NCBI RefSeq assembly: GCF_900458435.1 | Contig: NZ_UHCT01000001.1 | Location: 1,612,001 to 1,676,000, forward strand | DNA from: Staphylococcus carnosus | GTDB taxonomy: Bacteria > Bacillota > Bacilli > Staphylococcales > Staphylococcaceae | Length of the DNA: 64,000 bases | Direction: 5' to 3' | Part shown: positions 1-64,000 of the stretch, in pieces | Layout: each line of letters begins with the position of its first letter | How positions within the stretch are numbered: the first letter of the stretch is position 1 | The notes under the pieces: generated by a model | The model's input: only the letters and a program-made list of their open reading frames with translations | What the model was told of the DNA's origin: nothing | Databases searched by the model: none | Translations under genes and position numbers: made by a program

Positions 1-1609
1 AAATTAATTTCGCCTGTTTCTGCAAACGTTCAGTATACGCTTTAACCTCTTCCCTCAATTGCGCAAAAAGTTGATATTCCAATTCAACTGCTTTATCTTC
101 AGCACCTAAAATAATATCTTCTTTTTCTTTTAATTCATCTGTAATAAAACGTTCCGCATTAGAAAGCGTTTGTTTGCGGTTATAACCAAAATCTGCAGGT
201 TCGAAGCCTTTTAAATTCGCACGTGTAATTTCAATAAAATAACCGAATACTTTATTGAAGCTGATTTTTAATGATTTGATACCCGTACGTTCACGTTCTT
301 TCGCCTGAAGCTGTGCTAACCATTGTTTACCGTTGACTGAGGCTTCTAAATATTCATCTAGCTGCTGATTGAAACCTTGTTTGAACAACCCGCCATCTTT
401 AACAGAAATCGGCGGTTCCTCAACTAAGCTTTTTTCAAGTAAATCCAACAAGTCATTCAAGGGTTCTAATTGACGGAATTGTTCTGGCAATGCATCATCA
501 AAATCATCTAATAATGCTTTAATATTCGGTATCTCAGCAATTGAATGTTTAAGTTGAATTAAATCTCTCGCATTCACATTACCGTAACTCACTCTGCCTA
601 CTAAACGCTCAATATCATATACTTGATTCAAGTAATTTCTAAGTGTATCACGTTCGATAAAACGATCAATCAATTGAGAAACCGCATCTAATCGTTCATT
701 AATAGCTTGTTTATAAATCAATGGACGGTCAATCCACTGTTTTAAACGACGTGCTCCCATCGGTGTTTTCGTTTCATCCATCAACCATAGTAACGTTCCT
801 TTTTTAGACTTCAAACGTATACTTTCTGTTAATTCAAGGTTACGTTTCGCGTAATAATCCATTTTCATATAATCTATTGCTTCATAAACTTGTGCATCTT
901 CAATATGATTCATATTACGTTTTTGAGTATGATGAATATAATCGAGTAATAATTGGACGGCTTGATGCATCAGTGTATCTTCAACTTGATTCACTTCATA
1001 TGCTTCATTACTGATTTCATCAACTACAGTGATTGTTTCAGTAGCTAGACTCATTTGTTGTTTCAAACTCTCACTGACTTGATCAGCAGCAACGATTTCA
1101 TTTGGGTTGATAGTTGTTATTTCATTTAATAACATACTTTCATCATTGAATTTCGTTACTTTCAACTCACCTGTAGAAACGTCACAGTAGCTCACTGCAA
1201 TCGTTGCACCGTCTTTAATAAAACTCAAAATATAGTTGTTTTGTTTTTCATCCATACCGCCTTGATTCATAATCGTACCAGGCGTAACAACGCGAATGAC
1301 TTCTCTTTTCACCATTCCTTTTGTTGTTTTCGGATCTTCCATTTGTTCGCAAATCGCGACTTTATAGCCTTCATTAATTAAAGTTTCGATATAACTTTCA
1401 GCTGAATGATAAGGTACGCCGCACATAGGGATAGGATTTTCTTTTTTTGCATCACGTTTTGTCAACGTGATTTCTAAGACTCTGGATGCTTCTTTAGCAT
1501 CTTCAAAAAACATTTCGTAAAAATCGCCTAATCTGAAAAATAATAAGCAGTCTTGGTATTGTGATTTTATCTTTAAATATTGCTGCATCATCGGCGTTAC
1601 ATTTGTCAT
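1..1609 (-). CDS. mutS: DNA mismatch repair ATPase MutS (N-terminal part; cut by window edge)
   Basis: MutS recognises mismatches and small loops and recruits MutL. Translating the minus strand from the ATG at 1609 gives [20 protein letters not shown], followed by the family hallmarks: [14 protein letters not shown] (mismatch-reading Phe-x-Glu in FYE) and, about residue 80, [14 protein letters not shown]. The frame stays open to base 1, giving about 536 residues. That covers the mismatch-binding, connector, lever and clamp parts; the Walker ATPase domain lies beyond the left edge. An AGGAAT-type ribosome site precedes the ATG by about 8 bases. In other staphylococci mutS follows miaB-ricA directly, as far as I recall; here thiW and glpQ intervene, so mutS must be driven from the AT-rich gap upstream. 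Identification is firm; only the C-terminus is unseen. Confidence 0.97.
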
Positions 1610-1915
1610 GATTCTTAATCATTCCTTCTATCTTCGGTTTAATTCTGTTTGAATTTAATATATTTTATACATTTTTGATGTAATAAGCAATCAATACACA
1701 TTACGTTTCTCTTAACTCATCTATTTTAACAAATTCTTAGTTTTCATACGAGTTTCAAATTTTACGACATATTTATTCGAATCATCTTATCATTTTAGTT
1801 AATTGATTATAAATATGTAGTAAATCTATATGAATTTATAGTTAAAATTAATATATTGCGTATTTGTTTTTGATATATTAATTATAGACTTAATAAAGGG
1901 AGATGAAGTTTCAAT
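1610..1915. other. AT-rich divergent intergenic region between mutS and glpQ
   Basis: This 306-base gap separates two divergent genes and must carry promoters for both. It is very AT-rich, so many -10-like hexamers occur. A possible glpQ promoter has TTGCGT at about 1856 with AT-rich -10 candidates before the GGGAGATGAAG ribosome site, but no pair is convincing. I see no ORF, tRNA, long repeat or terminator here. Confidence 0.5.
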
Positions 1916-2878
1916 ATGAAAAAACGTAAGATTTTAGTTACATCAGCAGTACTATCTGCATCTATTCTTCTAGGTTCTCAAGGGGCTTTAGCAAGCGGCG
2001 GCGGTATGGGTCCTGTTTCATCAGATTCATCTGCTTCACAAAATAATGCGCAGCAAAACAAAAATGTTTTAGCTAAAAATGTCGCAATTGCACATCGCGG
2101 TGCGAGCGGTTATGCTCCTGAACACACTTTTTTCGCTTATGATAAAGCTAAAAATGAGTTAGGTGCAGATTACATAGAATTAGATTTGCAAATGACAAAA
2201 GATGGTAATTTAATTGCGATGCATGATGAAACAGTTGATCGTACAACAGGCGGCAAATTCCATGGTCCTGTCAAAAATTATACAACTGCACAGTTAAAAC
2301 AAATGGATGTCGGCAGCTGGTTCAATCAAAAAAATCCGCAGTATGCCAACCCTAAATATGCCGGTGCAAAAGTACCGACTTTAGATGAAATTTTAACGCG
2401 CTATGGTCCTGATACAAATTATTATATTGAAACAAAATCTCCAGATGTGTATCCTGGCATGGAAGAAAAATTGTTAGATACATTGAATAAACATGGTATG
2501 TTGACATCTGACAAGTTGAAAAATGGTCAAATCGTAATTCAATCTTTCTCACAAGAAAGCCTATTGAAAATGAAAAAATTGAATCCGAATATACCTTTGA
2601 TTCAATTAACAGATGTTTTAGAAATACCACGCTATACAGATAAAGATTTAGATTATATTGCTTCTTATGCAGATGGCGTCGGACCTGAATATCATGATGC
2701 GACACCTGCTCAAGTTGAAAGACTGCATCAGCATGGTTTACTCGTCCATCCATATACAGCCAATACTAAATTAGCGATGCAAAATTTAATTAATGCGAAT
2801 GTAGATGGTGCTTTCTCTAATTACATTGATCAATATATGCAATTAAGAGACCAGTCTAATAATCAAAGTGCTTATTAA
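1916..2878 (+). CDS. glpQ: Secreted glycerophosphodiester phosphodiesterase
   Basis: Hydrolyses glycerophosphodiesters to glycerol-3-phosphate and an alcohol, outside the membrane. The 320-residue product has a signal peptide (MKKRK, hydrophobic core, likely cleavage near ALA-S at about residue 27) with no lipobox Cys, so it should be released or wall-associated. The GDPD core starts near residue 58 with AIAHRGASGYAPEHT (catalytic His-Arg), then ELDLQMTKDGNLIAMHDETVDRTT-type spacing (metal-binding Glu/Asp and second His), and a later YIETK. The length suits the GlpQ family. The GGGAGATGAAG ribosome site is about 9 bases before ATG. It is the only plus-strand gene in the first 16 kb and ends at a strong bidirectional terminator. 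A second, cytoplasmic GDPD lies at 40225-40968. Substrate (phospholipid head groups or teichoic acid) is inferred. Confidence 0.92.
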   Translation: MKKRKILVTSAVLSASILLGSQGALASGGGMGPVSSDSSASQNNAQQNKNVLAKNVAIAHRGASGYAPEHTFFAYDKAKNELGADYIELDLQMTKDGNLIAMHDETVDRTTGGKFHGPVKNYTTAQLKQMDVGSWFNQKNPQYANPKYAGAKVPTLDEILTRYGPDTNYYIETKSPDVYPGMEEKLLDTLNKHGMLTSDKLKNGQIVIQSFSQESLLKMKKLNPNIPLIQLTDVLEIPRYTDKDLDYIASYADGVGPEYHDATPAQVERLHQHGLLVHPYTANTKLAMQNLINANVDGAFSNYIDQYMQLRDQSNNQSAY

Positions 2879-2884
2879 GTGAAG

Positions 2885-2923
2885 AAATCCGCTTCAGATT
2901 GTGTTTCTGAAGCGGATTTTTTC
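2885..2923. terminator. Bidirectional terminator between convergent glpQ and thiW
   Basis: Perfect 14-bp stem: AAATCCGCTTCAGA at 2885-2898 pairs with TCTGAAGCGGATTT at 2906-2919, with a 7-base loop. Runs of T follow on the plus strand and a short A-rich flank serves the minus strand. Confidence 0.92.
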
Positions 2924-3420
2924 TAATCTTTAGGCAGCCATTTGTTCAATTTTCCTTTTTTAAATAAAACCATTAAGATGACATAACTGATAAATGCCCC
3001 TAATGCACTTGATGTGATAAAAGCAAGCATTAATGGTTTGATCGCTACGTGATGCAAACCGATTACCCAAGCTAATGGAATACACATAAAGCTTCCGATT
3101 AACCCTGTACCGATGACTTCACCAAATGCTGCCATAAATAGATGTTTACGATAACGATATAACAAACTGGCTAGCAATACCCCCACCATACTGCCGGGAA
3201 ATGCAAAAACAGACCCTGTACCAAATATCATACGAATCACAGAAGATAAAAATGCTTGTGCCAATCCATACCATGGCCCGACAAATACAGCACATAAAAC
3301 ATTCGTCATATGTTGTATGGGTGCTGCTTTAATCGGCCCTAATGGGATGACGATAATACTGCTTAAAACTACATTAATCGCAATGAACATTGAAGTTAAA
3401 GTGAGTTTTCTCACGTTCAT
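2923..3420 (-). CDS. thiW: ECF transporter substrate-binding (S) component, ThiW type
   Basis: Small integral membrane protein (165 aa, about five hydrophobic segments) that would bind a thiamine precursor and work with the shared EcfA1A2T energising module encoded elsewhere. ThiW-family features are the N-terminal LTLTSMFIAINVVLSSIIVIP, the MTNVLCAVFVGPWYGLAQAF stretch and FPGSMVGVLLASLLYR. The start ATG at 3420 follows GAAGGGGCG by about 8 bases. It lies 31 bp after ricA in the same direction, so it is probably read from the miaB-ricA transcript. No TPP riboswitch can fit before it. The substrate assignment (thiazole or thiamine) rests on family resemblance alone; other S components look similar in outline. 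Confidence 0.8.
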   Translation of the reverse strand: MNVRKLTLTSMFIAINVVLSSIIVIPLGPIKAAPIQHMTNVLCAVFVGPWYGLAQAFLSSVIRMIFGTGSVFAFPGSMVGVLLASLLYRYRKHLFMAAFGEVIGTGLIGSFMCIPLAWVIGLHHVAIKPLMLAFITSSALGAFISYVILMVLFKKGKLNKWLPKD

Positions 3421-3451
3421 GTTTTAACGCCCCTTCTAGTTTTAATCGTGT

Positions 3452-3808
3452 TTACTGATCTTGATGTGCTGCGTTTAAACGATCGGCCATTGTATTTATC
3501 ATCATCTGCAATAAATCATTTGCGTCAGATTGTGCTTCTCTGAATTCAGTCACAATCGGCAAAGCATCTATTTTTTCTTGAATCTGTGCAATCTCTGCTT
3601 CACTACGTTTATACGCTTCTATTTTTCCATAATTTTGTAAGTTAACAGATTGTTTCTGTCTTTGTTTTAAATCACTCATCCATTCATCAATATGATGATT
3701 ACGATGGATTTGTGTTTCAACACGTTGATAATATTTCACGGTATCTAATTGTTTAATTTGATCACTGAGTTTTTGAGCTTGTGCTAAAATGTCTTTTTTC
3801 TCATACAT
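3452..3808 (-). CDS. ricA: RicA/YmcA family RNase-regulating protein
   Basis: This 118-residue, mostly helical, charged protein belongs to the YmcA/YlbF family. In Bacillus subtilis RicA, RicF and RicT form the Y-complex, an Fe-S containing specificity factor that directs RNase Y to processing sites; the same role is inferred here. Visible features are the coiled-coil-like N-terminus (KKDILAQAQKLSDQIKQL), IDEWMSDLKQRQKQSVNLQNYGK in the middle, and a C-terminal helix with FREAQSDANDLLQMM. The start overlaps the miaB stop by one base (TAATG), so the two are translationally coupled. RNase Y itself is in this window (18566-20125). Confidence 0.9.
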   Translation of the reverse strand: MYEKKDILAQAQKLSDQIKQLDTVKYYQRVETQIHRNHHIDEWMSDLKQRQKQSVNLQNYGKIEAYKRSEAEIAQIQEKIDALPIVTEFREAQSDANDLLQMMINTMADRLNAAHQDQ

Positions 3809-5349
3809 TAAGCTTTCACCGCACTTGGTTCATGGACATGCAAGAAAGTGCCATTTAATGAATATTGTTTCGCTTCGTCGATTTTAACATCCACCAATTT
3901 ACCAATGACTTCTTTTGGTCCTCTGAAGTTCACAAGTTTGTTTTTGTCTGTATAACCTGCTAGTACTTCATTATCTTTTTTACTGCTTCCTTCACATAAT
4001 ACAGTCACAACTTGTCCTTCATAACCTTTTAATGCGCGTTCTGAGTAGTAACCTACTTTTTGATTCAAACGCTGCAAGCGGTCTTTCTTCACTTCTTTTT
4101 CTACGTTATCTTTCATACGTGCAGCAGGTGTGCCATCACGCTGAGAGTATAAGTACGTATACGCATGTTCAAATTCGACTTCGTCATATAAAGATAGTGT
4201 TTCTTGGAATTGTTCTTCAGTTTCATTTGGGTAACCTACAATGATGTCTGTTGTCAGTGCGACATCTGGGATTGCCGTTTTAATACGATTTACAAGGTCT
4301 AAGTAACTTTCTCGTGTGTATTTACGGCCCATAATTTTCAATACTGCATCGTTTCCTGATTGTACTGGCAAGTGAATGTGCGGAACAATATTACCGCCTT
4401 TTGCGATGACATCAATCATGTGGTCAGTGAAATCCCAAGGGTGGCTGGTTGTGAAGCGGACACGCGGGATATCAATTTTAGAAATATCTTCGAATAAGTC
4501 ACCTAAATCATATTCGATATCTTTAAGATCTTTTCCATATGAGTTCACGTTTTGACCTAATAAAGTAATTTCTTGATAACCTTGTCGTGCTAAATCACGG
4601 ACTTCATCAATAATATCTTGTGGACGTCTGCTGCGCTCTTTACCACGTGTAAACGGCACAATACAATATGTACAGAATTTATCGCAACCATACATAATAT
4701 TCACCCAAGCTTTGAAATAATCATCACGGACTTTAGGTAAATTCTCAATAACGTCGCCTTCTTTTGACCATACATCAATCACCATAGCTTTAGACATATA
4801 GGCTTCTTCAAGAATTTCTGGTAATTTATGAATATTATGAGTACCAAAAATCATGTCTACGTTTTGATATGATTTCAATATCTTATTTACAACTGATTCT
4901 TCTTGTGACATACAGCCGCATACACCAATTAAGCAATCTGGACGGTCACGTTTTAAATGTTTCAAGTTACCGATTTCACTGAATACCTTATTTTCAGCAT
5001 TCTCACGAATTGCACATGTATTAAGTAAAATCACATCTGCTTTTAAAATATCTTCTGCTAATGTATAACCAAGTGCTTCAAATATACCTGCCATTACTTC
5101 TGTATCATGCGCATTCATTTGACAACCAAATGTTTTGATGAAGAATGTACGGCCTTTGCCCATCTCTTTAAATCTTTCATCGATTTGGAAATCACGATTA
5201 TATTGAACATCTTCTTTACCACGTTTTTTCGCTTCTTTTAAACTTGGCGGTTGATAAACTGTTTCGAAGTATTGACTATAATCTTTTTCTTTTTTATTTC
5301 GTTGTGCAATAACATCTAAAGAACCTGCTTTTCTTTGTTCTTCATTCAC
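3808..5349 (-). CDS. miaB: tRNA-2-methylthio-N6-dimethylallyladenosine synthase MiaB
   Basis: Radical-SAM methylthiotransferase that adds the 2-methylthio group to i6A37 in tRNAs reading UNN codons. Domains in order: an N-terminal extension of about 65 residues; the UPF0004 domain with its three cluster cysteines in [23 protein letters not shown] and VCGCMSQ; the radical-SAM CxxxCxxC in [20 protein letters not shown]; and a C-terminal TRAM domain. The length (513 aa) matches the staphylococcal protein. It heads a miaB-ricA-thiW transcript, with the promoter expected in 5350-5434, downstream of the opp terminator. In S. aureus, from memory, korB sits just upstream of miaB; here about 7 kb of accessory genes intervene. 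Confidence 0.97.
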
Positions 5350-5434
5350 TTCGCAAAATCCTTTCTATATCCCCGATTAATCATTACCTCATTATATATG
5401 GTTTAGCCGAAATGTGCAAAATGATTCCAGAAAG

Positions 5435-5506
5435 AAAAAGCCGACAATCAATCATAAAGTCTTAAAGAGAAACTCTAAGCATTCATGATAAATTAGTCGG
5501 CTTTTT
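5435..5506. terminator. Long-looped bidirectional terminator between oppC and miaB
   Basis: Outer arms AAAAAGCCGAC (5435-5445) and GTCGGCTTTTT (5496-5506) are perfectly complementary. The 50-base interior holds its own hairpin, CTTA..GAG-AAA-CTC-TAAG near 5461-5479. It ends the opp operon on the minus strand; on the plus strand it would simply block antisense reading. Confidence 0.82.
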
Positions 5507-5510
5507 AATA

Positions 5511-6410
5511 TTAGTGTTTAGCTTTAGGATTTAAAGCGTCTTTTAAACCTTCTCCAACAAAATTAATACATAATATAGTAAATGTAATAATAAAAGCAGG
5601 CGGCATCCAAATCCATGGCTTGCTACTTAACACATCTGCTTCTTGTGCATCTGACAACATATTCCCCCAAGTAGGTGTTGTTTTTTCAATACCAAACCCT
5701 AAGAAACTCAAACCCGCTTCTGCTACAATTTGCACTGCGAATAATAACGTTGCTTGTACAATAATGACACTTAATATATTTGGTAATAAATGTTTTAGCA
5801 TAATTTTATAAACAGGAGTACCAATAGAAACTGCTGCTAAGAAATATTCATTTTCCTTTTCCTGCATAACTTTACCACGTACTAAACGCGCTATTCCTAC
5901 CCATGATAATACCACTATTACAGCACCTAATATAAATGCAGAACCATATGGATTTTTGATTTTTTCACTGAATGTTGCATTCAATACGATAGCAAATGGA
6001 ATGAATGGAAATAACATTACAAATTCAGTAATACGCATTAAAATTGTATCTACTTTTCCTCCATAATACCCTGATATCATTCCCACAATAATACCTATAA
6101 TTAAAATTCCTAAAGTTGTAGTAATTCCGAATACCATTGAAACACGTCCAGAATACAATAATCGACTTAATATATCCCTACCACCAGCATCAGTTCCAAG
6201 CCAATGTTCCGGAGACATATCACCTTTTATATATACTAAATTTTGAGTATTAGGGTCATGCGGAGCAATAAGCGGAGATAACATTGAAATCACAAAAATT
6301 AAAAACAGTGAAATTAGTGCAGTCATTGCCAACTTATTGTGCGTAAAATTTATAAATGCACTTTTTAATGGTGAAATGCTTTCGTTTTTATCTTTAAATT
6401 TTTTAGACAT
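5511..6410 (-). CDS. oppC: Peptide ABC transporter permease OppC
   Basis: Second permease of an Opp/Dpp-type peptide importer (299 aa). It has a cytoplasmic N-terminus, TM1 near residues 30-50, the OppC N-terminal domain ending HWLGTDAGGRDILSRLLYSGRVS, and five further membrane spans. The EAA loop that contacts the ATPases reads EAGLSFLGFGIEKTTPTWGNML (from about residue 231). Last gene of an A-D-F-B-C operon, 12 bases after oppB, with an AGGAGG-type ribosome site. The reading frame is intact, unlike oppA and oppD upstream. The order A-D-F-B-C recalls the S. aureus Opp4 operon; that comparison is from memory. Substrate is probably oligopeptides but is not provable here. Confidence 0.93.
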   Translation of the reverse strand: MSKKFKDKNESISPLKSAFINFTHNKLAMTALISLFLIFVISMLSPLIAPHDPNTQNLVYIKGDMSPEHWLGTDAGGRDILSRLLYSGRVSMVFGITTTLGILIIGIIVGMISGYYGGKVDTILMRITEFVMLFPFIPFAIVLNATFSEKIKNPYGSAFILGAVIVVLSWVGIARLVRGKVMQEKENEYFLAAVSIGTPVYKIMLKHLLPNILSVIIVQATLLFAVQIVAEAGLSFLGFGIEKTTPTWGNMLSDAQEADVLSSKPWIWMPPAFIITFTILCINFVGEGLKDALNPKAKH

Positions 6411-6422
6411 ATTTTCTCCTCC

Positions 6423-7388
6423 TTAGTTGCTCTTAATTCTTGGATCAACAATACTATATGCAATATCTGATATTAAGTTTGCTAATAATCCTAAGAATGA
6501 AAAGAATAGTAATAAAGCCATCATTAACGGATAATCTTTACCGCTAATCGCTTCGATTAAGAGTTTACCGATACCTGGATAAGAGAAAATAGTTTCAGTA
6601 ATAACTGCCCCACCAAAAATTGATAAAACATCTCCACCAAAGAAAGTAACAATTGGAATAACTGAATTCCGCAAAATATGTTTGTTATATATTTTATTTG
6701 TTGAAATTCCATTAGATCTTGCTGTTCTTACATAGTCTTTACGAGAATTTTCAATAATATCGTTTCTTAAGAATTGAACATAGCCTGCAGTTGACATGAC
6801 TCCTAGTATTAAAGCTGGTAAGAATGCATGATAAAGTTTACTCATATAATAAGGAAACGTACCTTCCTCCAAACCTATCGTAACTGATCCTTGGAATGGA
6901 AATAGATTTAACTGAAATGCAAATAAATATATCGCAAATACACCAGCTACAAATGATGGTAAGGCCAATAAGAAATAATTGGCAACTTGTATTGTGTAGT
7001 CTAAAGGTGAATAAGCTTTGCGCCCAGAAATAATTCCTAAAGGAAACGCTAAAATATATGTGATAATCAAGCTGAGTGTTCCTAAAATAATCGTGTTCGG
7101 CATACGCTCTTCTATCAAATCAATTACAGGTCTTTTAAACCTAACTGATTCACCTAAATCACCATGTGCAATTTTTTCAGCCCATTTTATGTATTGAACA
7201 TGAATAGGTTGATCATAACCCAATTTTTTTCTTTGGGCTTCAAAATATTGCGCTGAATTTTCAGATGAAGAGCCCGCTCCTGTAAACGCATCACCAGGTT
7301 GTAATTTTGAAATACCAAAGATAACTATTGAAATTAAAAATAATAAAGGAATCATTAATAATAATCGACGTATAATTAACTGAATCAT
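6423..7388 (-). CDS. oppB: Peptide ABC transporter permease OppB
   Basis: First permease of the peptide importer (321 aa, six predicted membrane spans). Family marks are the N-terminal IIRRLLLMIPLLFLISIVIF, the periplasmic-side domain ending LGYDQPIHVQYIKWAEKIAHGDLGESV, and the EAA loop with ETIFSYPGIGKLLIEAI followed by DYPLMMALLL. The ATG overlaps the oppF stop by four bases (ATGA), so translation is probably coupled. The frame is undamaged. With OppC it would form the channel; whether the complex works depends on the broken oppA and oppD. Confidence 0.94.
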   Translation of the reverse strand: MIQLIIRRLLLMIPLLFLISIVIFGISKLQPGDAFTGAGSSSENSAQYFEAQRKKLGYDQPIHVQYIKWAEKIAHGDLGESVRFKRPVIDLIEERMPNTIILGTLSLIITYILAFPLGIISGRKAYSPLDYTIQVANYFLLALPSFVAGVFAIYLFAFQLNLFPFQGSVTIGLEEGTFPYYMSKLYHAFLPALILGVMSTAGYVQFLRNDIIENSRKDYVRTARSNGISTNKIYNKHILRNSVIPIVTFFGGDVLSIFGGAVITETIFSYPGIGKLLIEAISGKDYPLMMALLLFFSFLGLLANLISDIAYSIVDPRIKSN

Positions 7389-8371
7389 TTCTCCACCTCT
7401 TCCTCAATCAACAAACAAGCTGCGAAATGATTAGGATTAACTTGTTTATATTCAGGTTTTGTTGTTTTGCATGCTTCTTGAGCTATGGGACACCTAGTAT
7501 GAAACGGGCATCCAGTTGGAGGGTTTGCTGGAGATGGCAAATCACCTGTTAACAAAATACGTTCCTTCCTTTTTTCTTGATCAATTTCTGGAATTGCTGA
7601 AATTAGTGCTTGCGTATATGGATGTTTAGGATTTTTGTATATTTCATCTGCTGGTCCTTGTTCAACAATATGACCTAAATACATAACACCTATATAGTCA
7701 CTTACATGTTTTACAACACTTAAATCATGTGCGATAAATAAATAACTTAGGTCAAATTCTTTTTGAAGATCATCTAACAAGTTTAATACTTGTGATTGAA
7801 CCGAAACATCTAATGCACTTACTGGTTCATCCAAAATAATCAGTTTCGGTTTCAACGCCAATGCACGTGCTATTCCTACTCTTTGCCTTTGTCCACCAGA
7901 AAACTCATGTGCATACTTATAATAATCTTCAGTATTTAATCCAACTTTCAACAATAATTCTTTAACTTCTTTTTCTAACTCTTTTTTCGATTTTTTAGTA
8001 TAATTTTTTATCGGTTCTCCGACTATATCCCCAACCATTTGTAAAGGATTTAGAGATGCATATGGATCTTGGAAGACCATTTGAAATCCTTTTCTAGCTT
8101 CTCGTAATTTTTTACCTTTAAGATGAGTAATATCTTCGTTGTCAAAAGTTATTGTCCCCTCACTAGGTTTTTGCAACCTTAAGATACTTCTTCCAGCAGA
8201 AGATTTACCACAACCAGATTCACCTACCAAACCCATTGTTTCGCCCTTTTTTATTTTGAAGCTTATACCATCGACAGCTTTTACATGTCCAACAGTTCTA
8301 CGGAAAAATCCACCTTTGATTGGATAATATTGTTTGAGATTATTTACTTCTAAGATTGTCTTTTTATCCAT
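7385..8371 (-). CDS. oppF: Peptide ABC transporter ATPase OppF
   Basis: Cytoplasmic ATPase of the importer (328 aa). Motifs in order: Walker A GESGCGKSS at about residue 50, Q-loop MVFQDPYASLNP, signature EFSGGQRQRVGIARAL near 160, Walker B LIILDEPVSALDVS, switch His in FIAHDLSVV, then the C-terminal oligopeptide-type domain with clustered cysteines (GCPFHTRCPIAQEAC, about 288-302, and a later Cys before LLIEEE). That cysteine-bearing tail is typical of Opp/Dpp ATPases and can hold an Fe-S cluster in some. Lies 12 bases after oppD. Intact. Confidence 0.94.
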   Translation of the reverse strand: MDKKTILEVNNLKQYYPIKGGFFRRTVGHVKAVDGISFKIKKGETMGLVGESGCGKSSAGRSILRLQKPSEGTITFDNEDITHLKGKKLREARKGFQMVFQDPYASLNPLQMVGDIVGEPIKNYTKKSKKELEKEVKELLLKVGLNTEDYYKYAHEFSGGQRQRVGIARALALKPKLIILDEPVSALDVSVQSQVLNLLDDLQKEFDLSYLFIAHDLSVVKHVSDYIGVMYLGHIVEQGPADEIYKNPKHPYTQALISAIPEIDQEKRKERILLTGDLPSPANPPTGCPFHTRCPIAQEACKTTKPEYKQVNPNHFAACLLIEEEVEK

Positions 8372-8383
8372 AGTTTCCCTCCA

Positions 8384-9365
8384 TTAATTTGCATCATATA
8401 GATGACAAGCAACTTTATGCTCTGCATCAATTTGTTTCAAAGATATATCTCCTGTTTTGCAGATATCCATTACAGAAGGACATCTATTTGCAAACCTGCA
8501 TCCTTGTTTCGGCATATTAACTAATGAAGGTACACTTCCTTCAATTACTTCTAATTTTTCAGTCCTTTCATCCAATTTAGGAATCGACCTAATCAAAGCT
8601 TGAGTGTAAGGATGTTTTGGAAATTGGAAAATTTCATTTGTTAAACCTGTTTCAATAATATTTCCAGCGTACATAACTGCAACTCTGTCACAAAGTTCAG
8701 ATATTACAGCTAAATCATGTGAAATGAATATGATAGACATATCATTTTCTTTTCTTATTTTCTTTAAAAGTTCTAAAATTTGAGCTTGAACGGTTACGTC
8801 TAGTGCAGTGGTAGGCTCATCAGCAATCAGCAAATCTGGCTGGCACGATATCGCTAAAGCTATCATTACTCTTTGACGCATACCTCCAGATAACTGATGG
8901 GGATAGTTATCTATTACTTCTGCAGCTCTAGGAATTCCAACTTGATTAAGTAGCTCAATCGCCCTTTCTCTTGCATCTTTTTTACTTAGTTTTAGATGTA
9001 AAATTATTTTTTCAATAAGTTGGTTTCCTATTGTAAAAACAGGGTTTAAAGCAGTCATAGGTTCTTGAAAAATCATTGAAAGTTCTTTACCACGCATTTT
9101 GTTATATTCACTTTCTTTAATATTATCTATACGCTTTCCTTTAAAACTGATTTCCCCTTGGTCAATTCGTGCTATTTTTTCAGGTAATAATTGCATTACA
9201 GATAAACTTAAAACTGATTTCCCAGATCCAGATTCTCCTACAATTCCGAGAATTTCTCCTTTTTTTACTGATAGATTAATATTATTTACTGTAGAAAACC
9301 AATCTTTTTTTTATGTAGAAGCTGGTTCTTAATTGTGTTATTTCTAATATATTCTCTGATGTCAA
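8384..9365 (-). pseudogene. oppD: Peptide ABC transporter ATPase OppD, frameshifted in a run of eight A
   Basis: The downstream frame (from an internal ATG at 9196) gives 270 residues with Q-loop MIFQEPMTALNP, signature LSGGMRQRVMIALA, Walker B LLIADEPTTALDV and the Cys-rich Opp tail, but lacks Walker A. That motif (GESGSGKS) is encoded in the same frame just upstream, at about 9208-9231. Upstream again, a TTG start at 9365, with GGAGTG about 8 bases before it, opens LTSENILEITQLRTSFYIKK in another frame, and the two join only if one A is removed from the A8 run at 9305-9312 (minus strand). With seven A the protein would be about 326 residues, the normal OppD length. As written, translation stops after about 27 residues. 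Either a true null, a slippage-rescued gene, or a homopolymer sequencing error. Confidence 0.88.
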
Positions 9366-9390
9366 TTTAAACACTCCTCTTTTGCTTAGA

Positions 9391-9418
9391 AAAAGCCTCG
9401 AAATCTATCGAGGCTTTT
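9391..9418 (-). terminator. Attenuator-like hairpin between oppA and oppD
   Basis: AAAAGCCTCGA (9391-9401) pairs perfectly with TCGAGGCTTTT (9408-9418), 6-base loop; on the minus strand it is followed by TTTTTCT. Hairpins of this kind after the binding-protein gene commonly let the lipoprotein be made in excess over the membrane and ATPase subunits. Confidence 0.85.
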
Positions 9419-9430
9419 ACAAGCAAAACT

Positions 9431-11155
9431 TTATTTTTCTACAGTCCATTCATTTGCAGGGTTAGAACCTTTGAAAGAAACTTCAAAGTTTTTAACTTTA
9501 TTGCTTACTAAAGTAATATCTTCTAGCTCAACAAGTGGAATAACAGGTACTTCTTCATTCCATATTTTTTGTCATTTTAAGTAGATATCTTTACGTTTTT
9601 CTTTACTATTTCCAACTACATCATAGTCTGTTGCTTCAGCTAATAATTTATCTGATTCAGGATTGTTGTATCTTGATTCATTCCATAGAGCATTTGATTT
9701 ATACAAGCCTGATGGATCTGGATCGGCACCTTGTGACCAAGTTCTGAAATAAACTTCCATGCTCTTATCAGCATTTTCTAAATCTGAACCAAATTTACCA
9801 AACTCAACCATGCTAACTTTTGTTTTTAAACCTACTTTTTCCCAATAACCTTTTAATGCAGCAGTTCTTGGTTCGAATGTTGGGTTTGTACCAGCATAGT
9901 GTTTCAAATTAATTTCAAACTTTTTACCTTTAGGATCTTCTCTGAAGCCGTCTCCATCTTTATCTTTATATCCTGCTTCATCTAACAATTGTTTTGCTTT
10001 TTTAACATTATATTTGTAATCAGTTAAACCTTTATTACCTTGAGAAACCCAATGGTTTGTTGGGATTAACGAGTTAGTAGGTTTACCATAACCTTGTAAG
10101 AAAGCTTTAATCCATTCGTCTTTATTAATTGCGTAGTCCATTGCTTTTCTTAATTTAACATCTTGGTATTTCGGACGTGGTTCTCCAACCTTCATTGCTT
10201 TTTTATCATAACCGTTTAACACGAAACCAACGATCATATATGAAGTTGATGGCGAAGTTAAAATTTTAACATTATCTGTTTTAGACTCTTTAATTTGTTT
10301 AGCCATTGGTGCTGTACCTTCACTAACCATATCGATGTCACCGTTTTGAAGTGCTTTTACAATAGCATTTTGGTCAACAACTTTATAGTTGATTTTGTCT
10401 AACTTAGGTTCGCCTTTCCAATAATCTTTATATTTTTCAAATTGTACAGATTCACCGTCTACGATTTTCTTAACTTTGAATGGTCCGTACCCAATTGGAT
10501 GTTTACGCACAGCATCTGATTTAGCCATATCTTTAACAGGGATATCTTTGAATATCTTTTCGTTTAATAAATCCCCGCTATAAATTCTCAATAAATTGTT
10601 AACTTTCTTTTCTTTAAATGTAACTTCTACATTATAATCATCAATTTTTTTGATACCAGAAATTGTTTCTGCTTTACCTTCATGTTTTTCTTTTGCCCCT
10701 TCAATAGCTTCTACAGTATCATAACGTGGTCCATCATATTCAGGGTTTGCTAAAGTTTCTAAAGTAAAAATCCAGTCATTAACTGTAAGTGGGTCGCCGT
10801 TTTGCCACTTAACACCCTTTTTCAAAGTGAACTTATACTTTTTAGCAGGTTCAACTTCTTTCCATGAAACTAAATTAGGCTTCATTTGTAAGTGATCATC
10901 CATTTTAAATAGCCCATCACTGAACAAACCAATTACACCAGCATCAGTTGAAGATGCTGCAAATATTCCTGAGAAGTTTCCTTCTGGTGGTGCACCGGAA
11001 CCGATTTTTAAAGTTCCGCCTTTCGCATTACTTTTCCCAGTACTTCCTGATTCTCCATTTGCATTATCAGAATCAGATTTTTTACTGCCACAAGCTGATA
11101 AAACTAATAGCAAAGACAACAATACAATTGCTAATTTAAACCATCTTCTCTTCAT
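9431..11155 (-). pseudogene. oppA: Peptide-binding lipoprotein OppA with an in-frame TGA near the 3' end
   Basis: Substrate-binding lipoprotein of the peptide importer. The N-terminus has a lipoprotein signal (KRRW, hydrophobic stretch, lipobox L-S-A-C with Cys at about residue 22), then a Ser/Gly/Asn-rich linker and the SBP family 5 fold (KYKFTLKKGVKWQNGDPLT; RKAMDYAINKDEW). The frame reads 527 residues to DIYLK, then TGA at 9572-9574, and continues in the same frame QKIWNEEVPVIPLVELEDIT to a TAA at 9431-9433. Homologues have Trp at this spot (K-W-Q), so this looks like a TGG to TGA change removing the last 46 residues. Ribosome site AAAGGAGGA 6 bases before ATG; a very good promoter lies upstream. 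The truncated protein may still fold poorly or not at all. Confidence 0.88.
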
Positions 11156-11197
11156 ATAATTCCTCCTTTAATCTACATTGCGAAATTCTATAATCGA

Positions 11198-11227
11198 ATT
11201 ATATTAATTGTCTGACTATTGTGTCAA
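11198..11227 (-). promoter_or_regulatory. Strong sigma-A promoter of the opp operon
   Basis: On the minus strand: TTGACA (11222-11227), an 18-base spacer, then a consensus TATAAT (11198-11203), about 43 bases before the oppA start. Both hexamers are perfect, so the damaged operon is still equipped for strong transcription. Confidence 0.85.
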
Positions 11228-11274
11228 CTTTACATTCTATTTTTATCAACCTATTTAATTACACTTTTGCAAAT

Positions 11275-11319
11275 AAAAAAAGACTCAAGTATTCATCATG
11301 TAAAAAGTGAATACTTGAG
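11275..11319 (-). terminator. Terminator after the DUF77 gene
   Basis: Arms CTCAAGTATTCA (11284-11295) and TGAATACTTGAG (11308-11319) are perfect complements (12 bp). On the minus strand the stem is followed by TCTTTTTTT. It separates the DUF77 gene from the opp promoter. Confidence 0.9.
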
Positions 11320-11345
11320 CCTCAAGCAATAAATATATATGCCTT

Positions 11346-11636
11346 TTAATCGTATTTTATTGTTAATTCTTCCATGGTAATACCTGTAGGTACATAATAA
11401 AATCTAACTTGACTAATAACTCCTGGTACTTCCAACTCAACCATTCTATCATTAATGCTTTGAATTAAAATTAAACACTCGCTCATTGTGCCTTGAACGG
11501 TTGTTTCTAAAGGAGCTACTCGAAAATCTAATCCAGATTGCTCAATAATTGCTATCGCTTCATCTACGTATGGAATAACATCTTCGCCGTTTGGTGTTTG
11601 AGGTAAAACTTGGATACTCATCAACGTATCTTGCAT
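11346..11636 (-). CDS. MTH1187/YqgV family (DUF77) thiamine-binding protein
   Basis: A 96-residue ferredoxin-like alpha/beta protein of the DUF77 family. Family members form tetramers, and some bind thiamine in crystal structures; no enzyme activity is established. Recognisable segments are SIQVLPQTP near the N-terminus, VDEAIAIIEQSGLDFRVAPLETTVQG in the middle and the paired strands after it. Ribosome site AGAGGA about 9 bases before ATG. It follows the antitoxin-toxin-like gene by 81 bases in the same direction and has its own terminator. A thiamine-type ECF component (thiW) lies 8 kb away; a functional link is only a guess. Confidence 0.82.
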   Translation of the reverse strand: MQDTLMSIQVLPQTPNGEDVIPYVDEAIAIIEQSGLDFRVAPLETTVQGTMSECLILIQSINDRMVELEVPGVISQVRFYYVPTGITMEELTIKYD

Positions 11637-11717
11637 ATCAAAATTCCTCTTTTCATCAGTAGTTACTTTAAATGTATCAAATTTTAAATGAAGTGTGTAT
11701 TTGTATTACATAAATAT

Positions 11718-12239
11718 TTATATTGTATGGTAATAGCAACTCACTATAATAAGACGGTTTTCAACAACTTTAAAAACAAGACGATGTATGTCGTCTATTG
11801 CTATCGATTTAAATCCTCCGCACTTCACTCTTTTAACCATTAATGGAACAGGCTTATTATCTTCATCAAAAGGAATATTTCCTTTAATTTGTTGAACTCT
11901 TTTATTAAACTTTTCAACTAGTTCTTTATTGCGACTTTTGAAATGTGTGTGATCTTGATTTGCAGATTCTGTGAAATCTATTAACATACTCTCATCCACA
12001 AGCACTTTTACTAAACCCCCATTTACATAATCACGTATACATCTTGCTAAATGTTCACGATTAGCAGCAGTTTTAAGTAAATATTTTCTTTCTTCTAGTC
12101 CTTCTTTATCTATATCATTATCATCACTTTGATTATTTAAATAATCGGGATATTTTCCTAAACAATTCGTGAATATGTTGTCTAATAATCTTTGCTGCTT
12201 AGCACTCTCTTCATCATTTCTATTAATCTCTTGTGTCAT
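11718..12239 (-). CDS. Probable YefM-like antitoxin fused in frame to a YoeB-like RNase toxin
   Basis: One 173-residue ORF. Residues 85-173 resemble a full-length YoeB toxin: MLIDFTESANQDHTHFKSRN at the start, KELVEKFNKRVQQIKGNIPF, then IHRLVF and SCYYHT at the end. Against E. coli YoeB (recalled sequence), Arg65 matches R153 and His83 matches H171, but catalytic Glu46 is V131, Arg59 is A147 and Tyr84 is T172, and three residues are inserted near 134-140. Residues 48-68 resemble the toxin-binding helix of YefM: L48 E49 E50, Y53 L54 L55, A59 N60, L64, I68 match E. coli YefM in spacing. Residues 1-45 do not clearly match the YefM DNA-binding part. The join at residues 83-85 falls where antitoxin would end and toxin begin. 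Ribosome site AGAGGTGG precedes ATG. Toxin activity is doubtful. Confidence 0.7.
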   Translation of the reverse strand: MTQEINRNDEESAKQQRLLDNIFTNCLGKYPDYLNNQSDDNDIDKEGLEERKYLLKTAANREHLARCIRDYVNGGLVKVLVDESMLIDFTESANQDHTHFKSRNKELVEKFNKRVQQIKGNIPFDEDNKPVPLMVKRVKCGGFKSIAIDDIHRLVFKVVENRLIIVSCYYHTI

Positions 12240-12370
12240 TTATCCACCTCTTTAATATGACATATTTCACAATACCCAATTAAAGTGGTTTACCAAACGT
12301 TTAATCGAATAATTAACTTGAATTATATAAAATAATATTATATTTATGTATGAAAACTACATTTCAAAAA

Positions 12371-12429
12371 GAAAAAGCTTTCATTAAGCCTTTATAGGTT
12401 TATACCCTATTAACAACATAATGAAAGCT
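12371..12429 (-). terminator. Terminator of korAB
   Basis: AGCTTTCATTA (12376-12386) pairs with TAATGAAAGCT (12419-12429) around a 32-base loop; on the minus strand the stem runs into TTTTTC. It lies just downstream of the korB stop. Confidence 0.8.
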
Positions 12430-12439
12430 ATTATATTTA

Positions 12440-13306
12440 TTAAATAAATTGTTTTGTTAAGTCTTCAAATTGTTCTTTATCAATTTTGATATCTTGTTTT
12501 GCTAAAGGTTCACCGTTCATTTGTTCAATTTGAGATTCATATGACGGTGTTTCTTTATCTTGATAAACGATACCAGTTAGTAGTGATTCATGATCAATCA
12601 CTGTTTGAATTGCTTTGTTTTTGTCAGCAGTATCATAATCTTCAATATCATCAATAGATACCAAATGTTCTTTAAACCAATCATAAGTATTTACTTTATT
12701 GTAAGTTACACATGGAGAAAAGACATTTACAAATGAGAAACCATCATGATTGATAGCTTCTTCAATAAGTTTAGTTAGTCCTTTGATATCACTTGAGAAA
12801 CCTTGTCCTACAAAGGTTGCACCAGAAGATAATGCAAGTTCTAAAGGTGCTACATTTTGCTCAATGTTACCTTTTGGAGTTGTTTTCGTCACAAACCCTG
12901 GTGCAGAAGATGGTGATGTTTGTCCTTTAGTCAAACCATATATTTGGTTATCCATAACAATGTAAGTGATGTTCATGTTTCTGCGTAAAGCATGAATAGT
13001 ATGACCCATACCAATTGCATAGCCATCTCCATCACCGCCTGAACAAATAACAGTTAAATCTTTATTCGCCATTTTCACACCTTGTGCAATTGGCAATGCA
13101 CGACCATGAATAGCGTGCATACCATATGAATTTACATAGCCTGATAAACGTCCTGAACAACCAATACCAGTGATTAATGCTACTTCTTCAGGTTCTAATC
13201 CGACATTCGCCGCAGCTTTTTGTATTGCAGCTTGAACTGAGAAGTCACCACAACCTGGACACCAGTTTGGTTTAACGTTATTTCTAAAATCTTTAAATGT
13301 TGCCAC
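12440..13306 (-). CDS. korB: 2-oxoacid:ferredoxin oxidoreductase beta subunit
   Basis: Thiamine-diphosphate-binding subunit that decarboxylates a 2-oxoacid (most likely 2-oxoglutarate) and passes electrons to ferredoxin. The start is taken as GTG at 13306, where GGAGTGGG sits 5 bases upstream, giving 288 residues beginning VATFKDFRNNVKPNWCPGCG; a longer frame from 13336 has no good ribosome site. The ThDP motif is GDGDGYAIGMGH through DNQIYGLTKGQ (GDG..N), with CPGCG and CSGRL cysteines for a 4Fe-4S cluster. Overlaps the korA stop by 14 bases, so the two are coupled. Ends at a clear terminator. Substrate is inferred from family. Confidence 0.94.
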   Translation of the reverse strand: MATFKDFRNNVKPNWCPGCGDFSVQAAIQKAAANVGLEPEEVALITGIGCSGRLSGYVNSYGMHAIHGRALPIAQGVKMANKDLTVICSGGDGDGYAIGMGHTIHALRRNMNITYIVMDNQIYGLTKGQTSPSSAPGFVTKTTPKGNIEQNVAPLELALSSGATFVGQGFSSDIKGLTKLIEEAINHDGFSFVNVFSPCVTYNKVNTYDWFKEHLVSIDDIEDYDTADKNKAIQTVIDHESLLTGIVYQDKETPSYESQIEQMNGEPLAKQDIKIDKEQFEDLTKQFI

Positions 13307-15068
13307 TTGTACCCACTCCTTCAGTCTCTTTGGCAATCTCTAATCCTTTATCTTCAATTTCATGCGGTAAAAATGGTGTACCGTCATATTTTGTTTGTTT
13401 AATCAATTTACCGTGAACATTAACATTCATTTTTAATATATTCGCTAATTGACCTTGATAGTTGTGTTCAACTACTACTACTTTTTTCGCTTTGTCTACT
13501 GCTTCTTGCACTATTTCTGCTGGGAATGGATGTAATTGTCTGATTTGTAAATGATTTACTTTGACACCTTGGTTTTCAAGACGTGCTTTTCCTTCTTGGA
13601 TAGCACCTTTAGTTGAAATAAATCCAATATATAAGATGTCCGCTTCATCATACGGTTGATCATCAATAACAGGTTCACTAATTAATAAGTTTTCTGTTTT
13701 ACGCATACGTTTATCCATTTGTTCTTGACGGTTTTGTGCAGATTCACTTGGTTTACCTTCTTGGCTGTGTTCTACACCTGTGACGTGGTGAATACCGCCT
13801 TTTACACCTGGAATAGGTCTTGGAGATACACCGTTAGCAGTAAGTGCGTAACGTTTGAAGTAAGATTTATCATCTTCTTCTCTTTCAATATCTCCTTGTA
13901 AAAGCTCACCGCGTTTGATTTCAATACGGTCGTAATCTAACTGCTCAACTGTTTGTTTACCTAATGCTAATTGCAAGTCACTTAAAATAATAACAGGACA
14001 TTGATATTCTTCAGCTAAATTGAATGCTTCAACTGTTAAATAGAAAGAATCTTCTGCATCAGTTGGCGCAATAACAATTTTCGGAATATCACCATGTGTA
14101 CCGTATATCATTTGCATTAAATCTGATTGTTCTTCTTTAGTAGGCAATCCTGTAGAAGGGCCTCCGCGTTGTGTATTGATAATAACAAGCGGAGTTTCTG
14201 TCATACCAGATAGACCGATTGATTCCATCATCAATGATAAACCAGGACCTGCAGAAGCTGTAAATGCACGTACACCTGCATAATTTGCACCAATTGCCAT
14301 TGTAGCAGCTGCAATTTCATCTTCAGTTTGAATAACAGTTCCGCCGACTTTCGGCAGATTATCAATCATATACTCCATAATTTCTGATGCTGGTGTAATT
14401 GGATAAGCAGCCATAAATTTACAACCTGCAGAAATCGCACCTAAACCTACTGCATCATTACCAATCATATAAAGATGCGGTTCAGAATCACTTGGTTCTA
14501 AGTGATAATCGCCTTCTAATTCTGGCATTTGTTCTTTCATTGCATCATAGCCTTGGTGTAAAGCTTGAATATTGCTTTCTACAATTTTTTCACCTTTTTT
14601 ACCAAAAGTATTTGCAATAAGTGCTTCAAATGATTGGATATCTAAATCCATAACGGCACAAGTCGCACCGATAGCTACCATATTTTTCATTAATTTATTT
14701 CCTAATTCTTTTGCAATATCAGTAAAAGGAAGAATAATAAGTTGTGCTTTGCAATCTTCAGGTTTAGAAGGTTTAGCTTTCGCATCAGCGATAATCACAC
14801 TGTCGTCACGCATCTCATGGTGATTTAACTCAATTGTTTCTTGGTCGAATGCAACGAGAATATCTAAATCATCACTAATAGCATGAACTGGCTTTGTTGA
14901 TACTCTAATTTTATTATTGGTATGACCGCCTTTAATTCGGCTTGAGAAATGTCTGTAACCGTATAGGTAGTACCCTTTACGGTTCATAGCTGTGGCAAAG
15001 ATTTCCCCTGTCGATTCGATTCCTTCACCTTGTTGACCGCCAACTTTCCATGATACTTGTGATTTCAT
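13293..15068 (-). CDS. korA: 2-oxoacid:ferredoxin oxidoreductase alpha (fused gamma-alpha) subunit
   Basis: 591-residue partner of KorB. The N-terminal 190 residues are the gamma-type domain (WKVGGQQGEGIESTGEIFA, then HFSSRIKGGHTNN); the central part is the pyrimidine-binding alpha domain (GNDAVGLGAISAGCKFMAAYPITPASEIME, then FTASAGPGLSLMMESIG and NTQRGGPSTGLPTKEEQSDL); and the C-terminal part is the transketolase-C-like domain. Gamma-alpha fusions are normal for this class. Ribosome site AGGAGG 8 bases before ATG. Forms a two-gene operon with korB, downstream of ymdB. CoA-dependent oxidative decarboxylation in the TCA cycle is the expected role. Confidence 0.95.
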   Translation of the reverse strand: MKSQVSWKVGGQQGEGIESTGEIFATAMNRKGYYLYGYRHFSSRIKGGHTNNKIRVSTKPVHAISDDLDILVAFDQETIELNHHEMRDDSVIIADAKAKPSKPEDCKAQLIILPFTDIAKELGNKLMKNMVAIGATCAVMDLDIQSFEALIANTFGKKGEKIVESNIQALHQGYDAMKEQMPELEGDYHLEPSDSEPHLYMIGNDAVGLGAISAGCKFMAAYPITPASEIMEYMIDNLPKVGGTVIQTEDEIAAATMAIGANYAGVRAFTASAGPGLSLMMESIGLSGMTETPLVIINTQRGGPSTGLPTKEEQSDLMQMIYGTHGDIPKIVIAPTDAEDSFYLTVEAFNLAEEYQCPVIILSDLQLALGKQTVEQLDYDRIEIKRGELLQGDIEREEDDKSYFKRYALTANGVSPRPIPGVKGGIHHVTGVEHSQEGKPSESAQNRQEQMDKRMRKTENLLISEPVIDDQPYDEADILYIGFISTKGAIQEGKARLENQGVKVNHLQIRQLHPFPAEIVQEAVDKAKKVVVVEHNYQGQLANILKMNVNVHGKLIKQTKYDGTPFLPHEIEDKGLEIAKETEGVGTSGNI

Positions 15069-15113
15069 ACCTTTGCCTCCTGTAATTTAATTCACTATTA
15101 ATCATAACAAAAT

Positions 15114-15145
15114 AAACCACTGTTTTACTATATTCACAGTGGTTT
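15114..15145 (-). terminator. Terminator-like hairpin after ymdB
   Basis: AAACCACTG (15114-15122) pairs with CAGTGGTTT (15137-15145). On the minus strand it is followed by ATTTTGTT, a modest U-run, so termination may be partial and korA may still be co-transcribed with ymdB. Confidence 0.7.
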
Positions 15146-15174
15146 TACTATAAATTCATACTAATGGACGATAC

Positions 15175-15975
15175 TTATTTTAACATGTCGAATGGATGAT
15201 CTTCATTAATTAAAATTCGTTCAATATTTTTAGTTTGACCCTCTTTGTTTAAATCAATCACAACACCAGATAAAACTTCTCGGCCTTCATCAGGAACAAC
15301 ATGTCTTTGAGGAAGACTTGAAATAAATCGATAAATGACTTCGTCTCTGTTAATTCCTAAAATACCATCATAAAATCCTGTCATACCTACATCTGTAATG
15401 TAACCTGTACCGTTTGGAAGAATGCGATTATCTGAAGTCTGAATGTGTGTATGTGTTCCAACAACAGCACTTGCACGACCATCTAAATACCATCCCATCG
15501 CATTTTTCTCCGACGTCGTTTCAGCATGAAAGTCCACAAAAATATATGGTGTTTCTTTTTGTGCTTCTTCTATTAATTGGTCTGCTTTTTTAAAAGGATC
15601 ATCTATGTCTTGCATAAATGCACGTCCTTGAAGATTGATGACTGCTAGTTTATCTTCGTTTATTTGTATAAAACGCATTCCGATACCAGGTGCCTCATCA
15701 GGAAAATTAGCTGGTCGTACCATGCGTTTTGCTTCATCGATAAATTCATAAATTTGACGTTGTCCATAAGTGTGATTACCCATGGTCATAAAATCAACGC
15801 CTTCTCTTAATAATTCTTTATAAATTTTTTCAGTAATCCCTTTTCCGTGTGCAGCATTTTCTGCATTCACGATTGTAACTGTGGGACGATATTGCTGTTT
15901 AAGTTTCGGTAAATAAGTTGAAATCGCCTCTCTACCTACTTTACCGACAATATCACCGATAAATAATATTCTCAA
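15175..15975 (-). CDS. ymdB: YmdB-family metallophosphodiesterase
   Basis: 266-residue calcineurin-like phosphodiesterase (TIGR00282). B. subtilis YmdB hydrolyses 2',3'-cyclic nucleotides and affects biofilm and motility decisions; the same chemistry is expected. Metal ligands are visible as GDIVGKVGR (Asp8), NAENAAHGKG (Glu/Asn near 40), MGNHTYG (Asn-His near 68), DFHAETTSEK (His near 150) and GTHTHIQTSD (His-x-His near 177). Ribosome site GAGAGGATG before the ATG at 15975. In B. subtilis and S. aureus rny and ymdB are neighbours; here about 2.5 kb (small protein, LysR regulator, YeiH) separates them. Confidence 0.94.
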   Translation of the reverse strand: MRILFIGDIVGKVGREAISTYLPKLKQQYRPTVTIVNAENAAHGKGITEKIYKELLREGVDFMTMGNHTYGQRQIYEFIDEAKRMVRPANFPDEAPGIGMRFIQINEDKLAVINLQGRAFMQDIDDPFKKADQLIEEAQKETPYIFVDFHAETTSEKNAMGWYLDGRASAVVGTHTHIQTSDNRILPNGTGYITDVGMTGFYDGILGINRDEVIYRFISSLPQRHVVPDEGREVLSGVVIDLNKEGQTKNIERILINEDHPFDMLK

Positions 15976-16235
15976 AGTGAATTCATCCTCTCTTATTAGT
16001 TAGTTTAATAGAAAAGGTCAATATTGAAAAGTCTATAATAAGCAAGATTCCACTCTTTCATTAACTTTTTCCAAAAATATATTTAATTTTATGGAGAGGG
16101 GGTAAAGAATCATTAAGGCAAGACATAGTAAGATTGTTCAAAAATACGTCAATTATCGCTTATCGCGATACTTTTTTGAAAATTGTTTCTATGTTATGAT
16201 TTGTCTATCAAATTTATAGGAGATGTAATAACTAA

Positions 16236-16454
16236 ATGTCAATTAACATTGATCCCGAAAAGTTTGCAGAACTTGTACTTCAATCAAATCCTTCAAAAAG
16301 TGAGGACCCAGAAGACATCGCAAAAGACTCTTTAGAACTTTATATCAACGCTTATCGTTTAGCTGAGAGATATGCTAATTTATCATCAAATGCTTTCGAT
16401 ACTTGTGAAGTTTTAAAAGAAGTTAAAAACACTGATTTATTACTAAGCAAATAA
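16236..16454 (+). CDS. Small conserved-looking hypothetical protein
   Basis: A 72-residue acidic, helical protein, starting MSINIDPEKFAELVLQS, with EDPEDIAKDSLELYINAYRLAERYANL in the middle. I do not recognise a functional family; it resembles small cytosolic proteins annotated as hypothetical in other staphylococci. Support for being real: AGGAG about 12 bases before ATG, normal codon use, a strong terminator immediately after, and orientation opposite to its neighbours with a 260-base upstream gap for a promoter. No Cys pair (a single Cys), no signal peptide, no membrane segment. Confidence 0.72.
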   Translation: MSINIDPEKFAELVLQSNPSKSEDPEDIAKDSLELYINAYRLAERYANLSSNAFDTCEVLKEVKNTDLLLSK

Positions 16455-16472
16455 TTAATTAAAAAAGATAAA

Positions 16473-16519
16473 GCAATAAAAATAGGACATACCGAAGCGG
16501 TATGTCCTATTTTTATTGC
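16473..16519. terminator. Perfect 22-bp bidirectional terminator
   Basis: Arms 16473-16494 and 16498-16519 are exact complements with a 3-base loop (AAG); the core is AGGACATACCG/CGGTATGTCCT flanked by AAAAAT/ATTTTT. It serves the plus-strand small gene and the minus-strand LysR gene, whose TAG stop is the next three bases. Confidence 0.93.
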
Positions 16520-17344
16520 CTATTCCTTTGTAAATTTATTAATCAATAATTCCATATTCTGATCAATGTATTTATTTGTATGCGTTAACAGATAAAAATA
16601 TCGTTCAATGTTTAAAGGTATAATCTCTAGTTTTTCTTTATCAAAAGGCGTTAATGTTTTTTTGGAAACTATAGAGAAACCGTAACCATCATGAACCATA
16701 TGTTTTATCAAAGTTGTATTATTTATCTCAACTAAAAATGGATGCAGTTCAAATTGCGCTAATCCTTCTTCTTGATAAACACGTGTTCCGGAACCTTTTT
16801 CACGTACAAAACATGTATCCATATTATATTGACTCTCTTTTTTTCGAATAAGAACCATTTCATCTTTTTCGATTCTCTTACTGTCTATCATATTGACCTG
16901 AATTTCTTTTTCTATAATCCCTATATCGATTACATTACGCTTTATATTCTCAATGACATGCTCAGAATTGTCTAAATGTACATGTATATGCAAACGAGGA
17001 TATTGATGAGCTAAATCGGCAAGTTTTTGAGCCAAACGGTATTCACCATAAGTATAGCTGCTTCCGATTGTTAATTCACCAGATATTGTATGGGGTGCTT
17101 GTTTTAAATCTCTTCTAAGTGCTTCTTCTAAATGCTTTTGTTTTAGAGCATACCTGAATAATTTTTCTCCATCACTAGTTAAAGTCATTCTTGAATGTTT
17201 GAATTCGAAAACTTTAACATCATATTCAACTTCCAACTTTTTAATATCTCGGCTGATAGAAGGTTGTGATGTATAAAGATTTTCAGCCGCTTTCGTAAAA
17301 CTTTGTGCTTTTACCACTTCAATCAGTACTTTAAATGGATCCAT
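16520..17344 (-). CDS. LysR-family transcriptional regulator
   Basis: 274 residues. The N-terminal winged helix-turn-helix is clear: FKVLIEVVKAQSFTKAAENL, YTSQPSISRDIKKLE, then LTSDGEKLF. A periplasmic-binding-like effector domain follows from about residue 90 (GELTIGSSYTYGEYRLAQKLADL). It is divergent from a YeiH-type membrane protein across a 121-base gap containing a perfect palindrome, the usual arrangement for a LysR regulator controlling its neighbour. Sequence style is near the CysL/YeiE group, which responds to sulfur metabolites in other bacteria, but the ligand here is unknown. The stop codon abuts a strong terminator. Confidence 0.9.
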   Translation of the reverse strand: MDPFKVLIEVVKAQSFTKAAENLYTSQPSISRDIKKLEVEYDVKVFEFKHSRMTLTSDGEKLFRYALKQKHLEEALRRDLKQAPHTISGELTIGSSYTYGEYRLAQKLADLAHQYPRLHIHVHLDNSEHVIENIKRNVIDIGIIEKEIQVNMIDSKRIEKDEMVLIRKKESQYNMDTCFVREKGSGTRVYQEEGLAQFELHPFLVEINNTTLIKHMVHDGYGFSIVSKKTLTPFDKEKLEIIPLNIERYFYLLTHTNKYIDQNMELLINKFTKE

Positions 17345-17375
17345 TTTAAATTTGCCTCCCCTACCCCACCGAAGA

Positions 17376-17395
17376 TTATAACAAATTTGTTATAA
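17376..17395. promoter_or_regulatory. 20-bp perfect palindrome, probable LysR operator
   Basis: TTATAACAAATTTGTTATAA reads the same on both strands. It lies between the divergent LysR gene and YeiH gene, 31 bases from the regulator start and 70 bases before the yeiH ATG. LysR proteins bind dyads with T-N11-A spacing, which this sequence contains. Confidence 0.78.
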
Positions 17396-17465
17396 CTATT
17401 ATACTAATTATTTATTTCACGATATAAAGTTAAGGTGCTAATCTTAAATCAAAGGAGATGATGTA

Positions 17466-18458
17466 ATGACTGCTTCAAAAAATAAATATTTCATCCTTGG
17501 TATTGTCTTTACGCTCATCATTGCAATTATAAGTTTAACTTTATCTAAAGTACCCATTTTAGATAAAGTCGGTGCGCTAACAATCGCTATTTTAATTGCT
17601 ATATTATATCGACACTTTAAAGGTTACCCAGAGAATTACAGAAATGGTATTGAATTTTCGTCAAAACGTTTATTGAAACTTGCTATAGTCTTATATGGTC
17701 TGAAACTAAACATTAATGAAATTATCACTAAAGGTGGAACTTTGCTTCTTGTAGATATTGGAGTAGTAATTTTCAGTATAGCTGGTATTTACTTTTTGAA
17801 TAAGTGGATTAAAGGAGATTTAAATTTAGGTATTTTACTAGGAATTGGTACTGGTATTTGCGGAGCCGCTGCTATAGCGGCAACAAGTTCAATTCTTAAA
17901 TCCCGCGAAAAAGATGCAGCAATTAGTATTGGTATTATCGCTTTGATCGGAACTATTTTTTCACTTAGTTATACAGTTTTTGATAGTTTCTTACACTTAT
18001 CACCACAATTATACGGGGCTTGGACTGGTACTAGTTTGCATGAAATTGCCCATGTAGTGCTTGCAGCTGACTTTTCTGGAGATCAGGCATTAAGTATTGC
18101 TTTATTAGGTAAATTAGGTCGTGTATTCCTCCTGATACCCGTCAGCATTATTTTAATAATAATCATGAAATTCCGATCTAAGAACAAATATGAAAGCCAA
18201 AAAATTGATATTCCTTACTTTTTAATTGGATTTGTAATTATGGCCGTAATTCATACGTACATTAATATCCCTCAAACGATTATGAATGTACTCGATTTCA
18301 TCACAAATCTCTTTATGATGATGGCTATGGTCGCTTTAGGATTAAATGTCTCATTTAAAGATTTAAAGAACCGTGCTTTTAAACCATTAATTGCTGTCAT
18401 AGTTATATCACTTTGTTTATCCGCACTTACATTTTTATTATTGAATTCCATCTACTAA
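17466..18458 (+). CDS. YeiH/UPF0324 family membrane protein (putative anion exporter)
   Basis: 330 residues with about ten membrane spans. Family marks are RLLKLAIVLYGLKLNINEI near 70, GTGICGAAAIAATSSILKS near 133-151, and the conserved GTSLHEIAHVVLAA around 185-198, ending with LGLNVSFKDLKNRAFKP. YeiH-type proteins are proposed sulfate or related anion exporters on genetic context; transport has rarely been shown. Ribosome site AAAGGAGATGATGTA before the ATG. Divergent from the LysR gene, which probably controls it. A terminator follows. Confidence 0.87.
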   Translation: MTASKNKYFILGIVFTLIIAIISLTLSKVPILDKVGALTIAILIAILYRHFKGYPENYRNGIEFSSKRLLKLAIVLYGLKLNINEIITKGGTLLLVDIGVVIFSIAGIYFLNKWIKGDLNLGILLGIGTGICGAAAIAATSSILKSREKDAAISIGIIALIGTIFSLSYTVFDSFLHLSPQLYGAWTGTSLHEIAHVVLAADFSGDQALSIALLGKLGRVFLLIPVSIILIIIMKFRSKNKYESQKIDIPYFLIGFVIMAVIHTYINIPQTIMNVLDFITNLFMMMAMVALGLNVSFKDLKNRAFKPLIAVIVISLCLSALTFLLLNSIY

Positions 18459-18470
18459 ATTATATGTAAA

Positions 18471-18500
18471 GGCGAGATTTTTATTATTTCTCGTCTTTTT
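18471..18500 (+). terminator. Terminator after the YeiH gene
   Basis: GGCGAGA (18471-18477) pairs with TCTCGTC (18489-18495) with one G-U pair, followed by TTTTT. Confidence 0.75.
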
Positions 18501-18521
18501 ACTTTACTAAATTCGGAAATA

Positions 18522-18552
18522 ATAAAACCCCAGACCTTCATGGTCTAGGGTT
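18522..18552 (-). terminator. Terminator after rny
   Basis: AACCC-C-AGACC (18526-18536) pairs with GGTCT-A-GGGTT (18542-18552), one C/A mismatch, 5-base loop; on the minus strand the stem runs into TTTTATT. Confidence 0.78.
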
Positions 18553-18565
18553 ATGATTTCAAAAA

Positions 18566-20125
18566 TTATTTTGCATATTCAATTGCTCTCGTCTCACGAA
18601 CAACTGTCACTTTAATATGTCCTGGATATTGTAGTTCATCTTCTATTTGTTTTTTAATATCTCTCGCTAGACGGTGTGCTTTCAAATCATCAATTTCATC
18701 AGGTGATACAATCACTCTGATTTCTCTACCAGCTTGAATTGCGAATGCTTTTTCAACACCATCGTAACTTTCAGATAAAGCTTCTAAACGCTCTAATCTT
18801 CTAATATAGTTTTCAAGTGTCTCTTTACGCGCACCTGGACGAGCTGCAGATAAAGCATCTGCTGCTGCTACCAATATAGAGATAATTGATGTTGGTTCTA
18901 CATCACCGTGATGAGAGTGGATTGCATTAATAACTGTTTCACTCTCATGGTATTTTTTAGCAAGTTCAACACCGATTTCTACATGACTGCCCTCAACTTC
19001 ATGGTCAATAGCTTTACCAACATCATGTAATAAACCAGCTCTTTTAGCCAATGTCACATCTTCACCTAATTCAGCAGCCAACATTCCTGTTAAGTGAGCT
19101 ACTTCAATTGAGTGTTTTAAGACATTTTGACCGTAACTTGTTCTAAATTTCAAGCGACCTAAGATTTTAACTAAATCTGGATGCATATTATGAACATTGA
19201 TTTCAAATGTTGCTTGTTCACCAGCATCACGGATAATATCATCTACTTCTTTACGCGCTTTTTCTACCATATCTTCAATACGTCCTGGATGAATCCGTCC
19301 GTCTGAAACTAAGTTAACTAACGCTGTACGTGCAATTTCTCGTCGAATTGGATCAAAGCCAGATAAGATAACAGCTTCTGGTGTATCGTCAATAATCAAA
19401 TCTATACCTGTTAATGTTTCTAATGTACGAATATTTCGACCTTCTCGTCCAATAATTCGTCCTTTCATTTCATCATTAGGTAAGTTTACTACCGATACTG
19501 TAGATTCTGACGTATGTTCAGCTGCTAAACGCTGAACAGTTGTAGCTAATAATTCTTTTGCTGATTTATCAACTTTTTCTTTTGCTTCATTTTCCTTTTC
19601 TTTAACAAGTACTGCAATATCTTGTGACAGTTCTTCTTCAACACGTTGGAATTGTTCATTAATTGCTTCTTCACGTGTGAGACCGGAGATGCGTTCTAAT
19701 TCTTGTTCGTGCTTCATTATTATTGATTGAACACTACTCTCTTTTGTATCTACTTGTTGTTGTTTTTCTTCAATTTTCGATTCTTTTTGCTCTAAAATCT
19801 CATCTTTCTTATCTAATAGATCAGACTTACGCTCTAAGTTATCTTCTTTTTGAAGGAGTCGGGCCTCTTGTTTTTGAAGATTACCACGTATTTCACGAAG
19901 TTCATTTTCGGTTTGTTCTTTTAAACGTTGATTTTCTTCTTTAGCCTCAAGTAATCTCTCTTTTTTGAGATTATCTGCTTCTTTGTTCGCCTGATTTATA
20001 ATATCATCTGCAGTTTGTTTTGCTTGAACTTGTTTCTCATGCAAAACTTTTTGGGCTGCAATATACCCTACAACAACTCCTAGAATACACCCCAGCAAAA
20101 TGAGTAGGAGGGTTAATAAATTCAC
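18566..20125 (-). CDS. rny: Ribonuclease Y
   Basis: Membrane-anchored endonuclease that starts decay and processing of many mRNAs (CvfA in S. aureus). I start it at GTG 20125, where AAGGAGGTG lies 5 bases upstream, giving 519 residues (V)[20 protein letters not shown], the expected N-terminal membrane helix; a 36-residue longer frame lacks support. Then a long coiled coil (about 30-200, rich in Glu/Lys/Gln), a KH domain ([22 protein letters not shown] near 215) and the HD domain with catalytic His-Asp in [13 protein letters not shown] near 365. Own promoter at 20214-20243. Its helper RicA is in this window; ymdB is separated by accessory genes. Confidence 0.96.
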
Positions 20126-20213
20126 ACAAACACCTCCTTTTTCTAGGATTTTGTTTATTTGTATATCAGTTTCAATATGATTATATGAAGTTATATAAGA
20201 ATCATACATACTA

Positions 20214-20243
20214 ATTGTACTTTTTAAATACAAGGAGTGTCAA
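20214..20243 (-). promoter_or_regulatory. Sigma-A promoter of rny
   Basis: Minus strand: TTGACA (20238-20243), 18-base spacer, TACAAT (20214-20219), about 90 bases before the GTG start. Confidence 0.75.
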
Positions 20244-20351
20244 GGTTAATAATTGGTGCTCACTATTTAATTCAAAATATTGTGTTTAGAAATATATAGT
20301 TATATTTTTATCTATAAAATTCGTTTTAAAATAATACAATGATTGCTATGT

Positions 20352-20384
20352 AAAAAAAGAGCCTGTCCACTTGAAAACAGGCTC
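20352..20384 (-). terminator. Terminator of recA
   Basis: GAGCCTGT (20359-20366) pairs with ACAGGCTC (20377-20384); on the minus strand the stem is followed by TTTTTTT. Confidence 0.9.
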
Positions 20385-20399
20385 AACTTTACTACTTAA

Positions 20400-21467
20400 C
20401 TATTCTTCATCAAATAAATTTGTATTTTCATTTTTCTCTGCTTCAGCTTGTTTTTCATCTTTTTCCTCAATATCGCCATCGAAAATACCTAATTTTTGTC
20501 TTAATTTATTATCAATATCTTGTTTGATTTCAGGATGCTCTTTCAAATAATTTTTGACATTTTCTTTACCTTGACCCATTCTGTCTCCATTATATGAATA
20601 CCATGCACCTGATTTATCAACGATATCATTTTCAACACCTAAGTCGATTAATTCGCCTTCTTTAGAAATACCTTGACCATACATAATATCTACTTCAGCT
20701 ACTCTGAATGGTGGTGCTACTTTGTTTTTAACAACTTTAATTTTAGTACGGTTACCCACAATTTCTTGACCTTGTTTCAACTGTTCAGCACGACGTACTT
20801 CTAAACGAACTGAACTGTAGAATTTCAATGCTCTACCACCTGGAGTTGTTTCAGGGTTACCGAACATAACACCGACTTTTTCACGGATTTGGTTGATGAA
20901 AACAGCAGTACAATTTGATTTAGAAATGGCACCAGAAAGTTTACGTAATGCTTGAGACATTAAACGTGCTTGTAAACCAACATGTGTATCTCCCATTTCA
21001 CCTTCAATTTCAGCTTTAGGTGTTAAAGCTGCTACTGAGTCGACAACAATAATATCTACAGCACCGCTTCGAACGAATGCTTCAGCAATCTCTAAACCTT
21101 GTTCCCCATGGTCTGGTTGAGATAAATATAAGTTATCGATATCTACACCTAATGCTTCAGCATAAACAGGATCTAGTGCATGTTCTGCATCGATAAATGC
21201 TGCAACGCCGCCTTGTTTTTGTACTTCCGCAATAGCATGTAAAGCTACAGTAGTTTTACCAGAACTTTCTGGCCCATAAATTTCTACAATTCTTCCTTTA
21301 GGGTATCCACCGACACCTAAAGCGTTATCTAATGTTACAGAACCGCTTGATATACTTGAAACACGACGTGCTTTATTGTCGCCTAGTTTCATAACTGCAC
21401 CTTTACCAAACGATTTCTCCATATTCTTAATGACAGTATCTAGCGCTTTTTGACGTTCATTATCCAA
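20400..21467 (-). CDS. recA: Recombinase RecA
   Basis: Forms filaments on single-stranded DNA, catalyses strand exchange and triggers LexA self-cleavage. 355 residues. Walker [14 protein letters not shown] near 66, Walker B VVDSVAAL near 140, DNA-binding loops L1 ([22 protein letters not shown]) and L2 ([22 protein letters not shown]), and an acidic C-terminal tail. Upstream lie a 17-base-spaced promoter and a LexA-type SOS box; a strong terminator follows, so it is a single-gene unit. Length and every motif are normal. Confidence 0.98.
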
Positions 21468-21515
21468 TATTGGACCTCCTAATCGAGATTTAGTCTCTTA
21501 ATTATCTTAATTAAT

Positions 21516-21544
21516 ACTATACAGTGTTTGATGATAAAACACAA
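21516..21544 (-). promoter_or_regulatory. recA: Candidate recA promoter
   Basis: Minus strand: TTGTGT (21539-21544), 17-base spacer, TATAGT (21516-21521). The -10 is good and the -35 weak, as expected for an inducible gene. Confidence 0.65.
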
Positions 21545-21552
21545 GCAATTTG

Positions 21553-21566
21553 CGAATGTTTGTTCG
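21553..21566. promoter_or_regulatory. LexA-binding SOS box upstream of recA
   Basis: CGAATGTTTGTTCG matches the Gram-positive SOS consensus CGAAC-N4-GTTCG at nine of ten fixed positions. It lies 8 bases upstream of the -35. A weaker half-match, CGAACATCCGTACC, occurs at 21596-21609. Confidence 0.85.
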
Positions 21567-21638
21567 ATTAATTTCAATCAAAAATCCTATTTAAGCGAAC
21601 ATCCGTACCTGTTTTCGAACTTTTTAAAACTTATATCC

Positions 21639-22781
21639 TCAAGAAAACAAATTAATAAGACGGATGTAGACATAATTTGGCGTTCTGTGTTTAACTAAAT
21701 TTCTTTTTTGTGTCATCACAAACGATTCACTCTCGAAGCCTTTTTCTGTCAACACACCTAAATGCACTTTTTCGCCATCATATAATAATGAAATACTGAT
21801 TTCTGTTTGATAAAAATCTCTTACGTAAGCTGCAGAAAGTTTCAAACGTTCTTCAAGGGTTAAAGTGCTGCTTACATATTTATCATTATCAAGCAGCATA
21901 CCTTTTAATTGGTTGTCTTTATCATACTCTTTAAGTCGTGAGTAAATCTCAGCTGAGGTTACACCATCATATATCGCAAAATCACCTGGTATTTTAGCTA
22001 AAACAGCTTGTTCGATTTTAGTATGATCTGAGCCATAATAATATTTACCAATACGTTTAAGAATTTCTTCTTTAACAGGTGCAATAAGTTTTTCACACTC
22101 TTCTTGGTTTCTGCCATTCGCTGTTAAACGCGTAGAGACCTCATGAGGACCTGCTAATGGCGCAATAGTTGGATTAGATTGATTATCTATTAAATCCATT
22201 AATTCTGTTTCTACTCTTGATTCACCGATACCCGCAAATCTTAACTGTTCAGAAAAAATTAATTTATCTCCTTCTAATAAATAAGGAAGCAGCTCATTTT
22301 CTGCCATAGGCTGCATTTCTTTAGGCGGTCCAGGCATTAAGGCAACACGTTTGCCATCTTGCTCAACTAACATACCAGGTGCCATACCTACTTTATTAGG
22401 AAGCACTTTTGCGCCTTCAATCACTAAGGCCTGTTGTTTATTGTTTTCACTCATTTCTTGATGTTGCTCTTTAAAATAATTTTCAATATATTCTAATGCT
22501 TCATTATCAGTCACAAGCTCTTTACCAAAAACTTTAGCTACTGTGTGTTTTGTTAAATCATCTTTTGTAGGCCCTAAGCCACCTGTCATGATGACAGTAT
22601 CATTTTCTTCTAAAGTTTGTCTTAACAAGCGTTCTAAACGTTCTGGATTATCACCGATGACCGCTTGTTCCATAACATTCAAGCCTACACCATTAAACAA
22701 TTGTGCTAAATATTTAGCGTTTGTATTCAGTATTTGACCTAATAATAATTCTGAACCAACTGCTACAATTGAAATTTTCAT
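21639..22781 (-). CDS. cinA: CinA family protein
   Basis: 380 residues. The N-terminal MoCF-like domain is clear: SIVAVGSELLLGQILNTNAKYLA, TGGLGPTKDDLTKHTVAKV near 67, and MPGPPKEMQPM near 150. In other bacteria CinA combines this ADP-ribose pyrophosphatase domain with a C-terminal nicotinamide-nucleotide amidase. Here the C-terminal third lacks the amidase motif E-x-C-T-G-G and its downstream glycine-rich segment, so that activity is probably missing. Sits between recA and pgsA, as in many Firmicutes, but recA has its own promoter. A role in DNA uptake is historical naming, not shown. Confidence 0.9.
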   Translation of the reverse strand: MKISIVAVGSELLLGQILNTNAKYLAQLFNGVGLNVMEQAVIGDNPERLERLLRQTLEENDTVIMTGGLGPTKDDLTKHTVAKVFGKELVTDNEALEYIENYFKEQHQEMSENNKQQALVIEGAKVLPNKVGMAPGMLVEQDGKRVALMPGPPKEMQPMAENELLPYLLEGDKLIFSEQLRFAGIGESRVETELMDLIDNQSNPTIAPLAGPHEVSTRLTANGRNQEECEKLIAPVKEEILKRIGKYYYGSDHTKIEQAVLAKIPGDFAIYDGVTSAEIYSRLKEYDKDNQLKGMLLDNDKYVSSTLTLEERLKLSAAYVRDFYQTEISISLLYDGEKVHLGVLTEKGFESESFVMTQKRNLVKHRTPNYVYIRLINLFS

Positions 22782-22931
22782 ATCTATTCCCCCATCTTCA
22801 AATGGTTTCTAATCCTAATCTACACAAAAATAAGGATGTCACAAACACAGTCATTTGTGAACTCATTTGCACTGTAAAATGCCAAAATGAAAAATAACTG
22901 CATTGATAACACCCTAAATATTTGAATCTTA

Positions 22932-23510
22932 TTATTGTTGTTTAAAAACATCTCTGCCTTTATAGAAATATTCAATTCCAGACAAGATTGTAAAGAATAC
23001 GCCGATATACAATAATACTTGGCCTAATGGAAAACCAATCCACATTGCTAGTGGTTCACCAAGTAAAATCCAAACTAATGCAACCATCGTAACTGCTGTT
23101 TTAATTTTTCCAAGTTGTCCAGCAGCACTTACGAATCCTTGTTCAATTTGTAATAAACGTAAACCTGTTACCGCAAATTCACGAGCAATAATAATGATTG
23201 CTACAACTGAATTGGTTAAATCTAATTGTACAAGTACAATTAGAGCACTCGCAACAAGTAATTTATCTGCTAGCGGATCTAAGAATTTACCCATATTAGT
23301 AACTAAATTCCATTTACGCGCTAAATAACCATCCGCAAAGTCACTTAATGAAGCAACAATAAAGATAATTCCACTGATAAATTGCTCAATACGTATTTCA
23401 TAGCCACCGATAAAAGTCATATTGCCAAAGCCGAAATTCACTAAAGCAAATAGTATAAATACCGGTATTAAAATTACCCTAAAGACTGTAATCTGATTGG
23501 GCAGGTTCAT
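22932..23510 (-). CDS. pgsA: CDP-diacylglycerol-glycerol-3-phosphate 3-phosphatidyltransferase
   Basis: Makes phosphatidylglycerol phosphate, the committed step to phosphatidylglycerol and cardiolipin. 192 residues with four to six membrane spans. The CDP-alcohol phosphotransferase motif D-G-x2-A-R-x8-G-x3-D-x3-D is fully present around residues 59-81 (ADGYLARKW, then [11 protein letters not shown]). It follows a RodZ-like gene by 30 bases and probably shares its transcript. Its substrate supplier CdsA is encoded at 55218-56000. Confidence 0.97.
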
Positions 23511-23540
23511 AATTTAACTCCTCACTTCTAACTTATCATA

Positions 23541-23939
23541 TTATAAAAAGAGAACTGCCAACACCCATAATACTGCAGTCAAAATAATAAATCCTGACAA
23601 CCAAATTACAAGCTGTCTTGAATCTTTATTTTGCGTTTTATACATAGGTGGATTAGGCCCGCTGAATTGTTCAATAGATTTATCATATTGACGCTCAGCA
23701 GGTTGAGGCAATTCTTCTCTATGATGATGAATTAATATAGATGAATCTGTATTCACAGCCTTTGCATATTTCATAATAATTCCTTCAGCGTAATTCGGAT
23801 TTTTAAGGGCTTCAAAATCATTATTTTCAATTAAGACTAGTGTTTCTCGTTTTACATTAGTCTGTTTTTCTAATTCATTTAAAGTCATCCCTAGACGCTC
23901 TCTTTTTCCTTTTAAAGTCTGTCCAATTGTATTGCTCAT
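23541..23939 (-). CDS. RodZ-like helix-turn-helix membrane protein (YmfM type)
   Basis: 132 residues: an N-terminal XRE-like helix-turn-helix (TIGQTLKGKRERLGMTLNELEKQTNVKRETL, read as the HTH_25 fold of RodZ), a short basic and Gln-rich linker, and one membrane span at the very C-terminus (LVIWLSGFIILTAVLWVLAV). RodZ proteins link the cytoskeleton to the wall machinery; this short staphylococcal form lacks any extracellular domain, so its role is less certain in a coccus. Lies between the DUF3388 gene and pgsA, as in B. subtilis ymfM-pgsA. Confidence 0.85.
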   Translation of the reverse strand: MSNTIGQTLKGKRERLGMTLNELEKQTNVKRETLVLIENNDFEALKNPNYAEGIIMKYAKAVNTDSSILIHHHREELPQPAERQYDKSIEQFSGPNPPMYKTQNKDSRQLVIWLSGFIILTAVLWVLAVLFL

Positions 23940-23960
23940 CCGTTTACACTCCTTGATACA

Positions 23961-24800
23961 TTATTCGAAAAATCCAAAGCCTCCACCAAATTCATCAAAA
24001 GTATCACCAAAATCTAAATTATTCTTACTTTTAACTGTTTTTTGTTTCATATGCTCATATTTAATTTCTTGATCATCTGTTTCTCTCAGTTCAATAATAT
24101 AATCGAAATCATCGAGTTGATAGTCACAAGATTCAACAAACAAATCAGGATGTTCTACTACTTTAATAGCAGGCAAAGTCATTACTTCATCTACTAACTG
24201 GCGATGTTTAGGATCTTGTTCTCTAGCTGTAACCGCACCATCAATGATATAAACATGTTCTGGTCCATATTCGCCCTTAAGCAATGAGTTTCTAACTGTT
24301 TGTTTTATTAATGTTGAACTGATAAATAACCAACGTTTATGTGCACAAACACTACCTGCTACTATAGATTCTGTTTTACCGACACGCGGCATTCCTCTGA
24401 TTCCAATTAATTTATGGCCGTCTTCTTTAAAAATTTCAGCCATAAAATCAACAAGCAGCCCTAAATCTTCACGTTCGAATCTAAACGTTTTTTTATCTTC
24501 AGCATCTTGTTTTATATAACGACCATGGCGTACAGCCAAACGATCTCTTAATTCAGGTTTGCGAAGCTTTTTAATCGATATTTCATCAATTTGATTCACA
24601 ATATCTTCAAAGCGATGCATTTTATCCACACTTTCGGCTCTGATTAATAGTCCTCTGCGATTTTGTTCGACACCATTAATAGTCACAATGCTTATTCCCA
24701 TCATTCCTAGAAGACTTGAGACATCTCCTAATAAGCCCGCTCTATTAAATGTAATTTCATATTCCAAATACCATTCAATTTTACGTTCTGGTGCTATCAT
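23961..24800 (-). CDS. DUF3388 protein (YmfK type)
   Basis: 279 residues, no known activity. The N-terminal 80 residues look like an ACT-type ligand domain (WYLEYEITFNRAGLLGDVSSLLGMMGISIVTING). The rest contains a P-loop-like GMPRVGKTES near residue 135, followed by an Asp in YIIDGA. The C-terminus is glycine- and phenylalanine-rich (FGGGFGFFE). Located 21 bases upstream of the RodZ-like gene in the same operon. Function unknown; an ATP-binding role is suggested only by the loop. Confidence 0.82.
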   Translation of the reverse strand: MIAPERKIEWYLEYEITFNRAGLLGDVSSLLGMMGISIVTINGVEQNRRGLLIRAESVDKMHRFEDIVNQIDEISIKKLRKPELRDRLAVRHGRYIKQDAEDKKTFRFEREDLGLLVDFMAEIFKEDGHKLIGIRGMPRVGKTESIVAGSVCAHKRWLFISSTLIKQTVRNSLLKGEYGPEHVYIIDGAVTAREQDPKHRQLVDEVMTLPAIKVVEHPDLFVESCDYQLDDFDYIIELRETDDQEIKYEHMKQKTVKSKNNLDFGDTFDEFGGGFGFFE

Positions 24801-24928
24801 GTTTTTCCACGCCCCTTAGTTCAAACATCGAATAGAACACTTATGATGCATCTTTACGTCCTATGTACGAGTAAAAGATAACTACATTATAGCATTATCT
24901 CATGAAATATGAATATAGAAATCAATAA

Positions 24929-25636
24929 CTAAATGTACCAACCGCCATTAACTTTTTGAACAGTTCCAGTTACACTTTGCGCCATTGGATGATACAAATA
25001 TGCACATGTGTAAGCGACTTCTTCTGGTGCAACCATTCGCTGCTGCGGCAAGTCATTAATGATTTCTGCACGTTCGCTTTCTGACCATTCATCTGCCATG
25101 TTGCCACTCACAAAACCAGGTGCCACAGCATTTACTGTAATGTTTGTCAGCGAAAGCTCTTGACTAAGTGCTTTTACAAAACCGATTTGTGCTGCTTTCA
25201 TTGTTGAATAAACAACTTCCATGCTTGCACCAGTTTCTCCCCAAATTGAAGAGATAACAATGATTCTGCCGTTGTTGCTTCTTCTCAACTGATTAATAAA
25301 ACCTCTAGTAAGTTGAATCAAACTTTTAACGTTGATGCGGTAACAATGATCTACCAACGTATCATCCATATCTTGTACCATTCCATATAAACTTTGTCCA
25401 GCTGCATAAATTAAACAATCTAGATTTTGAACAAACTCAAAATGCTGCATAATGTCTGAAGTATTTTGCGCTAAATCACACTGCACAAAAGAAACTTTTT
25501 GATGCGCATACTTTTGTTTTAACATAGTTATATCAGAACGGTTGTAATGAATAATAACTTCGTAACCCTCTTCTAACAATCGATCTACGATTGCAGAACC
25601 TATTGAACCTGAACCGCCGATAACAAGAGCTTTCAT
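24929..25636 (-). CDS. Short-chain dehydrogenase/reductase (YmfI type)
   Basis: 235-residue Rossmann-fold oxidoreductase. The cofactor loop is GGSGSIGSA near residue 7, followed by the NAG-equivalent YAAGQSLYG near 89 and the catalytic Ser/Tyr/Lys in SSIWGETGASMEVVYSTMK (Tyr-x3-Lys near 150). C-terminal GFVSGNMADEWSE and TGTVQKVNGGWYI are as in FabG-like enzymes. The substrate is unknown. Its stop is adjacent to the YmfH start (overlap of one base), so it is translationally coupled to the M16 pair. Confidence 0.9.
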   Translation of the reverse strand: MKALVIGGSGSIGSAIVDRLLEEGYEVIIHYNRSDITMLKQKYAHQKVSFVQCDLAQNTSDIMQHFEFVQNLDCLIYAAGQSLYGMVQDMDDTLVDHCYRINVKSLIQLTRGFINQLRRSNNGRIIVISSIWGETGASMEVVYSTMKAAQIGFVKALSQELSLTNITVNAVAPGFVSGNMADEWSESERAEIINDLPQQRMVAPEEVAYTCAYLYHPMAQSVTGTVQKVNGGWYI

Positions 25637-26922
25637 TACTTTTTAATCTCCAAACGACTATCTGTAATTTGATTAAAGTTCAAGCTTTTTTGAGAAGCAT
25701 CATTGATGCTATCTAAAGTTATACTATCTACAATATCTAGCATATTAAACAAGCTGACACCTTCAAAATACAGTTTTGTATATTGGTTTGCAATATATTC
25801 AGGTGAGTTTAGACTTGAAATAAATTCACCAATGAATTGTTTTTTCAATAATTCAAAGGCTTCTTCGTCTTCTAAATTCCCGACCTTACTTTTTAATTCA
25901 TCTAAAAGTAATTGTTTTAATTGAGATGGATCTGGAGTCGAACTTGTAATTAAAGAAAAACTATATGTAGGTTCCATCACAAATTGATATCCAAATGTAT
26001 CGTCAATCAAATCATCATTTAATAACTTTTGATAGAAATCTGTTTCTTCTCCTAAAACCATTTCAAAAAAGAAAGTCATTTCTAAATCACGTTTCATAAA
26101 CATTTCTTTAGAGCCTTCAGGAGGTATATTTTTAAATCCTAACATTAATCGAGGAATTTGGATGTTCATTTCCTCAAGGATTGTTTCTTGCTGTACTTCA
26201 TTAGGTTCTACAAGTGGATCACGTACAATTTCAGGTTGATCGCTTAATTCACGTTTTGCTTCGTGCTCACTTACCAGATTATTTATTTTTTCTGGATCCA
26301 CATCTCCAACTACAAACATAACCATATTAGATGGATGATAGAAAGTTTTATAGCACAAATATAAATCGTCTTTTGTAATGTTATAAATACTTTCTACGCT
26401 GCCTGCAATATCAACACGTACAGGGTGTTCTGAATACATTGCACGTAAAGTATTAAACATTAATTTATATCCAGGTTGTTCTTGGTACATTTTAATTTCT
26501 TCAGCAATAATACCCTTTTCTTTTTCAACTGTTGCTTCAGTGAAATAAGGTGTCTCTACCATATTCATCAGACGAAGAATATTTTTCTCAACATTAGAAG
26601 TTGCACTGAATAAGTAACTTGTACGGTCGAAACTTGTAAATGCATTAACTTGCGCATTATCCTCAGCAAACTCAGTGAATAAGTCTCCTTCTTCTTTTTC
26701 GAACAATTTATGTTCTAAAAAGTGTGCTACACCATCAGGAACAGTTACGAATTCATTATTTCCAAGTGGTTTGAACTTATGGTCGAGAGAACCAAATTGC
26801 GTAGTATATGTTACAAAGGTTTTTTGAAAACCTTTTTTAGGAATGATAAATAGTTTTAAACCATTATCCATTTGGCTTTCATAAACAGTTTCGTCTATTA
26901 ACTCATAGTATTGTTTGTTCAC
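25636..26922 (-). CDS. M16 zinc peptidase, catalytic-type subunit (YmfH)
   Basis: 428 residues with the inverted zinc motif HxxEH intact (H67-F-L-E70-H71) and the distal Glu in EKEKGIIAEE near 140. M16 enzymes cut peptides inside a closed chamber made from two halves. The next gene upstream (26919-28202) encodes a related half without the zinc motif, so the two probably form one enzyme, as in M16 pairs elsewhere. The starts and stops overlap by four bases. The physiological substrate in staphylococci is not known. Confidence 0.9.
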   Translation of the reverse strand: MNKQYYELIDETVYESQMDNGLKLFIIPKKGFQKTFVTYTTQFGSLDHKFKPLGNNEFVTVPDGVAHFLEHKLFEKEEGDLFTEFAEDNAQVNAFTSFDRTSYLFSATSNVEKNILRLMNMVETPYFTEATVEKEKGIIAEEIKMYQEQPGYKLMFNTLRAMYSEHPVRVDIAGSVESIYNITKDDLYLCYKTFYHPSNMVMFVVGDVDPEKINNLVSEHEAKRELSDQPEIVRDPLVEPNEVQQETILEEMNIQIPRLMLGFKNIPPEGSKEMFMKRDLEMTFFFEMVLGEETDFYQKLLNDDLIDDTFGYQFVMEPTYSFSLITSSTPDPSQLKQLLLDELKSKVGNLEDEEAFELLKKQFIGEFISSLNSPEYIANQYTKLYFEGVSLFNMLDIVDSITLDSINDASQKSLNFNQITDSRLEIKK

Positions 26923-28202
26923 TCTGCTTCATCCTCCTTCGTCAATACATAAACCGTATCTAGGATGGCACGTTGCGTTAAATTAATAATATCTTCTTTA
27001 GTTACTTCATGAATCTTTTGACCATAATTACCATTTGTTAAATCTTCAGGTAATAAAATTTGATTATGTGCAATTTCGACCATACTTTTTGGACGATCTT
27101 GTGATTCATTACGTTGAGATATTAAGATTTTTTTAGCAAGTTCCAATTTTTCTTCTGTAAATTCTCCATTTTGGAATTTTTTAAATTCATCAATGATTGT
27201 TTCTTTTGCTAATTCATATTTTTCAACAGCGACACCGCTAAGAACGAACATATAACCATTCTTTCCATCTATTTGCGAATGGATAGAGTAAGTTAAGCTT
27301 TGTTTTTCACGCACTTCATTAAATAGTACAGAAGATGGGTCTCCGCCAAACATAGTGTTAAAAACAACAAACGTATAATAATCAGGGCGGCCATAATATG
27401 TAGGGAATCTAAATCCAATGTTTAATTTTGCTTGGTCTAAATCATCATATTCAATAATTGTTTGTGGTAATTCATTCTCAGAATGTTGGGCTTGAATTAC
27501 ATGAGAAACTTGTGTAAGCGGTTGAATATTGAACATATTCTTTATTTTTTCAGTGACAATATTTGTATCAACATTCCCAACTACATAAACTGCACAGTCA
27601 TCATTTTCAAGCATGGATTGATATGTATGATATAACGATTCAGGCGTTACTTTCGGTATGTTTTCGCTTAATCCTGATGCTAAATAACTGTATGGTTGAT
27701 TACCAAACATATTCTCCATTAATTTTAAGAATGCCAGTTGTGATTTATTATCATTGACCGCTTCCAATTTTTTCTTCAATAATGTTTTTTCTTGTTGAAC
27801 AAATGTTTCATTAAACTTGCCATCCTCAACAATCGGATTATAAATAATCTCTTTCAACAACGCTAGTCCTTCATCAAATAACGGGTCTTTATGTTTAAGA
27901 TATCTCTCATTTACAAGTTCTAATGTAAGTGTAATAACATGCTTGTCTTTAAATTTTGTTACGAAACTATTTACATAAGCACCATATAGTTCAGATAACT
28001 TACGATTAAATGCTTTATCTGTCGGCCACTTTTTAGTCGCTCTTACTAAAAGCTTACTTAATAAAGAGCGTGACGTCATAGTCTCTTCATCTAAAGGCGC
28101 CATAAATTTAAATGTCACCAAAGTGGTTTTAAACTTATCTGTCGGCATAACTTTGATTCGTGGTTCTTTTTTAGATTCTAATTGTTTGTTCAAACTTTCC
28201 AC
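26919..28202 (-). CDS. M16 peptidase-like subunit without zinc motif (YmfF)
   Basis: 427 residues with the M16 fold throughout (FMAPLDEETMTSRSLLSKLL; GFRFPTYYGRPDYYTFVVFNTMFGGDPSSVLFNEVREKQSL in pieces) but no HxxEH: the corresponding region reads LLSKLLVRATKKWPT. It should be the non-catalytic partner of the downstream subunit and contributes to the substrate chamber. Preceded by GAGGTGGAAAG and ATG. Lies 5 bases after the GntR-type regulator gene. Confidence 0.88.
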   Translation of the reverse strand: MESLNKQLESKKEPRIKVMPTDKFKTTLVTFKFMAPLDEETMTSRSLLSKLLVRATKKWPTDKAFNRKLSELYGAYVNSFVTKFKDKHVITLTLELVNERYLKHKDPLFDEGLALLKEIIYNPIVEDGKFNETFVQQEKTLLKKKLEAVNDNKSQLAFLKLMENMFGNQPYSYLASGLSENIPKVTPESLYHTYQSMLENDDCAVYVVGNVDTNIVTEKIKNMFNIQPLTQVSHVIQAQHSENELPQTIIEYDDLDQAKLNIGFRFPTYYGRPDYYTFVVFNTMFGGDPSSVLFNEVREKQSLTYSIHSQIDGKNGYMFVLSGVAVEKYELAKETIIDEFKKFQNGEFTEEKLELAKKILISQRNESQDRPKSMVEIAHNQILLPEDLTNGNYGQKIHEVTKEDIINLTQRAILDTVYVLTKEDEAE

Positions 28203-28207
28203 CTCTT

Positions 28208-28930
28208 TTATTCGGGTTCTGTTTCTCGAACTGTTTTGAATTTAACGACTTCACTCTTGAAGTAATTAAATGAAAACAGAATCGGACGATGATCAGCATC
28301 ATAATGAATTTGTTTTAATAACATTAATGCTTCATTAGGTGCAGCTTCTAAAGCTTCAGATACTCTCGGCTCATAACTGACAGATTCAATTTCAGTTTCT
28401 GAGTAAGCAATCGTAATATCAGCATTTTCTTTAATGGCAGTCAGAATGGATTCATCATGTGCTTGAAAAGCTGCACATGTTAAATAATCAGTTGCCACTT
28501 TATCTAAACAATAAACGACCGGACGACCATTCGCTGTACGAATACGTTCAATTAATGTGACAAACTCGCCTTCTTTTAAATTCAGAGCTTTACGATCAAA
28601 TCTTGTAGAAGGCTGCTGATCTAAATTCATAAAAATAGTTCCAGCTTGGTAGCCCTCTTTTTCAATCATTTTGCCAATGCTAAGCAATTTATCCAAAGGA
28701 TAAAAGAAAGGCTGTGATTCTTTAACAGTTGCTTGTGCTTCAAAACTTTGTGTCAATACTTGTTCTGTAATCAATTCATCAATTGCATCGTACACATCAT
28801 CTGTTTTAGCATTTACCTCTCGTGCAATGAATAATGTACTAGGAACCGGGTCGCCCGGTTGCAAAGTACCATCGTCAATAGCGTTTAAGATCCATTCTTT
28901 GATTCTGTATATAGAGTTTGTATTTGTCAT
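28208..28930 (-). CDS. GntR-family regulator (YmfC type)
   Basis: 240 residues: N-terminal GntR winged helix (SIYRIKEWILNAIDDGTLQPGDPVPSTLFIAREVNAKTDDVYDAID, in two stretches) and a C-terminal UTRA ligand domain (from about 90; LNLKEGEFVTLIERIRTANGRPVVY). First of a run that includes the M16 pair and the SDR gene, and just two bases after ftsK. HutC-type ligands vary widely; I cannot say which one this senses. Confidence 0.88.
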   Translation of the reverse strand: MTNTNSIYRIKEWILNAIDDGTLQPGDPVPSTLFIAREVNAKTDDVYDAIDELITEQVLTQSFEAQATVKESQPFFYPLDKLLSIGKMIEKEGYQAGTIFMNLDQQPSTRFDRKALNLKEGEFVTLIERIRTANGRPVVYCLDKVATDYLTCAAFQAHDESILTAIKENADITIAYSETEIESVSYEPRVSEALEAAPNEALMLLKQIHYDADHRPILFSFNYFKSEVVKFKTVRETEPE

Positions 28931-28932
28931 CT

Positions 28933-31332
28933 TTACACCTCACCATTATCTAAATCTACTAATACTTGTCTAGGTTTGCTTCCTCTTTGCGGACCGATTA
29001 CATTGTTGTTTTCTAAATCATCCATTAATCGTGATGCTCTGTTATAGCCAATTCTAAATTGTCTTTGCAATAAAGATGTACTTGCTTTTTGTTTTTCAAT
29101 TACAAACATATAAGCTTCTTCATATAAAGGATCTTCGCTTTGAGCATCAGCTTTATCAGTTGGCGCATCAGGTTCCATCTCTTTTACGTAATTAGCTTTT
29201 TGCTGCTCAACTACGTAATTCACGATATTTTGTACTTCTTCGTCACTTAAGAAAGCGCCTTGAATTCGCGTTTGTATTGAACCACCATTACCGAAATACA
29301 GCATATCTCCTTTACCTAAGAGTTTTTCAGCACCGCCTCTATCAATAATTGTTCTAGAGTCAGTTTGTGAACTTACTGCAAAAGCAATTCTTGATGGAAT
29401 ATTATTTTTAATCAATCCAGTAATAACATCTACTGACGGACGTTGTGTGGCGATGATTAAATGAATACCTGCTGCACGCGCCATTTGTGTAATACGTTGA
29501 ATCGCATTTTCTACATCTTTCCCGGCTACCATCATTAAGTCTGCTAACTCATCTACGATAACGACAATATATGGAAGTTCAGATTGTTTTTCTTCTAATT
29601 CTTCATTTTGTCGTTTCAAGTATTTATTGTAGCCTTCAATATTTCTTGTTCCAGTGTGTTGGAATAAATCATAACGACGTTCCATCTCAGCCACAATTTT
29701 TTCTAAAGCTTGAGAAGCTTTATGCGGATTAGTAACCACTGGAATTAATAAATGTGGAATACCGTTATATACATTTAATTCTACCATTTTAGGGTCAATT
29801 AGCATTAATTTAACCTCATGAGGCTTCGCATTTAATAAAATACTCGCAATAATACCATTGATACAAACGGATTTACCACTGCCTGTTGAACCTGCCACAA
29901 GTAAATGCGGCATTTTATTTAATTCAACACTTATTGGGTCGCCTGATATATCTCTACCCAAACCTACCTCTAATTTATTCTTAGAAGGGAATTTTTCTTC
30001 TAATACTTCTTTTAATGATACTAATGAGATTTTATCATTCGGTACTTCAATACCTACAGCTGAGCGTCCTGGTATTGGTGCTTCAATACGAACATCTTTT
30101 GCAGCAAGTGCTAGCGCAATATCATTATGCAAGTTAACAATTTTGCTGACTTTCACGCCTTGGGCAGGTTGAACTTCATATTGTGTAACAGCTGGTCCTA
30201 TTTTAATTTGTGTCACTTTCGCATCAACATTGAAGTTTTTCAAAGTTGTTTCTAATAAACGGCCTTTCTTTTGTACTTCCGCTCTAGAAGTCGTTTTTTG
30301 TTTAGCTGGTGTATTTAAAAGTGTTAATGGCGGTAATTTATACGCAGCATTTTCTACTTCTCCTGCATCTGAAATAGAACCCATATCTTCTTTAGATGTT
30401 TCTTCAGGTACATCCTCAACTAATTGTCGTTTTGGTCGTTTGCGCGGTGATTCAGTCATCACATTTTGTGAAGCTTCTTCTTGATCATTTCCTTGTTGTT
30501 TCAATTGTTTTTCTTTGTCATTATGCCCATAAATTGGGATAGCACTATCTGCTTTTTCTGATTCAGGAATTGGAATTTCAGTGAAATCACTGACATCCTT
30601 AACTTCTTCTTGCTGTGCTTTTGCAGCTTCTCGCTCTTGTCTTTCAAGTTCTTTTTCTTCTTTTCGTCTTCGTTTCTCTTCTGCACGTTCTGCTTGGCGC
30701 TCTTTACGCTCTTTTCTATGTATCGCTGCAGATTGGCTTCCAGTTTTTAATTTTTCTAAGAAAACTTTGGCTACATCACGATGGCGTTGTTTATTTAAGA
30801 GAATAATACTGGAAATAAATAAAATAATTGTAAAGACAACTACACCAACAATAGATACAAGCGGGATAGATAAGTGAACTAAATAATAACCAATCACCCC
30901 ACCACCGAAGTTTGGAAAATGTGTTTTATCATATTGGCGATACACATATGATAAAACAGGTTCTCTATCACCTGCAGCACCTTTAGTAAATACTAAGTAT
31001 AACTGCGCCGCAAATAATAATGCGAATTGCAATACAATTGATCCAGTTAATCGGCGTGTCTTTGGTAATTTACCGTTATACGCAAGAAATCCTGATGCTA
31101 ATATCACCAGAATATAAGTTAAATATCTGCTATATCCAAAAAGGTAATTGAAAAATGAATCAATCACTCTGCCAATAATACCTAATTGGAAGGCACCCAG
31201 AACGACTAAGACTACAGTGATAATCGCCGCAATATAACGCAAAGGCGCTTCATTTTGTTGCTTTTTAGAAGATTTCTTCTTAGCAGTTGTCTTTTTCTTC
31301 GTGCTTGTCGTTCTCTTTTTTCTTTGTGCCAA
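28933..31332 (-). CDS. ftsK: DNA translocase FtsK/SpoIIIE
   Basis: Septal motor that pumps chromosome ends away from the closing septum. I start it at TTG 31332: AGAAGG lies 7 bases upstream, and it gives (M)[15 protein letters not shown], as in staphylococcal SpoIIIE; a GTG three codons earlier is too close to the ribosome site. About 799 residues: Lys-rich N-terminus, four membrane spans (about 30-180), a charged coiled linker with strings of [16 protein letters not shown] (about 210-250), then the motor with Walker [12 protein letters not shown] and Walker [13 protein letters not shown], and the C-terminal gamma domain ([22 protein letters not shown]) that reads polarity sequences. XerC, an interacting recombinase, is encoded at the right edge. 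Confidence 0.95.
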
Positions 31333-31520
31333 AACATACACCTTCTTTTCAATATATAATTACGTGTGCTTCTATGTATTTTTAATGAGTAAGACTTTTT
31401 AAAATGTTGTTATAGTCTTGTCATTAAGTATTTTCAATCTATAATACTATCCTTCTATTTTAACATTTATAGCAAAATACGTGCTACTTTCTTAATAATT
31501 AAAATACAATAAATAATATG

Positions 31521-31560
31521 AAATGCTATGGCACCCCTTTTTGAGGACACCATAGCATTT
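31521..31560 (-). terminator. Terminator-like hairpin after rnjB
   Basis: AAATGCTATGG (31521-31531) and CCATAGCATTT (31550-31560) are perfect 11-base complements around an 18-base loop. On the minus strand the U-run is weak (CATATTATTT), so this may be a leaky terminator or a 3'-end protecting stem. Confidence 0.7.
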
Positions 31561-31591
31561 GTGTATCTTTTTATAGATACGATTTATTGAA

Positions 31592-33265
31592 TTAAACTTC
31601 TGAAATGATTGGAATAATCATCGGACGTCTTTTAGTATTCTCAAATAAGAGTTTACTGATTTTATCACGCATGTTCTGTTTAATTTCAGACCATTCGATA
31701 CGACGTTCTTGCAAACCTTGTTCTACGATTTCACGAACTTTTTCTTCCGCTTCTTTCAACAATTCTTCACTTTCACGTACATATACAAATCCACGTGATT
31801 GAATTTCAGGACCTGCTGCGATTCTTCTGTTTTTCGGATCAAGTGTAACAACTGCAATGAAGATACCATCTTCTGCAAGTAAATGACGGTCTCGTAAAAC
31901 GATGTTTCCTACATCGCCTACACCAATACCATCGATTAACACATTTCCTGATTCTACTTTTTCATTTAAGACCATATCTTCGCCATCATAGTTCAACACA
32001 TCGCCTTTTTCAGCTAAAAAGATTTTCTCAGGTGCAACACCTGCTTCAGCTGCTAATTTAGCATGTGCAATTTGCATTTTGAACTCGCCTTGGACGGGGA
32101 TAAAGTATTCTGGCTTCATGATGTTAATCATCATTTTGAGTTCTTCCATGCAACCATGGCTTGAAGCATGTATTTTTTTGCTGTTCGGAATAATATCTGC
32201 ACCAGCACGTGCTAACTCGTTTAATGTATCACCAATGATAACTTCCATGTTTGCTGAAGCTGTCATTGCTAAAAAGACAGAGTCGCCTGGTTCAATATTC
32301 ATTATTTTGTGTTTTTGTCTTGCCATTTGGTTTAATGCTTCTACAGGTTCACCTTGCATACCTGTCGCAATAATGACAACTTCATTCTTAGGATAATTTT
32401 CAACTTCGTTAATCGGAATCAATAAATCTTTTGGAATATCAAAATATCCCATTTTTCGAGCAATATTAAATGATGATTCTAAAGAACGTCCTAAGAAGGA
32501 TACTTTACGGTTTAATTTACGTGCAATATTCAATACTTGTTGAATGCGAATAAAATTTGAAGCATAACAAGAAACGATAAGTCTGCCGTTCACTTTTGTA
32601 AATGCATCTAACATATGAGATTCAATCACATTTTCTGGTGTGTTGTAACCCGGTTTCTCTGCTTCAGTTGAATCACTGATTAAAGCAAATACACCTTCTT
32701 CACCAATTTCTGTCATTTTTTTCAAATCCGGTGCATAGTTGCCATGCAAGCTTTGATCAAATTTAAATTCACCTGTATAAACAATTGCACCATATGAAGT
32801 ATGGATTGTTACACCTAAGCTGTCTGGAATACTGTGTGTTGTATTGAAGAAAGATACGTTTACATTTTTGAAACGCATGACTGATTCATCATTTACAGTG
32901 TAATAACGTACTTTTTTATTGATATTGCGTTCTTTCATATTTTCTTTAACTAACGCAAGCGTTAATTTTGAACCATAAACAGGTGCATCGACTTGTTCTA
33001 AAACATAGCTTACCGCACCAATCGCATGTTCATGTCCATGTGTAAGGAAAATACCTTTTAATTTATCTTTATTTTCAATGACATATTGAATATCTGGAAT
33101 AACAACATCGACACCCAGCATTTCATCTTCTGGGAACATCAATCCTGCATCCAGCATAAACATTTCATCGTCTACTTCGACGATATACATATTTTTCGCA
33201 ATTTCACCCACGCCGCCAAGCGGGATGATGCGAATATCATTATTCTTTTTCTTTACTAAATTCAA
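31592..33265 (-). CDS. rnjB: Ribonuclease J2
   Basis: 557-residue beta-CASP metallo-beta-lactamase RNase, partner of RNase J1 in 5'-end-dependent RNA decay. The metal motif reads [10 protein letters not shown] (H76, H78, E79, H80, A81) instead of the H-x-H-x-D-H of J1: the Asp is His and the following His is Ala. Such changes are typical of J2, which is weakly active and mainly supports J1. Then come the beta-CASP domain ([15 protein letters not shown]) and the C-terminal oligomerisation domain. Encoded between ftsK and pnp. Ribosome site TAGGAGGTAAC before ATG. Confidence 0.93.
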
Positions 33266-33385
33266 AATGTTACCTCCTATTTATAATTCCCCGACCATAT
33301 AAGTATTCATATTACATTATAGGTTAAATCGAACGCATTGTACACTACTTCACACGGGAACTGAAGGCAACTGTTATGTATATAG

Positions 33386-33433
33386 AAAAAACCAGAAATG
33401 TTTTCCTAATTTAAAAGGTAACATTCTGGTTTT
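33386..33433 (-). terminator. Terminator of pnp
   Basis: The arms around AAACCAGA (33389-33396) and TCTGGTTT (33425-33432), extended by ATGTT/AACAT with one bulged base, form a stem of 13 pairs; the minus strand continues into TTTTCTAT. Confidence 0.8.
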
Positions 33434-33439
33434 ACTTTA

Positions 33440-35545
33440 TTAATCTTCTTTATTTAACAACGCACGGTGAGAAGCATTCACTCTGCCTTTGTCATCAATT
33501 TCAGTGACTTTGACTTCAATTGTATCTCCCAATTTCAATACATCTTCAACTTTATTAATACGTTGATTTGCAATTTGAGAAATATGCAATAAAGCATCTT
33601 TACCTGGGAAAAGTTCTACAAAAGTACCATATTTTTCAATACGTCTTACTTTCGCATTGTAAACTTGTCCAACTTCAGCTTCACGTGTAATATCTTCAAT
33701 GATTTCACGTGCACGGTTAATCATATCTTGGTCTACAGCACCGATAAAGATTGTACCGTCTTGCTCGATATCCAATTTAACACCTGTCTCATCAATGATT
33801 TCATTGATTTTCTTACCGCCAGGTCCAATAACATCTCTGATTTTTTCAGGTTTGATTGTCATTGTTTCAACTTTAGGTGCATAAGCACTCAATTCAGGAC
33901 GTGGTTGATCAATTGTTTCAAGCATATGATTCAAGATTGTTAAACGTCCTACACGTGCTTGTTCTAAAGCTTCTTCAATAATTTCGCGTGTTAAACCATC
34001 AATTTTAATATCCATTTGAATGGCTGTGATACCTTTTTCAGTACCTGCTACTTTAAAGTCCATATCTCCTAAAGCATCTTCCATACCTTGGATATCCGTT
34101 AAGATTGTATAGTTGTCATCACGTGTAACAAGTCCCATTGCAATACCAGCTACTGGTGCTTTAATCGGCACACCAGCATCCATTAATGCAAGCGTAGATC
34201 CGCAAATTGATGCTTGAGATGAAGAACCATTAGATTCTAAAACTTCACTTACAATACGCACTGTATATGGGAAGTCTTTAGTATCAGGAATAATATAACG
34301 CAATGCACGTTCACCTAAAGCACCATGTCCGATTTCACGACGCCCTGGTGCACGTACTGGACCTGTTTCGCCTACTGAGAAGTTAGGGAAGTTATAGTGA
34401 TGCATGAAACGTTTTTCTTCTTCTGTTCCTAAACCATCAATCAATTGATATTCACTCATAGCACCTAATGTCAATACAGAAAGAGCTTGTGTTTGACCAC
34501 GTGTAAATAAACCTGAACCGTGGGCACGAGGTAATAGACCTACTTCAGAATCAAGCGGACGGATTTCATCCGGTTTACGACCATCTGGACGAACTTTTTC
34601 ATCTGCGATTTGACGGCGGACTTCCTCTTTCACTAAATCATTTAAGATTGAGTTAACTTCTGCGATTACTTCATCATTGTCTGGATTTTCTTCATCTTCA
34701 AATTCAGCAACAACTTCATCACGGATTGCATCAATATTTTCTTCGCGTTCTTTTTTATCGAATGTTTGGATTGCATCTTTCAATCCTTTTTCTTCAGTTA
34801 AAGCAGTCACTTTCTCTTCTACTTCAGCATTGCGTTCTTTAGGAATGAATTCAGTTTTTTCAGGTTGAAGATAATCAATGATTTCTTGTTGGAAATCAAC
34901 TAATCGTTTGATTTCTTCATGACCGAAAAAGATAGCGTCTAGCATTTCTTTTTCAGTGATTTCACTTGCGCCTGCTTCAACCATGTTTACAGCATCTCTG
35001 TGACCTGCAACTTCTAAATCTAAACGAGAAACTTCTTTTTGTTCTACTGTAGGGTTAATGACATATTCTCCATCAATATATCCAACGTTAACACCTGCAA
35101 TTGGGCCTTGGAATGGAATATCAGAAACACTCAATGCCATAGATGAGCCAATCATTGCTGCCATTTCAGGTGAGCAATCAGGGTCTGCACTCAATACCAT
35201 ATTAATAATTTGAACGTCATGTCTATAACCTTTAGGGAATAGAGGACGAATTGGTCTGTCGATTAAACGTGCAGTTAATGTTGCTTCATCAGCTGGACGA
35301 CCCTCGCGTTTTTTAAAGCCTCCAGGAATTTTACCTGCAGCATACATTTTTTCTTCATAGTTCACCATTAATGGGAAGAAATCGCCGTCACGCGGTTCTT
35401 TTGATGCAGTCGCTGTAGATAACACAACTGTGTCACCATAACGTACGAGTACCGCACCATTTGCTTGTTTCGCCATCTGTCCTGTTTCTATCGACAATGG
35501 TCGGTTGGCCCATTCAGTCTTAAACACTTTCTTTTCTTGAGACAT
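33440..35545 (-). CDS. pnp: Polyribonucleotide nucleotidyltransferase (PNPase)
   Basis: 3'-to-5' phosphorolytic exoribonuclease, trimeric, part of the degradosome-like network with RNase Y and RNase J. I start it at ATG 35545, with AAAGGAGATTCC upstream, giving 701 residues from [20 protein letters not shown]; a 17-residue longer frame is unsupported. Two RNase PH domains flank a helical domain ([24 protein letters not shown] begins the second), then KH ([16 protein letters not shown] near 560) and S1 ([32 protein letters not shown]). Lies downstream of rpsO, the classic rpsO-pnp pair, with a terminator between them that may be leaky. Confidence 0.97.
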
Positions 35546-35641
35546 TAGGAATCTCCTTTCTATTACTACCTCTTTTACATTTAATACTTCTATCATATCA
35601 TTTACTAGCTTAAAATTATATTCCAGTTTTTATCTGCCCTA

Positions 35642-35676
35642 TAAAAAAAGGAAAGAAACCAACGATGGTTCTTTCC
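35642..35676 (-). terminator. Terminator between rpsO and pnp
   Basis: GGAAAGAAACCA (35650-35661) pairs with TGGTTCTTTCC (35666-35676) with one bulged A; the minus strand ends in TTTTTTTA. Confidence 0.88.
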
Positions 35677-35709
35677 TCTAAATGGTATCAGTTTAATTAC
35701 TTCAAAAGA

Positions 35710-35979
35710 TTAACGACGGATACCTAATGATTTGATTAATTCACGGTAACGTTGAATATCTTTTTTACGTAAGTAGTTTAACAAATGTCTACGACGACCT
35801 ACCATTTTTAATAAGCCACGACGTGAATGGTGGTCTTTTTTGTGTGTACGTAAGTGTTCGTTTAACGCATTGATTTCAGCAGTTAATACAGCGATTTGTA
35901 CTTCTGGTGAACCAGTATCAGTTTCGTGCACACGGTATTCTTTAATGATTTCGTCTTTACGTTCTTGTGAAATTGCCAT
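35710..35979 (-). CDS. rpsO: 30S ribosomal protein S15
   Basis: 89-residue primary 16S-binding protein. I start it at ATG 35979 ([20 protein letters not shown]), with AGGAGGAAATTGACT upstream; a TTG two codons earlier overlaps the ribosome site. Helical S15 fold with [14 protein letters not shown] loop, [33 protein letters not shown] as the rRNA-binding face. Preceded by a structured leader, and followed by a terminator. Confidence 0.98.
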
Positions 35980-35994
35980 AGTCAATTTCCTCCT

Positions 35995-36100
35995 TTAATT
36001 TTATATAGTCTCCTCAGTCTGAGTGAGGCGTCGGAGTCTCGACCTACCAAGATAGAGGACTGTTTATTTTCAATCTGACTGCAAAACATGCAATCATTCC
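35995..36100 (-). ncRNA. Candidate structured 5' leader of rpsO
   Basis: The minus-strand RNA between ribF and rpsO can form several small helices: CCTCA-CTCAGAC-TGAGG (near 36007-36029), GTCG-AGACTC-CGAC (near 36030-36045), and CAGTC pairing with GACTG across the region. Repressive S15 leaders occur upstream of rpsO in several bacterial groups. I cannot match a specific published structure, so this is a candidate only. Confidence 0.45.
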
Positions 36101-36103
36101 GAC

Positions 36104-37078
36104 CTAAATATTATATGATACTTCATCACCGAAATCAACAGATAATAAATATTTTGCTTGTTCTTTATCTTTGTTCATTTGTTCGACAAGCGGATCGATA
36201 CCATCAAATTTAATTTCAGGGCGTAAATAATGATGCCAGAAAACAACAACACGTTCTCCATAAATATCTTCATCAAAATCAAAAATATTCACTTCAATAA
36301 CTACATGAGATTTTTTTGGATCATGGAATGTCGGTTTCACACCTACATTACAAACACCGCGGTAAATACGTTGTTCTGCACCAATCGCTAAGCTGACAGC
36401 ATAAACGCCTTTTTTCGGAAGTACGTAATCATCACTCGGTTCAATATTTGCTGTAGGGAATCCGATGGTGCGACCACGTTTCTCTCCTTGAACAACGGTA
36501 CCTTTAATACGATAGCGATACCCTAATTCTTCATTAGCTTTTTTCAAATTACCTTCTTTTAATGCACGACGAATTTCAGTTGTTGAAATTTTTTCTGAAT
36601 ACATTTCCTGTTTGCTTACCACTGTCGTATTAAAATGTTCTTTCAACTCTTTTAACACTGACATATTGCCTTTCCCATGTTTTCCAAACGTAAAATCAAA
36701 GCCTGCAATCACTTCTTTAACATGATTCTCTACAAGATATTGTTCTACAAACTCTTCAATCGAACAATCTGCAAATTTAGAAGTAAAGTTCACAATGATA
36801 ACATAATCAATATCATAGGCTTCAAGAATCTCTATTTTATCTGATAAAGGTGTCAGATAATCTGTTCTTTTTTGTTTTGGATTCAATACCACTGATGGAT
36901 GAGGATCAAATGTCATCACTGCTTTTTTCAAGTTTTTCTTTTCAGCGATTTCATTCAGCGCATGAAAAACTTGCGCATGTCCTTTATGCAATCCATCAAA
37001 GAAGCCTAATGCCATCGCAACGTCTTCTTTAATATATTGCTCTGGTTGAATTGGATGTGTAATTTCTATCACTTTCAT
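36104..37078 (-). CDS. ribF: Bifunctional riboflavin kinase/FAD synthetase
   Basis: Converts riboflavin to FMN and FMN to FAD. 324 residues. The N-terminal nucleotidyltransferase has ALGFFDGLHKGHAQV near 23-37 (G-x-F-D-G-x-H-x-G-H type) and the STTEIRRAL motif near 165; the C-terminal kinase has KRGRTIGFPTANIEP (PTAN motif, near 200) and the conserved Glu in KSHVVIEVNIFDFDEDIYG. It sits 15 bases after truB in the rbfA-truB-ribF transcript. No riboflavin riboswitch is seen, as expected for this gene position. Confidence 0.97.
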   Translation of the reverse strand: MKVIEITHPIQPEQYIKEDVAMALGFFDGLHKGHAQVFHALNEIAEKKNLKKAVMTFDPHPSVVLNPKQKRTDYLTPLSDKIEILEAYDIDYVIIVNFTSKFADCSIEEFVEQYLVENHVKEVIAGFDFTFGKHGKGNMSVLKELKEHFNTTVVSKQEMYSEKISTTEIRRALKEGNLKKANEELGYRYRIKGTVVQGEKRGRTIGFPTANIEPSDDYVLPKKGVYAVSLAIGAEQRIYRGVCNVGVKPTFHDPKKSHVVIEVNIFDFDEDIYGERVVVFWHHYLRPEIKFDGIDPLVEQMNKDKEQAKYLLSVDFGDEVSYNI

Positions 37079-37093
37079 AAGTGTGCCTCTCCT

Positions 37094-38008
37094 TTAATTA
37101 AAAACTTTCTTCGGCTTGATTTCATTTGGTTTTTCAGAATGCGGTATATAAAGTGCTAATGCTTTTTCTGTATCACTATCAACTAATACCGTCACACCTT
37201 CAATCGCTTCTGTAAAATCATTTTTATAAAACTTCTGCCCATTTAAAATACGTTTTTTCATCTCTGGATTACTAATACGAATATGAGGTAATCCCTTCAA
37301 TCCATATTCTATAGGAAATAAGTGTTCCTGTAATGATTCTTGCTTAAAAAGATGATCAACCTCATCTAATTTCAAAGTATCTTTAATTTGGAAACCGCCG
37401 CTCTCTATTCGAGTAAGTAAAGACATATGTGCTGGATAATTTAAAACATTTCCAATATCTGTAGCTAGTGTACGAATATAGGTACCTTTGCCACATCGAA
37501 TCAAGATGTTAAAACTGCAAACACCATCGTGGAATTCAGGCTCTGATGTTCGCTCAATTTCATAAATCATCACTTTTCGTTTCGGTCTTTCAACCGTCTC
37601 GTTATTACGTGCATATTCATATAATTTTCGTCCATTTACTTTTACTGATGAATACATAGGCGGAATCTGTTCAATTTCACCTTTAAATGATTGAATTGCT
37701 GCATCTATTTCTTGTGTTGATAATTGATCTGGTTCTACATTACGTCTTTCTAATACTTCACCAGTTTGATCTTCAGTTGTTGTACTGTAACCAATCGTGA
37801 CCTCAGCCTCATAGGCTTTTCCCATATCCATAATATAATCACTTACTTTAGTAGCATTCCCGATACATACAGGTAATACACCATCTACTTCTGGATCCAA
37901 TGTCCCTGTATGGCCTACTTTTTTAGTATGTAAGATTTTACGTAGTTTAAAGACTACATCGTGGCTTGTAAGTCCACGCTCTTTAAAAACAGGTAAAATA
38001 CCCTCCAT
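37094..38008 (-). CDS. truB: tRNA pseudouridine-55 synthase
   Basis: Makes the universal pseudouridine 55 in the tRNA T-arm. I start it at ATG 38008 ([20 protein letters not shown]), 6 bases after GAGGTG; a GTG start three codons upstream would lie within that ribosome site. About 304 residues. Catalytic Asp lies in [19 protein letters not shown] near 35-40, with [19 protein letters not shown] and [16 protein letters not shown] after it. A terminator-like hairpin separates it from rbfA, so it may also have a promoter of its own. Confidence 0.96.
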
Positions 38009-38102
38009 TTTTAACACCTCAAATTTAATTCGTACCGTATCTATTTTACATCAGTTTTATCTTAAGAAATAGTAGAAATAAACAAATTTTAATTTTGTAT
38101 AT

Positions 38103-38138
38103 TAAAAAACTGCATCTCTCACTTAGAGAAATGCAGTT
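38103..38138 (-). terminator. Terminator-like hairpin between rbfA and truB
   Basis: AACTGCAT-CTCT (38108-38119) pairs with AGAG-AA-ATGCAGTT (38125-38138); the minus strand then reads TTTTTAAT. Unexpected within an operon, so it probably attenuates transcription into truB-ribF. Confidence 0.8.
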
Positions 38139-38156
38139 AGTAAAATTTATGATTTA

Positions 38157-38504
38157 TTAGTCCTTTTTGTGCAAGTCTTGAATCATTTTTTCAATTTTAT
38201 TTCCGTATTCAATTGAATGATCATATTCAAATTGTAATTCTGGAACGATTCTTAAACGCATTCTTGAACCTAATTCAGATTTAATAAATCCTTTGGCTTT
38301 TTCTAATGCTTTAAATGTGTCATCGACTTCTTTCTCATTACCTAATACTGTTAAATAAACTTTAGCCAATGATAAATCGTTAGTGACTTGGACATCTGTA
38401 ATAGTAATAAATCCGATTCTTGGATCTTTAACTTTGTTATTGATGATGTCCATCAATTCTTTTTTCATTTGTTCACCAACGCGTTCTGCTCTCATTTTAC
38501 TCAT
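38157..38504 (-). CDS. rbfA: Ribosome-binding factor A
   Basis: Late 30S assembly factor needed for 16S 5'-end maturation and cold growth. I start it at ATG 38504 ([20 protein letters not shown]), with GAGGTG 6 bases upstream; the frame extends nine codons further without a good site. 115 residues, KH-like fold with [29 protein letters not shown]. In most Firmicutes it directly follows infB; here four accessory genes (38880-42435) intervene, and rbfA has its own promoter at 38555-38583. Confidence 0.96.
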
Positions 38505-38554
38505 GTATTTCACCTCTTCTAACTTCTGCATTTAACGATTAGCTTCAGTCCAAA

Positions 38555-38583
38555 ATTATAAACTAAAATCGCCCTATTGACAA
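38555..38583 (-). promoter_or_regulatory. Sigma-A promoter of rbfA
   Basis: Minus strand: TTGTCA (38578-38583), 17-base spacer, consensus TATAAT (38555-38560), about 50 bases before the rbfA start. Confidence 0.82.
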
Positions 38584-38879
38584 AGTTTTTCCCTTGAAGA
38601 AGTAGTTTTAATCATGACTCAAGACCAAACAAATTGTAAAGATACAGTTAAGCATGTAAAGAATGCGTAAAAGTTTAATAGCACATTTCAAAATAAAATT
38701 TACATTTCATTTTAATTCACTTCTGTAAAATGCCTTTTATTTTCTTTTTATATTAAAACCATTGATATTATAACGATTTTCAAAATTTATAATGATTCAT
38801 TGTTTTTATACTTGCTGCCTAACTGTTTAAAATTACGCAGAACACCCTAATTTTTTACGTTTCATTTTTATTTCACGTT
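38584..38879. other. AT-rich spacer at the left end of the accessory block
   Basis: About 300 bases without a gene, between the rbfA promoter and the MFS stop. It is poorer in GC than its neighbours. ACGTTTCA occurs twice (38857-38864 and 38875-38882), the second copy overlapping the MFS stop codon. No hairpin terminator for the MFS gene is evident, and no integrase, att-like long repeat or insertion sequence end was found. Confidence 0.5.
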
Positions 38880-40190
38880 TCAATTTGATACTTCTTTTTT
38901 GCGTGATTGTTTCATTAAAAATGTTAAAATCAATGCTGAAAGTGCACCGCATAACGAAACGACAATTCCAATTTTGAAAATAGTTTGATAAGCAAGAATT
39001 TCATGTCCTTTAAATGAATCTAATAAACTTCCATTTAATCGATACACCCAAAACACAGGAGCATATGCTAAAAATGAACCAACACTCATCGCTGCGCCTG
39101 AATAATCTTCGGGTATTTTCAATTCTGAAATCGGAGCGAGCAAGACACTTTTTGATAGAAATGTAGTAAGGGAAAGTGTAACTAACAATACAATGCTGAA
39201 TGTAGTTCCAACTGGAAAGAATACAACAATAACAAGAATTGCAGCAGATGCAATCAAACCCGCACCAATCATTTTTGCTGACGATTTGAAGACAAAATCT
39301 GAGATAGTACCTGCAATTACCCCTGCTAATACTCCGATTAAACCTGTATTGATTACACCGAAGAAAGCTGTTTGCGCTGTTGTTAAATGATATACACTTT
39401 GTAAATAAGGAACTGTGTAAATCAAAATGATATAGCTCCAATAAACTGACATTGCAGTTATAGCAGCAAGCCAAACTTTAGGCTGAATCAATACGTATAG
39501 CAAACCTTTTAAAGCTTTTGCAGATTTATAGCCTGTTTCTGCATCATGATTTTCATCTGCTGCAATCCCGTTTTTAGGGACATATTTCCAAATTAAAATA
39601 ATTAATGGAATGAGTAGCAAGTTATAAACTAACATGCCACCTTTTAATACTGCAATACTACCTACTGCGGCCATAATAGCTACGAGAATTAAATTCATAA
39701 TAACTTCTTGTCCACAACGAATCGATTCCAATAAGCCGAATCCTAATCCTCTATGCTCTCTGCTCTCTGCTCTCTGCTCTCTGTCAGTATAGAATACAAC
39801 CCCATTTAACACTGCTGGCCAGAAAAAGGCTTCTACAAGCCCCCAAATGACAGCAATAATTTTTAAAAACATGAAACTTGGATGTAAAAAAATAACAATA
39901 CACATTGTGATAAAACGTATCGCCATACCTGTAATTAATAATGAACGAATTGAAAATCTATTATTGATCCATCCTCCAGGTATATAGAAAAACATCGACA
40001 ATCCAATCAAACTGAAAATCACACCAAGTTCTGCATTATTTACATTTAATACTTGCAATAATTGATTATAAAAAGTACCTTTAAATGCTTCGAAACCTGA
40101 ATAAATAATTTGTCCTGCTGTCACGACCAATAAATACCCTGTTAACTGTTTAGAATCTTTTAATCCTAATTTCTTCATCAGCCAATTCAT
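38880..40190 (-). CDS. Major facilitator superfamily permease with a tandem-repeat insert
   Basis: 436 residues and about twelve membrane spans: TM1 near TGYLLVVTAGQIIYSGFEAF, TM2 near LGVIFSLIGLSMFFYIPGG, a hydrophilic central loop near 205-235, and TM12 near 405-428. The GGWINNRFSIRSLL loop is the MFS loop 2-3 motif. It lies 34 bases after a glycerophosphodiesterase gene in the same direction with AGGAGG before ATG, so import of glycerophosphodiesters or a related phosphoester is a fair guess. Residues about 137-146 (REQRAESREH) are encoded by four copies of a 7-bp unit, absent from what a single-copy version would encode (DREHRG). No terminator is visible after the gene. Confidence 0.85.
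   Translation of the reverse strand: MNWLMKKLGLKDSKQLTGYLLVVTAGQIIYSGFEAFKGTFYNQLLQVLNVNNAELGVIFSLIGLSMFFYIPGGWINNRFSIRSLLITGMAIRFITMCIVIFLHPSFMFLKIIAVIWGLVEAFFWPAVLNGVVFYTDREQRAESREHRGLGFGLLESIRCGQEVIMNLILVAIMAAVGSIAVLKGGMLVYNLLLIPLIILIWKYVPKNGIAADENHDAETGYKSAKALKGLLYVLIQPKVWLAAITAMSVYWSYIILIYTVPYLQSVYHLTTAQTAFFGVINTGLIGVLAGVIAGTISDFVFKSSAKMIGAGLIASAAILVIVVFFPVGTTFSIVLLVTLSLTTFLSKSVLLAPISELKIPEDYSGAAMSVGSFLAYAPVFWVYRLNGSLLDSFKGHEILAYQTIFKIGIVVSLCGALSALILTFLMKQSRKKEVSN
39755..39782. repeat. Four tandem copies of the heptamer GCTCTCT inside the MFS gene
   Basis: Units at 39755-39761, 39762-39768, 39769-39775 and 39776-39782 are identical (AGAGAGC on the coding strand). Seven is not divisible by three, so losing or gaining one unit would shift the frame; four units keep it open, as would one unit. 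Confidence 0.95.
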
Positions 40191-40224
40191 GATGTTTCCT
40201 CCTAGTTGTGGCTAATATATACAA

Positions 40225-40968
40225 TTAATTTTGTAAATGAACTAAATGTTGAGCCACATCAGTAAAGATACCGTCTACACCCCATCTAAATAATTGATTC
40301 GCTCTATCTTTTTCATTTACTGTATATACATTTAAAGTATAACCTTCGCTTTTAATAATTTTCACTAAGTTTTCTGTTAAACCAATTTCTTCTAAATGTA
40401 AAATTTTAGTGTCACAAAAATCCAAAACAGTGCGCCAATCTTCATAAAATGCACATTTTTCATAAAGTACAGCTCTCGGATATTCAGGCATTACTTCCTG
40501 AATTGTCTTTAGTAACGGGATATTGAAACTTGAAAATAAAATTTCAATATTCGAATCAAATCGGTCCATTAATTTTGTTAGTTGGTGAACATAAGATTTA
40601 AATAACTTCGGTCCATTTTTACCTGTTGTACCTTTAAGTTCTATATTTACATTCAATTTTAATTCATTAGCGACATCAATAAATTCAGAAAAAGTTAACA
40701 CTTTTTCTTCACTAAATTTTTTATCAAACCAATAACCAGCACTTGCATTTTTAATAATCTCATATGAAGTATCACTTATTTCACCTGAAATCGAAGTTGT
40801 CCTGTCCAAATAATCATCATGTATTATAATTAATTGTTCATCTTCTGTAATTGCAACGTCTATTTCAATCCATTTTAAACCAGGAATTTTTGCAGCAGTT
40901 TCATAAGATGCTATGGTGTTCTCTGGCGCTAAACTCGGCACGCCTCTGTGTCCATATATTTTTTTCAT
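40225..40968 (-). CDS. Cytoplasmic glycerophosphodiester phosphodiesterase (UgpQ type)
   Basis: 247 residues without a signal peptide. The GDPD signature starts at residue 6: YGHRGVPSLAPENTIASYE (His-Arg), then IEIDVAITEDEQLIIIHDDYLDRTT (Glu, Asp, second His) and later INIELKG-type NVNIELKGT near 112. It would release glycerol-3-phosphate from imported diesters inside the cell, unlike the exported enzyme at 1916-2878. Ribosome site GGTTGGAGGCATCAAT, and a promoter at 41008-41036. It precedes the MFS gene by 34 bases; the two likely form a transport-and-hydrolysis pair. Confidence 0.92.
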   Translation of the reverse strand: MKKIYGHRGVPSLAPENTIASYETAAKIPGLKWIEIDVAITEDEQLIIIHDDYLDRTTSISGEISDTSYEIIKNASAGYWFDKKFSEEKVLTFSEFIDVANELKLNVNIELKGTTGKNGPKLFKSYVHQLTKLMDRFDSNIEILFSSFNIPLLKTIQEVMPEYPRAVLYEKCAFYEDWRTVLDFCDTKILHLEEIGLTENLVKIIKSEGYTLNVYTVNEKDRANQLFRWGVDGIFTDVAQHLVHLQN

Positions 40969-41007
40969 ATTGATGCCTCCAACCCCTTTATCGAATTCTC
41001 CATCTTA

Positions 41008-41036
41008 ATAATAACTCTGTTTTATATTTCGCACAA
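41008..41036 (-). promoter_or_regulatory. Candidate promoter of the GDPD-MFS pair
   Basis: Minus strand: TTGTGC (41031-41036), 17-base spacer, TATTAT (41008-41013), about 40 bases before the GDPD start. Confidence 0.6.
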
Positions 41037-41110
41037 TATAAATATGAAAACCCTTACATAATTTTTAAATACTTCTCATAAATTTTTGATAACATCCAAA
41101 ATTTCTATAA

Positions 41111-41152
41111 ATAAAAATTGCTTATTTGCAATATCTGACAAATAAGCAATTT
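41111..41152 (-). terminator. Terminator after the VOC gene
   Basis: AAATTGCTTATTTG (41115-41128) and CAAATAAGCAATTT (41139-41152) are exact 14-base complements with a 10-base loop; the minus strand continues TTATTTATAG. Confidence 0.85.
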
Positions 41153-41159
41153 TATGAGA

Positions 41160-41537
41160 TTAAGCCATTACAATAATATTGAAATAATGGCCATCAATGT
41201 CTTGGAATGAAAAACCATAGAAATTGTTTCTTACTTTGGGTGCGTCTTTTATAATACCGCCAGCTGCTTCTACTTTCTTAGCTAACTCATCCGCTTCTTC
41301 TTCTGTTTTTACCGACAATGAAATTAATACATCGTTACCAGAAGCTTCTTTTCCAACATATTGATTAAAACGTTCTCTTGGCACAACCATAACAGGTGAG
41401 CCTGTTTGAGCTTTAAATCCAAACATTTCTCCTTCTTGTTCTGGTTGTTGGATAATCGTAAAACCGATGTCTTTATAAAACTTCATGCTTTTATCTAAAT
41501 CATCACAACCTAAATTAAACCAAATATTCGTCAACAT
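41160..41537 (-). CDS. VOC (glyoxalase/bleomycin-resistance fold) protein
   Basis: 125 residues with the two beta-alpha-beta-beta-beta modules of the vicinal-oxygen-chelate fold: WFNLGCDDLDKSMKFYKDIGF at the start and GGIIKDAPKVRNNFYGFSFQDIDGHYFNIIVM at the end (the usual D-x-D/DGH-x-x-x and final Glu/Asn region). Close in style to PhnB-like or YaeR-like proteins of unknown substrate. Ribosome site GGAGAGA before ATG. Single-gene unit with its own terminator, between the GDPD and superantigen-like genes. Confidence 0.85.
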   Translation of the reverse strand: MLTNIWFNLGCDDLDKSMKFYKDIGFTIIQQPEQEGEMFGFKAQTGSPVMVVPRERFNQYVGKEASGNDVLISLSVKTEEEADELAKKVEAAGGIIKDAPKVRNNFYGFSFQDIDGHYFNIIVMA

Positions 41538-41620
41538 AAAAATCTCTCCATCTCATTTGTTATTTCTTTTACTTTACCACTATTTATAAGTAATTAGTGC
41601 TTAGATGGATTAAATTACCT

Positions 41621-41661
41621 AAAAAGAAGCAGTATACAAATTCATGATTTGTCACTGCCTC
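41621..41661 (-). terminator. Terminator after the superantigen-like gene
   Basis: GCAGT-AT-ACAAAT (from 41629) pairs with ATTTGT-C-ACTGC (to 41658); minus strand runs into TTTTTAGG. Confidence 0.75.
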
Positions 41662-41670
41662 TCAGTTAAA

Positions 41671-42435
41671 TTATTTAGTTAATGATACTTCAATGTATTT
41701 GATATCAGTTGAATTGATAACATCGCTCATACGATTGTCTTGAAGCTTTTTATGAAGTTCAAAAGTATTGTGTTCGCCATCGTTTAAATGAACTATTATT
41801 TTTCCATCACTATATTGACCTTTATATAGCCCTTTTTGTTCAATAAGTGCTTTACGGAGTTTAAAGTCTACTTCTTTTAAAGATACTTCCTCTTTATTAA
41901 AATTAATGCCCTTTAATGACTCGTCTTTTGTTAGTCCATTTTCAGTTGATTTCACATTTATAATTGGCGTTTTTAAAGTGTCTTTATATTGATTTTTATT
42001 TGTTTTAGTTACTCCACCTTTAGATAAAATTGAGGCGCTACGATCAGAAGTATTTTCTCTTACTACGAAAACATCTAAACCAGGATTACCTTTATTATCT
42101 GCATTGTACTTAGAGAAAGTATTTGGTGATACAGTAACTAACGTTTCACCTACTCCTCCTTTAGGAACAAATTCCAATTTATCATTATCCTTTGTATAGC
42201 CAATTAAATTTGTTAACTCTGTGGATGGTTGAGTGTAATACCCTAATAATACATTTTTGTCTTCTCTATCAGTTTTATAAACATTTGTATTTTGTTGTGT
42301 TTGTTTTGATTGTTGATCTAGCCCTAATGTGTGACGTACTAATGAAATTTCTGAAGCTTGTGCAGTACTTGCAAATAAACCAGTACCTATAACTAGTGAA
42401 GCTAAGCTTGCTTTAATGATTGCTGTCTTTTTCAT
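41671..42435 (-). CDS. Secreted staphylococcal superantigen-like (SSL) protein
   Basis: 254 residues. A signal peptide (MKKTAIIKAS, hydrophobic core, likely cleavage after A25-Q-A27) is followed by a short linker, an OB-fold-like N-terminal domain and a beta-grasp C-terminal domain. The family signature K-x2-[LIVF]-x4-[LIVF]-D-x3-R-x2-L-x5-[LIV]-Y is matched in full: K181, V184, V189, D190, R194, L197, L203, Y204. LDVFVVRE (120-127) and GGVTKTN (140-146) are also SSL-like. In S. aureus SSLs are exported immune-evasion proteins that bind complement, IgA or chemokine receptors rather than T-cell receptors; which target applies here is unknown. Ribosome site CGGAGGAACATC. Single-gene unit with a terminator. 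Confidence 0.9.
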   Translation of the reverse strand: MKKTAIIKASLASLVIGTGLFASTAQASEISLVRHTLGLDQQSKQTQQNTNVYKTDREDKNVLLGYYTQPSTELTNLIGYTKDNDKLEFVPKGGVGETLVTVSPNTFSKYNADNKGNPGLDVFVVRENTSDRSASILSKGGVTKTNKNQYKDTLKTPIINVKSTENGLTKDESLKGINFNKEEVSLKEVDFKLRKALIEQKGLYKGQYSDGKIIVHLNDGEHNTFELHKKLQDNRMSDVINSTDIKYIEVSLTK

Positions 42436-42594
42436 GATGTTCCTCCGAATAATATAATATTTACTACATTAATATCATAATGTTTAAAAGACAGAGATAG
42501 AATTAACCAATTATAAACTAATATTTAACTTATTGGATTACTTAGTCAGTGAAATCACAACGAAATTCCCATCTATTCATTTCCTATATACACA

Positions 42595-42628
42595 AAAATG
42601 CACTTCCCAACTAAGGAAAGTGCATTTT
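42595..42628 (-). terminator. Terminator of the nusA-infB operon
   Basis: AAAATGCACTT (42595-42605) pairs with AAGTGCATTTT (42618-42628); the minus strand ends TTTTTGTG. It lies right after infB, separating that operon from the accessory genes. Confidence 0.88.
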
Positions 42629-42640
42629 AATAGAATAATA

Positions 42641-44764
42641 TTATCTTTGGATTTCTACCATTTCATAAGCTTCGATAATGTCATCCACTTTAATATCATT
42701 GAATTTTTCAATTGTAATACCACATTCGTAACCTTGTGCTACTTCTTTAACATCATCTTTGAAACGTTTCAATGTATCTAATTGACCTTCAAAGACTACG
42801 ATACCATCACGAATAACACGAACACCTGCATTACGAGTGATTTTACCATCAGTAACATAACAACCAGCAATTGTACCGACTTTAGATACTTTGAATGTTT
42901 GACGAACTTCAGCTTGTCCAATAACTTTTTCTTCATATTCAGGATCAAGCATACCTTTCATCGCCGCTTCAATTTCTTCGATAACATTATAGATAACACG
43001 GTGTAAACGCATATCTACATTTTCTTGTTCAGCTGCACGTTTTGCACCTGAATCAGGTCGTACGTTGAATCCGATGATAATACCATTTGAGGCATTCGCT
43101 AAAGTAACGTCAGATTCATTAATCGCACCTACAGCAGTGTGGATAATACGTACATTTACACCTTCAACATCAATTTTCATAAGTGAAGCAGCAAGCGCTT
43201 CTACAGAACCTTGTACATCACCTTTGATAATGATGTTAAGATCTTTCATTTCACCTTGTTTCATTTGTTCAAACAAGTTATCAAGAGAAACGTTTTTACT
43301 TTCTTGACGTTGTTGAATGATACTTTCTTCATGACGTGCTTCACCGATACGGCGTGCTTGTTTTTCATCTGAGAACGTAACAAAACGGTCACCAGCTTGT
43401 GGTACATCATTAATACCTGTAATTTCAACAGGTGTTGACGGACCAGCAGATTTCACACGTTTACCTGCATCATTAACCATTGCACGAACGCGTCCATAAG
43501 TGTTGCCGACTACAATTGCATCACCGACATTTAATGTACCATTTTGAACAAGTAATGATGCAGCAGGTCCACGTGATTTATCAAGTTCTGCTTCAATAAC
43601 AGTACCTACAGCACGTTTTTCTGGATTAGCTTTCAATTCTTGTACTTCTGATACTAAGACAATCATTTCAAGTAAGTCATCAATACCATCACCGCTTAAT
43701 GCAGAAAGTGGTACGAAGATTGTGTCGCCGCCCCAGTCTTCAGGGAACAAGCCATATTCAGTTAATTCTTGCATTACACGATCAGGATTAGCTGTTGGTT
43801 TATCAACTTTGTTCACTGCAACAATGATAGGTACATCTGCTTCTTTAGCATGGTTGATTGCTTCAATAGTTTGAGGCATAACACCATCATCAGCAGCTAC
43901 AACTAAAATTGTAATATCAGTAACTTGCGCACCACGTGCACGCATTGTAGTGAAGGCTGCATGTCCCGGTGTATCTAAAAAAGTGATTTTTTTGCCGTCA
44001 TTTTCAATTTGATACGCACCGATATGTTGCGTGATACCGCCTGCTTCACCTTCAGTAACATGTGTGTTTCTGATTGAGTCAAGTAATGTTGTTTTACCAT
44101 GGTCAACGTGTCCCATGATTGTAACAACTGCAGGACGCTCAATTGCATCTGGATCTTCTTCTTCGTCATCGAAATAGATGTCTAAGTCTTCTTCATCAAT
44201 TACAACTTCTTTTTCGATTTCGATACCGTAATCATCTGCAATCAATTCAACTGTTTCATCATCTAATGATTGGTTAATGTTTGCCATAATACCTAAAAGG
44301 AATAATTTTTTAACGATATTAGATGATTCAATATTCATTTTCTCAGCTAATTCGCCAACTGTAATACCTTCTGTATAAGTAATTTTTTCTGGCATTTCTT
44401 TAACAGCTTCTTGTTTAGGTGCTTGTTTTTGATTTTTATTATTCTTGTTGTTTTTGTTATTTTTTTGGTTTTTATTGTTGTGATTTTTCTTATTGTTCTT
44501 TTTAGCGTTGCCGCCATTATTGTTGTTGTTTTTATCTTTATTATTATTTTGATGTTTTTTGTGATTATTTTGAGCAGCTTTATTATCTTGCTTATCTTTA
44601 GATGAACCTGGTTTGAATTTTTTGTCTAATTCTTTGATTTCATTAGGTTCTAACGCTTGCATGTGGTTAGACACCTCTACATTCATCTTTTTCAATTCAT
44701 CAATAACATCTTTACTCTTTAAATTTAAATCTTTTGCATACTCGTAAATTCTCTGTTTACTCAT
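42641..44764 (-). CDS. infB: Translation initiation factor IF-2
   Basis: GTPase that places initiator tRNA on the 30S subunit. I start it at ATG 44764 ([20 protein letters not shown]), with AAGGAGTG upstream; the frame runs eight codons further without a site. 707 residues: a short IF2-N domain, then an Asn/Lys-rich low-complexity segment of about 70 residues ([20 protein letters not shown] and onwards), a second IF2-N domain ([16 protein letters not shown]), and the G domain with [24 protein letters not shown] and NKVDK. Last gene of the rimP-nusA-ylxR-ylxQ-infB operon; in most relatives rbfA follows. Confidence 0.97.
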
Positions 44765-44780
44765 ATAATCACTCCTTACG

Positions 44781-45086
44781 TTATTCATCTATCATTGATA
44801 ATAGCTTTTTGGCAAAACCGTTATCCATTATAGCGATATTCACGCGAGATGATTTTCCTAGGGCTTGACCTAGTTCTTCTCTGGTTCCGAATATACGTAA
44901 TGGGACTTGGTAACTTTCGCATTTTTGGCTGATTTCTTTCTCAGTCCTTGCCGAAGCATCCTCTGAAAGAATCACTAAAGAGACTTTTCTCTTTTTGATT
45001 TCAGTTAAAATAACGGATTCCCCGCTTTTAACTTTACCAGCACGCATTGCCAATCCTAAAAAATTCAAGATGTTGCTCTTATTCAT
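44781..45086 (-). CDS. ylxQ: YlxQ, L7Ae-family RNA-binding protein
   Basis: 101 residues with the L7Ae/L30e fold ([20 protein letters not shown], then [19 protein letters not shown]), which binds kink-turn RNA. Encoded between ylxR and infB in nearly all Firmicutes. The start overlaps the ylxR stop by four bases, so it is coupled. A ribosome-associated role is inferred from fold and position. Confidence 0.93.
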
Positions 45087-45367
45087 TTTGGTATCTCTTC
45101 TCTGTAGATGAGACGTATGATTTCTTTATATACAGGAGCAAGTGTTTCTGCATCTGAGTTGAAGAACTTTTCCAACACGCCTTTTTCTTGTGCTTTTTCA
45201 ACGAGTGCTACGTCTTTAGAAACATAAGCACCGCGCCCAGGTTTCTTACCTGTAGCATCTGCAGAAATTTCTCCCTCTTTATTAATAACCACACGAATCA
45301 TATCGTTTTTGGGACGCATTTCATTAGAAAGTATACACTTTCTCATTGGAATCTTCTTTTTCTTCAT
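45083..45367 (-). CDS. ylxR: YlxR (DUF448) family protein
   Basis: 94 residues from MKKKKIPMRKCILSNEMRPK at ATG 45367; GGAGTG lies about 9 bases upstream, while an ATG four codons earlier is only two bases from it. The fold has the GRGAYV motif (KKPGRGAYVSKD near 45) typical of the family. YlxR binds RNA or nucleoid-associated targets in some Firmicutes; the function in staphylococci is not settled. Sits between nusA and ylxQ. Confidence 0.92.
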   Translation of the reverse strand: MKKKKIPMRKCILSNEMRPKNDMIRVVINKEGEISADATGKKPGRGAYVSKDVALVEKAQEKGVLEKFFNSDAETLAPVYKEIIRLIYREEIPK

Positions 45368-45385
45368 AAAGTCATTCACTCCAAA

Positions 45386-46699
45386 TTATTCTTCTACGTC
45401 TTTTTTAGAATCTTTTTCAAATGTTTCTTCGATAGCTTCTTCTTCAGCAGCTTCTTCAATCTCAGAAGCTGTTTCTTCGTCTTCAAGTTCTTCAACAGCA
45501 GCTTCTTCTGATTCTTCGAAGTCTTCGATTTCTGAAACTTCTTCAGCTTCAACATCTACTTCAGGTTCTTCGTCAACTTGACCAACAACCACTTCTTCAG
45601 TTAAATCTTCTGTAACCTCATCGTCTGTTTCTTCTACTTCAGGAACTGGATAAATTCCAGCTTCTCTAGCATCAGATTCAGATTTAATATCAATTTTCCA
45701 ACCAGTTAATTTTGCAGCTAAACGGGCATTTTGACCACGTTTACCAATTGCTAATGAAAGTTGGTAATCTGGAACGATTACAGTTGTAGATTGATTTGCT
45801 TCATCTACAATAACTTCAAGTACTTGAGAAGGACTTAAAGCATTTTTAACGAATACTTTAGGATCTTCGTTCCATTGAACGATGTCGATTTTTTCGCCGC
45901 CAAGTTCTTCAACGATTGCTTCTACACGCACGCCTTTAGAACCTACACATGCACCAACAGCGTCAATATCAGGGTTATCAGAATAAACACTGATTTTAGA
46001 ACGATCGCCTGCTTCACGTGCAACTGATTTAATCACTACAGTACCATCATAAATTTCAGGCACTTCTTGTTCAAATAAACGTTTCAATAAACCAGGATGG
46101 CTTCTTGACACATAAATTTGAGGACCTTTTGTAGTTTGTTCTACTTTATTGACATACACTTTGATACGTTCATTAGGAATATAACTTTCATTCGGACTTC
46201 TTTCAGCTTCAGACAATACAGCTTCTGTACGTCCTAAATTAACGTATACATAACGATGATCGACTCTGTCGATAATACCAGTCACGATATCTTCTTCTTT
46301 GTCGATAAACTCATCATACAAAATTTCACGTTCAGCATCGCGTAAACGTTGCATTACAGCTTGTTTTGCTGCTTGTGCACCTACACGGCCGAAGTCTTTA
46401 GGTGTTACATCTTCTTCGTAAATGTCGCCGATTTCGTATGCTGGATTTTTTTCTAATGCTGTACTGATATCTACTTCTTCACGATCATCAAAAACATCAT
46501 CTACAACTTCTTTACGTGCGATTACATGGAATGTACCTTCATCCATATTTAATTCCACACGTACGTTACGCGCAGCTTCATAGTTTTTCTTATAAGCTGT
46601 AATCAATGCTGCTTCGATAGCGTCAATCAATACTTCTCTTGGAATTTTCTTTTCTTTTTCTAAATACTCTGTTGCTAATAATAATTCATTACTTGACAC
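45386..46699 (-). CDS. nusA: Transcription factor NusA with a long acidic C-terminal tail
   Basis: Controls pausing, termination and antitermination. 437 residues: N-terminal polymerase-binding domain, S1 (EDIVTGIIDRVDHRYVYVNLGR near 135), KH1 and KH2 (ACVGSKGVRVEAIVEELGGE and SLAIGKRGQNARLAAKLTGW). After about residue 350 comes a tail of about 85 residues made almost wholly of Glu, Asp, Ala, Val and Thr. S. aureus NusA, as I recall, is about 391 residues, so this tail is unusually long. The repeated Glu codons give GA-rich coding DNA, but nothing suggests a frame error. Confidence 0.96.
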   Translation of the reverse strand: MSSNELLLATEYLEKEKKIPREVLIDAIEAALITAYKKNYEAARNVRVELNMDEGTFHVIARKEVVDDVFDDREEVDISTALEKNPAYEIGDIYEEDVTPKDFGRVGAQAAKQAVMQRLRDAEREILYDEFIDKEEDIVTGIIDRVDHRYVYVNLGRTEAVLSEAERSPNESYIPNERIKVYVNKVEQTTKGPQIYVSRSHPGLLKRLFEQEVPEIYDGTVVIKSVAREAGDRSKISVYSDNPDIDAVGACVGSKGVRVEAIVEELGGEKIDIVQWNEDPKVFVKNALSPSQVLEVIVDEANQSTTVIVPDYQLSLAIGKRGQNARLAAKLTGWKIDIKSESDAREAGIYPVPEVEETDDEVTEDLTEEVVVGQVDEEPEVDVEAEEVSEIEDFEESEEAAVEELEDEETASEIEEAAEEEAIEETFEKDSKKDVEE

Positions 46700-46720
46700 G
46701 GTTAAATCCTCCTAATCACG

Positions 46721-47188
46721 TTAAATCAATACTGCATGACGTGCTTTAGCAATTTTATTTCTAGGGATTTCAACTTCCTTTTTCTTTTCCTTAACTTGTG
46801 CTTTGATGACAATATGGTCATCAGTTACAGATTGCAAGACACCTAACCACTCTTTAGAGCCATCAATCGGCGCATAAAGAGAAACAAATACAGGTTGTTC
46901 TACAGCATCATGAAGTGCTTTATCAGTTTTAATAGGACGTTCAGCACCAGGTGATGCTACATCTAGGTAATACATTTGTTCGATTGGGTCTTCTTCATTC
47001 ATAACTTCACTGATTTTCTCAGATGCAAGTGTACAGTCATTCAAATCGACGCCGCCTTCTTTGTCGATTGAAATTCTGAGGAAGTGGTCTTTTCCTTCTT
47101 TAGTAAATTCAATTTCTACGAGTTCAAAATTCAAATCATCTAATACGGGTTGAATGATTTCTTCAATTTGTTCAGTGATTTTACTCAT
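46721..47188 (-). CDS. rimP: Ribosome maturation factor RimP
   Basis: 155-residue factor for 30S assembly. N-terminal domain with IIQPVLDDLNFELVEIEFTKEGKDHFLRISID and the DCTLASEKISEVMNEEDPI segment, then the C-terminal SH3-like domain (ASPGAERPIKTDKALHDAVEQPVFVSLY). Heads the rimP-nusA-ylxR-ylxQ-infB operon, 21 bases before nusA. Ribosome site AAGGAGG before the ATG at 47188. Confidence 0.96.
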   Translation of the reverse strand: MSKITEQIEEIIQPVLDDLNFELVEIEFTKEGKDHFLRISIDKEGGVDLNDCTLASEKISEVMNEEDPIEQMYYLDVASPGAERPIKTDKALHDAVEQPVFVSLYAPIDGSKEWLGVLQSVTDDHIVIKAQVKEKKKEVEIPRNKIAKARHAVLI

Positions 47189-47211
47189 GCGAACCTCCTT
47201 TTATACAAATA

Positions 47212-47240
47212 GAAAAGAGCGGGTAAACCCCACTCTTCGT
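47212..47240 (-). terminator. Terminator after polC
   Basis: AAGAG-C-GGG (47215-47223) pairs with CCC-CA-CTCTT (47228-47237) with a small internal mismatch; minus strand continues TTCTATTT. Confidence 0.65.
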
Positions 47241-47338
47241 GACTAAAGTTCATTTTTTACGCAATGTAATTATAACACAGTCGACTTTTAATTGCCAATT
47301 GTTGCACAATGACAAGCTTTTCAACCTCATTGTTTTAA

Positions 47339-50300
47339 TTACATATCAAAAATTGATAATTGCGCTTTATCTGGAAGGCCTGGTAATGAACCTAATTCAT
47401 CAAGATATTCGATAACTTTTTGTGATAAACCAGCTTTTTTATTCAAATCTTCTTTAGATAAGAATGGGCCTTCTTCACGTGCTTCAACAATACGTTTTGC
47501 AACGTTTTCACCTAATCCAGGAACTGAAATAAACGGCGGGATTAAAGTGTCGCCTTCAATAATAAATTCAAAGGCTTGGCTTTTTTCCAAACTAATCGGC
47601 TGCATACGATAACCACGATGCGCCATTTCATTCATAATTTCTAACACAGTCAAAACATCTTTTTCTTTTTTACCAAGCTCCATGTATTTAGAATACATGT
47701 CCTTCACGACAGTTTTAATACCTTCTTTGTCTTTAATCATTGTAATTAAATCAAAGTCTGATGCACGTACTGTGAAGTAACTTGCATAATAATAAAGCGG
47801 ATAATGTACTTTAAAGTATGCAATACGCATAGCCATTAAAACATATGCTGCAGCATGGGCTTTCGGGAACATGTACTTGATTTTTTTACAAGAATCTAAA
47901 TACCAATCTGGTACGTTATTCTCTTTCATGACTTCTTCCCACTCTTCTTGCAAGCCTTTACCTTTACGTACCGCTTCCATAATTTTGAAGGCTAGTGACG
48001 GTTCAAGACCTGCATACATCAAGTAAACCATGATGTCGTCACGACAACCGATTACACCTGATAAGTCACAAGTACCTGAACGAACTAAATCTTGAGCATT
48101 GCCTAACCATACATCTGTACCATGAGACAGACCGGAAATTTGAACAAGCTCTGAGAAAGTTGTTGGTTTTGTATCTTCAAGCATTTGTCTTACGAATCCC
48201 GTACCAAACTCTGGTACACCGAATGTTCCTGTTTTACACATAATCTCTTCTTCTGTCACCCCAAGTGATTCAGGTGTACTGAAAATACGCATCGTTTCTT
48301 TATCGTCAACCGGTATCGTTTTCGGATCAATACCTGATAAATCTTGAAGCATACGAATCATTGTCGGATCATCATGACCCAGAATATCGAGTTTCAACAC
48401 ATTATCGTGAATTGAGTGGAAGTCAAAGTGTGTCGTCATCCAAGGTGATGATTGGTCATCAGCTGGATATTGAACAGGCGTAAAATCATATATATCCATG
48501 TAATCCGGTACAACAATAATACCGCCTGGATGTTGACCTGTAGTACGTTTAACACCCGTACAACCTTTCACCAAACGATCCACTTCTGCACCGCGCTTAT
48601 GAATACCTTGGTCATTTAAATAACCTTTGACATAACCGAATGCTGTTTTTTCTGCAACAGTACCAATTGTACCGGCACGGAATACTTTGTCTTCACCGAA
48701 TAACACTTTTGTATAGTTATGGGCTTCTGGTTGATATTCACCACTGAAGTTCAAGTCAATATCAGGAACTTTATCCCCTTTGAATCCTAAGAAAGTTTCG
48801 AAAGGAATATCTTGCCCTTCTTTAATCATTTCAGCACCGCATTCACATTTTTTATCTGGCAAGTCAAAACCTGAACCGACCGAACCATCATTGAAGAATT
48901 CGCTTTTCTTACATTTTGGACAAATATAATGTGGTGGTAATGGATTCACTTCGGTAATTTCTGTCATAGTTGCTACGAAACTGGAACCGACAGAACCACG
49001 AGAGCCTACTAAGTAACCATCATTCAATGATTTTTTAACCAAACGTTGTGAAATCAAATAGATAACAGAGAAACCATTACCGATGATACTTTCTAATTCT
49101 TTTTCCAATCTATCTATTACAATTTGCGGTAAATCATCGCCATACAATTTACGCGCATTTTCATAACTCATTTCACGAATTTCTTCGTTTGCACCTTCCA
49201 TACGCGGTGTATACAATTTATCTTTAATCGGAACAACACGTTCAATACGGTCTGCGAGTGCTTGAGTATTTTCAACTACAATTTCATGTGCTTTTTCTTC
49301 GCCTAAGAAATGGAATGCATCCAACATTTCATCCGTAGTACGGAAATGTGCTTCTGGTAATGTTGAACGGTTAAGCGGGTTACCTGGTTGAGAGGCAATC
49401 AAAATTTTACGTGCGATTGAATCATGTTCATTCAAATAATGCACATTACCTGTTGCAACAATCGGTACATTAACCGCTTCTCCTGCTTTTAACAACCGTT
49501 CATAAATTTCTTCCATCGTTTTATTATCACGAATCAATTCTCGATCAATCAAATCTTGATACAACGCTGGTGGTTGTACTTCAATATAGTCATAGTATTT
49601 CGCAATACGTTCTACTTGAGATTGGTCTTTTTGCATTACAGCAGTAAAGACTTCACCTTCATCACAAGCAGTACCAATCAACAATCCTTCACGATATTCA
49701 TCTAATAACGAACGCGGGATTCTTGGTGTACGATAATAATAAGTGACCAAAGATTCACTGACGATTTTAAATAAGTTTTTTAATCCATCTTGGTTTTGAA
49801 CCAAAATTGTAATGTGACTTGGACGTGCACGTTTATAAGCATCTTCATTAGATAAAGACTGATTTATATCTTTATGGTTAGTTACACCAAGTTCTTCTAC
49901 TTGTTTCAACATTTTAATAAAAATATACGCAGTTGCTTCTGTATCATAAATGGCACGGTGATGTTGTGTCAGTTCTACGCCATATTTTTTAGCTAAGAAG
50001 TTCAAACCATGCTTACCGAATTCTGTATTAATCGTACGAGAAAGTTCTAAGGTATCGATAACACCATTTGTATAATTGCCGAGTCCTGCACGTTCATATC
50101 CTGTGTCAATAAAGCCCATATCGAATGAAGCATTATGCGCTACGAAAATCGCATCTCCGACCCACTCTTTAAACTCAGTTAATACATCATCAATTTCTGG
50201 TGCATCCACTAACATATCATCAGAAATATGCGTTAAGTTTTTGATTGTATCAGATAAACGTTCATGCGGATTACTGAAACGTTCAAATTTATCAATAATC

Positions 50301-51652
50301 TCGCCATCATGTACTTTTACAGCGGCTAATTCAATAATTTTATCGTATTGGTTTGACAGTCCTGTTGTTTCCACGTCAAACACTACATACGTAGCATCTT
50401 TTAAAATACGGTCTGTCGGTTTATAAGCAATCGGAACACCATCATCTACGAGCATTCCTTCCATACCATACAACATTTTAATGTCATTTTTTTCAGCAGC
50501 CGCAAAAGCATCAGGGAAAGCTTGTACAACACTGTGATCTGTTACAGCAATTGCAGGATGTCCCCATTTAGCTGCTTGCGCTACATAATCTCCGATATTA
50601 TTAATACCATCCATTTGGCTCATTGCAGTATGCAAGTGCAATTCAACACGTTTGTCATCTGCTTTATCTTGTTTTGGTGTTTTTTTGATTTCTTCAATAT
50701 CAGACATCATCATAACTAAGTCGCGTACAAATGTATCTTCTTCAATACGTCCTTGTGCACGTACCCATTTGCCGACACTTAACGCTTTGAAATGTTCTAA
50801 ATCATCTTTGTTTTTACGTGTAAACATTTTAAGTACAAGTGAATCTGTATAGTCTGTTACTTTTAATTCAACAATGTGGCGTCCACTTTTCAATTCTTTA
50901 ATATTCATATCAAAAATAACGCCTTCAATTGCTACTTTGAATTCTTCTTCGATAATAGATTCGATTGGACGCACATTATCAACTTGAATAGGTTTACCGA
51001 TTTGGCATTTCGCTACTGTATTTTCATTGTTATCTTGTTGTTTTGCCTTTTCAGCTTTCATTTTCTCTAATTTTTCAGTAGCTTCTTTAGCACTTTGCTG
51101 ATCTTCTTCTTGAATGTAAGCCTCTAAAGAAGCAAGATCCGCATCTTGTCCATCATTATCTGTTTCAAACACGATCTTATTTACGTCAAAACCACATTGG
51201 CGGTATGCTTTCACTAGACTCCCATTACATGCTTTATGGAAATAATCTCGTTCAACATCATTTGAAACCATTACTTTTAAAACGTCACCTGACATAATCA
51301 AACGTTTTTGTTTCAACTGCCCTTTGACTTTTGGTGATAAGCGCGTTTGATCAATACAGTGGTTAAAGTATTTCATCGCATATTCATCTTGGTTCGTAGT
51401 ATTTTGAACTTTGAAGTGCCAGTTGACTGTAGCAATATCTTTGAATTCTTCAGTCAGTGCATGAGTGAATAGTAAGTAATCTTCGTGAGATAAAAAGTGC
51501 GGCAAGGTGATTTGGAAAAGCCATGTGCGTGCTTTTGACGACACATCAATACGATTTAATTCACTTTGTTCTAATATTTCAGGTTCTAACTGATTCGCAA
51601 TTTTAATCTGATCAGCTAGAACTTTAAATTTTTCTTGATTTGTCATTGCCAA
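47339..51652 (-). CDS. polC: DNA polymerase III alpha subunit, PolC type
   Basis: Replicative polymerase of low-GC Gram-positives with a built-in proofreading exonuclease. I start it at TTG 51652: AAGGTGG lies 8 bases upstream and gives (M)AMTNQEKFKVLADQIKIANQ, as in S. aureus. About 1437 residues. In order: N-terminal and OB domains, PHP (VELHLHTAMSQMDG), with the exonuclease inserted in it (VVFDVETTGLSNQYDKIIE; VAHNASFDMGFID), catalytic palm with KVPDIDLNFSGEYQ and a zinc-binding CPKCKKSEFF region, then the tandem helix-hairpin-helix near VPGLGENVAKRI and the clamp-binding end QLSIFDM. Complete and undamaged. Confidence 0.98.
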   Translation of the reverse strand: MAMTNQEKFKVLADQIKIANQLEPEILEQSELNRIDVSSKARTWLFQITLPHFLSHEDYLLFTHALTEEFKDIATVNWHFKVQNTTNQDEYAMKYFNHCIDQTRLSPKVKGQLKQKRLIMSGDVLKVMVSNDVERDYFHKACNGSLVKAYRQCGFDVNKIVFETDNDGQDADLASLEAYIQEEDQQSAKEATEKLEKMKAEKAKQQDNNENTVAKCQIGKPIQVDNVRPIESIIEEEFKVAIEGVIFDMNIKELKSGRHIVELKVTDYTDSLVLKMFTRKNKDDLEHFKALSVGKWVRAQGRIEEDTFVRDLVMMMSDIEEIKKTPKQDKADDKRVELHLHTAMSQMDGINNIGDYVAQAAKWGHPAIAVTDHSVVQAFPDAFAAAEKNDIKMLYGMEGMLVDDGVPIAYKPTDRILKDATYVVFDVETTGLSNQYDKIIELAAVKVHDGEIIDKFERFSNPHERLSDTIKNLTHISDDMLVDAPEIDDVLTEFKEWVGDAIFVAHNASFDMGFIDTGYERAGLGNYTNGVIDTLELSRTINTEFGKHGLNFLAKKYGVELTQHHRAIYDTEATAYIFIKMLKQVEELGVTNHKDINQSLSNEDAYKRARPSHITILVQNQDGLKNLFKIVSESLVTYYYRTPRIPRSLLDEYREGLLIGTACDEGEVFTAVMQKDQSQVERIAKYYDYIEVQPPALYQDLIDRELIRDNKTMEEIYERLLKAGEAVNVPIVATGNVHYLNEHDSIARKILIASQPGNPLNRSTLPEAHFRTTDEMLDAFHFLGEEKAHEIVVENTQALADRIERVVPIKDKLYTPRMEGANEEIREMSYENARKLYGDDLPQIVIDRLEKELESIIGNGFSVIYLISQRLVKKSLNDGYLVGSRGSVGSSFVATMTEITEVNPLPPHYICPKCKKSEFFNDGSVGSGFDLPDKKCECGAEMIKEGQDIPFETFLGFKGDKVPDIDLNFSGEYQPEAHNYTKVLFGEDKVFRAGTIGTVAEKTAFGYVKGYLNDQGIHKRGAEVDRLVKGCTGVKRTTGQHPGGIIVVPDYMDIYDFTPVQYPADDQSSPWMTTHFDFHSIHDNVLKLDILGHDDPTMIRMLQDLSGIDPKTIPVDDKETMRIFSTPESLGVTEEEIMCKTGTFGVPEFGTGFVRQMLEDTKPTTFSELVQISGLSHGTDVWLGNAQDLVRSGTCDLSGVIGCRDDIMVYLMYAGLEPSLAFKIMEAVRKGKGLQEEWEEVMKENNVPDWYLDSCKKIKYMFPKAHAAAYVLMAMRIAYFKVHYPLYYYASYFTVRASDFDLITMIKDKEGIKTVVKDMYSKYMELGKKEKDVLTVLEIMNEMAHRGYRMQPISLEKSQAFEFIIEGDTLIPPFISVPGLGENVAKRIVEAREEGPFLSKEDLNKKAGLSQKVIEYLDELGSLPGLPDKAQLSIFDM

Positions 51653-51935
51653 GACAATTACCACCTTAATGATTGATTAAATAGAATTGTAGAACTGCAA
51701 AGAAAGAATTACAACTCAATTGTTTGAGAGAGGATGTCAGAGGAAACCATGCAGTACTACCTTTTATGAAAAACAGAACCACACTTCAAAACAGCGTGGT
51801 TACTTTTCTTACGTTCTTTTTTAGAAACATCTTAAATATTATACCAAATTTCCCCTCGTTCTAAAAACAGTAAAACTATTATATATGATGTATTGTTGCT
51901 TCAAAAGCCTATCGTACTCGAATTAAAGAGTAAAA
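51653..51935 (-). promoter_or_regulatory. polC promoter and long untranslated leader
   Basis: No gene is seen in this stretch between proS and polC. An extended -10, TGG-TATAAT (hexamer at 51838-51843), gives a leader of about 180 bases. The leader can form AACCAC/GTGTGGTT (near 51778-51804) and contains AGGTAGTACTGCATGG, loosely like part of a T-box antiterminator but without a full T-box. A second TATAAT-like hexamer lies about 50 bases further upstream. Confidence 0.55.
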
Positions 51936-51972
51936 CAAAAAAATTCCGAAACTCCTTTTAAGAGCTTCGGAA
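51936..51972 (-). terminator. Terminator of proS
   Basis: TTCCGAA-CTC (51944-51954) pairs with GAG-TTCGGAA (51962-51972); minus strand ends in TTTTTTTG. Confidence 0.88.
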
Positions 51973-51981
51973 AACTTTCGC

Positions 51982-53682
51982 TTAAATTTGTGTATATAAA
52001 TTATCAATATAAGAAGCTAAATTTGAAACTTCAACTTCTTCACTTTCACCATTATCACGACGTTTGACTTCAACGATTCCTTCATCTGCACGTTTACCTA
52101 CAACAATACGTATTGGCAAACCGATTAAATCAGCATCATTGAATTTAACACCTGCACGTTCTTTTCTATCATCATAAAGCACTTCATATGATTGTTGTAA
52201 TTCAGCGTATATTTGATCGCCAAGTTCACGTTGATCATCTTTTTTAGGATTGATTGTAATTAAATGCAAGTCAAATGGTGTCACGGATTTTGGCCAAACA
52301 ATACCATTTTCATCACTATTTTGTTCAACAATAGCGCTCAATGTTCTTGAAACACCAATACCATAGCAACCCATAATCAATGGTTTAGCTTTACCTTGAT
52401 TATCTAAGAATGTTGCGTTCATCGTTTCAGAATATTTTGTACCTAATTTGAAGACTTGACCTACTTCAATACCTTCAGCAAATTTAGCTTCACCTGATCC
52501 GTCACTTAAAGGTTCGCCTTCTAAAATGAAACGGAAATCACCGAACTCTTCTACATTAAAGTCGCGTTCAGGATTCGCATTGATATAGTGATAACCATCT
52601 TCGTTGGCACCAATTACTAAATTAGGTGCATCTTGAACAAAATTATCCGCATATACTTTAATACCTTTTTCTTGAATTGGACCGATTGAACCTGGTTTCG
52701 CACCAATTAAATTAATAATTTCATCTTGTGTCGCAAGTTCAATGTTATCTGTACCGAAGTATGTTTTTAATTTCACATCATTGATTTCATGATTTCCACG
52801 TACTAATACAATAATGAATTCGCCATCCACTTTAAAAATCATTGATTTTGTAATTTGTTCTAAAGGACGATTTAAGTAGTCAGCAACTTCTTGTGCAGTA
52901 TGTGCATTAGGTGTCTCAACTTTTTCTAATTCTAATAGTGCTTCACCATTTTCTTTTGGCTCAAAACGTACTTCAGCTTTTTCAATGTTAGCTGCATAGT
53001 CACTGTTTTCACTATATACAATCGTATCTTCACCAATTTCGCTTAAAGCCATAAATTCATGAGTATGACTTCCGCCAATTGCACCAGAATCTGCCACAAC
53101 TGGACGAGCATTTATACCCGCTCTTTTAAAAATACGGCTGTATGCATCGTACATTTGATTATACGTTTCATCCAATGATGCTTCATCAGCATGGAATGAA
53201 TACGCATCTTTCATAATGAATTCGCGACCACGTAATAAGCCGAAACGAGGACGTTTTTCATCTCTGAATTTAGATTGAATTTGGAAAAGTGTTAATGGTA
53301 ATTGTTTATATGATTTTACTTCATCACGAACAAGAGAAGTCACTACTTCTTCATGCGTTGGACCTAAAGCAAATTGACGACCGTTTCGATCTGTTAAACG
53401 CATCAATTCACTACCATAAGCATCCCAACGACCTGACTCTTCCCATAATTCAGATGGTTGCAAGGCAGGCATTAAAATTTCAACAGCATCAATGCTTTCC
53501 ATTTCTTCACGTACGATTGCTGTAATTTTATTCAATACACGTGTCGCTAATGGTAAGTAACTATAAACTCCGCTTGTACTTTGTTTAATTAAACCTGCTT
53601 TTAATAACAAACGATGACTTAATGCTTCAGCTTCAGCTGGTACTTCTCTCATCGTTGGTATAAATACTTTTGATTGTCTCAT
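51982..53682 (-). CDS. proS: Prolyl-tRNA synthetase
   Basis: Charges tRNA-Pro. 566 residues, bacterial type with the editing (INS) domain. Class II motifs: [18 protein letters not shown] (motif 1 region), [21 protein letters not shown] (motif 2) and [16 protein letters not shown] (motif 3), with the inserted YbaK-like domain around 225-390 ([19 protein letters not shown]). C-terminal anticodon domain ends [15 protein letters not shown]. Lies 21 bases after rseP in an rseP-proS transcript ended by a good terminator. No T-box leader can fit in that gap. Confidence 0.98.
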
Positions 53683-53703
53683 AAAACTAAGTTCCTCCGT
53701 TTC

Positions 53704-54984
53704 TTATAAGAAATAACGCTGAATATCATTCCACGTTACTAATATCATGATAATAATGACGAATACAGCACCTGCTCCGATAATGTATGTTTCAGCTTTC
53801 TTGTTAACTGGTTTTCTGAACACCGCTTCATATAAAACAAATAGTATACGTCCACCATCAAGTGCAGGAATCGGTAATAAGTTCATTAAACCTAAATTGA
53901 CACTTAAAAGCGCTGTCCAACCTATCAAGTTAATGATACCAGTTTTTACCACAGTATCAACATTATGATATATACCCACCGGGCCATTCAACATATCAAA
54001 GGAGAACCCGCCTGTAAAAATACTGCCGATCATCGCAACAATTGCGGTAAAAATTAATGTGCCTGCTTTAACAAATTGCTGTACACCTGCTACTAAAGGT
54101 TCAATCAATGATGAATGTTCTGATTGCGGTTGATAGCCTATTTTATAAGAAATTTTAGGGCTCACTTTTGTGCCTTCTTTAACTTTTTTAGGTGTTAATT
54201 CTACTGTTTTATTTTTGCCGTCTCTTTCATATGTCACTTTAACAGGTTTATCTTTATTGCTGTCTAATGCTTTTTGAATATCATCGAATGTGCTGATTTT
54301 GTGCGATCCGATTTGTTCAATTTTATCTCCTGATTTTAATCCTGCTTCTTGAGCTGGATAATGGTCTGCAACTTGTTTTACAGAGTTAGTCGGCGTACCT
54401 TGATAGTAAGCAAGACCTATAAATATCACTAACGCTAAAATAAAGTTGAATAATGGACCTGCAAATAACGTCAAGAATTTTTGATACGGTTTTTTATGCA
54501 TAAATTGACGATTACGCGGTGCAATTTGGATTAAACTTCCGCCTTCCACAAAATATGCTTCTTTTGCAATATAATAACGATGTCTTTCATCATCGTAAGA
54601 TGTAATGCCTTCTACATACATTTTATCTTTGAAATCACATTTTTTAATTTCAATCACTTCTGCTTGTTGGAATTTGTGTTGATCATCCAAGATAATATGT
54701 ATAATTTCATCTTTGTCATTTAATTTAATTTTGACTGACATTCCCGGTTCGACTGGTACTTCATCAATACCATCACCAGCCATACGGACATATCCGCCTA
54801 CTGGTAATAATCTTATTGTATATAATGTTTCATTTTTTCTAAAACTGAATATCTTGGGTCCCATGCCGATAGCAAATTCAGGACACATAATTCCTGCACG
54901 TTTTGCGAAAAACATGTGGCCGTACTCATGAACGGAAACTAAGACACCAAAAACGATAATAAACGCTAATATAGTAATTATCAA
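53704..54984 (-). CDS. rseP: Site-2 intramembrane metalloprotease RseP
   Basis: Membrane zinc protease that cuts transmembrane signal peptides or anti-sigma factors. 426 residues: HEYGH at residues 19-23 inside the first membrane span (zinc ligands), a second ligand in [12 protein letters not shown] near 370, and a central extracellular PDZ domain ([28 protein letters not shown]). In Gram-positives Eep-like members also process peptide pheromones. It has its own promoter region carrying two palindromes and precedes proS. Confidence 0.95.
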
Positions 54985-55030
54985 AATGGGCCACCTCTAA
55001 TTAAAATTTCATTTCTCTGAAGTAACAATG

Positions 55031-55089
55031 GAGATAACTATAGTTATCTCGCACCTACTTTTGAGATATGTAGGTTGAAAATTTTCAAC
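55031..55089. promoter_or_regulatory. Two perfect palindromes upstream of rseP
   Basis: GAGATAACTATAGTTATCTC (55031-55050) and GTTGAAAATTTTCAAC (55074-55089) are each self-complementary. They lie between the likely -10 region (TATAAT-like sequences near 55095-55110) and the rseP start at 54984, so they fall in the 5' untranslated region or operator zone. Confidence 0.6.
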
Positions 55090-55156
55090 ATAATATATTA
55101 TATTAATGATATTTTGAGCTATGTACAAGTAATATGTTGAGCGTTGATACAGAAAA

Positions 55157-55209
55157 AGGCATGCCGACGTGCAAACGAATTTCTATTTGTTTGCAATTCT
55201 CACATGCCT
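55157..55209 (-). terminator. Terminator of cdsA (nested hairpin)
   Basis: Outer arms AGGCATG (55157-55163) and CATGCCT (55203-55209), inner arms GCAAAC (55171-55176) and GTTTGC (55189-55194); minus strand continues TTTTTCTG. Confidence 0.82.
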
Positions 55210-55217
55210 CGCAATTA

Positions 55218-56000
55218 TTAATTTTGCAGTAATAAAATGTTAAGTAATGGTAAAACAAACATGAAACTGTCAAAACGGTCAAGAATACCGCCGTGTCCCG
55301 GTAAAATCTTACCAGAATCTTTCACACCGAAATGGCGTTTGAATCCAGATTCAACCAAATCACCAAGTTGGCCGAACATACTTAAAATGACTGTAACTAG
55401 AAGCATTATCCAAATATTAATATCGAAATCTACAAAGAATTGCATAATTAGCGGCACTAATAAACTACATAAAACTCCGCCGATAAAGCCTTCAATTGTT
55501 TTATTCGGACTAATGACTGGCCATAATTTATGCTTTCCGAAAGCACGCCCAAATAAGTATGCACCAGTATCTGTTGTCCAAACGACTAAGAAAGCAAATA
55601 ATATAAATGCTAATCCAGCTTCACGTGTTTCATATAAATACATAAATCCAATACCGACATAAGCCACTGACATTAAACAGAATGCTGCATCAATAAAACT
55701 AAATCGGTTTTTAGACATGACAGTATAACTTAAAATTACGAAACTCATTATAATGAGTCCTTTTAATTGCACTGCTGCTACCCATGCACCTAAATCATGT
55801 GGCAGCATAATGATAATCAAACCAAGTGCACTAATAATCCCAGGAATCGAAATAAAACGGATTTTATTCATATTCAATAATTCTTTCAGTGCGATAAGGG
55901 CCAAGATGTATGAGAAATACATCAATATAGGTCCGCCGATAATTAGTATTGGTAAAAAGATTAACAAAGCAATAATTGCCGTTACCGTTCTAACTCTCAT
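55218..56000 (-). CDS. cdsA: Phosphatidate cytidylyltransferase
   Basis: Makes CDP-diacylglycerol from phosphatidic acid and CTP at the membrane, feeding pgsA. 260 residues, about eight spans. The CDS signature is at the C-terminus: [39 protein letters not shown] (S-x-x-x-R/K-x4-K-D-x5-P-G-H-G-G-x2-D-R-x-D). Follows uppS by 17 bases and shares its transcript, ended by a nested terminator. Confidence 0.97.
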
Positions 56001-56017
56001 AATATACTCCTATCTTC

Positions 56018-56785
56018 CTATATTAAACCACCGAAACGACGCTGTCTTTTCTGGTAAATTTTAATACAATTCTTAAGTTCATCTTCATCAAAATCTGGCC
56101 AAAGTTTTTGGTCAAATATAAACTCACTATATGAAATTTGCCAAATTAAAAAGTTGCTGATACGTTGTTCCCCTGATGTTCTTATTAACAATTCCGGATC
56201 AGGGTATTGGCTTGTCATTAAGTAATCATTAATTGTTTCTTCAGTAATATCGCTACTATTCTGACCTCGCTCAATCATATCATCAAACATACGTCGTACG
56301 CTATCTGTAATTTCGGCACGTCCGCCATAATTAATAGCAAATATTAATTTCAAACCATCATTTTGCGCTGTTTTTTCTTTAGCATGATTAATTGCTTTCA
56401 TTGTAGAAGCAGGTAAATCATCCGTAAAACCGATTGTTTCTACTTTCACATTTCTTTCTATTAATTCAGGAAGAAATGTTTTTAAGAAATTAACAGGTAA
56501 GTTCATAATATAGTTTACTTCTTGTTCAGGACGGGACCAATTTTCAGTTGAGAAGGCGTATAAAGTTAAATATTTTACCCCGATATCATTTGCAGCTCTA
56601 GTAATTTTTTTAATTGTTTGCATACCTTCATAATGCCCTTTAATTCTCGGCATTTTTCGTTTCTTCGCCCAACGGCCATTACCATCCATGATAATCGCTA
56701 TATGTTCGGGTATATTATGTAAATCTAAATCTGAATGTGTCCCATCAGCTTCAGATTGATTTTTATTTTTCAGCTTTTTAAACAT
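56018..56785 (-). CDS. uppS: Undecaprenyl diphosphate synthase
   Basis: Cis-prenyltransferase making the C55 carrier for wall and teichoic acid synthesis. 255 residues. Conserved regions: HIAIIMDGNGRWAKKRKMPR (catalytic Asp, near 32), YLTLYAFSTENWSRP, LIFAINYGGRAEI and the C-terminal LLIRTSGEQRISNFLIWQISYSEF, then WPDFDE. About 20 residues of charged N-terminal extension. First of the uppS-cdsA pair, downstream of the frr terminator. Confidence 0.97.
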   Translation of the reverse strand: MFKKLKNKNQSEADGTHSDLDLHNIPEHIAIIMDGNGRWAKKRKMPRIKGHYEGMQTIKKITRAANDIGVKYLTLYAFSTENWSRPEQEVNYIMNLPVNFLKTFLPELIERNVKVETIGFTDDLPASTMKAINHAKEKTAQNDGLKLIFAINYGGRAEITDSVRRMFDDMIERGQNSSDITEETINDYLMTSQYPDPELLIRTSGEQRISNFLIWQISYSEFIFDQKLWPDFDEDELKNCIKIYQKRQRRFGGLI

Positions 56786-56889
56786 GGTCTATCCTCCGAG
56801 CTCAATCTATCTCTGTTACATTATAATAGATTATTCATGCAATTATCTATCATTTTATCACACTCGTTAATAGCAATGAATAGAACAAT

Positions 56890-56926
56890 TAAAAAACTGT
56901 ACCAAAGTCTTAGTTGGTACAGTTTT
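56890..56926 (-). terminator. Terminator of frr
   Basis: AAACTGTACCAA (56894-56905) and TTGGTACAGTTT (56914-56925) are perfect 12-base complements; the minus strand runs TTTAATTG. Confidence 0.88.
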
Positions 56927-56965
56927 GGTCACAATATTTTCAACTCATTCAGTTCGTACGAGATA

Positions 56966-57520
56966 TTATACTGACATGATGTCTTTTTCTTTTTCTTCTA
57001 ACACTTTATCTACTTCTTTGATAGATTCATCAGTGATTTTTTGAACATCGTCAGTGCCAGTACGTAATTCATCTTCAGAAATAACGCCTTCTTTTTCGTC
57101 TTTCTTCAAATCGTCATTACTGTCACGACGGATGTTACGGATAGAAACTTTTGCGTTTTCTCCCATTTTTTTAACGTCTTTAACTAATTCTTTACGACGT
57201 TCTTCTGTTAATGCAGGCACCATGATACGGATTACTTCGCCATCACTAGATGGGTTTACTCCTAAGTTAGCTGCATTAATCGCACGTTCGATATCAGATA
57301 AAGAAGTTTTATCATATGGTGAAACTACTAATAAACGTGGTTCAGGAACGTTGATGCTTGCTAATTGTTGAACTGGTGTTGGTGCACCATAATAATCTAC
57401 TTTTACGCCTGCAAGCAAATTAGAATTAGCACGGCCGGCATTAATAGTAGCTAGTTCACGTGACAAACTTTCAATTGACTTTTTCATTCTTGATCTAGTT
57501 TCGCTTAAAATGTCGCTCAT
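56966..57520 (-). CDS. frr: Ribosome recycling factor
   Basis: Splits post-termination ribosomes with EF-G. I start it at ATG 57520 ([20 protein letters not shown]), 5 bases after GAGGTGTAAT; the frame extends five codons further. 184 residues; core [26 protein letters not shown], then [15 protein letters not shown] and the helical [27 protein letters not shown]. Lies 17 bases after pyrH in the same transcript. Confidence 0.97.
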
Positions 57521-57537
57521 CTTATTACACCTCAAAT

Positions 57538-58260
57538 TTATTTTGTAATTGTAGTACCGATTTTTTCGCCCTTAACAGCACGTTTAATATTTCCCTCTTC
57601 TGTAATAGAGAACACATTCAACGGAATATTGTTATCCATACAGAATGATGCTGCAGTAGAATCCATGATTTGAAGACCATCTTGAAGCATTTGGATATAT
57701 GTTAAGTGCTCATATTTTTCTGCGTTTTTATCAACTTTAGGGTCTGCTGAATAAACGCCATCTACATTATTTTTACCCATTAGAATTACGTCAGCTTCAA
57801 CTTCAGCAGCTCTTAGAGCAGCTGTTGTATCTGTTGAGAAGTAAGGGTTGCCGATACCAGCCGCGAAAATTACAACACGTTTTTTCTCTAAATGTCTGAT
57901 AGCACGACGTCTGATATATGGTTCTGCAACTTGTTTCATTTCGATTGAAGTTAAAACGCGAGTATCGCAATCTAATTGTTCTAAGCTGTCTTGAAGTGCA
58001 AGTGCATTCATAACTGTAGCTAACATTCCCATGTAGTCTGCAGTACCGCGATCCATTCCAAGGTCACTACCTGTTTTACCTCTCCAGATATTTCCGCCGC
58101 CAACAATTACAGCGATTTCACAATCTAACTCTACGACTTCAGCAATTTGTTTTGCAACACTTTTAATAATAATTGGATTAATACCAAACCCTTTTTCTCC
58201 AGCAAGGGCTTCTCCACTTAGTTTCAAGACAACGCGATTATATTTAGAAGTTTCAGCCAT
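57538..58260 (-). CDS. pyrH: Uridylate kinase
   Basis: Phosphorylates UMP to UDP; hexameric, regulated by GTP and UTP in other bacteria. I start it at ATG 58260 ([20 protein letters not shown]), after GAGAGGATAGGA; the longer frame from 58344 has no site and lies in a hairpin region. 240 residues with [17 protein letters not shown] near 54, and [12 protein letters not shown]. Between tsf and frr, the usual order. Confidence 0.97.
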
Positions 58261-58303
58261 TTTCCTATCCTCTCTATCGTAAAAATATGTAAGTGATACA
58301 AGT

Positions 58304-58372
58304 AAAGAAGACACAAAAGGTATGTCTGATACAAATGTGTGCATTTATATAGAAATACAAGGTGTCTTCTTT
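58304..58372 (-). terminator. Long-looped inverted repeat between tsf and pyrH
   Basis: AAAGAAGACAC (58304-58314) and GTGTCTTCTTT (58362-58372) are perfect 11-base complements; the interior holds AAATG-TGTG-CATTT. It may terminate or attenuate transcription after tsf, though the U-run on the minus strand is short. Confidence 0.6.
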
Positions 58373-58394
58373 CTTGTTCAACAACTTAGTAAAA

Positions 58395-59276
58395 TTATTT
58401 CATTTGTCCTTTTACTTCATCAGCAAAGTTTTCTTCACGTTTTTCCATGCCTTCGCCTACTTCATAACGAACAAAGTCAGTTAATTTACCACCTTTAGAT
58501 TGTAAGAACTGTTCAACAGTTACATCTGGGTCTTTAACGAAGTTTTGGTCAACTGCGCAAATTTCTTGTAAATATTTGCGTAAACGGCCTTCAACCATTT
58601 TTTCAACGATTTTTTCTGGTTTACCTTCATTTAATGCTTGTTGTTTTAAAACTTCTTTTTCATGAGCAAGTTCTTCTTGGCTCACTTGGTCAGAAGAAAC
58701 ATATTTAGGGTTGATAGCAGCGATATGCATAGCAACATCTTTAGCTGCTTCTTCGTCAGTAGAACCTTCAACTACTGTTAATACACCGATACGTCCGCCC
58801 ATGTGCAAGTAAGCACCGAAAGAATCATTGTCGCCTTTAGTTCTGATTGCAAAACGACGCAAGCTTAATTTTTCTCCGATAGTTGAGATTGCTTCATTGA
58901 TACGTTCTTTAACAGTTTCACCTGTAGACATTTTAGTTTCCATTAAAGCATCAACAGATTCTGGTTTAGTTTCAAGAATATGTTTCGCAAGTTCTTTAAC
59001 TAATTCTTGGAAACCTTCGTTACGCGCAACAAAGTCAGTTTCAGCATTGATTTCAACGATAACTGCATCGTTTCCTTCAACTTCGACATGAGTCATACCT
59101 TCAGCTGCAATACGATCTGCTTTTTTAGCAGCTTTTGCAATACCTTTTTCACGTAGGTAGTCGATTGCTTTTTCGATGTCGCCATCAGTTGCTTCAAGCG
59201 CTTTTTTACAATCCATCATACCTGCGCCAGTTCTTTCGCGTAATTCTTTAACTAATTTAGCTGTAACTTGTGCCAT
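58395..59276 (-). CDS. tsf: Elongation factor Ts
   Basis: Nucleotide exchange factor for EF-Tu. 293 residues: N-terminal UBA-like helix bundle with [24 protein letters not shown], then the core subdomains ([39 protein letters not shown]) and [20 protein letters not shown]. Follows rpsB across a terminator hairpin at 59471-59498. Ribosome site GGAGG before ATG. Confidence 0.98.
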
Positions 59277-59470
59277 TCATTTTTCCTCCATTTATATAAC
59301 ATAATAATCATTTCAAATACAGTATATCAGTTCTTAATATGAATATAACTCTATTTGCCTTGCTTTAAACTTGCAATATCTGATTATTCATTTATTTTAT
59401 TACAACTTCATACACAAAGTAATATTTGTATTCTGAAGTTCATTTTTTATTAATATTCTTTTTAAAAAAA

Positions 59471-59498
59471 GGTGATAAGCTTTTAATATCTTATCACC
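59471..59498. terminator. Attenuator/terminator between rpsB and tsf
   Basis: GGTGATAAG (59471-59479) and CTTATCACC (59490-59498); minus strand followed by TTTTTTT. It would reduce tsf relative to rpsB. Confidence 0.88.
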
Positions 59499-59513
59499 CT
59501 TTTTGAATTATTC

Positions 59514-60296
59514 TTAGTTTGATTCAACAGAAGTTTCTTTAACTTCTTCTACTTCAACAACTTCATCTTCATTTAAGTCGATGTTTTGTTCAGCAGCTAC
59601 TTCTTCATTTGAAACACCTTGTTGACCTTCTAAGACTGCATCTGCCATTTTACCAGTTAATAATTTAACGGCACGGATTGCATCGTCGTTTGCAGGAATA
59701 ACGTAATCAATTTCATCTGGGTCGCAGTTAGTATCAACGATACCTACGATTGGGATGTGTAATTTACGTGCTTCAGCAATAGCGTTGCGCTCTTTACGAG
59801 GGTCAACTACGAATAATGCTTGAGGCATTGATTTCATATCACGAATACCGCCTAAGAATTTGATTAAACGGTCGTATTCTTTTTTGATTTCAACTACTTC
59901 TTTTTTAGGTAATACTTCGAATAAACCGTCTTCTTCCATTTTTTCAATTTCAGAAATACGTTTTACACGTTTTGAGATTGTTTTATAGTTAGTCAAGATT
60001 CCGCCTAACCATCTTTGGTTAACGTAGAATTGACCAGCACGTTCAGCTTCATTTTTAATAGATTCTTGTGCTTGTTTTTTAGTACCTACGAATAAGACTT
60101 TACCGCCGTCTTCAGATACTTGTTTAAGGAAGTTGTACGCTTCGTCAACTTTTTTCACTGTTTTTTGTAAGTCGATGATATAGATACCATTTCTTTCAGT
60201 GAAAATATATTTTTTCATTTTTGGGTTCCAACGGCGTGTTTGGTGACCGAAGTGAACACCTGCTTCTAGCAATTGTTTCATTGAAATTACTGCCAT
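59514..60296 (-). CDS. rpsB: 30S ribosomal protein S2
   Basis: 260 residues with [39 protein letters not shown] (in parts), [13 protein letters not shown] and the nucleotide-sugar-like fold around a coiled-coil insertion; acidic tail from about 238 ([17 protein letters not shown]). Ribosome site TTGGAGGATTTTAAT before ATG at 60296. It has a promoter at 60420-60448 and a leader of about 115 bases. Confidence 0.98.
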
Positions 60297-60448
60297 GATT
60301 AAAATCCTCCAATTTGGTTATTTTCCTCCACAAAAAGCTCGTATAAAAACGACGAAATAACATCGCACCCTTTATACTTTTGCTTTTCATGTGCGTTATC
60401 GGCTCTTTAGCCGTCATTAAATATAACATATTTCATTTTATAAAGCAA
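60297..60448 (-). promoter_or_regulatory. rpsB promoter and structured leader
   Basis: Minus strand: TTGCTT (60443-60448), 17-base spacer, TATATT (60420-60425). The leader then carries CGGCT-AAAG-AGCCG (near 60399-60412) and further short stems. S2 leaders can bind S2 for autoregulation in other bacteria; that use here is a guess. Confidence 0.65.
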
Positions 60449-60479
60449 TAATGAAAACTAAGTGTTACAATATAAATGA

Positions 60480-61253
60480 TTAGTTAGATTTTTCCAATTC
60501 ATCTAAGAATTGTTCTTTTTTAACTTTAATGAAAGTACCTTTCATACCTAGTGAACGAGATTCAATCACACCGGCACTTTCTAATTTACGTAATGCGTTT
60601 ACAATAACTGAACGTGTAATACCGACACGATCAGCAACTTTAGAAGCGATTAATAAACCTTCTTTACCGCCAAGTTCTTCGAAAATGTGCTCAATTGCTT
60701 CTCTTTCCGAATATGATAATGAATTGATAGCCATGTTGATTGCTGCTTTATCACGTGCTTCTTGTTCTACTTCGCTATGTTTTTCACGTAAAATTTCCAT
60801 ACCTAATACTGTTGCTGCATATTCACCTAACACTAAATCGTTATCAGTGAAGTCATCAGATACACGGCCTAATACAAGCGTACCTAATCTTTCACCGCCA
60901 CCCAATACTGGGAAAATTGTAGTTTTGCTGTCAATGAATGTGTCTCTGTTTTCAGGAGGGAAAACAGATAAGTCATCATCAATACCGATGTTTGAAACTG
61001 TTTGTTTAACATCCATTAATTTATCAGTGTATTCACTTGGAATATGACGATCTTCTAGCATTTGATTGATACGGTTGCTTTTTAACAATTCGTTTAAACT
61101 ATGGCCTAAAATTTTACCTCTGCGTGATACGATAAATACGTTTGTAACAGTAACCTCACTAATTTTGCGCGCAACATCTTTAAAGTCTACTGCAATACCT
61201 TTATGTTTTTGCAACAGTGTATTTAATTCTCTTGTTTTTGAAAGTAAACTCAT
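60480..61253 (-). CDS. codY: GTP-sensing global regulator CodY
   Basis: Represses nutrient-uptake, amino-acid and, in S. aureus, virulence genes when GTP and branched-chain amino acids are plentiful. 257 residues: N-terminal GAF ligand domain ([41 protein letters not shown]) and a C-terminal winged helix ([38 protein letters not shown]). Opp operons are common CodY targets elsewhere, but I found no clear AATTTTCWGAAAATT box before oppA. Last gene of xerC-hslV-hslU-codY. Confidence 0.98.
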
Positions 61254-61285
61254 TTTTCTTCTCCTTTTATATTTATAATTATAAG

Positions 61286-62692
61286 TTATAAGATAAATGC
61301 ACTTAAATCTTTATTAGTTGAAATAGATTTCAATTTATCATCTACATACTGAGCAGTAATATCAACCACTGCATTCGGCATGCCAGGTGCTTCATATGAT
61401 AGATCTTCAAGCATTTTTTCTAAAATCGTATGCAAGCGTCTTGCACCGATATTGTCTGTGTCTTGGTTAACTTGGTAAGCAATTTCAGCTAATCGTGTAA
61501 TTGCTTCATCTGTAAAGTTCACTGTGACTTCTTCAGTTTGCAATAACGCTTCGTATTGTTTAATCAATGATAATTTCGGTTCTTTAAGAATATTCACAAA
61601 ATCATCAACTGATAAACTATCTAATTCTACTCTGATTGGGAAACGTCCTTGCAACTCAGGAATTAAGTCACTCGGTTTTGACACATGGAAAGCACCTGCT
61701 CCGATAAACAGCATATGTTCAGTGTTGACACTGCCATATTTTGTTTGAACAACGCTTCCTTCAACAATTGGCAAGATATCTCTTTGAACACCTTGTCTTG
61801 AAACATCTTGTCCGCCACCTTGGTTGTTGCTTGCTACTTTATCTATTTCGTCTATAAAGATAATTCCCATTTGTTCAGCTAATTCTAATGCTTCTTGATT
61901 GGCTGTTTCGTGATCGATTAATTCATCAGCATATTCGTCAGCTAAGATTTTACGCGCTGTTTTAACAGGTACTTCACGTTCAACTTTTTTCTTAGGCATT
62001 AATTGATTCATCATATCTTGAACTTGCTGATTTTGGTTTGTACCAAGCATTCCCAAAGCTCCTGGGTCTTGTTCAACTTTGATACGTACTTTTTCTTCTT
62101 CCAATTGACCGTTCAGAAGCTGACTTCTAATTTCAGAACGTTTTGTTTTAATATCTTCAGTTGGTGGCTCTTCATCTTCTTCATCATTATTTCCGAAGTT
62201 AGGCATCATACCGCCAAAAATAGATTCAAACGGGTTACCTGCATTTTGATTTGCTTTCTTTTTCATACTCGGTACAAGTAATTTAACTAATTTATCATTA
62301 GCCTTTTTAACCGCTTCATCTTTCACTTTATCTTTTCTATCTTCTTTTACAAGTCTTACTGCAACGTCTACTAAATCACGAACCATACTTTCAACGTCTC
62401 TTCCAACATAACCCACTTCAGTGAATTTTGTTGCTTCCACCTTAATAAAAGGTGCACCGACAATCTTAGCCATTCTACGGGCAATTTCAGTTTTACCTAC
62501 ACCAGTAGGGCCGATCATTAATATATTCTTCGGAACAATTTCTTGTTTCATTTCTTCATCTAACTGACTGCGACGATATCTGTTTCTCAAAGCAATGGCT
62601 ACTTTTTTCTTTGCATCATTTTGTCCGACAATATACTCATTCAACTGAGATACAATGTCTTTAGGGGTAAGCTTGATTGCGCTAGCATCCAT
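61286..62692 (-). CDS. hslU: HslU (ClpY) unfoldase ATPase
   Basis: AAA+ partner of HslV. I start it at ATG 62692 ([20 protein letters not shown]), with GGAGG 11 bases upstream, matching the staphylococcal ClpY start; a 12-codon longer frame is poorly supported. 468 residues: Walker [15 protein letters not shown] near 58, the intermediate domain (about 110-240) with a Met/Asn/Asp-rich stretch, Walker B IIFIDEID, sensor 2 in [15 protein letters not shown], and the C-terminal LSAFIL that docks into HslV. Confidence 0.97.
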
Positions 62693-62776
62693 CCGTCGAT
62701 CAACCTCCAATATTTCAAATTTACTCATTTCCGTTTCTCAGGAAAATTATGGTTGTTTATATTCCAAAAAGAATAC

Positions 62777-63316
62777 TTATAATTCTTCGACAATAATGTT
62801 GTCATTTGTGAAGACACAAATTTCTGAAGCAACTTTTAAACTTGCATATGCAATATCTTTTGCTGACATTTCTGTATGACGTTTTAATGCACGGCCAGCA
62901 CTTAAAGCGTAGTTGCCGCCAGAACCGATTGCAATTAAATCATCATCTGGTGAAATTACTTCACCTGTACCGCTGACAACAAGAATAGAGTTTTTATCCA
63001 TCACAATTAACATCGCTTCAAGCTGACGTAATTGTTTGTCACCTCTCCACTCTTGAGCAAGTTCTACTGCTGCACGTTCTAAATTACCGCTGAATTCTTG
63101 CAGCTTAGTTTCGAATTTTTCGAAAAGTGTAAAAGCATCTGCCACACTACCAGCAAATCCTGCTAACACTTTACCGTCATATAATCTGCGTACTTTACGT
63201 GCCGTCTGCTTCATAATTACTTGTTCGCCAAGTGTTACTTGACCATCGCCTGCCATTGCAGCATGGCCATTTTGTCTAATAGCAAATATTGTTGTCGCAT
63301 GAATAGAGTTATTCAT
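62777..63316 (-). CDS. hslV: HslV (ClpQ) peptidase
   Basis: Threonine peptidase of the two-tier ClpYQ protease. 179 residues. [24 protein letters not shown] shows the active Thr (T8 or T9) behind a seven-residue leader that should be removed on maturation, as in S. aureus; Bacillus CodW uses Ser instead. Also [28 protein letters not shown] and [14 protein letters not shown]. Three bases after the xerC stop, so coupled; about 85 bases before hslU. Confidence 0.96.
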
Positions 63317-63318
63317 TA

Positions 63319-64000
63319 TTATTTCTCCTTTTTAGCTCGAGGATGTGCATTTAAATAAACTTTACGCAATTGCTGGTTTGAAACATGCGTATATCGACCA
63401 GTGGTTGATAAATTGACGTGACCGAGAAGAGATTGGACTGTTCGCAAATCAGCGCCTTCATTCAGCATATGCGTTGCAAATGTATGACGCAGTTTATGCG
63501 GATGTATGTCTGTTACTCCTGCTGTCCGCTTCACTATGTCATTCAAAACATATCTCACACCGCGTTCAGTAATGGGACGACCATTTATATTAACTAATAA
63601 ATAATCATGCTTTACATTCTGAATTGGCGGAAACAGTTCTAGATATCGTTCAATACTCTCTCTGCACATATTTCCAAATGGTATAAATCGTTCCTTATTA
63701 CCTTTACCCAGCACTTTAACACCAGGTGAATTTAAATCTAGATCCTCTAACTTGATGTTCACTAATTCTGAAACCCGAATGCCAGTTCCGTACAACAATT
63801 CTAAAATCACACGGTCACGCAAACCTTTATGACCGTCTGCTTCTACAGTTTCAAATAAAGCGCTCATTTCTTCTTCATAGAAAAAATGAGGCAGATATTG
63901 TTCTTTCTTGGGGTGTACAAGTTGAACAAAAGGGTTAACAACCGTATCATCTTGTGTCATCCAAAACTCATAGAAAGAACGTAACGTAGAAATTTTACGG
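63319..64000 (-). CDS. xerC: Tyrosine recombinase XerC (C-terminal part; cut by window edge)
   Basis: Resolves chromosome dimers at dif, working with XerD and FtsK. The frame is open through the right edge: before the ATG at 63960 it reads [13 protein letters not shown] in frame, the usual end of the N-terminal core-binding domain, so the gene continues outside. Catalytic residues are visible: Arg in [11 protein letters not shown], Lys in [11 protein letters not shown], HxLRH in [14 protein letters not shown], His in LLGHVNLST and the nucleophile Tyr in TGRYTHV. First of the xerC-hslV-hslU-codY operon. Confidence 0.96.

What the first reader, a model, noticed from the sequence alone, without database searches (positions are those of the whole stretch)
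11718..12239. Single-ORF fusion resembling YefM antitoxin joined to YoeB toxin, with altered catalytic residues
The 173-aa ORF has a YoeB-like domain of normal toxin length (89 aa from Met85) attached to a segment whose residues 48-68 match the toxin-binding helix of YefM at ten positions in register (L48 E49 E50, Y53 L54 L55, A59 N60, L64, I68). The join lies where the antitoxin would stop and the toxin start. Normal yefM-yoeB are two overlapping genes. The toxin half keeps the His and one Arg of the active site but has Val for Glu46, Ala for Arg59 and Thr for the last Tyr, and the first 45 residues no longer look like the YefM DNA-binding arm. It may be a tamed toxin kept as a self-inhibited or regulatory protein. 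It could also make a free toxin from Met85, or be a decaying relic. Sequence comparisons are from memory.
Basis: partly seen in the sequence, partly recalled or inferred. Interest (0 to 1): 0.82.

Follow-up and report, generated by a model that had tools for sequence, protein, structure and literature searches.

The report
Conserved fused, disarmed YefM-YoeB antitoxin-toxin
A staphylococcal gene pair for a growth-stopping toxin and its antidote has merged into one gene whose toxin half has lost most of its cutting site, yet the merged gene is kept intact in most of the related genomes that have it, which suggests it was given a new job.

Summary
On the minus strand, 11718-12239 encodes 173 aa: residues 89-171 match Pfam YoeB_toxin (E 6e-12), and residues 48-84 are the toxin-binding tail of YefM. 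tblastn of the fused protein runs in one frame through the yefM stop into yoeB in 11 operons of the same family. A YefM profile match outscores 100 of 100 column shuffles. Of 108 family genomes, 8 carry the fused gene, all at one site: 7 full-length, 1 (S. simulans) with a nonsense codon. dN/dS is 0.04-0.09 in 8 of 10 pairs. In 12 of 12 members Glu46 is Val/Ile/Leu, Glu63 is Ile, Arg58 is lost and Tyr84 is Thr; His83 stays. The YefM DNA-binding arm looks degenerate. Codon 85 is no start in 3 of 7 genomes, so a conserved free toxin is unlikely. A SigB-like promoter match precedes the gene in 7 of 7. Best reading: a fusion, disarmed and domesticated as a self-complexed, possibly stress-controlled binding protein, target unknown. 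Function, cis packing and SigB control are inferred. YefM-YoeB fusions were reported in 2025; this is a catalytically rebuilt, vertically kept variant.

The parts
11718..12239 (-). Fused yefM-yoeB ORF, 173 aa, stop included
12099..12239 (-). Residues 1-47: apparently degenerate remnant of the YefM DNA-binding arm; 6 of 47 columns invariant in 12 members; modelled as one helix and linker, largely at low confidence, without the YefM strands
11988..12098 (-). Residues 48-84: YefM toxin-binding tail (helices and a strand in the model); 19 of 37 columns invariant in 12 members
11721..11987 (-). Residues 85-173: YoeB-fold domain; 38 of 89 columns invariant in 12 members
11847..11849 (-). Val131, in place of the YoeB general base Glu46 (V 10, I 1, L 1 of 12 fused members; E in 16 of 16 canonical rows)
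   Evidence: role from PMC3814384 passages
11799..11801 (-). Ala147, in place of Arg59 (A 5, K 5, R 2 of 12)
11787..11789 (-). Ile151, in place of Glu63 (I in 12 of 12; E 15 and D 1 of 16 canonical rows)
11724..11729 (-). His171-Thr172: general acid His83 kept (12 of 12), Tyr84 replaced by Thr (12 of 12)
12272..12298 (-). SigB-like promoter match GTTT-N17-GGGTAT, ending 32 nt before the start codon; the pattern GTTT-N17-GGGWAW is present in 7 of 7 genomes with the full-length gene
12244..12251 (-). Shine-Dalgarno sequence AGAGGTGG
   Evidence: read
12376..12429 (-). Terminator-like hairpin after the upstream oxidoreductase gene, followed by a U-run; folding z-score -4.95. The simple terminator scan did not list it
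   Evidence: scan
12440..13336 (-). Upstream neighbour, 2-oxoacid ferredoxin oxidoreductase beta subunit (name recalled, not scanned); same neighbour in the 8 genomes
11346..11636 (-). Downstream neighbour, thiamine-binding protein PF01910; same neighbour in the 8 genomes

Best explanation
In an ancestor of the S. simulans group and the window's group (which I infer to be the S. carnosus group), a yefM-yoeB pair lying between the oxidoreductase and thiamine-binding-protein genes lost the stop between the two genes and became one ORF. The toxin domain then lost its general base and most mRNA-contacting residues, and the antitoxin lost its DNA-binding arm but kept its toxin-binding tail, which probably folds back on the toxin domain of the same chain. 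What is kept is a stable, RNase-dead, self-complexed YoeB fold that most likely works by binding (another protein, RNA or the ribosome) rather than cutting. It is probably transcribed from its own SigB-type stress promoter. Shown: fusion origin, residue losses, conservation, synteny, purifying selection. Inferred: a single fusion event, loss of RNase activity, cis packing, SigB control, the binding role.
Against: No activity, partner or transcript was measured. The 12 rows come from three subgroups, so a change inherited once is counted many times. One pair between subgroups, G000-G086, has dN/dS 0.20, and one pair is saturated. His83 is kept in 12 of 12 and the Arg65 equivalent in 11 of 12, and PMC3814384 argues that A1493 of the ribosome might stand in for Glu46, so weak RNase activity is not excluded. 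The cis packing rests on one AlphaFold2 model helped by YefM and YoeB rows; with fused members alone confidence collapsed. The SigB pattern is not enriched in this genome as a whole (82 matches against 101 for the reversed control), the general promoter scan found no more sites than shuffles (7 against 7.5), and a loose sigma-A-like reading overlaps the match in 5 of 7. One S. simulans genome has a nonsense codon in the gene.
Confidence: 0.58

Rival explanations
1. A still-active, auto-inhibited single-chain toxin-antitoxin module of the EzeT kind: the tail blocks the YoeB domain in cis until a protease or trigger releases it.
For: Same order, antitoxin N-terminal and toxin C-terminal, as EzeT (PMC4826407). 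His83 kept in 12 of 12 and the Arg65 equivalent in 11 of 12. Toxin-binding tail strongly conserved.
Against: Glu46, Glu63, Arg58 and Tyr84 lost in 12 of 12, Arg59 in 10 of 12; G044 also lacks the Arg65 equivalent.
Confidence: 0.13
2. A trans-acting anti-addiction or modulator protein: its YefM-like tail neutralises YoeB from incoming or resident yefM-yoeB, or its dead toxin domain sequesters YefM.
For: The YefM tail is under constraint. Canonical yoeB is intact in only 1 of 8 fusion-bearing genomes (G000); G041 and G086 hold broken copies and G073 an antitoxin without toxin.
Against: 57 of the 100 genomes without the fusion have no PF06769 match at E 0.01 either. By my reading of that table, those 100 genomes hold 35 strong canonical loci (over 70 bits), 32 of them with an open frame (one, G105, matches only positions 1-73) and 3 broken, plus 3 short fragments; 18 weaker rows (25-39 bits) were left out as probably another family. 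One intact to two broken in fusion genomes is too few to show an effect. The gene is kept in 5 of 8 genomes with no canonical yoeB match (G044, G073, G087, G088, G089).
Confidence: 0.17
3. A decaying relic, still readable by chance.
For: Loose N-terminus (dN/dS about 0.45 for residues 1-46 in G086-G088). Nonsense codon in one S. simulans draft genome. P0003 lacks seven residues of a loop.
Against: Full-length ORF in 7 of 8 genomes although synonymous sites are far diverged, dN/dS 0.04-0.09 in 8 of 10 pairs, conserved upstream block and ribosome site.
Confidence: 0.04
4. A free YoeB-like toxin is also made from an internal start at Met85.
For: ATG at codon 85 in 4 of 7 genomes.
Against: TTA, CTA and CAA at that codon in G086, G088 and G089; catalytic residues lost.
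Confidence: 0.04

Closest known systems
YefM-YoeB mono-gene fusions listed in Table 2 of PMC11980606 (mBio 2025; passages seen)
   Same: Single ORF with YefM part N-terminal and YoeB part C-terminal; 5 prokaryotic and 2 eukaryotic cases counted there
   Different: The example described there (Mycobacterium shinjukuense) keeps the YefM DNA-binding topology; here that arm looks degenerate, catalytic residues are replaced family-wide and the gene sits at one chromosomal site in the 8 genomes that have it. 'Staphylococcus' has 0 occurrences in that main text; its supplementary list could not be read, so overlap with the 5 is not excluded
Phd-RelE fusion of Ralstonia eutropha (mentioned in PMC4826407, part 1 of 3 of the text seen)
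   Same: Phd-family antitoxin fused to a RelE toxin, activity thought lost
   Different: There truncations are blamed and a dead end is considered; here both parts are present over most of their length, residues are substituted, and the gene is under purifying selection
EzeT (cis-acting antitoxin on a zeta toxin; PMC4826407 and passages of PMC4803016)
   Same: Antitoxin domain in cis, N-terminal to the toxin
   Different: Unrelated toxin family; EzeT's toxin domain is active when freed
Canonical yefM-yoeB of the family, including the copy in the same genome at G000:C1:2302037
   Same: Homologous in both halves
   Different: Two genes, catalytic residues present (16 of 16 rows at Glu46, Arg58, Arg59, Arg65, His83 and Tyr84), YefM matched by Pfam in G000

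Membership tests
YoeB/Txe toxin (PF06769, TIGR02116) | Pfam profile score over the curated cut-off | tested here: met
   45.8 bits against 27
YoeB/Txe toxin (PF06769, TIGR02116) | NCBIfam equivalog score over the curated cut-off | tested here: not met
   40.9 bits against 51.8
YoeB/Txe toxin (PF06769, TIGR02116) | Catalytic Glu46, Arg59 and His83 | tested here: not met
   Glu46 absent in 12 of 12, Arg59 in 10 of 12, His83 present in 12 of 12
YoeB/Txe toxin (PF06769, TIGR02116) | YoeB fold | tested here: met
YoeB/Txe toxin (PF06769, TIGR02116) | Ribosome-dependent mRNA cleavage | not testable with these tools
   needs an assay
Phd/YefM antitoxin (PF02604) | Pfam profile match of residues 1-84 | tested here: not met
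   no Phd/YefM family up to E 10; fused locus not among the PF02604 matches in 8 genomes
Phd/YefM antitoxin (PF02604) | Toxin-binding tail homologous to YefM | tested here: met
Phd/YefM antitoxin (PF02604) | N-terminal DNA-binding domain with strands | tested here: inconclusive
   Model shows no strands in residues 1-75, but pLDDT is under 50 in 1-6, 29-33 and 35-40
Fused YefM-YoeB mono-gene modules (PMC11980606) | One ORF, antitoxin part then toxin part | tested here: met
Fused YefM-YoeB mono-gene modules (PMC11980606) | Preserved YefM DNA-binding topology, as in the example described there | tested here: inconclusive
EzeT-like cis-regulated toxin | Toxic when the N-terminal part is removed | not testable with these tools
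   needs expression
PADLOC anti-phage defence proteins | Profile match | tested here: not met
   0 families up to E 1

The most novel reading that the evidence does not exclude
A toxin-antitoxin pair has been converted, by one fusion and a rebuilt active site, into a SigB-controlled general-stress protein: a non-cutting YoeB fold that docks on ribosomes or on YefM/YoeB proteins and modulates translation or toxin addiction without any toxicity.
Probability: 0.2. Interest if true: 0.75.

Novelty: new variant of a known kind. Interest (0 to 1): 0.52.

Why it matters
What chromosomal toxin-antitoxin genes become once they stop being selfish is an open question. Here the before state (split, catalytic, sometimes abutting in frame) and the after state (fused, disarmed, conserved) survive in one genus. 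The window's group is, I infer, that of the food-grade S. carnosus, in which the gene could be studied safely. The three named protein records call it a toxin or endoribonuclease of the YoeB family, so its likely loss of activity is hidden by annotation.

Tried and rejected
Pfam scan of residues 1-84 alone: no YefM hit; its weak DUF4032 hit (E 0.06) is under that family's cut-off and was ignored. Internal start at Met85: rejected as a conserved feature. Canonical yefM-yoeB decay as a consequence of the fusion: considered, but the counts are too small. Fusion by simple stop loss from the in-frame type: possible, not proven. By my reading the fused junction is about 4 residues shorter than either split type, and the tree parts fused from canonical rows by one long branch without placing them inside either type, so the source type is not resolved. 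An Acidimicrobiaceae locus (L037) that matched residues 82-116 lies in an unrelated-looking ORF and is judged chance. Plasmids: 72 records match, all under 60% identity; 40 of 72 were listed, and those listed with annotation are YoeB toxins or YefM-YoeB pairs. Rfam: nothing at gathering scores in 11000-12600. General promoter scan: no more sites than in shuffles. A second AlphaFold2 run with fused members alone gave an unusable model. Foldseek and VIA matches cover about residues 83-173 only, so the N-terminal part stays untested by fold. P0001 and P0002 were left out of the 12-row family set because they are 99% identical to the window protein and identical to the G073 protein. Passages of PMC2701414 hold no mention of YoeB and were not used.

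Full report
What is there. The ORF at 11718-12239 is on the minus strand, 173 aa, with a Shine-Dalgarno sequence and a terminator-like hairpin separating it from the upstream oxidoreductase gene (z -4.95; the simple scan did not list this hairpin). Residues 89-171 are YoeB by Pfam. The genome (G000, 2.58 Mb) also has a canonical yefM-yoeB pair elsewhere. Three of 7 homologous proteins bear an organism name: Staphylococcus piscifermentans, S. simulans and Staphylococcus sp. EZ-P03.

The N-terminal half is YefM. The public Pfam model does not see it. Three lines show it. tblastn of the fused protein against 108 genomes of the family gives hits that run from residue 48 (43 in one) to 171 in one frame through a TAA, the yefM stop, in 11 loci (4 of these shown; all 11 junctions). 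The family profile of residues 1-84 aligns end to end with YefM at score 30.1, probability 60.6%, against at most 19.1 and 4.3% in 100 column shuffles. MAFFT, given fused and separate proteins together, lays the YefM rows on the N-terminal half (one row in two was shown).

Distribution. A single-sequence search (26 candidates) and a profile search (1714 candidates) of 5.8 billion proteins return the same 7 fused proteins. Eight of 108 family genomes hold the gene: 7 full-length, and G087 in two pieces at contig ends with an in-frame TAA. All 8 have it between the oxidoreductase and a thiamine-binding protein; in G087 the two neighbours lie on two contigs. The thiamine-binding protein gene is found in 77 of 84 genomes of the genus. 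Of the 22 loci fetched from genomes without the fusion, 13 hold a poly-gamma-glutamate-hydrolase-like ORF between the two genes, 3 (L085, L091, L095) are empty with 83-96 nt, and in 6 the oxidoreductase gene was not in reach (one ORF confirmed as PF05908). The 12 fused toxin halves are parted from 16 canonical ones by one long branch with 100/100 support (1.12 plus 1.25 across a midpoint root, no outgroup). I read this as one origin, fast early change and later constraint; the tree alone does not prove it.

Selection. dN/dS of the whole gene is 0.04-0.09 in 8 of 10 pairs compared (e.g. 0.055 for G000-G041, 0.09 for G073-G044, 0.06 for G088-G089), 0.20 for G000-G086, and not computable for G041-G088 because dS is saturated; several other dS values exceed 1 and are rough. 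Residues 1-46 are looser (about 0.45 in G086-G088, 0.05 in G000-G041). The neighbouring oxidoreductase gene is tighter (0.015 for G000-G041). In 12 members 6/47 columns are invariant in residues 1-47, 19/37 in 48-84 and 38/89 in 85-173. So the toxin-binding tail is held as tightly as the toxin domain, while the arm is not.

Active site. Against 16 canonical YoeB rows of the family, the 12 fused rows have V/I/L for Glu46 (12), I/L/M for Arg58 (12), A or K for Arg59 (10, R in 2), Ile for Glu63 (12), Tyr for Arg/Lys81 (12) and Thr for Tyr84 (12); His83 is kept in 12 and Arg65 in 11. By passages of PMC3814384, Glu46 is the general base, His83 the general acid, Arg59 is required, and Glu63, Arg65 and Tyr84 touch the mRNA. 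The same paper notes that a ribosomal base might partly replace Glu46, so 'RNase-dead' is likely, not shown.

Expression. A block of about 65 nt before the gene is well conserved in 7 genomes. GTTT-N17-GGGWAW occurs in 7 of 7, 32-34 nt before the ATG; the script printed 28 for G073 and G044 because it took an ATGA four bases too early. Published SigB consensus: GTTTAA-N14-GGGTAT in B. subtilis and KTTTW-N12-17-GGGWAW in Bacillales (PMC9847131, passages). Here the -35 is GTTTGG, two bases off the B. subtilis form and one off the Bacillales form, with a 15-nt spacer. By the whole-genome count (82 matches on both strands) about 0.003 matches are expected in 200 nt of one strand, but the genome-wide count is not above the reversed control (101), so the match leans on conservation and position. 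A loose sigma-A-like reading fits 5 of 7. All 8 genomes have sigB over its cut-off.

Why not something else. Codon 85 is not a start codon in 3 of 7 genomes. The gene persists in genomes with broken canonical yoeB (G041, G086), with no yoeB match (G044, G087, G088, G089) and with only a yefM (G073), so it does not depend on the canonical pair.

Known work. PMC11980606 (2025) counts 5 prokaryotic and 2 eukaryotic YefM-YoeB fusions and describes one with a preserved DNA-binding topology (passages). PMC4826407 describes EzeT and a Ralstonia eutropha Phd-RelE fusion thought inactive (part 1 of 3 seen). My literature searches listed no paper that by title or abstract start treats a staphylococcal fused YefM-YoeB. 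The lists were partial: 25 of 146, 15 of 59, 11 of 11, 1 of 1, 12 of 299, 15 of 22, 10 of 45, 10 of 108. Most subscription papers are not in the library, and supplements could not be read.

Verdict. The fusion and its conservation are solid; the rebuilt active site is solid as sequence; the function is open. It is a new variant of a known kind.

Noticed in passing
window 8384-11155: The opp operon next to the fused gene is damaged in this genome: oppA stops at 527 aa while homology to the 571-aa G073 protein continues in frame beyond the stop, and oppD homology changes frame near residue 22. It is missing at this site in G041 and G044 and broken in G089. Gene names are recalled.
   Followed up: partly
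window 11637-12439 and loci L075-L096: The stretch between the oxidoreductase beta gene and the thiamine-binding protein gene is a variable cargo site in the genus: fused YefM-YoeB in 8 genomes; among 22 other loci fetched, a gamma-PGA-hydrolase-like ORF in 13 and nothing in 3, with 6 not assessable (one ORF confirmed as PF05908).
   Followed up: partly
L076, L082: Two genomes carry two tandem gamma-PGA-hydrolase-like ORFs upstream of the thiamine-binding protein gene (not scanned).
   Followed up: no
L052 1501-1746 (G073): An orphan yefM with an altered C-terminus and no yoeB behind it, close to a TrkH-like transporter ORF (name recalled).
   Followed up: no
G000:C1, about 877-878 kb, 976-977 kb, 1106-1108 kb, 2389-2396 kb, 2447-2448 kb: Repeated pairs of nearly identical promoter-pattern matches, which I guess to be ribosomal RNA operons.
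   Followed up: no
window 16236-16454, plus strand: A 72-aa ORF with no Pfam match at E 0.001, conserved at the same place in 7 of 8 fetched regions; the eighth (L065) does not reach that side.
   Followed up: no
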